Source: JBFLYE01 sp040756715 [NCBI: bacterium] (GTDB lineage: Bacteria; UBA9089; UBA9088). Taken from it: a stretch of DNA of 7,334 bases. Both the position numbers and the translations under genes were made by a program. Below, in pieces: positions 1 through 7,334 of the stretch. Position 1 is the first letter of the stretch. Every line of letters starts with the position of its first letter. A model generated the notes under the pieces. That model was not told where the DNA came from, made no database searches, and was given only the letters and a program-made list of their open reading frames with translations. The stretch covers positions 1 to 7,334 of the forward strand of contig JBFLYE010000073.1 of NCBI GenBank assembly GCA_040756715.1, written 5' to 3'.

Positions 1-151
1 AAGGACCATCTCTTCCCCTTCTTACTGTCTGTCTTGATATTCCTAATATCAAAGCCCTTTCGATAATCTCTTTGTTTTGTATTTTTTCTTTCCTTAAGGT
101 GGTAAGTATGTCTATACCCATCTGGAAAGAATTGCATTTTATGCTTGACAT
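1..151 (-). CDS. Partial leftward gene, possible helix-turn-helix protein (N-terminal 50 residues)
   Basis: An open frame on the minus strand starts with ATG at 151-149 and runs without a stop to the window edge, so the C-terminus is missing. An AAGG ribosome-binding motif (minus strand, 162-159) lies 7 bases before the ATG. A second in-frame ATG is codon 11. Residues 29-44 read as a helix-turn-helix: Ala33, Gly37 and Val43 have the classic 5-9-15 spacing of DNA-binding HTH motifs, within the stretch ERALILGISRQTVRR. Many transcription regulators and some transposases begin this way, and I cannot tell which this is. The gene is divergent from the glycan operon, with the two start codons 75 bases apart, a common layout for a local regulator. 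Caution: another minus-strand frame is also open here and gives a more basic, less protein-like peptide, so the reading is probable rather than certain. Confidence 0.45.
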   Translation of the reverse strand, partial: MSSIKCNSFQMGIDILTTLRKEKIQNKEIIERALILGISRQTVRRGRDGP

Positions 152-173
152 TCTTTAGCCTTAATGGTAAAAT
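145..173 (+). promoter_or_regulatory. Strong sigma-70-type promoter for the glycan operon
   Basis: TTGACA at 145-150 matches the -35 consensus at all six positions. A 17-base spacer follows, then TAAAAT at 168-173, which matches the -10 consensus at five of six. The predicted transcription start is near 180, giving a leader of about 45 bases before the ATG at 226. This is the only strong rightward promoter noticed ahead of the seven tightly packed genes. The TTG of the -35 box could be misread as a start codon of the first gene. Confidence 0.75.
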
Positions 174-175
174 AC

Positions 176-181
176 ATTATA
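176..181 (-). promoter_or_regulatory. Possible leftward -10 element for the divergent gene
   Basis: The minus strand reads TATAAT here, a perfect -10 box. It would start transcription near 169, just upstream of the AAGG motif (162-159) and the ATG at 151. The hexamers 16-18 bases upstream are poor -35 matches, so the promoter would be weak or activator-dependent. It sits 2 bases from the rightward -10 (168-173), so two polymerases could not easily occupy both. Confidence 0.4.
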
Positions 182-199
182 TCCTTGATTTACAAGGGT
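181..199. promoter_or_regulatory. Inverted repeat at the operon transcription start (stem-loop or operator)
   Basis: CCTTG (183-187) and CAAGG (193-197) pair around the 5-base loop ATTTA. A T-G wobble and an A-T pair extend the stem to seven pairs (181-187 with 193-199). For the rightward promoter this lies at the predicted 5' end of the mRNA. For the leftward one it lies in the -35/-10 spacer. Either a 5' stabilising stem-loop or a repressor-binding site would fit. The stem is short and could be chance. Confidence 0.35.
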
Positions 200-225
200 T
201 TACGAAAGTAGGTGTTAAGATAAGG

Positions 226-1443
226 ATGATTAATTTTGTCTCTACTTTTCCACCCATAATGTGCGGAATAGGAAGTTACACTAAATATCTTGTCTCTAAA
301 ATGCCCAAGAATTGCTGGCGCGTAACTTCTCTAGCCTTAGATGGATTTTCAAAAACTAGCTTTAAATTGGATAAACGGGCAACCTATACTATTTCTTTAT
401 CCAATCCTAAACTTCCTCCTAGCTTAGATGAAGAAGTTCTCTGGTTCGAACATGCCTTTGGGATGTGGGGAAGGGAATCCCCAAGCTTTATTAAGTTAGT
501 TAAAGAGGCAAAGGAGAAGAAAAAGAAGGTAATTGCCACTCTTCATACCATCCATTTTCAATCCGATGAGACACCTCAAGGATTACAGCAAAAAGAAAAA
601 AGGCTTCTTGAAGAACTTTTACCCTCAATCGATGTAGCAACCGTCTTTACTAATGGAGCTTATGAGGCAGTGATTGAGACATTTCCTGAATATAAAGATA
701 AAGTAGTAGTGTTAAGGCATGGGGTTTTTCTTTATCCTGAAGTTAATAAAGAAGAGGCGAGGAAGAAACTTTTGAGATATCTAATGAATATAGCAAGTAT
801 CTCTCAAGCACAAATTAAATCTTGGGAAAGTCTTTTCTTTTCAAAGAAGATAATTTTGTTGGGTAGCTTTGGATTTATCACCAAGGATAAGGATCCACTC
901 AAACTTTACTCTCTGGGTGAGATTCTTCAAAAGAGACTTCCAAATTATAAGGTAGTGGTTATCTATATGGGAGAGATTCAAAAAAGAAAGGATAAAAAGA
1001 TAGAAGAGAGCCTACCCATCTTAGAAAGACTAAAATCTATCCACGATGGAAAAAGAAATCTATTCTTTGAGGATTATATTCCAGAAAGCATCCTTCCTTT
1101 TGTCTTACAGGCATTAGACTTTGCTGTATTCTGGTGTCATAACGCTAGCCAGTCAGGAAGGATGGCCCATGCTCAAGGGGCAGGAGCCTTTGTAGTTGGC
1201 CGAGATATCGAAGGTATAGGAGAGACTTTAAGACTTTCTGGTCTTCCTTCTTCTGACACCCTGGAAGGGCTGGCAGAAAAAATAGCATTACTTACTCTAA
1301 ACCATAAATTGAAACAAAAGATGCTCAGGTCAAGTTTGGACTATGCACAAAAGTTCTCTTATAAAGTTCAAGCGAAGAAACATCTCTTGTTAGAAGAAGC
1401 AGTTAGAGCTGAAAGAGAGCTGCCCATTCTTGATCGAATTTAA
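226..1443 (+). CDS. GT-B glycosyltransferase, GT4-like
   Basis: A 405-residue cytosolic enzyme predicted to transfer a sugar from a nucleotide-sugar donor to a glycan acceptor. The N-terminal Rossmann domain opens with the GT4-type signature FPPIMCGIGSYT (residues 8-19), including the glycine loop CGIG. HTIH (107-110) and LRHG (163-166) follow. The C-terminal donor domain starts around LLGSFGFITKDKDP (211-224), a form common in GT4 proteins. The usual GT4 E-x7-E donor motif is absent. Its place is taken by NASQSGRMAHAQGAG (306-320), so the catalytic detail is uncertain. I chose ATG 226 because the signature begins directly after it, and the longer in-frame TTG at 145 is the -35 box. AAGG abuts the ATG with no spacing, so initiation may be weak. 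First gene of the operon. The donor is unknown; GDP-mannose is a guess from the GH130 neighbours. Confidence 0.8.
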   Translation: MINFVSTFPPIMCGIGSYTKYLVSKMPKNCWRVTSLALDGFSKTSFKLDKRATYTISLSNPKLPPSLDEEVLWFEHAFGMWGRESPSFIKLVKEAKEKKKKVIATLHTIHFQSDETPQGLQQKEKRLLEELLPSIDVATVFTNGAYEAVIETFPEYKDKVVVLRHGVFLYPEVNKEEARKKLLRYLMNIASISQAQIKSWESLFFSKKIILLGSFGFITKDKDPLKLYSLGEILQKRLPNYKVVVIYMGEIQKRKDKKIEESLPILERLKSIHDGKRNLFFEDYIPESILPFVLQALDFAVFWCHNASQSGRMAHAQGAGAFVVGRDIEGIGETLRLSGLPSSDTLEGLAEKIALLTLNHKLKQKMLRSSLDYAQKFSYKVQAKKHLLLEEAVRAERELPILDRI

Positions 1444-1444
1444 G

Positions 1445-1852
1445 ATGGTCTTTATCTTAAAAAACTTAGCCGTGGGTAATCTTAGAGATGCAGAAGATTG
1501 CCCAAGCTCAATAAGTGCACTCCTCAATGTAGCCGATGATCTTAAATCATACAAAACCAAGAAGAAGTATCACAGAATCCCTCTTGTCGATGGATGGCCT
1601 ATTCCTGGAGAAAAGATGAGAGAGGCGATTCAGTGGATAAAGAAGCATATAATTATGGATAATATTTTGGTTTTTTGCACATTCGGGGCAGGAAGGTCTG
1701 CCTCAGTGGTGATAGGTTATCTGTGTAGCATAGGTTTTAACTATGAAGAGGCGGTTAAATTTGTCAGTTTCAAGAAACCAGATATAGTTCCTTTGCCTTT
1801 ATTGGCAGAAAGTATAAAACGAGCTCTAAAAAGAAGGCCTTATTTAAGGTAG
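1445..1852 (+). CDS. Dual-specificity-type cysteine phosphatase
   Basis: A compact 135-residue protein, about the size of a minimal dual-specificity phosphatase domain. The signature loop is FCTFGAGRS (residues 77-85), with nucleophile Cys78 and phosphate-binding Arg84 in C-x5-R spacing followed by Ser85. Asp49 in IPLVDGWP sits where the family's general acid lies, about 29 residues before the cysteine. The histidine that normally precedes the cysteine is Phe77, which may raise the cysteine pKa and alter activity. No signal peptide, membrane segment or carbohydrate-binding domain is visible. ATG 1445 is one base after the previous stop, suggesting translational coupling. An in-frame TTG at 1430 would add five residues and overlap the upstream gene. 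The substrate could be a phosphoprotein, a phospho-sugar or a phosphorylated glycan; the operon favours one of the latter two but does not prove it. Confidence 0.8.
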   Translation: MVFILKNLAVGNLRDAEDCPSSISALLNVADDLKSYKTKKKYHRIPLVDGWPIPGEKMREAIQWIKKHIIMDNILVFCTFGAGRSASVVIGYLCSIGFNYEEAVKFVSFKKPDIVPLPLLAESIKRALKRRPYLR

Positions 1853-1858
1853 TAACCA

Positions 1859-2920
1859 ATGAAGATAGGAATGATGTCTGCCTGGAATGAAGACTCAGGC
1901 GTATCTATCCATGCCGAGTTAATCGGAAGAGAATTTGTAAAGATGGGACATAAACTCTCTGTCTTCTCTTTTTTTAAGTCTAATTTTCATGGCACAGCTA
2001 TTGTGGGAAAAGATGAAGAGTATGTGAGTCGCTGCTTTACTACATCCAGTGCAAAAAATCCTTTCTTAGATGCTCATCCTATTCTAAAAGAGAACTATGA
2101 TATATTTATCACCCAAGATTTGGGAATGCTTCCCTTGGAAGAATTAGCCAAGATATTTCCAAAGATTAAAAGAAAAGCTAAAACTGTGACCGTGATTCAT
2201 CATAATAGAACTCCAGAAAATCCTTTATTCTGGGAGCTTCCCTGGGATAAAGTTATCTATTTTGATGATCGGTATTACCAATTTTTAAAAGAGCTCTTTC
2301 CCAAAGAAAAACTTCACCTTATACCCTATCCTTGCCATCCGAAAAGATGTAAAGATAAGCTTAAGGAAAGGGGAAATTTAGCCCTTCCCGAGAATAAATA
2401 TATTCTCTTTCTCTTTGGCCAACGCGGGATTAAAGAAGCGGGTGAACTTTTACCCATCTTAGACAATATGAGCAAAACCTTACCCATTCTTCTTTTAGTG
2501 GTTTCAAAGAGGGATTTAGATAAAATAAGAGAGTTTAAGCCAAATTTCTTAAAGATCTTAATAAGAGAAGAGACGCCAGATATAGACAAACTCTATAGTT
2601 ATCTTCATGCCTCAGATCTACTGCTTTATCATCGCAAAGCTCCCAATGGTGCTATAGTATCATCTACTGCTTATCAATGCATAGGTTCTTTCTGTCCTAT
2701 TTTAGCTTTAGAGTCAAACTATTTCTATAATATGGATGGTGCAGTCATTACTTATACTAATCTTTTGGAGTTTGAACTCAAGCTGATAGAGATCCTAAAT
2801 AAAGGAAGAATATATCAAAACTGGAAGAGTAGTTTAGAGGATTTTTTGAGAAAAAATTCGGCCAAACCTATAGCTCTCCAATATATTAAGCTATTTCAGC
2901 ATCTATTAGAAGAGGTTTAA
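1859..2920 (+). CDS. Glycosyltransferase-like protein, paralogue 1 of 3
   Basis: A 353-residue protein with the outline of a GT-B glycosyltransferase. It opens with a beta-strand and glycine loop, MMSAWNEDSGVSIHAE (residues 5-20), then a helix ending KMGHKLSVFSF. The middle carries TVIHHN (111-116), DKVIYFD (130-136) and IPYPCHP (155-161). The C-terminal half has SYLHASD (247-253) and VSSTAYQCIG (267-276), where GT4 enzymes hold donor-binding residues; no E-x7-E motif is seen. It is clearly homologous to the proteins at 2924-3964 and 5733-6785: 28 of the first 38 residues match the former. An AAGG motif about 9 bases upstream supports the ATG. It starts 6 bases after the phosphatase gene. I cannot name a family with certainty; a sugar transferase acting on the same glycan as the GH130 pair is the best inference. 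Confidence 0.7.
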   Translation: MKIGMMSAWNEDSGVSIHAELIGREFVKMGHKLSVFSFFKSNFHGTAIVGKDEEYVSRCFTTSSAKNPFLDAHPILKENYDIFITQDLGMLPLEELAKIFPKIKRKAKTVTVIHHNRTPENPLFWELPWDKVIYFDDRYYQFLKELFPKEKLHLIPYPCHPKRCKDKLKERGNLALPENKYILFLFGQRGIKEAGELLPILDNMSKTLPILLLVVSKRDLDKIREFKPNFLKILIREETPDIDKLYSYLHASDLLLYHRKAPNGAIVSSTAYQCIGSFCPILALESNYFYNMDGAVITYTNLLEFELKLIEILNKGRIYQNWKSSLEDFLRKNSAKPIALQYIKLFQHLLEEV

Positions 2921-2923
2921 AAG

Positions 2924-3964
2924 ATGAGAATTGCGATGATGAGTGCCTGGAATACTGATTCTGGAGTAGCTCTCCATGCAGAGCCAATAGGTAAGGAATT
3001 AAGAAAGATGGGGCATAAGTTAACCGTCTTTAGTTTTATAGAGGATGACTTCCATGGAGATGGAATTACCGCTTCTGATGAGGACTATGTGGTTAGGTGC
3101 TTTGGGACGCAAAAAACAAACTTTTTAGATCCAAGACCAATCCTTTCCATCCATTTTGATATATTTATTGTCCAGGACTTAAGGATGCTGCCAGTTAAGA
3201 ATCTGGCAAAGATATTCCCCTTAATTAAGAAAAGAGCAAGAACAGTCCATATTGTCCATGAGAATGAATTGCCTAAGGAGCCGTGGTTCTATCAGTTTGA
3301 CTGGGATTTGATTATCTATTTTGACAAAAGGCAGGATTTCTTAAAAAAGATCTATCCTGATGCTGTTTATATTCCTTTCCCCTGTTTTGAGATAAGAAGA
3401 AAAGATAAACTTGAAGCAAGAAAGAGATTAGACCTTCCAATGAATAAAAAGCTCATCTATTGCTTTGCTCAAAGAGGGTATCATTCATACCTAAGGGATT
3501 TACCAGAAAAGTTAGAGAATGAGACGCTTCTTTTGCATGTAGTCTCTAAAGGGTATGAGATGCTGGAAGGAAAATCTCCTCCTTCCTGGATGATTGTCCG
3601 GCAAGAAGAACCACTTTCCCAAGAGAGGTTTGATGAATACCTATTTGCCTCAGATGCATTAATCCTCCATAAATTTAAGAGCCGCTATCATGCCCTTGTC
3701 TCATCTACTGCCTTTCAGGCCTTGGGCTGTGGCTGTCCAATCTTTGTTCCCGAAGGCTCAGACTTCTTCTATCCCTTAGAGGATGTGGTGGTGAGGTATA
3801 GAGATATTGAGGATTTAAAAGAGAGATTATGCACTCTGCTTGAGGATAAGAGGGCTTTTGATGAGGCAATCGACCGACAGGATGGTTTTGCCCTCATGAA
3901 TTCACCCAAGATAATCGCCGATAGATTTATAGGATTCTTTACGGAGATATTAAGAAGGAGATGA
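2924..3964 (+). CDS. Glycosyltransferase-like protein, paralogue 2 of 3
   Basis: A 346-residue paralogue of the preceding gene product with the same motif order: MMSAWNTDSGVALHAE (5-20), HIVHENELP (109-117), DLIIYFDKR (128-136), IPFPCF (150-155), EYLFASDALILH (238-249), and VSSTAFQALGCGCPI (259-273). The last block resembles the donor-side loop of GT-B enzymes, but a GT4 E-x7-E pair is missing. No signal peptide or membrane helix is visible. AGAGG at 2911-2915 lies 8 bases before the ATG, the clearest ribosome-binding site in the operon. The gene starts 3 bases after its paralogue and its stop overlaps the next start in ATGA, so it is probably made together with the first GH130 protein. Tandem position and similarity point to local duplication followed by divergence. 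Confidence 0.7.
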   Translation: MRIAMMSAWNTDSGVALHAEPIGKELRKMGHKLTVFSFIEDDFHGDGITASDEDYVVRCFGTQKTNFLDPRPILSIHFDIFIVQDLRMLPVKNLAKIFPLIKKRARTVHIVHENELPKEPWFYQFDWDLIIYFDKRQDFLKKIYPDAVYIPFPCFEIRRKDKLEARKRLDLPMNKKLIYCFAQRGYHSYLRDLPEKLENETLLLHVVSKGYEMLEGKSPPSWMIVRQEEPLSQERFDEYLFASDALILHKFKSRYHALVSSTAFQALGCGCPIFVPEGSDFFYPLEDVVVRYRDIEDLKERLCTLLEDKRAFDEAIDRQDGFALMNSPKIIADRFIGFFTEILRRR

Positions 3965-4845
3965 GATTTCCCGTTGGACCATTTGTGGATTATCCCAATA
4001 ATCCCATCCTTTCACCCCAAGCTGGGTTAAAGAGGATATATAACCCAACCGTGATCAGGGATAATGGTATCTTCTATATGTTATTACGAGGGGAGGGCAA
4101 TGATGGATTGACCGGAAAAATATACCTAGCAAAAGGAAATAGCCCAACCTCATTCAAGCTTTTTCCCAAACCTTGCCTTTCACCCTCTGCTGAGTTTGAT
4201 ATAGGTGGCTGTGAGGACCCAAGGGTGGTAAAGTTTAATGATACCTATTACCTTACCTATGTGGGTAATAGTAAAAGGTATAATGTTTCAAATATCTGCC
4301 TTGCCACCTCAAAGGATTTAATAAATTGGGAGAAACATGGACCTATCTTACAGACAGGAAAGTGGGATAGTGGACAGTTAAAGGCAGGGGCTATTCTGAA
4401 TGAGAAGATAAATGGTAAATATGTCATGTACTTTATGGGAGAGGAAAGCCCTTGGGTAACTGCGATTGGAATAGCCTATTCCGAAGACCTCTTTTTTTGG
4501 TATGAACCAATAGATGAACCCATTCTTTCTCCTCGCGATGGCTATTTTGATTCCCAAGGGGTTGAGCCTGGTCCTAATCCGGTGGTTATTGAGGAGGGAA
4601 TACTTCTAATCTACAATGGCTGGGGAAAGGACTGTATTTATAGACCAGGAGGGGTAATCTTCTCAAAAGAAGACCCAGCCAAGATATTGGAGAGGATGGA
4701 TAAGCCAATATTGGTGCCAAATGCTATAGAAGGACTTAATAAAGACTACCATGTGGTTAGCGAAGGGCTGATAAGCTTTAATGATAGATGGTTTCTATAT
4801 TATGGAGCAGGAGATAAATTTAGCTCTCTTGCTACATACCCTTAA
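3961..4845 (+). CDS. GH130-family protein with altered phosphate-site residues
   Basis: A 294-residue five-bladed beta-propeller protein of the GH130 family, whose members phosphorolyse (or, in some branches, hydrolyse) beta-mannosides. The catalytic signature GGCEDPR (82-88) holds the expected proton donor Asp86. NPTV (28-31), LLRGEG (41-46) and FLYYGAGDK (278-286) also fit the family. Compared with the neighbour at 4855, the HRR block is replaced by FMG (158-160) followed by two Glu (161-162), the YHG histidine is Asn219, and GAGAPPI becomes EPGPNPV (202-208). Loss of basic residues and gain of Glu is known in GH130 beta-1,2-mannosidases, so hydrolysis rather than phosphorolysis is possible. 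The C-terminus stops at LATYP, about nine residues short of its paralogue. ATG 3961 overlaps the previous stop (ATGA). AAGGAG touches the ATG, so GGAG at 3943-3946 may serve instead. Confidence 0.85.
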   Translation: MRFPVGPFVDYPNNPILSPQAGLKRIYNPTVIRDNGIFYMLLRGEGNDGLTGKIYLAKGNSPTSFKLFPKPCLSPSAEFDIGGCEDPRVVKFNDTYYLTYVGNSKRYNVSNICLATSKDLINWEKHGPILQTGKWDSGQLKAGAILNEKINGKYVMYFMGEESPWVTAIGIAYSEDLFFWYEPIDEPILSPRDGYFDSQGVEPGPNPVVIEEGILLIYNGWGKDCIYRPGGVIFSKEDPAKILERMDKPILVPNAIEGLNKDYHVVSEGLISFNDRWFLYYGAGDKFSSLATYP

Positions 4846-4854
4846 AAAGATAAG

Positions 4855-5736
4855 ATGAAGGCAAGGCGATATCTGGGTAATCCCATCCTTTTGCCAAAGA
4901 GGGAGAATGAATGGGAGTCAAGGTTTGTCTTTAATCCCGCAGCTTTGTATGCAAATGGGCTTTTTCACCTTCTCTATCGGGCAGTGGGAGGGGATGGTAT
5001 ATCCAGGATGGGATATGGAGTAAGTAAAGATGGCTATAACTTCCTTAGATTTGATAAGCCTGTCTTTACTCCGCGTGGAAGGTTAGAATCAAAAGGGTGT
5101 GAAGACCCAAGAGTTGTAAATCTTGATAATAAGTTCTACATGACCTATACCGCCTATTCCCATGAAGGAACAAGAATAGGACTTTCCTCAACCTCAAACT
5201 TTATTGAGTGGAGAAGATATGGGGTGATACTTCCTGAGCTTCCCAATAAGGATGCGGTGCTTTTTCCTGAGAAAATCAAAGGTAGATATGCATTATTTCA
5301 CCGAAGAATGGATATAAAGCCACTTTCCATCTGGATCGCCTATTCAGATGATCTCCTTAACTGGAGTGATCACAAAAAGGTTATGTCTCCACAAGAAGGA
5401 GATTGGGATAGTGTGGCCATTGGTGCAGGGGCTCCGCCAATTAAGACAGAGAAAGGATGGATGCTTATCTATCATGGTGTGGATAGAGAGGGAAGCTATA
5501 GCCTGGGGGTAGCACTCTTTGATCTAATTGATCCCTCTTTGCTTCTCTTTAGAAGCAAAGACCCCATCCTTGAACCAGAAGAGGACTATGAACTAAGGGG
5601 TGAAAGAAATCAGGTTGTCTTTGCCTGTGGGGTATGTGAATTTGAGGGTAGATACTATATCTACTATGGAGCAGCAGATAAGGTTATTGGCGTTGCTACC
5701 TTGGATAAGGATGAACTTTTTCAGGTTATAAGATGA
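4855..5736 (+). CDS. GH130 beta-mannoside phosphorylase
   Basis: A 293-residue GH130 protein of typical length, expected to cleave a beta-mannoside with inorganic phosphate to give alpha-mannose 1-phosphate, or to run in reverse. Family landmarks are FNPAA (26-30), LLYRAVGGDG (39-48), GCEDPR (81-86) with catalytic Asp84, NKDAVLFPEK (131-140), FHRR (148-151), WIAYSDDLLNW (160-170), GAGAPPI (190-196) and IYHGVD (205-210). The Lys, Arg and His residues in these blocks are where characterised GH130 phosphorylases bind phosphate, and all look intact. No signal peptide is seen, so the substrate should be cytosolic. It starts 9 bases after the other GH130 gene, with only a weak purine-rich stretch upstream. 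Its stop overlaps the next gene in ATGA. Linkage (beta-1,2 or beta-1,4) and chain-length preference cannot be read from sequence. Confidence 0.88.
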   Translation: MKARRYLGNPILLPKRENEWESRFVFNPAALYANGLFHLLYRAVGGDGISRMGYGVSKDGYNFLRFDKPVFTPRGRLESKGCEDPRVVNLDNKFYMTYTAYSHEGTRIGLSSTSNFIEWRRYGVILPELPNKDAVLFPEKIKGRYALFHRRMDIKPLSIWIAYSDDLLNWSDHKKVMSPQEGDWDSVAIGAGAPPIKTEKGWMLIYHGVDREGSYSLGVALFDLIDPSLLLFRSKDPILEPEEDYELRGERNQVVFACGVCEFEGRYYIYYGAADKVIGVATLDKDELFQVIR

Positions 5737-6785
5737 AGATAACCATGATGAGCCGCTGGAATATCCCCTGTGGGGTCTCTCTCCATGCCGAACTTTTAGG
5801 TAGGGCATTAGTAGAGCTTGGCCATAATCTTTCTGTTTTAGCCCCGGTTGAGGATGAGGATTATCTATATCATAAGGATGAACCCTATGTTTTACGATGT
5901 TTCAGACTCCCAAAGAAAAAAGGGGGATTCTTCTTTGATTCCAAGCCTTTTCTTAAAGAGGCCTGCGATATCTTTGTAGTGCAAAACCTTGAGATACTGC
6001 CAATGGAAGACTTACTTGAAATATACCCAATGATAAGAAAGAGAGCTAAGACAGTTCTTGTAATACATGAAGGTAAACCTCCTAAGGATCAAACATTTTA
6101 TAAATTTGCCTGGGATGCTATTGTCTGTTTTGACAAAAGATACAAGAGATTTCTTTCTAAGATATATCCCAAAGATAGAATACATATAATCCCTTATCCC
6201 TGCTATCCTTTGATGTTAGGGGATAAAAAAGAGGCAAGGCTTAAACTAAATTTGCCACTTGATAAGAAGATAATCTTTAATTATGGTATGGGAGTATATC
6301 GCCACCTCCATCTTTTACCAACAATTGAAAGAGTAAATAAAGTATATCCCCTTATCCTCCTTACCCTAACCCATATTAAAGAGTGGTATGATCTATTTGA
6401 GGCAGTAAAAAATAGATATAAATTCATTGAATTAAGAAGAGGAAAACTACCTGTGGATTTGCTTTATAAATATCTGCATGCCTGTGATTGTCTCCTAATT
6501 CATAAAGACTCAGCAGAGGCAGTAGTTGTTCCCTCCACCGCATTTCTTTGTTTGGGTGCAGGAAGGCCAATTCTTGCTTATAATACAAATTTCTTTGAAA
6601 CCTTTGATAAGGAGGTTTTGAAATATTCAAGTCTTTCTGATGGCCTTGAAGATGTATTTGAAGAGAGAGAAAATGTTGAATTAGTTTTAAAGACATCTCA
6701 AGGATATGTGAGAAAGAATTCATCAATTGAGATAGCCAAAAAGTTTATCAAGCTTTTTAAGTCATTGTTAAGCTCTAATCGCTAA
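5733..6785 (+). CDS. Glycosyltransferase-like protein, paralogue 3 of 3
   Basis: A 350-residue member of the same family as the proteins at 1859 and 2924, separated from them by the two GH130 genes. It shares MMSRWN (5-10), GVSLHAE (14-20), VLVIHEG (108-114), DAIVCFDKRY (128-137), IIPYPCYP (152-159), KYLHACDCLLIH (246-257) and VPSTAFLCLGAGRPI (266-280). The glycine loop reads IPCGVS instead of the D-S-G-V form, closer to the PxxCGI loop of the first glycosyltransferase, so it may be an early-branching copy or use a different acceptor. AGG at 5723-5725 lies 7 bases before the ATG, and the start overlaps the GH130 stop (ATGA). The stop codon lies inside a heptamer repeat beginning at 6781. No E-x7-E motif. 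Function is inferred as sugar transfer only. Confidence 0.7.
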   Translation: MKITMMSRWNIPCGVSLHAELLGRALVELGHNLSVLAPVEDEDYLYHKDEPYVLRCFRLPKKKGGFFFDSKPFLKEACDIFVVQNLEILPMEDLLEIYPMIRKRAKTVLVIHEGKPPKDQTFYKFAWDAIVCFDKRYKRFLSKIYPKDRIHIIPYPCYPLMLGDKKEARLKLNLPLDKKIIFNYGMGVYRHLHLLPTIERVNKVYPLILLTLTHIKEWYDLFEAVKNRYKFIELRRGKLPVDLLYKYLHACDCLLIHKDSAEAVVVPSTAFLCLGAGRPILAYNTNFFETFDKEVLKYSSLSDGLEDVFEERENVELVLKTSQGYVRKNSSIEIAKKFIKLFKSLLSSNR

Positions 6786-6808
6786 AAGCCAAAAGCTAAT
6801 AGCTAACA
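6781..6808 (+). repeat. Four tandem heptamers, GCTAAAA-type
   Basis: Four head-to-tail 7-base units are seen: GCTAAAA, GCCAAAA, GCTAATA and GCTAACA. All fit GCYAANA. The first unit contains the stop codon of the upstream gene (TAA at 6783-6785). No terminator-like hairpin with a T-run was found, so this is a short intergenic simple repeat of unknown role. Confidence 0.7.
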
Positions 6809-6835
6809 CATACTACAGAACAAATACACCAATCC

Positions 6836-6864
6836 TTGCCATTTTTTAAATAAAAAATTAAAAT
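6836..6864 (+). promoter_or_regulatory. Possible promoter giving a leaderless mreD transcript
   Basis: TTGCCA (6836-6841) matches five of six -35 bases. A 17-base spacer follows, then TAAAAT (6859-6864), the same -10 hexamer and spacing as the promoter at 145-173. Transcription would start about 7 bases later, at or next to the ATG at 6871. No Shine-Dalgarno motif precedes that ATG, which fits a leaderless mRNA. The region is very A/T-rich, so a chance -10 match is a real risk. Confidence 0.45.
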
Positions 6865-6870
6865 AAATTG

Positions 6871-7311
6871 ATGTTTTTGGCAATAATTATTATCCTTGCA
6901 TTCCTTATTCAGACCTCAGGAATACTCATTCTCTTTAATACATCTTGCAACCTTCTTCTTATCACAACAATATTTGCCTCATTAAAATGTATTCCCTATA
7001 GCGCAGGTTTTTTTGGATTTTTCTGCGGCATACTTTTAGACTTGCTTGCAATAAGACATTTTGGAATAAACGCTTTGTCTTTTTCTATAATAGCAATATT
7101 GGTAAGCATTTCTTCAAAGAGGATATACCATAGGGTTTATATTATCTTTTTCCTTGTCTTTTTAGCAACTATACTTTCTGGCATTATTTCTTTATTTCTC
7201 CTTTTTCTTTTTGAAGGCTTTTTGCTTAATTTTTTTCATCTTTTAAAGGAGGGTTTGTATAATTCTATTTTTGCTTCTTTAATCTTTATTTTTATAAGAA
7301 AGAGGCTATGA
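6871..7311 (+). CDS. mreD: Rod shape-determining protein MreD
   Basis: A 146-residue, very hydrophobic inner-membrane protein, of a size typical for MreD. About five membrane segments are visible, roughly at residues 2-22, 26-40, 45-60, 68-82 and 88-118, with another near 128-142 before the basic tail RKRL. The diagnostic part is AGFFGFFCGILLDLL (45-59), with conserved glycines and Asp57, followed by HFGINALSF (63-71). MreD helps MreB, MreC, RodA and PBP2 build the lateral wall of rod-shaped cells. I chose ATG 6871 over the TTG directly before it; no ribosome-binding site is seen for either. The next gene starts inside its stop codon. mreC, normally just upstream, is absent here and the glycan operon takes its place. 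Its strong T-richness is expected for a membrane protein. Confidence 0.85.
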   Translation: MFLAIIIILAFLIQTSGILILFNTSCNLLLITTIFASLKCIPYSAGFFGFFCGILLDLLAIRHFGINALSFSIIAILVSISSKRIYHRVYIIFFLVFLATILSGIISLFLLFLFEGFLLNFFHLLKEGLYNSIFASLIFIFIRKRL

Positions 7312-7334
7312 AAAGGAAAATTTCCTCCCTCATT
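7308..7334 (+). CDS. Start of the next gene, probably mrdA (PBP2)
   Basis: Only nine codons are inside the window (MKRKISSLI). The ATG overlaps the mreD stop as ATGA, and AGAGG lies just upstream at 7301-7305. A short basic start before a membrane anchor fits penicillin-binding protein 2, which usually follows mreD. The identity rests on gene order, not on the nine residues. Confidence 0.5.

Follow-up and report, generated by a model that had tools for sequence, protein, structure and literature searches.

The 7,334-nucleotide stretch of DNA analyzed here (the window) carries an operon that looks like an undescribed pathway for building a small mannose sugar in the cell and dismantling it again; the papers that we found cover the component parts of this system, not their combination. 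Seven genes lie on the plus strand between positions 226 and 6785 and, according to the open reading frame calls on the window, form one compact operon, with intergenic spacings in gene order of 1, 6, 3, −4, 9, and −4 bases and both overlaps of the ATGA type. An earlier note on this DNA had proposed a single same-strand unit with gaps of 9 bases or less and two ATGA overlaps, and the gene calls bear this out. Upstream of the operon, on the same strand, is a promoter-like site (positions 145 to 173; TTGACA-17-TAAAAT, with a TG before the −10 element) that matches at 11 of 12 positions; the window holds 20 promoter-like matches against a shuffle mean of 19.4, and it is as the strongest of them, and by its position, that this one stands out. 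No membrane segment or signal peptide was apparent in the seven proteins, the best 19-residue Kyte-Doolittle mean being 1.59, compared with 2.71 at the start of MreD, the gene for which neighbors the operon. The statement of the earlier note that exporter, polymerase, and signal peptides are missing holds, and the operon contains no importer either.

The same note had suggested looking for the gene set in other genomes, and we found the complete seven-gene operon, in the same order, in three genomes from two phyla: the window genome (G000), a second member of its phylum (G007), and a member of another phylum (G226). The building and breaking genes are conserved together. Purifying selection is apparent on all seven genes where synonymous change was measurable (between G007 and G226, dN is 0.06 to 0.11 and dS is 0.49 to 0.67), and the recurrence of the full gene order together with this pattern of selection places the operon beyond chance. 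The G007 and G226 copies are the most alike pair (79 to 88% identity), and GH130 did not turn up in the remaining 17 genomes sampled from the phylum of the window genome; both findings make horizontal movement of the operon probable.

Two of the genes encode GH130a (positions 3961 to 4845; 294 amino acids) and GH130b (positions 4855 to 5736; 293 amino acids), which score 144.8 and 245.1 bits, respectively, against PF04041 (cutoff, 26). We predict that GH130b is a β-1,2-mannoside phosphorylase, on the grounds that its phosphate-site residues are basic rather than acidic. Its best match in the PDB is a 1,2-β-oligomannan phosphorylase (E value of 1e-91), it has the HRR motif of the solved phosphorylases 9fj8 and 7fip (the copies in G007 and G226 have HRP), and it carries M152 and G190 at the positions of the hydrolase glutamates. 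Against the NCBIfam equivalog for β-1,2-mannobiose phosphorylase (NF052550) it scores 349.9 bits (cutoff, 450), a score that suggests kinship with that family without assigning an exact activity.

GH130a is probably a hydrolase, since it has both of the glutamates of the β-1,2-mannosidases: E161, E202, and K141 align with Glu227, Glu268, and Lys199 of BT3780 and are kept in all four aligned GH130a proteins (those of the window, G007, G226, and G192). It departs from BT3780 at three aromatic site residues, having N103, N260, and V266 for Trp160, Tyr338, and Phe344. Overall similarity would leave its class undecided, with the phosphorylase 9fj8 (E value of 2e-37) ranking above the mannosidase 3qc2 (4e-32) as the top PDB match. 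Its score against the NCBIfam equivalog NF058598 is 145.8 bits, below the cutoff of 550 and much like its 145.2 bits against the phosphorylase model NF052550, and we therefore label it hydrolase type rather than a filed member of that family.

According to the residue criteria for GH130 class and β-1,2 specificity set out in PMC4599007, a lysine selects β-1,2-mannose, and it is present in both proteins (K132 in GH130b). Both are thus enzymes of the β-1,2-mannoside type, in line with the mannose-containing product envisaged in the earlier note. The note also took both of them for phosphorylase-family enzymes and the product to be phosphorolyzed, which fits GH130b; GH130a is of the hydrolase type by its residues, and the product therefore need not be wholly phosphorolyzed. 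The parallel that it drew with mannogen, a β-1,2-mannan polymer kept as a carbon reserve, is one that we consider very unlikely to hold. The β-1,2 type of both GH130 enzymes and the lack of export genes in the operon would suit such a polymer, but nothing indicates a long chain, and four distinct, separately conserved transferases are more in keeping with an oligosaccharide of defined structure than with a homopolymer. The enzymes that handle mannogen, as described in PMC8950772, are GT108 dual transferase-phosphorylases and not GT4-fold transferases with separate GH130 enzymes.

The identities given to the genes in the earlier note stood for the two GH130 proteins and the phosphatase, which pass Pfam, whereas all four transferases fall below threshold with the Pfam glycosyltransferase models (15.7 to 22.9 bits against cutoffs of 25 to 28.5). 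Three of the four are paralogs: GT-B1 (positions 1859 to 2920; 353 amino acids), which is 43% identical to GT-B2 and 39% identical to GT-B3, GT-B2 (positions 2924 to 3964; 346 amino acids), and GT-B3 (positions 5733 to 6785; 350 amino acids), with a best Pfam score among them of 22.9 bits (cutoff, 28.5). GT-B1 is 70% and 69% identical to its G007 and G226 copies, and GT-B3 is 78% and 77% identical to its own; GT-B3 is also the paralog closest to the transferases of two shorter sets, the GT-B3/GH130a set of G192 (62%) and another in G400 (60%). A confident AlphaFold model of GT-B2 (pLDDT, 92.0; pTM, 0.89) predicts a GT4-like GT-B fold, its structural matches being PimA (Z score of 28.0 over 324 aligned residues; rmsd, 3.2), MshA (27.6), and BshA (26.6); the PimA and MshA matches exceed BshA and the others by just 1 to 2 Z units. 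GT-B1 and GT-B3 are assigned to the GT4 fold from their sequences. The GT4 donor-site motif is the acidic pair E-x7-E. None of the 22 aligned members of the GT-B family is acidic at both positions, none is acidic at the second, and the alignment rows shown have no acidic residue at the first, and we therefore term these proteins GT4-fold enzymes rather than GT4 members.

The fourth transferase, GT-A1 (positions 226 to 1443, with an ATG at 226; 405 amino acids), is GT4-like, distinct from the other three, and 77% identical to its G007 and G226 copies. Its model is weak at the N terminus (mean pLDDT, 76.8), and Foldseek matches it to MshA first, as it does GT-B2, and then to other GT-B-fold retaining transferases. 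Between GT-A1 and GT-B1 lies the gene for DSP (positions 1445 to 1852; 135 amino acids), a dual-specificity-type phosphatase that passes PF00782 (39.2 bits; cutoff, 33.5), has the CX5R signature (C78 and R84, both kept in the G007 copy), and matches tyrosine and dual-specificity phosphatases in the PDB from an E value of 6e-9.

Among 386 genomes, GH130 was found in all 15 that have the GT-B family and in 90 of the 371 that do not (Fisher P = 1.5e-9, uncorrected for phylogeny), and of the 20 GT-B genomes found, 16 have GH130 and GT-B adjacent or separated by a single gene. As a family never seen without GH130 in the 386-genome survey, GT-B is a direct candidate for the synthetic counterpart that has been missing. 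The transferases may instead spend GDP-mannose elsewhere, the GH130 enzymes serving to salvage imported β-1,2-oligomannosides into GDP-mannose by phosphorolysis and hydrolysis, as proposed for a Thermoanaerobacter cluster described in PMC4264767 (two GH130 phosphorylases, mannose-1-phosphate guanylyltransferase, GT4, an ABC importer, and GH5). We regard this as unlikely despite the oligomannan phosphorylase match of GH130b. From one phylum to another, the GH130 genes are accompanied by the four transferases and the phosphatase, and inspection by eye of open reading frames of ~90 amino acids or more in 9.3-, 17.9-, and 20-kb stretches of G000, G007, and G226 revealed no sugar transporter near the operon and no importer or secreted glycosidase in or beside the three complete copies.

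Decayed manC and phosphohexomutase pieces within the G226 operon speak for GDP-mannose as the donor, as do the ManC-like matches that all 23 genomes examined gave, one of them above the family cutoff. In G007 and G226, the last gene of the operon encodes an inositol-phosphate synthase (MIPS), a feature that the earlier note had missed; in G226 it is followed by a gene for a MarC-family membrane protein. That two complete copies out of three close with MIPS points no less to a small glycoside with an inositol root than to a reserve. MIPS occurs in every complete-operon genome (one in G000 and two each in G007 and G226) and in 8 of 15 GT-B genomes (one, G208, by a partial match), compared with 83 of 371 others (P = 0.011, uncorrected), and relatives without the operon also carry it. 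In the window genome, it lies on a separate contig beside a gene resembling PI- or archaetidylinositol-phosphate synthases. At an E value of 1e-20, 7 of the 15 GT-B genomes, including G192, gave no MIPS match, so the core does not require inositol. An inositol root is probable in lineages of the G007/G226 type and is not general.

PI-phosphate-synthase-like genes in the window genome and G007, and the tie of PimA with MshA at the head of the GT-B2 fold matches, would also fit the head group of a PIM-like glycolipid, with phosphatidylinositol (the acceptor of PimA) mannosylated by GT-A1 and GT-B on the cytosolic face, DSP turning PI-phosphate into PI, and the GH130 enzymes trimming the product. 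We find this distinctly improbable: G226, which carries the operon in full, gave no match to a separate PI-phosphate synthase at an E value of 1e-8, where a DIPPS domain alone matches, and G007 has a separate PIM-like cluster (PI-phosphate-synthase-like, GT4, and an acyltransferase with 196 bits, cutoff 209, as a phosphatidylinositol mannoside acyltransferase). To our knowledge, GH130 substrates are soluble or surface glycans, which also counts against a lipid.

G387 holds an intact example of another type of cluster, in which MIPS is combined with an IPCT/DIPPS-like gene, an HD/DUF4202-domain protein, GT4, GT-B, and GH130, and IPCT/DIPPS-like genes occur also in G226, G072, G073, and G091. 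These would suit a compatible solute like the MDIP and MMDIP of Thermotoga, synthesized by another family of transferases, with GH130 recycling it; MDIP and MMDIP are β-mannosides on di-myo-inositol phosphate, formed from GDP-mannose via a 1,2-mannosyltransferase as described in PMC3124967. Such a product is quite unlikely, however, since IPCT/DIPPS went unmatched in both the window genome and G007 at an E value of 1e-25, such genes are not significantly enriched (4 of 15 GT-B genomes versus 49 of 371; P = 0.14), the IPCT/DIPPS-like protein itself scores 297 bits against a cutoff of 580, and the GH130 protein of the G387 cluster (P0024) lacks the β-1,2 lysine.

The reading that we prefer, though we put it a little short of an even chance, is a self-contained cytosolic pathway in which a short β-1,2-mannose glycoside is built from GDP-mannose and the mannose is later recovered. 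It builds on what the sequences show, namely, the gene set with its order and conservation, the residue types of the GH130 enzymes, the GT4 fold of GT-B2, the tie of GT-B to GH130, and the MIPS and decayed manC-type genes in the operons of relatives; the G387 cluster and the inositol-type acceptors of PimA and MshA also count in its favor. All of its substrates, the linkages that the transferases form, the sequence of steps, and the inositol root are proposals. GT-A1 would set the first sugar on the acceptor, probably myo-inositol-1-phosphate in the MIPS-linked lineages, as in the reaction of MshA, whose acceptor is inositol-1-phosphate. DSP would then remove the phosphate, the role of MshA2 in mycothiol synthesis, and GT-B1, GT-B2, and GT-B3 would each add one further sugar, which would account for the three paralogs staying separate orthologous lines. 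GH130b would phosphorolyze the terminal β-1,2-mannose to mannose 1-phosphate, to be returned to GDP-mannose, and GH130a would hydrolyze β-1,2-mannose beyond the reach of GH130b, such as a residue attached to the root. As the product we envisage a solute or a reserve of small size. Against this scheme count the lack of a MIPS match in 7 of the 15 GT-B genomes, the separate contig of MIPS in the window genome and its presence in relatives without the operon, the slim lead of PimA and MshA over other folds, the changed aromatic residues and top phosphorylase match of GH130a, and the NCBIfam scores of both GH130 enzymes below cutoff, together with two further points. The role of the phosphatase-like genes of other clusters is only presumed there. 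Also, characterized GT4 enzymes retain configuration and with GDP-mannose would give α-mannosides, which clashes with β-1,2 products unless a change of mechanism came with the altered active site of GT-B; alternatively, the transferases may not be mannosyltransferases. A bolder reading, which we think rather unlikely, is that GT-B1 to GT-B3 are a new family of inverting β-1,2-mannosyltransferases with a GT4 fold minus E-x7-E, which with MIPS, GT-A1, DSP, and the two GH130 enzymes both produce and recycle an oligosaccharide of the mannosyl-inositol kind, a class of bacterial solute or reserve not described so far in the papers that we searched, and have spread between phyla by whole-operon transfer.

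Several known systems resemble parts of the operon. Thermoanaerobacter Teth514_1785-1796, the salvage cluster of PMC4264767, likewise has a pair of neighboring GH130 genes, free of signal peptides, beside GT4, as well as manC, present here in decayed form in the G226 copy; it differs in its ABC importer, GH5, and two phosphorylases, whereas our operon has four transferases and a phosphatase, one GH130 of the hydrolase type, no importer within it, and, in two copies out of three, MIPS. The Bacteroides β-1,2-mannosidases BT3780 and BACOVA_03624 (described in PMC4599007) share the glutamate pair and lysine with GH130a, which in contrast has no signal peptide, is 294 amino acids long, lies in a transferase operon rather than a mannan-utilization locus, and has the three aromatic residues changed. 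Mycothiol synthesis (MshA and then MshA2) also combines MIPS, a GT4-fold transferase, and a phosphatase in one pathway, but the operon has GH130 and no deacetylase or cysteine ligase, its transferases are about 12 to 16% identical to MshA, and the donor differs if it is GDP-mannose. The MDIP and MMDIP of Thermotoga maritima are of the predicted product kind, β-1,2-mannose on an inositol-phosphate acceptor; MDIP synthase is described in PMC3124967 as unrelated to known glycosyltransferases, whereas GT-B has the GT4 fold, and the window genome gave no IPCT/DIPPS match. Leishmania mannogen shares with the operon β-1,2-mannose and β-propeller GH130-like enzymes, but single dual-activity GT108 enzymes act there, and here GT4-fold transferases and GH130 enzymes are separate.

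The seven genes at 226-6785 of the window lie on one strand in the order GT-A1, DSP (a dual-specificity-type phosphatase), GT-B1, GT-B2, GH130a, GH130b and GT-B3, with spacings of 1, 6, 3, -4, 9 and -4 bases, bearing out the single seven-gene unit proposed in the earlier note. In Pfam, genes 5 and 6 belong to GH130 and gene 2 to the dual-specificity phosphatases, and the four transferases fell below all glycosyltransferase cut-offs; genes 3, 4 and 7 are paralogues (37-43% identity). A strong sigma-70-like promoter-like site (TTGACA-17-TAAAAT, 145-173) upstream of the first gene was the best among 20 sigma-70-like matches, a total that was not above that of shuffles. A 40-residue open frame on the minus strand (2-121) runs off the contig end; it looks like the beginning of a gene that is transcribed divergently and uses the common upstream region. 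The mreD gene (6868-7311) lies 82 bases downstream of the operon and is followed, on this 9.3-kb contig, by a gene named by eye as penicillin-binding-protein-like.

The gene set proved to recur elsewhere, with all seven genes in unchanged order in G007, which shares the phylum of the window genome and belongs to a different family, and in G226, from a different phylum. A contig scan with GH130b returned only two loci, neither of which has window genes besides GH130, and an open-licence literature search found no description of this gene combination in an operon. In G007, an inositol-3-phosphate synthase (MIPS) family protein is encoded 42 bases after the operon (PF01658, 129.1 bits, cut-off 27; TIGR03450, 480 bits, cut-off 638), and in G226 MIPS is again the final gene. 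The G226 copy also carries, between GT-B1 and GT-B2 and flanked by intact operon genes, decayed manC-type and phosphohexomutase pieces (L063:8545-9721, contig C75). The mannose-1-phosphate guanylyltransferase remnant covers the first 124 positions of TIGR01479 (84 bits); the phosphohexomutase remnant, probably of manB, matches PGM_PMM domain IV (48.1 bits) and, under the cut-off, domain I (17.7), and phosphoglucosamine mutase and phosphomannose mutase are the names of its best matches in NCBIfam. Outside the operon, a ManC-like match persists on contig C25 of G226, with one stop codon reported within it. Upstream of the G226 operon (L063:1-2975), a 769-aa GH65 phosphorylase-like protein, recognized by eye, sits beside a HAD hydrolase, a pair that may represent a further phosphorolytic sugar pathway.

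The operon proteins of G007 and G226 are 79-88% identical although the phyla differ, whereas within one phylum those of G007 and the window genome reach only 62-78% identity. The dS values (0.49-0.67 for G007-G226; 0.79 to saturation for window-G007) agree with these identities. Furthermore, the two operon MIPS proteins are 88% identical to each other, against 65-67% for other MIPS copies and 71% for the second G007 copy. Neither GH130 nor a GT-B gene was detected in the other 17 sampled genomes of the same phylum (searches at E 1e-15). The simplest interpretation is that the operon was transferred as a whole.

A profile built from the three GT-B paralogues and run over 386 genomes found relatives in 15, all of which carry GH130, compared with 90 of the 371 others (p = 1.5e-9, uncorrected for phylogeny). 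Five extra GT-B genomes from the phyla of G226 (6 examined) and G192 (17 examined) brought the total to 20, and in 16 of these GH130 adjoins the GT-B gene or is separated from it by at most one gene. The 16 include G354, whose GH130 is overlapped by a longer antisense frame; the uncounted four are G085 and G208, with GH130 on other contigs, and G392 and G398, where the contig ends at GT-B and which lay outside the GH130 search. Broken GT-B genes are that of G083 and one of those in G226.

Shorter sets consist of GT-B3 then GH130a (G192) or of GT-B3, GH130a and GH130b (G400), and that of G386 comprises GT-B, a metallophosphoesterase and two GH130 genes. A second cluster type (L079:7696-14134 on C74 of G226; L160:3101-9528 in G387) contains MIPS, an IPCT/DIPPS-like enzyme, an HD/DUF4202-domain protein, GT4, GT-B and GH130, the domain calls for G387 being taken from G226 proteins that are 89-94% identical; its GT-B is broken in G226 and has an intact frame in G387. 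Phosphatase-like genes, belonging to three families without relation to one another, therefore recur across these sets, where they may play a part. By eye, a coaX-like gene (type III pantothenate kinase) adjoins GT-B in G112, G083 and G379 (L068:7794-9688, L070:8665-11590 and L078:3271-4484).

We compared the GH130 proteins with sequence segments from solved relatives in an alignment that agreed with the published site numbering of BT3780 at 12 of 12 residues, and used the hydrolase and phosphorylase residue criteria set out in PMC4599007. The base glutamates (E161, E202) and the beta-1,2 lysine (K141) are present in the GH130a copies of all four genomes compared, namely the window genome, G007, G226 and G192; GH130b shows the phosphorylase pattern together with lysine K132. 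No such lysine occurs in P0024, the GH130 that belongs to the second cluster type. Against hydrolase typing, three aromatic residues of the active site in BT3780 are replaced in GH130a, whose best PDB match is a phosphorylase. Its whole-sequence scores fail to distinguish the types (NCBIfam hydrolase model 145.8, phosphorylase model 145.2), and neither GH130 passed an NCBIfam equivalog cut-off. On the residue test we rejected two equal phosphorylases, and GH130a is probably of hydrolase type.

The GT-B2 model (22 sequences, pLDDT 92.0) matched PimA (Z 28.0, rmsd 3.2, 324 residues), MshA (27.6) and BshA (26.6); PimA and MshA are effectively tied, with a small margin over other GT4 folds. At the positions of the GT4 motif E-x7-E, none of the 22 GT-B members aligned has an acidic residue, and yet purifying selection acts on these genes. 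For GT-A1 the model is less reliable (pLDDT 76.8; the first six ten-residue blocks each average <60), and its best structural match is MshA. A PDB sequence search with the GT-A1 and GT-B profiles returned nothing at E 1. Plausibly, the operon has a new transferase family at its core. The PimA acceptor bears inositol phosphate. The same is true of the MshA acceptor, according to an excerpt of PMC4360819.

A ManC-like match was present in all 23 genomes examined, above the family cut-off in one. Of the 386 genomes, 91 have MIPS, among them 8 of the 15 GT-B genomes (partial in G208) and each of the three that carry the complete operon. Comparison of the operon genomes gave inositol phosphate and GDP-mannose as the common denominator of the three complete copies, which is neither a lipid nor di-inositol phosphate. 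Two findings weaken a general inositol link: MIPS went undetected in 7 of 15 GT-B genomes, and the short G192 and G400 contigs have none beside their GT-B3/GH130 sets; of these two genomes, the genome search covered G192 and found no MIPS there. IPCT/DIPPS enrichment in GT-B genomes was not significant.

In the window genome, MIPS lies on another contig and adjoins a PI- or archaetidylinositol-phosphate-synthase-like gene (127-142 bits, under cut-offs of 170 and 180). MIPS is also beside a PI-phosphate-synthase-like gene in G002, G003 and G004, all without the operon. Apart from its operon, G007 has a cluster (L162:818-3887, contig C62) of PI-phosphate-synthase-like, GT4 and phosphatidylinositol-mannoside-acyltransferase-like genes in a row, which suggests that its phylum may make PIM-like lipids; the C-terminal part of the acyltransferase is methyltransferase-like. 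The only PI-phosphate synthase match in G226 was a DIPPS domain. In G226 the gene after MIPS encodes a MarC-family membrane protein; in G007 a gene recognized by eye as Wzz/GumC-like is found ~8.4 kb past MIPS.

In the scheme we propose, GT-A1 and then DSP would act at entry in the manner of MshA/MshA2 in mycothiol synthesis (PMC4360819, excerpt). GT-B1-3 would extend the glycoside, which could be recovered through phosphorolysis by GH130b and hydrolysis by GH130a. Stereochemistry is the weak point of the scheme: to our knowledge, characterized GT4 enzymes are retaining, whereas GH130 acts on beta-mannosides. The beta bond might arise through inversion by an altered GT-B site or through another enzyme, such as GH130 in reverse.

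The closest printed cluster that we found, from Thermoanaerobacter, has an importer and is interpreted as salvage in PMC4264767; no sugar transporter was recognized by eye in the stretches around our operon. A mannogen-like polymer as the product, the parallel drawn in the earlier note, is a minor alternative. Mannogen (PMC8950772) and MDIP (PMC3124967) both parallel the proposed pathway in their chemistry but not in their enzymes.
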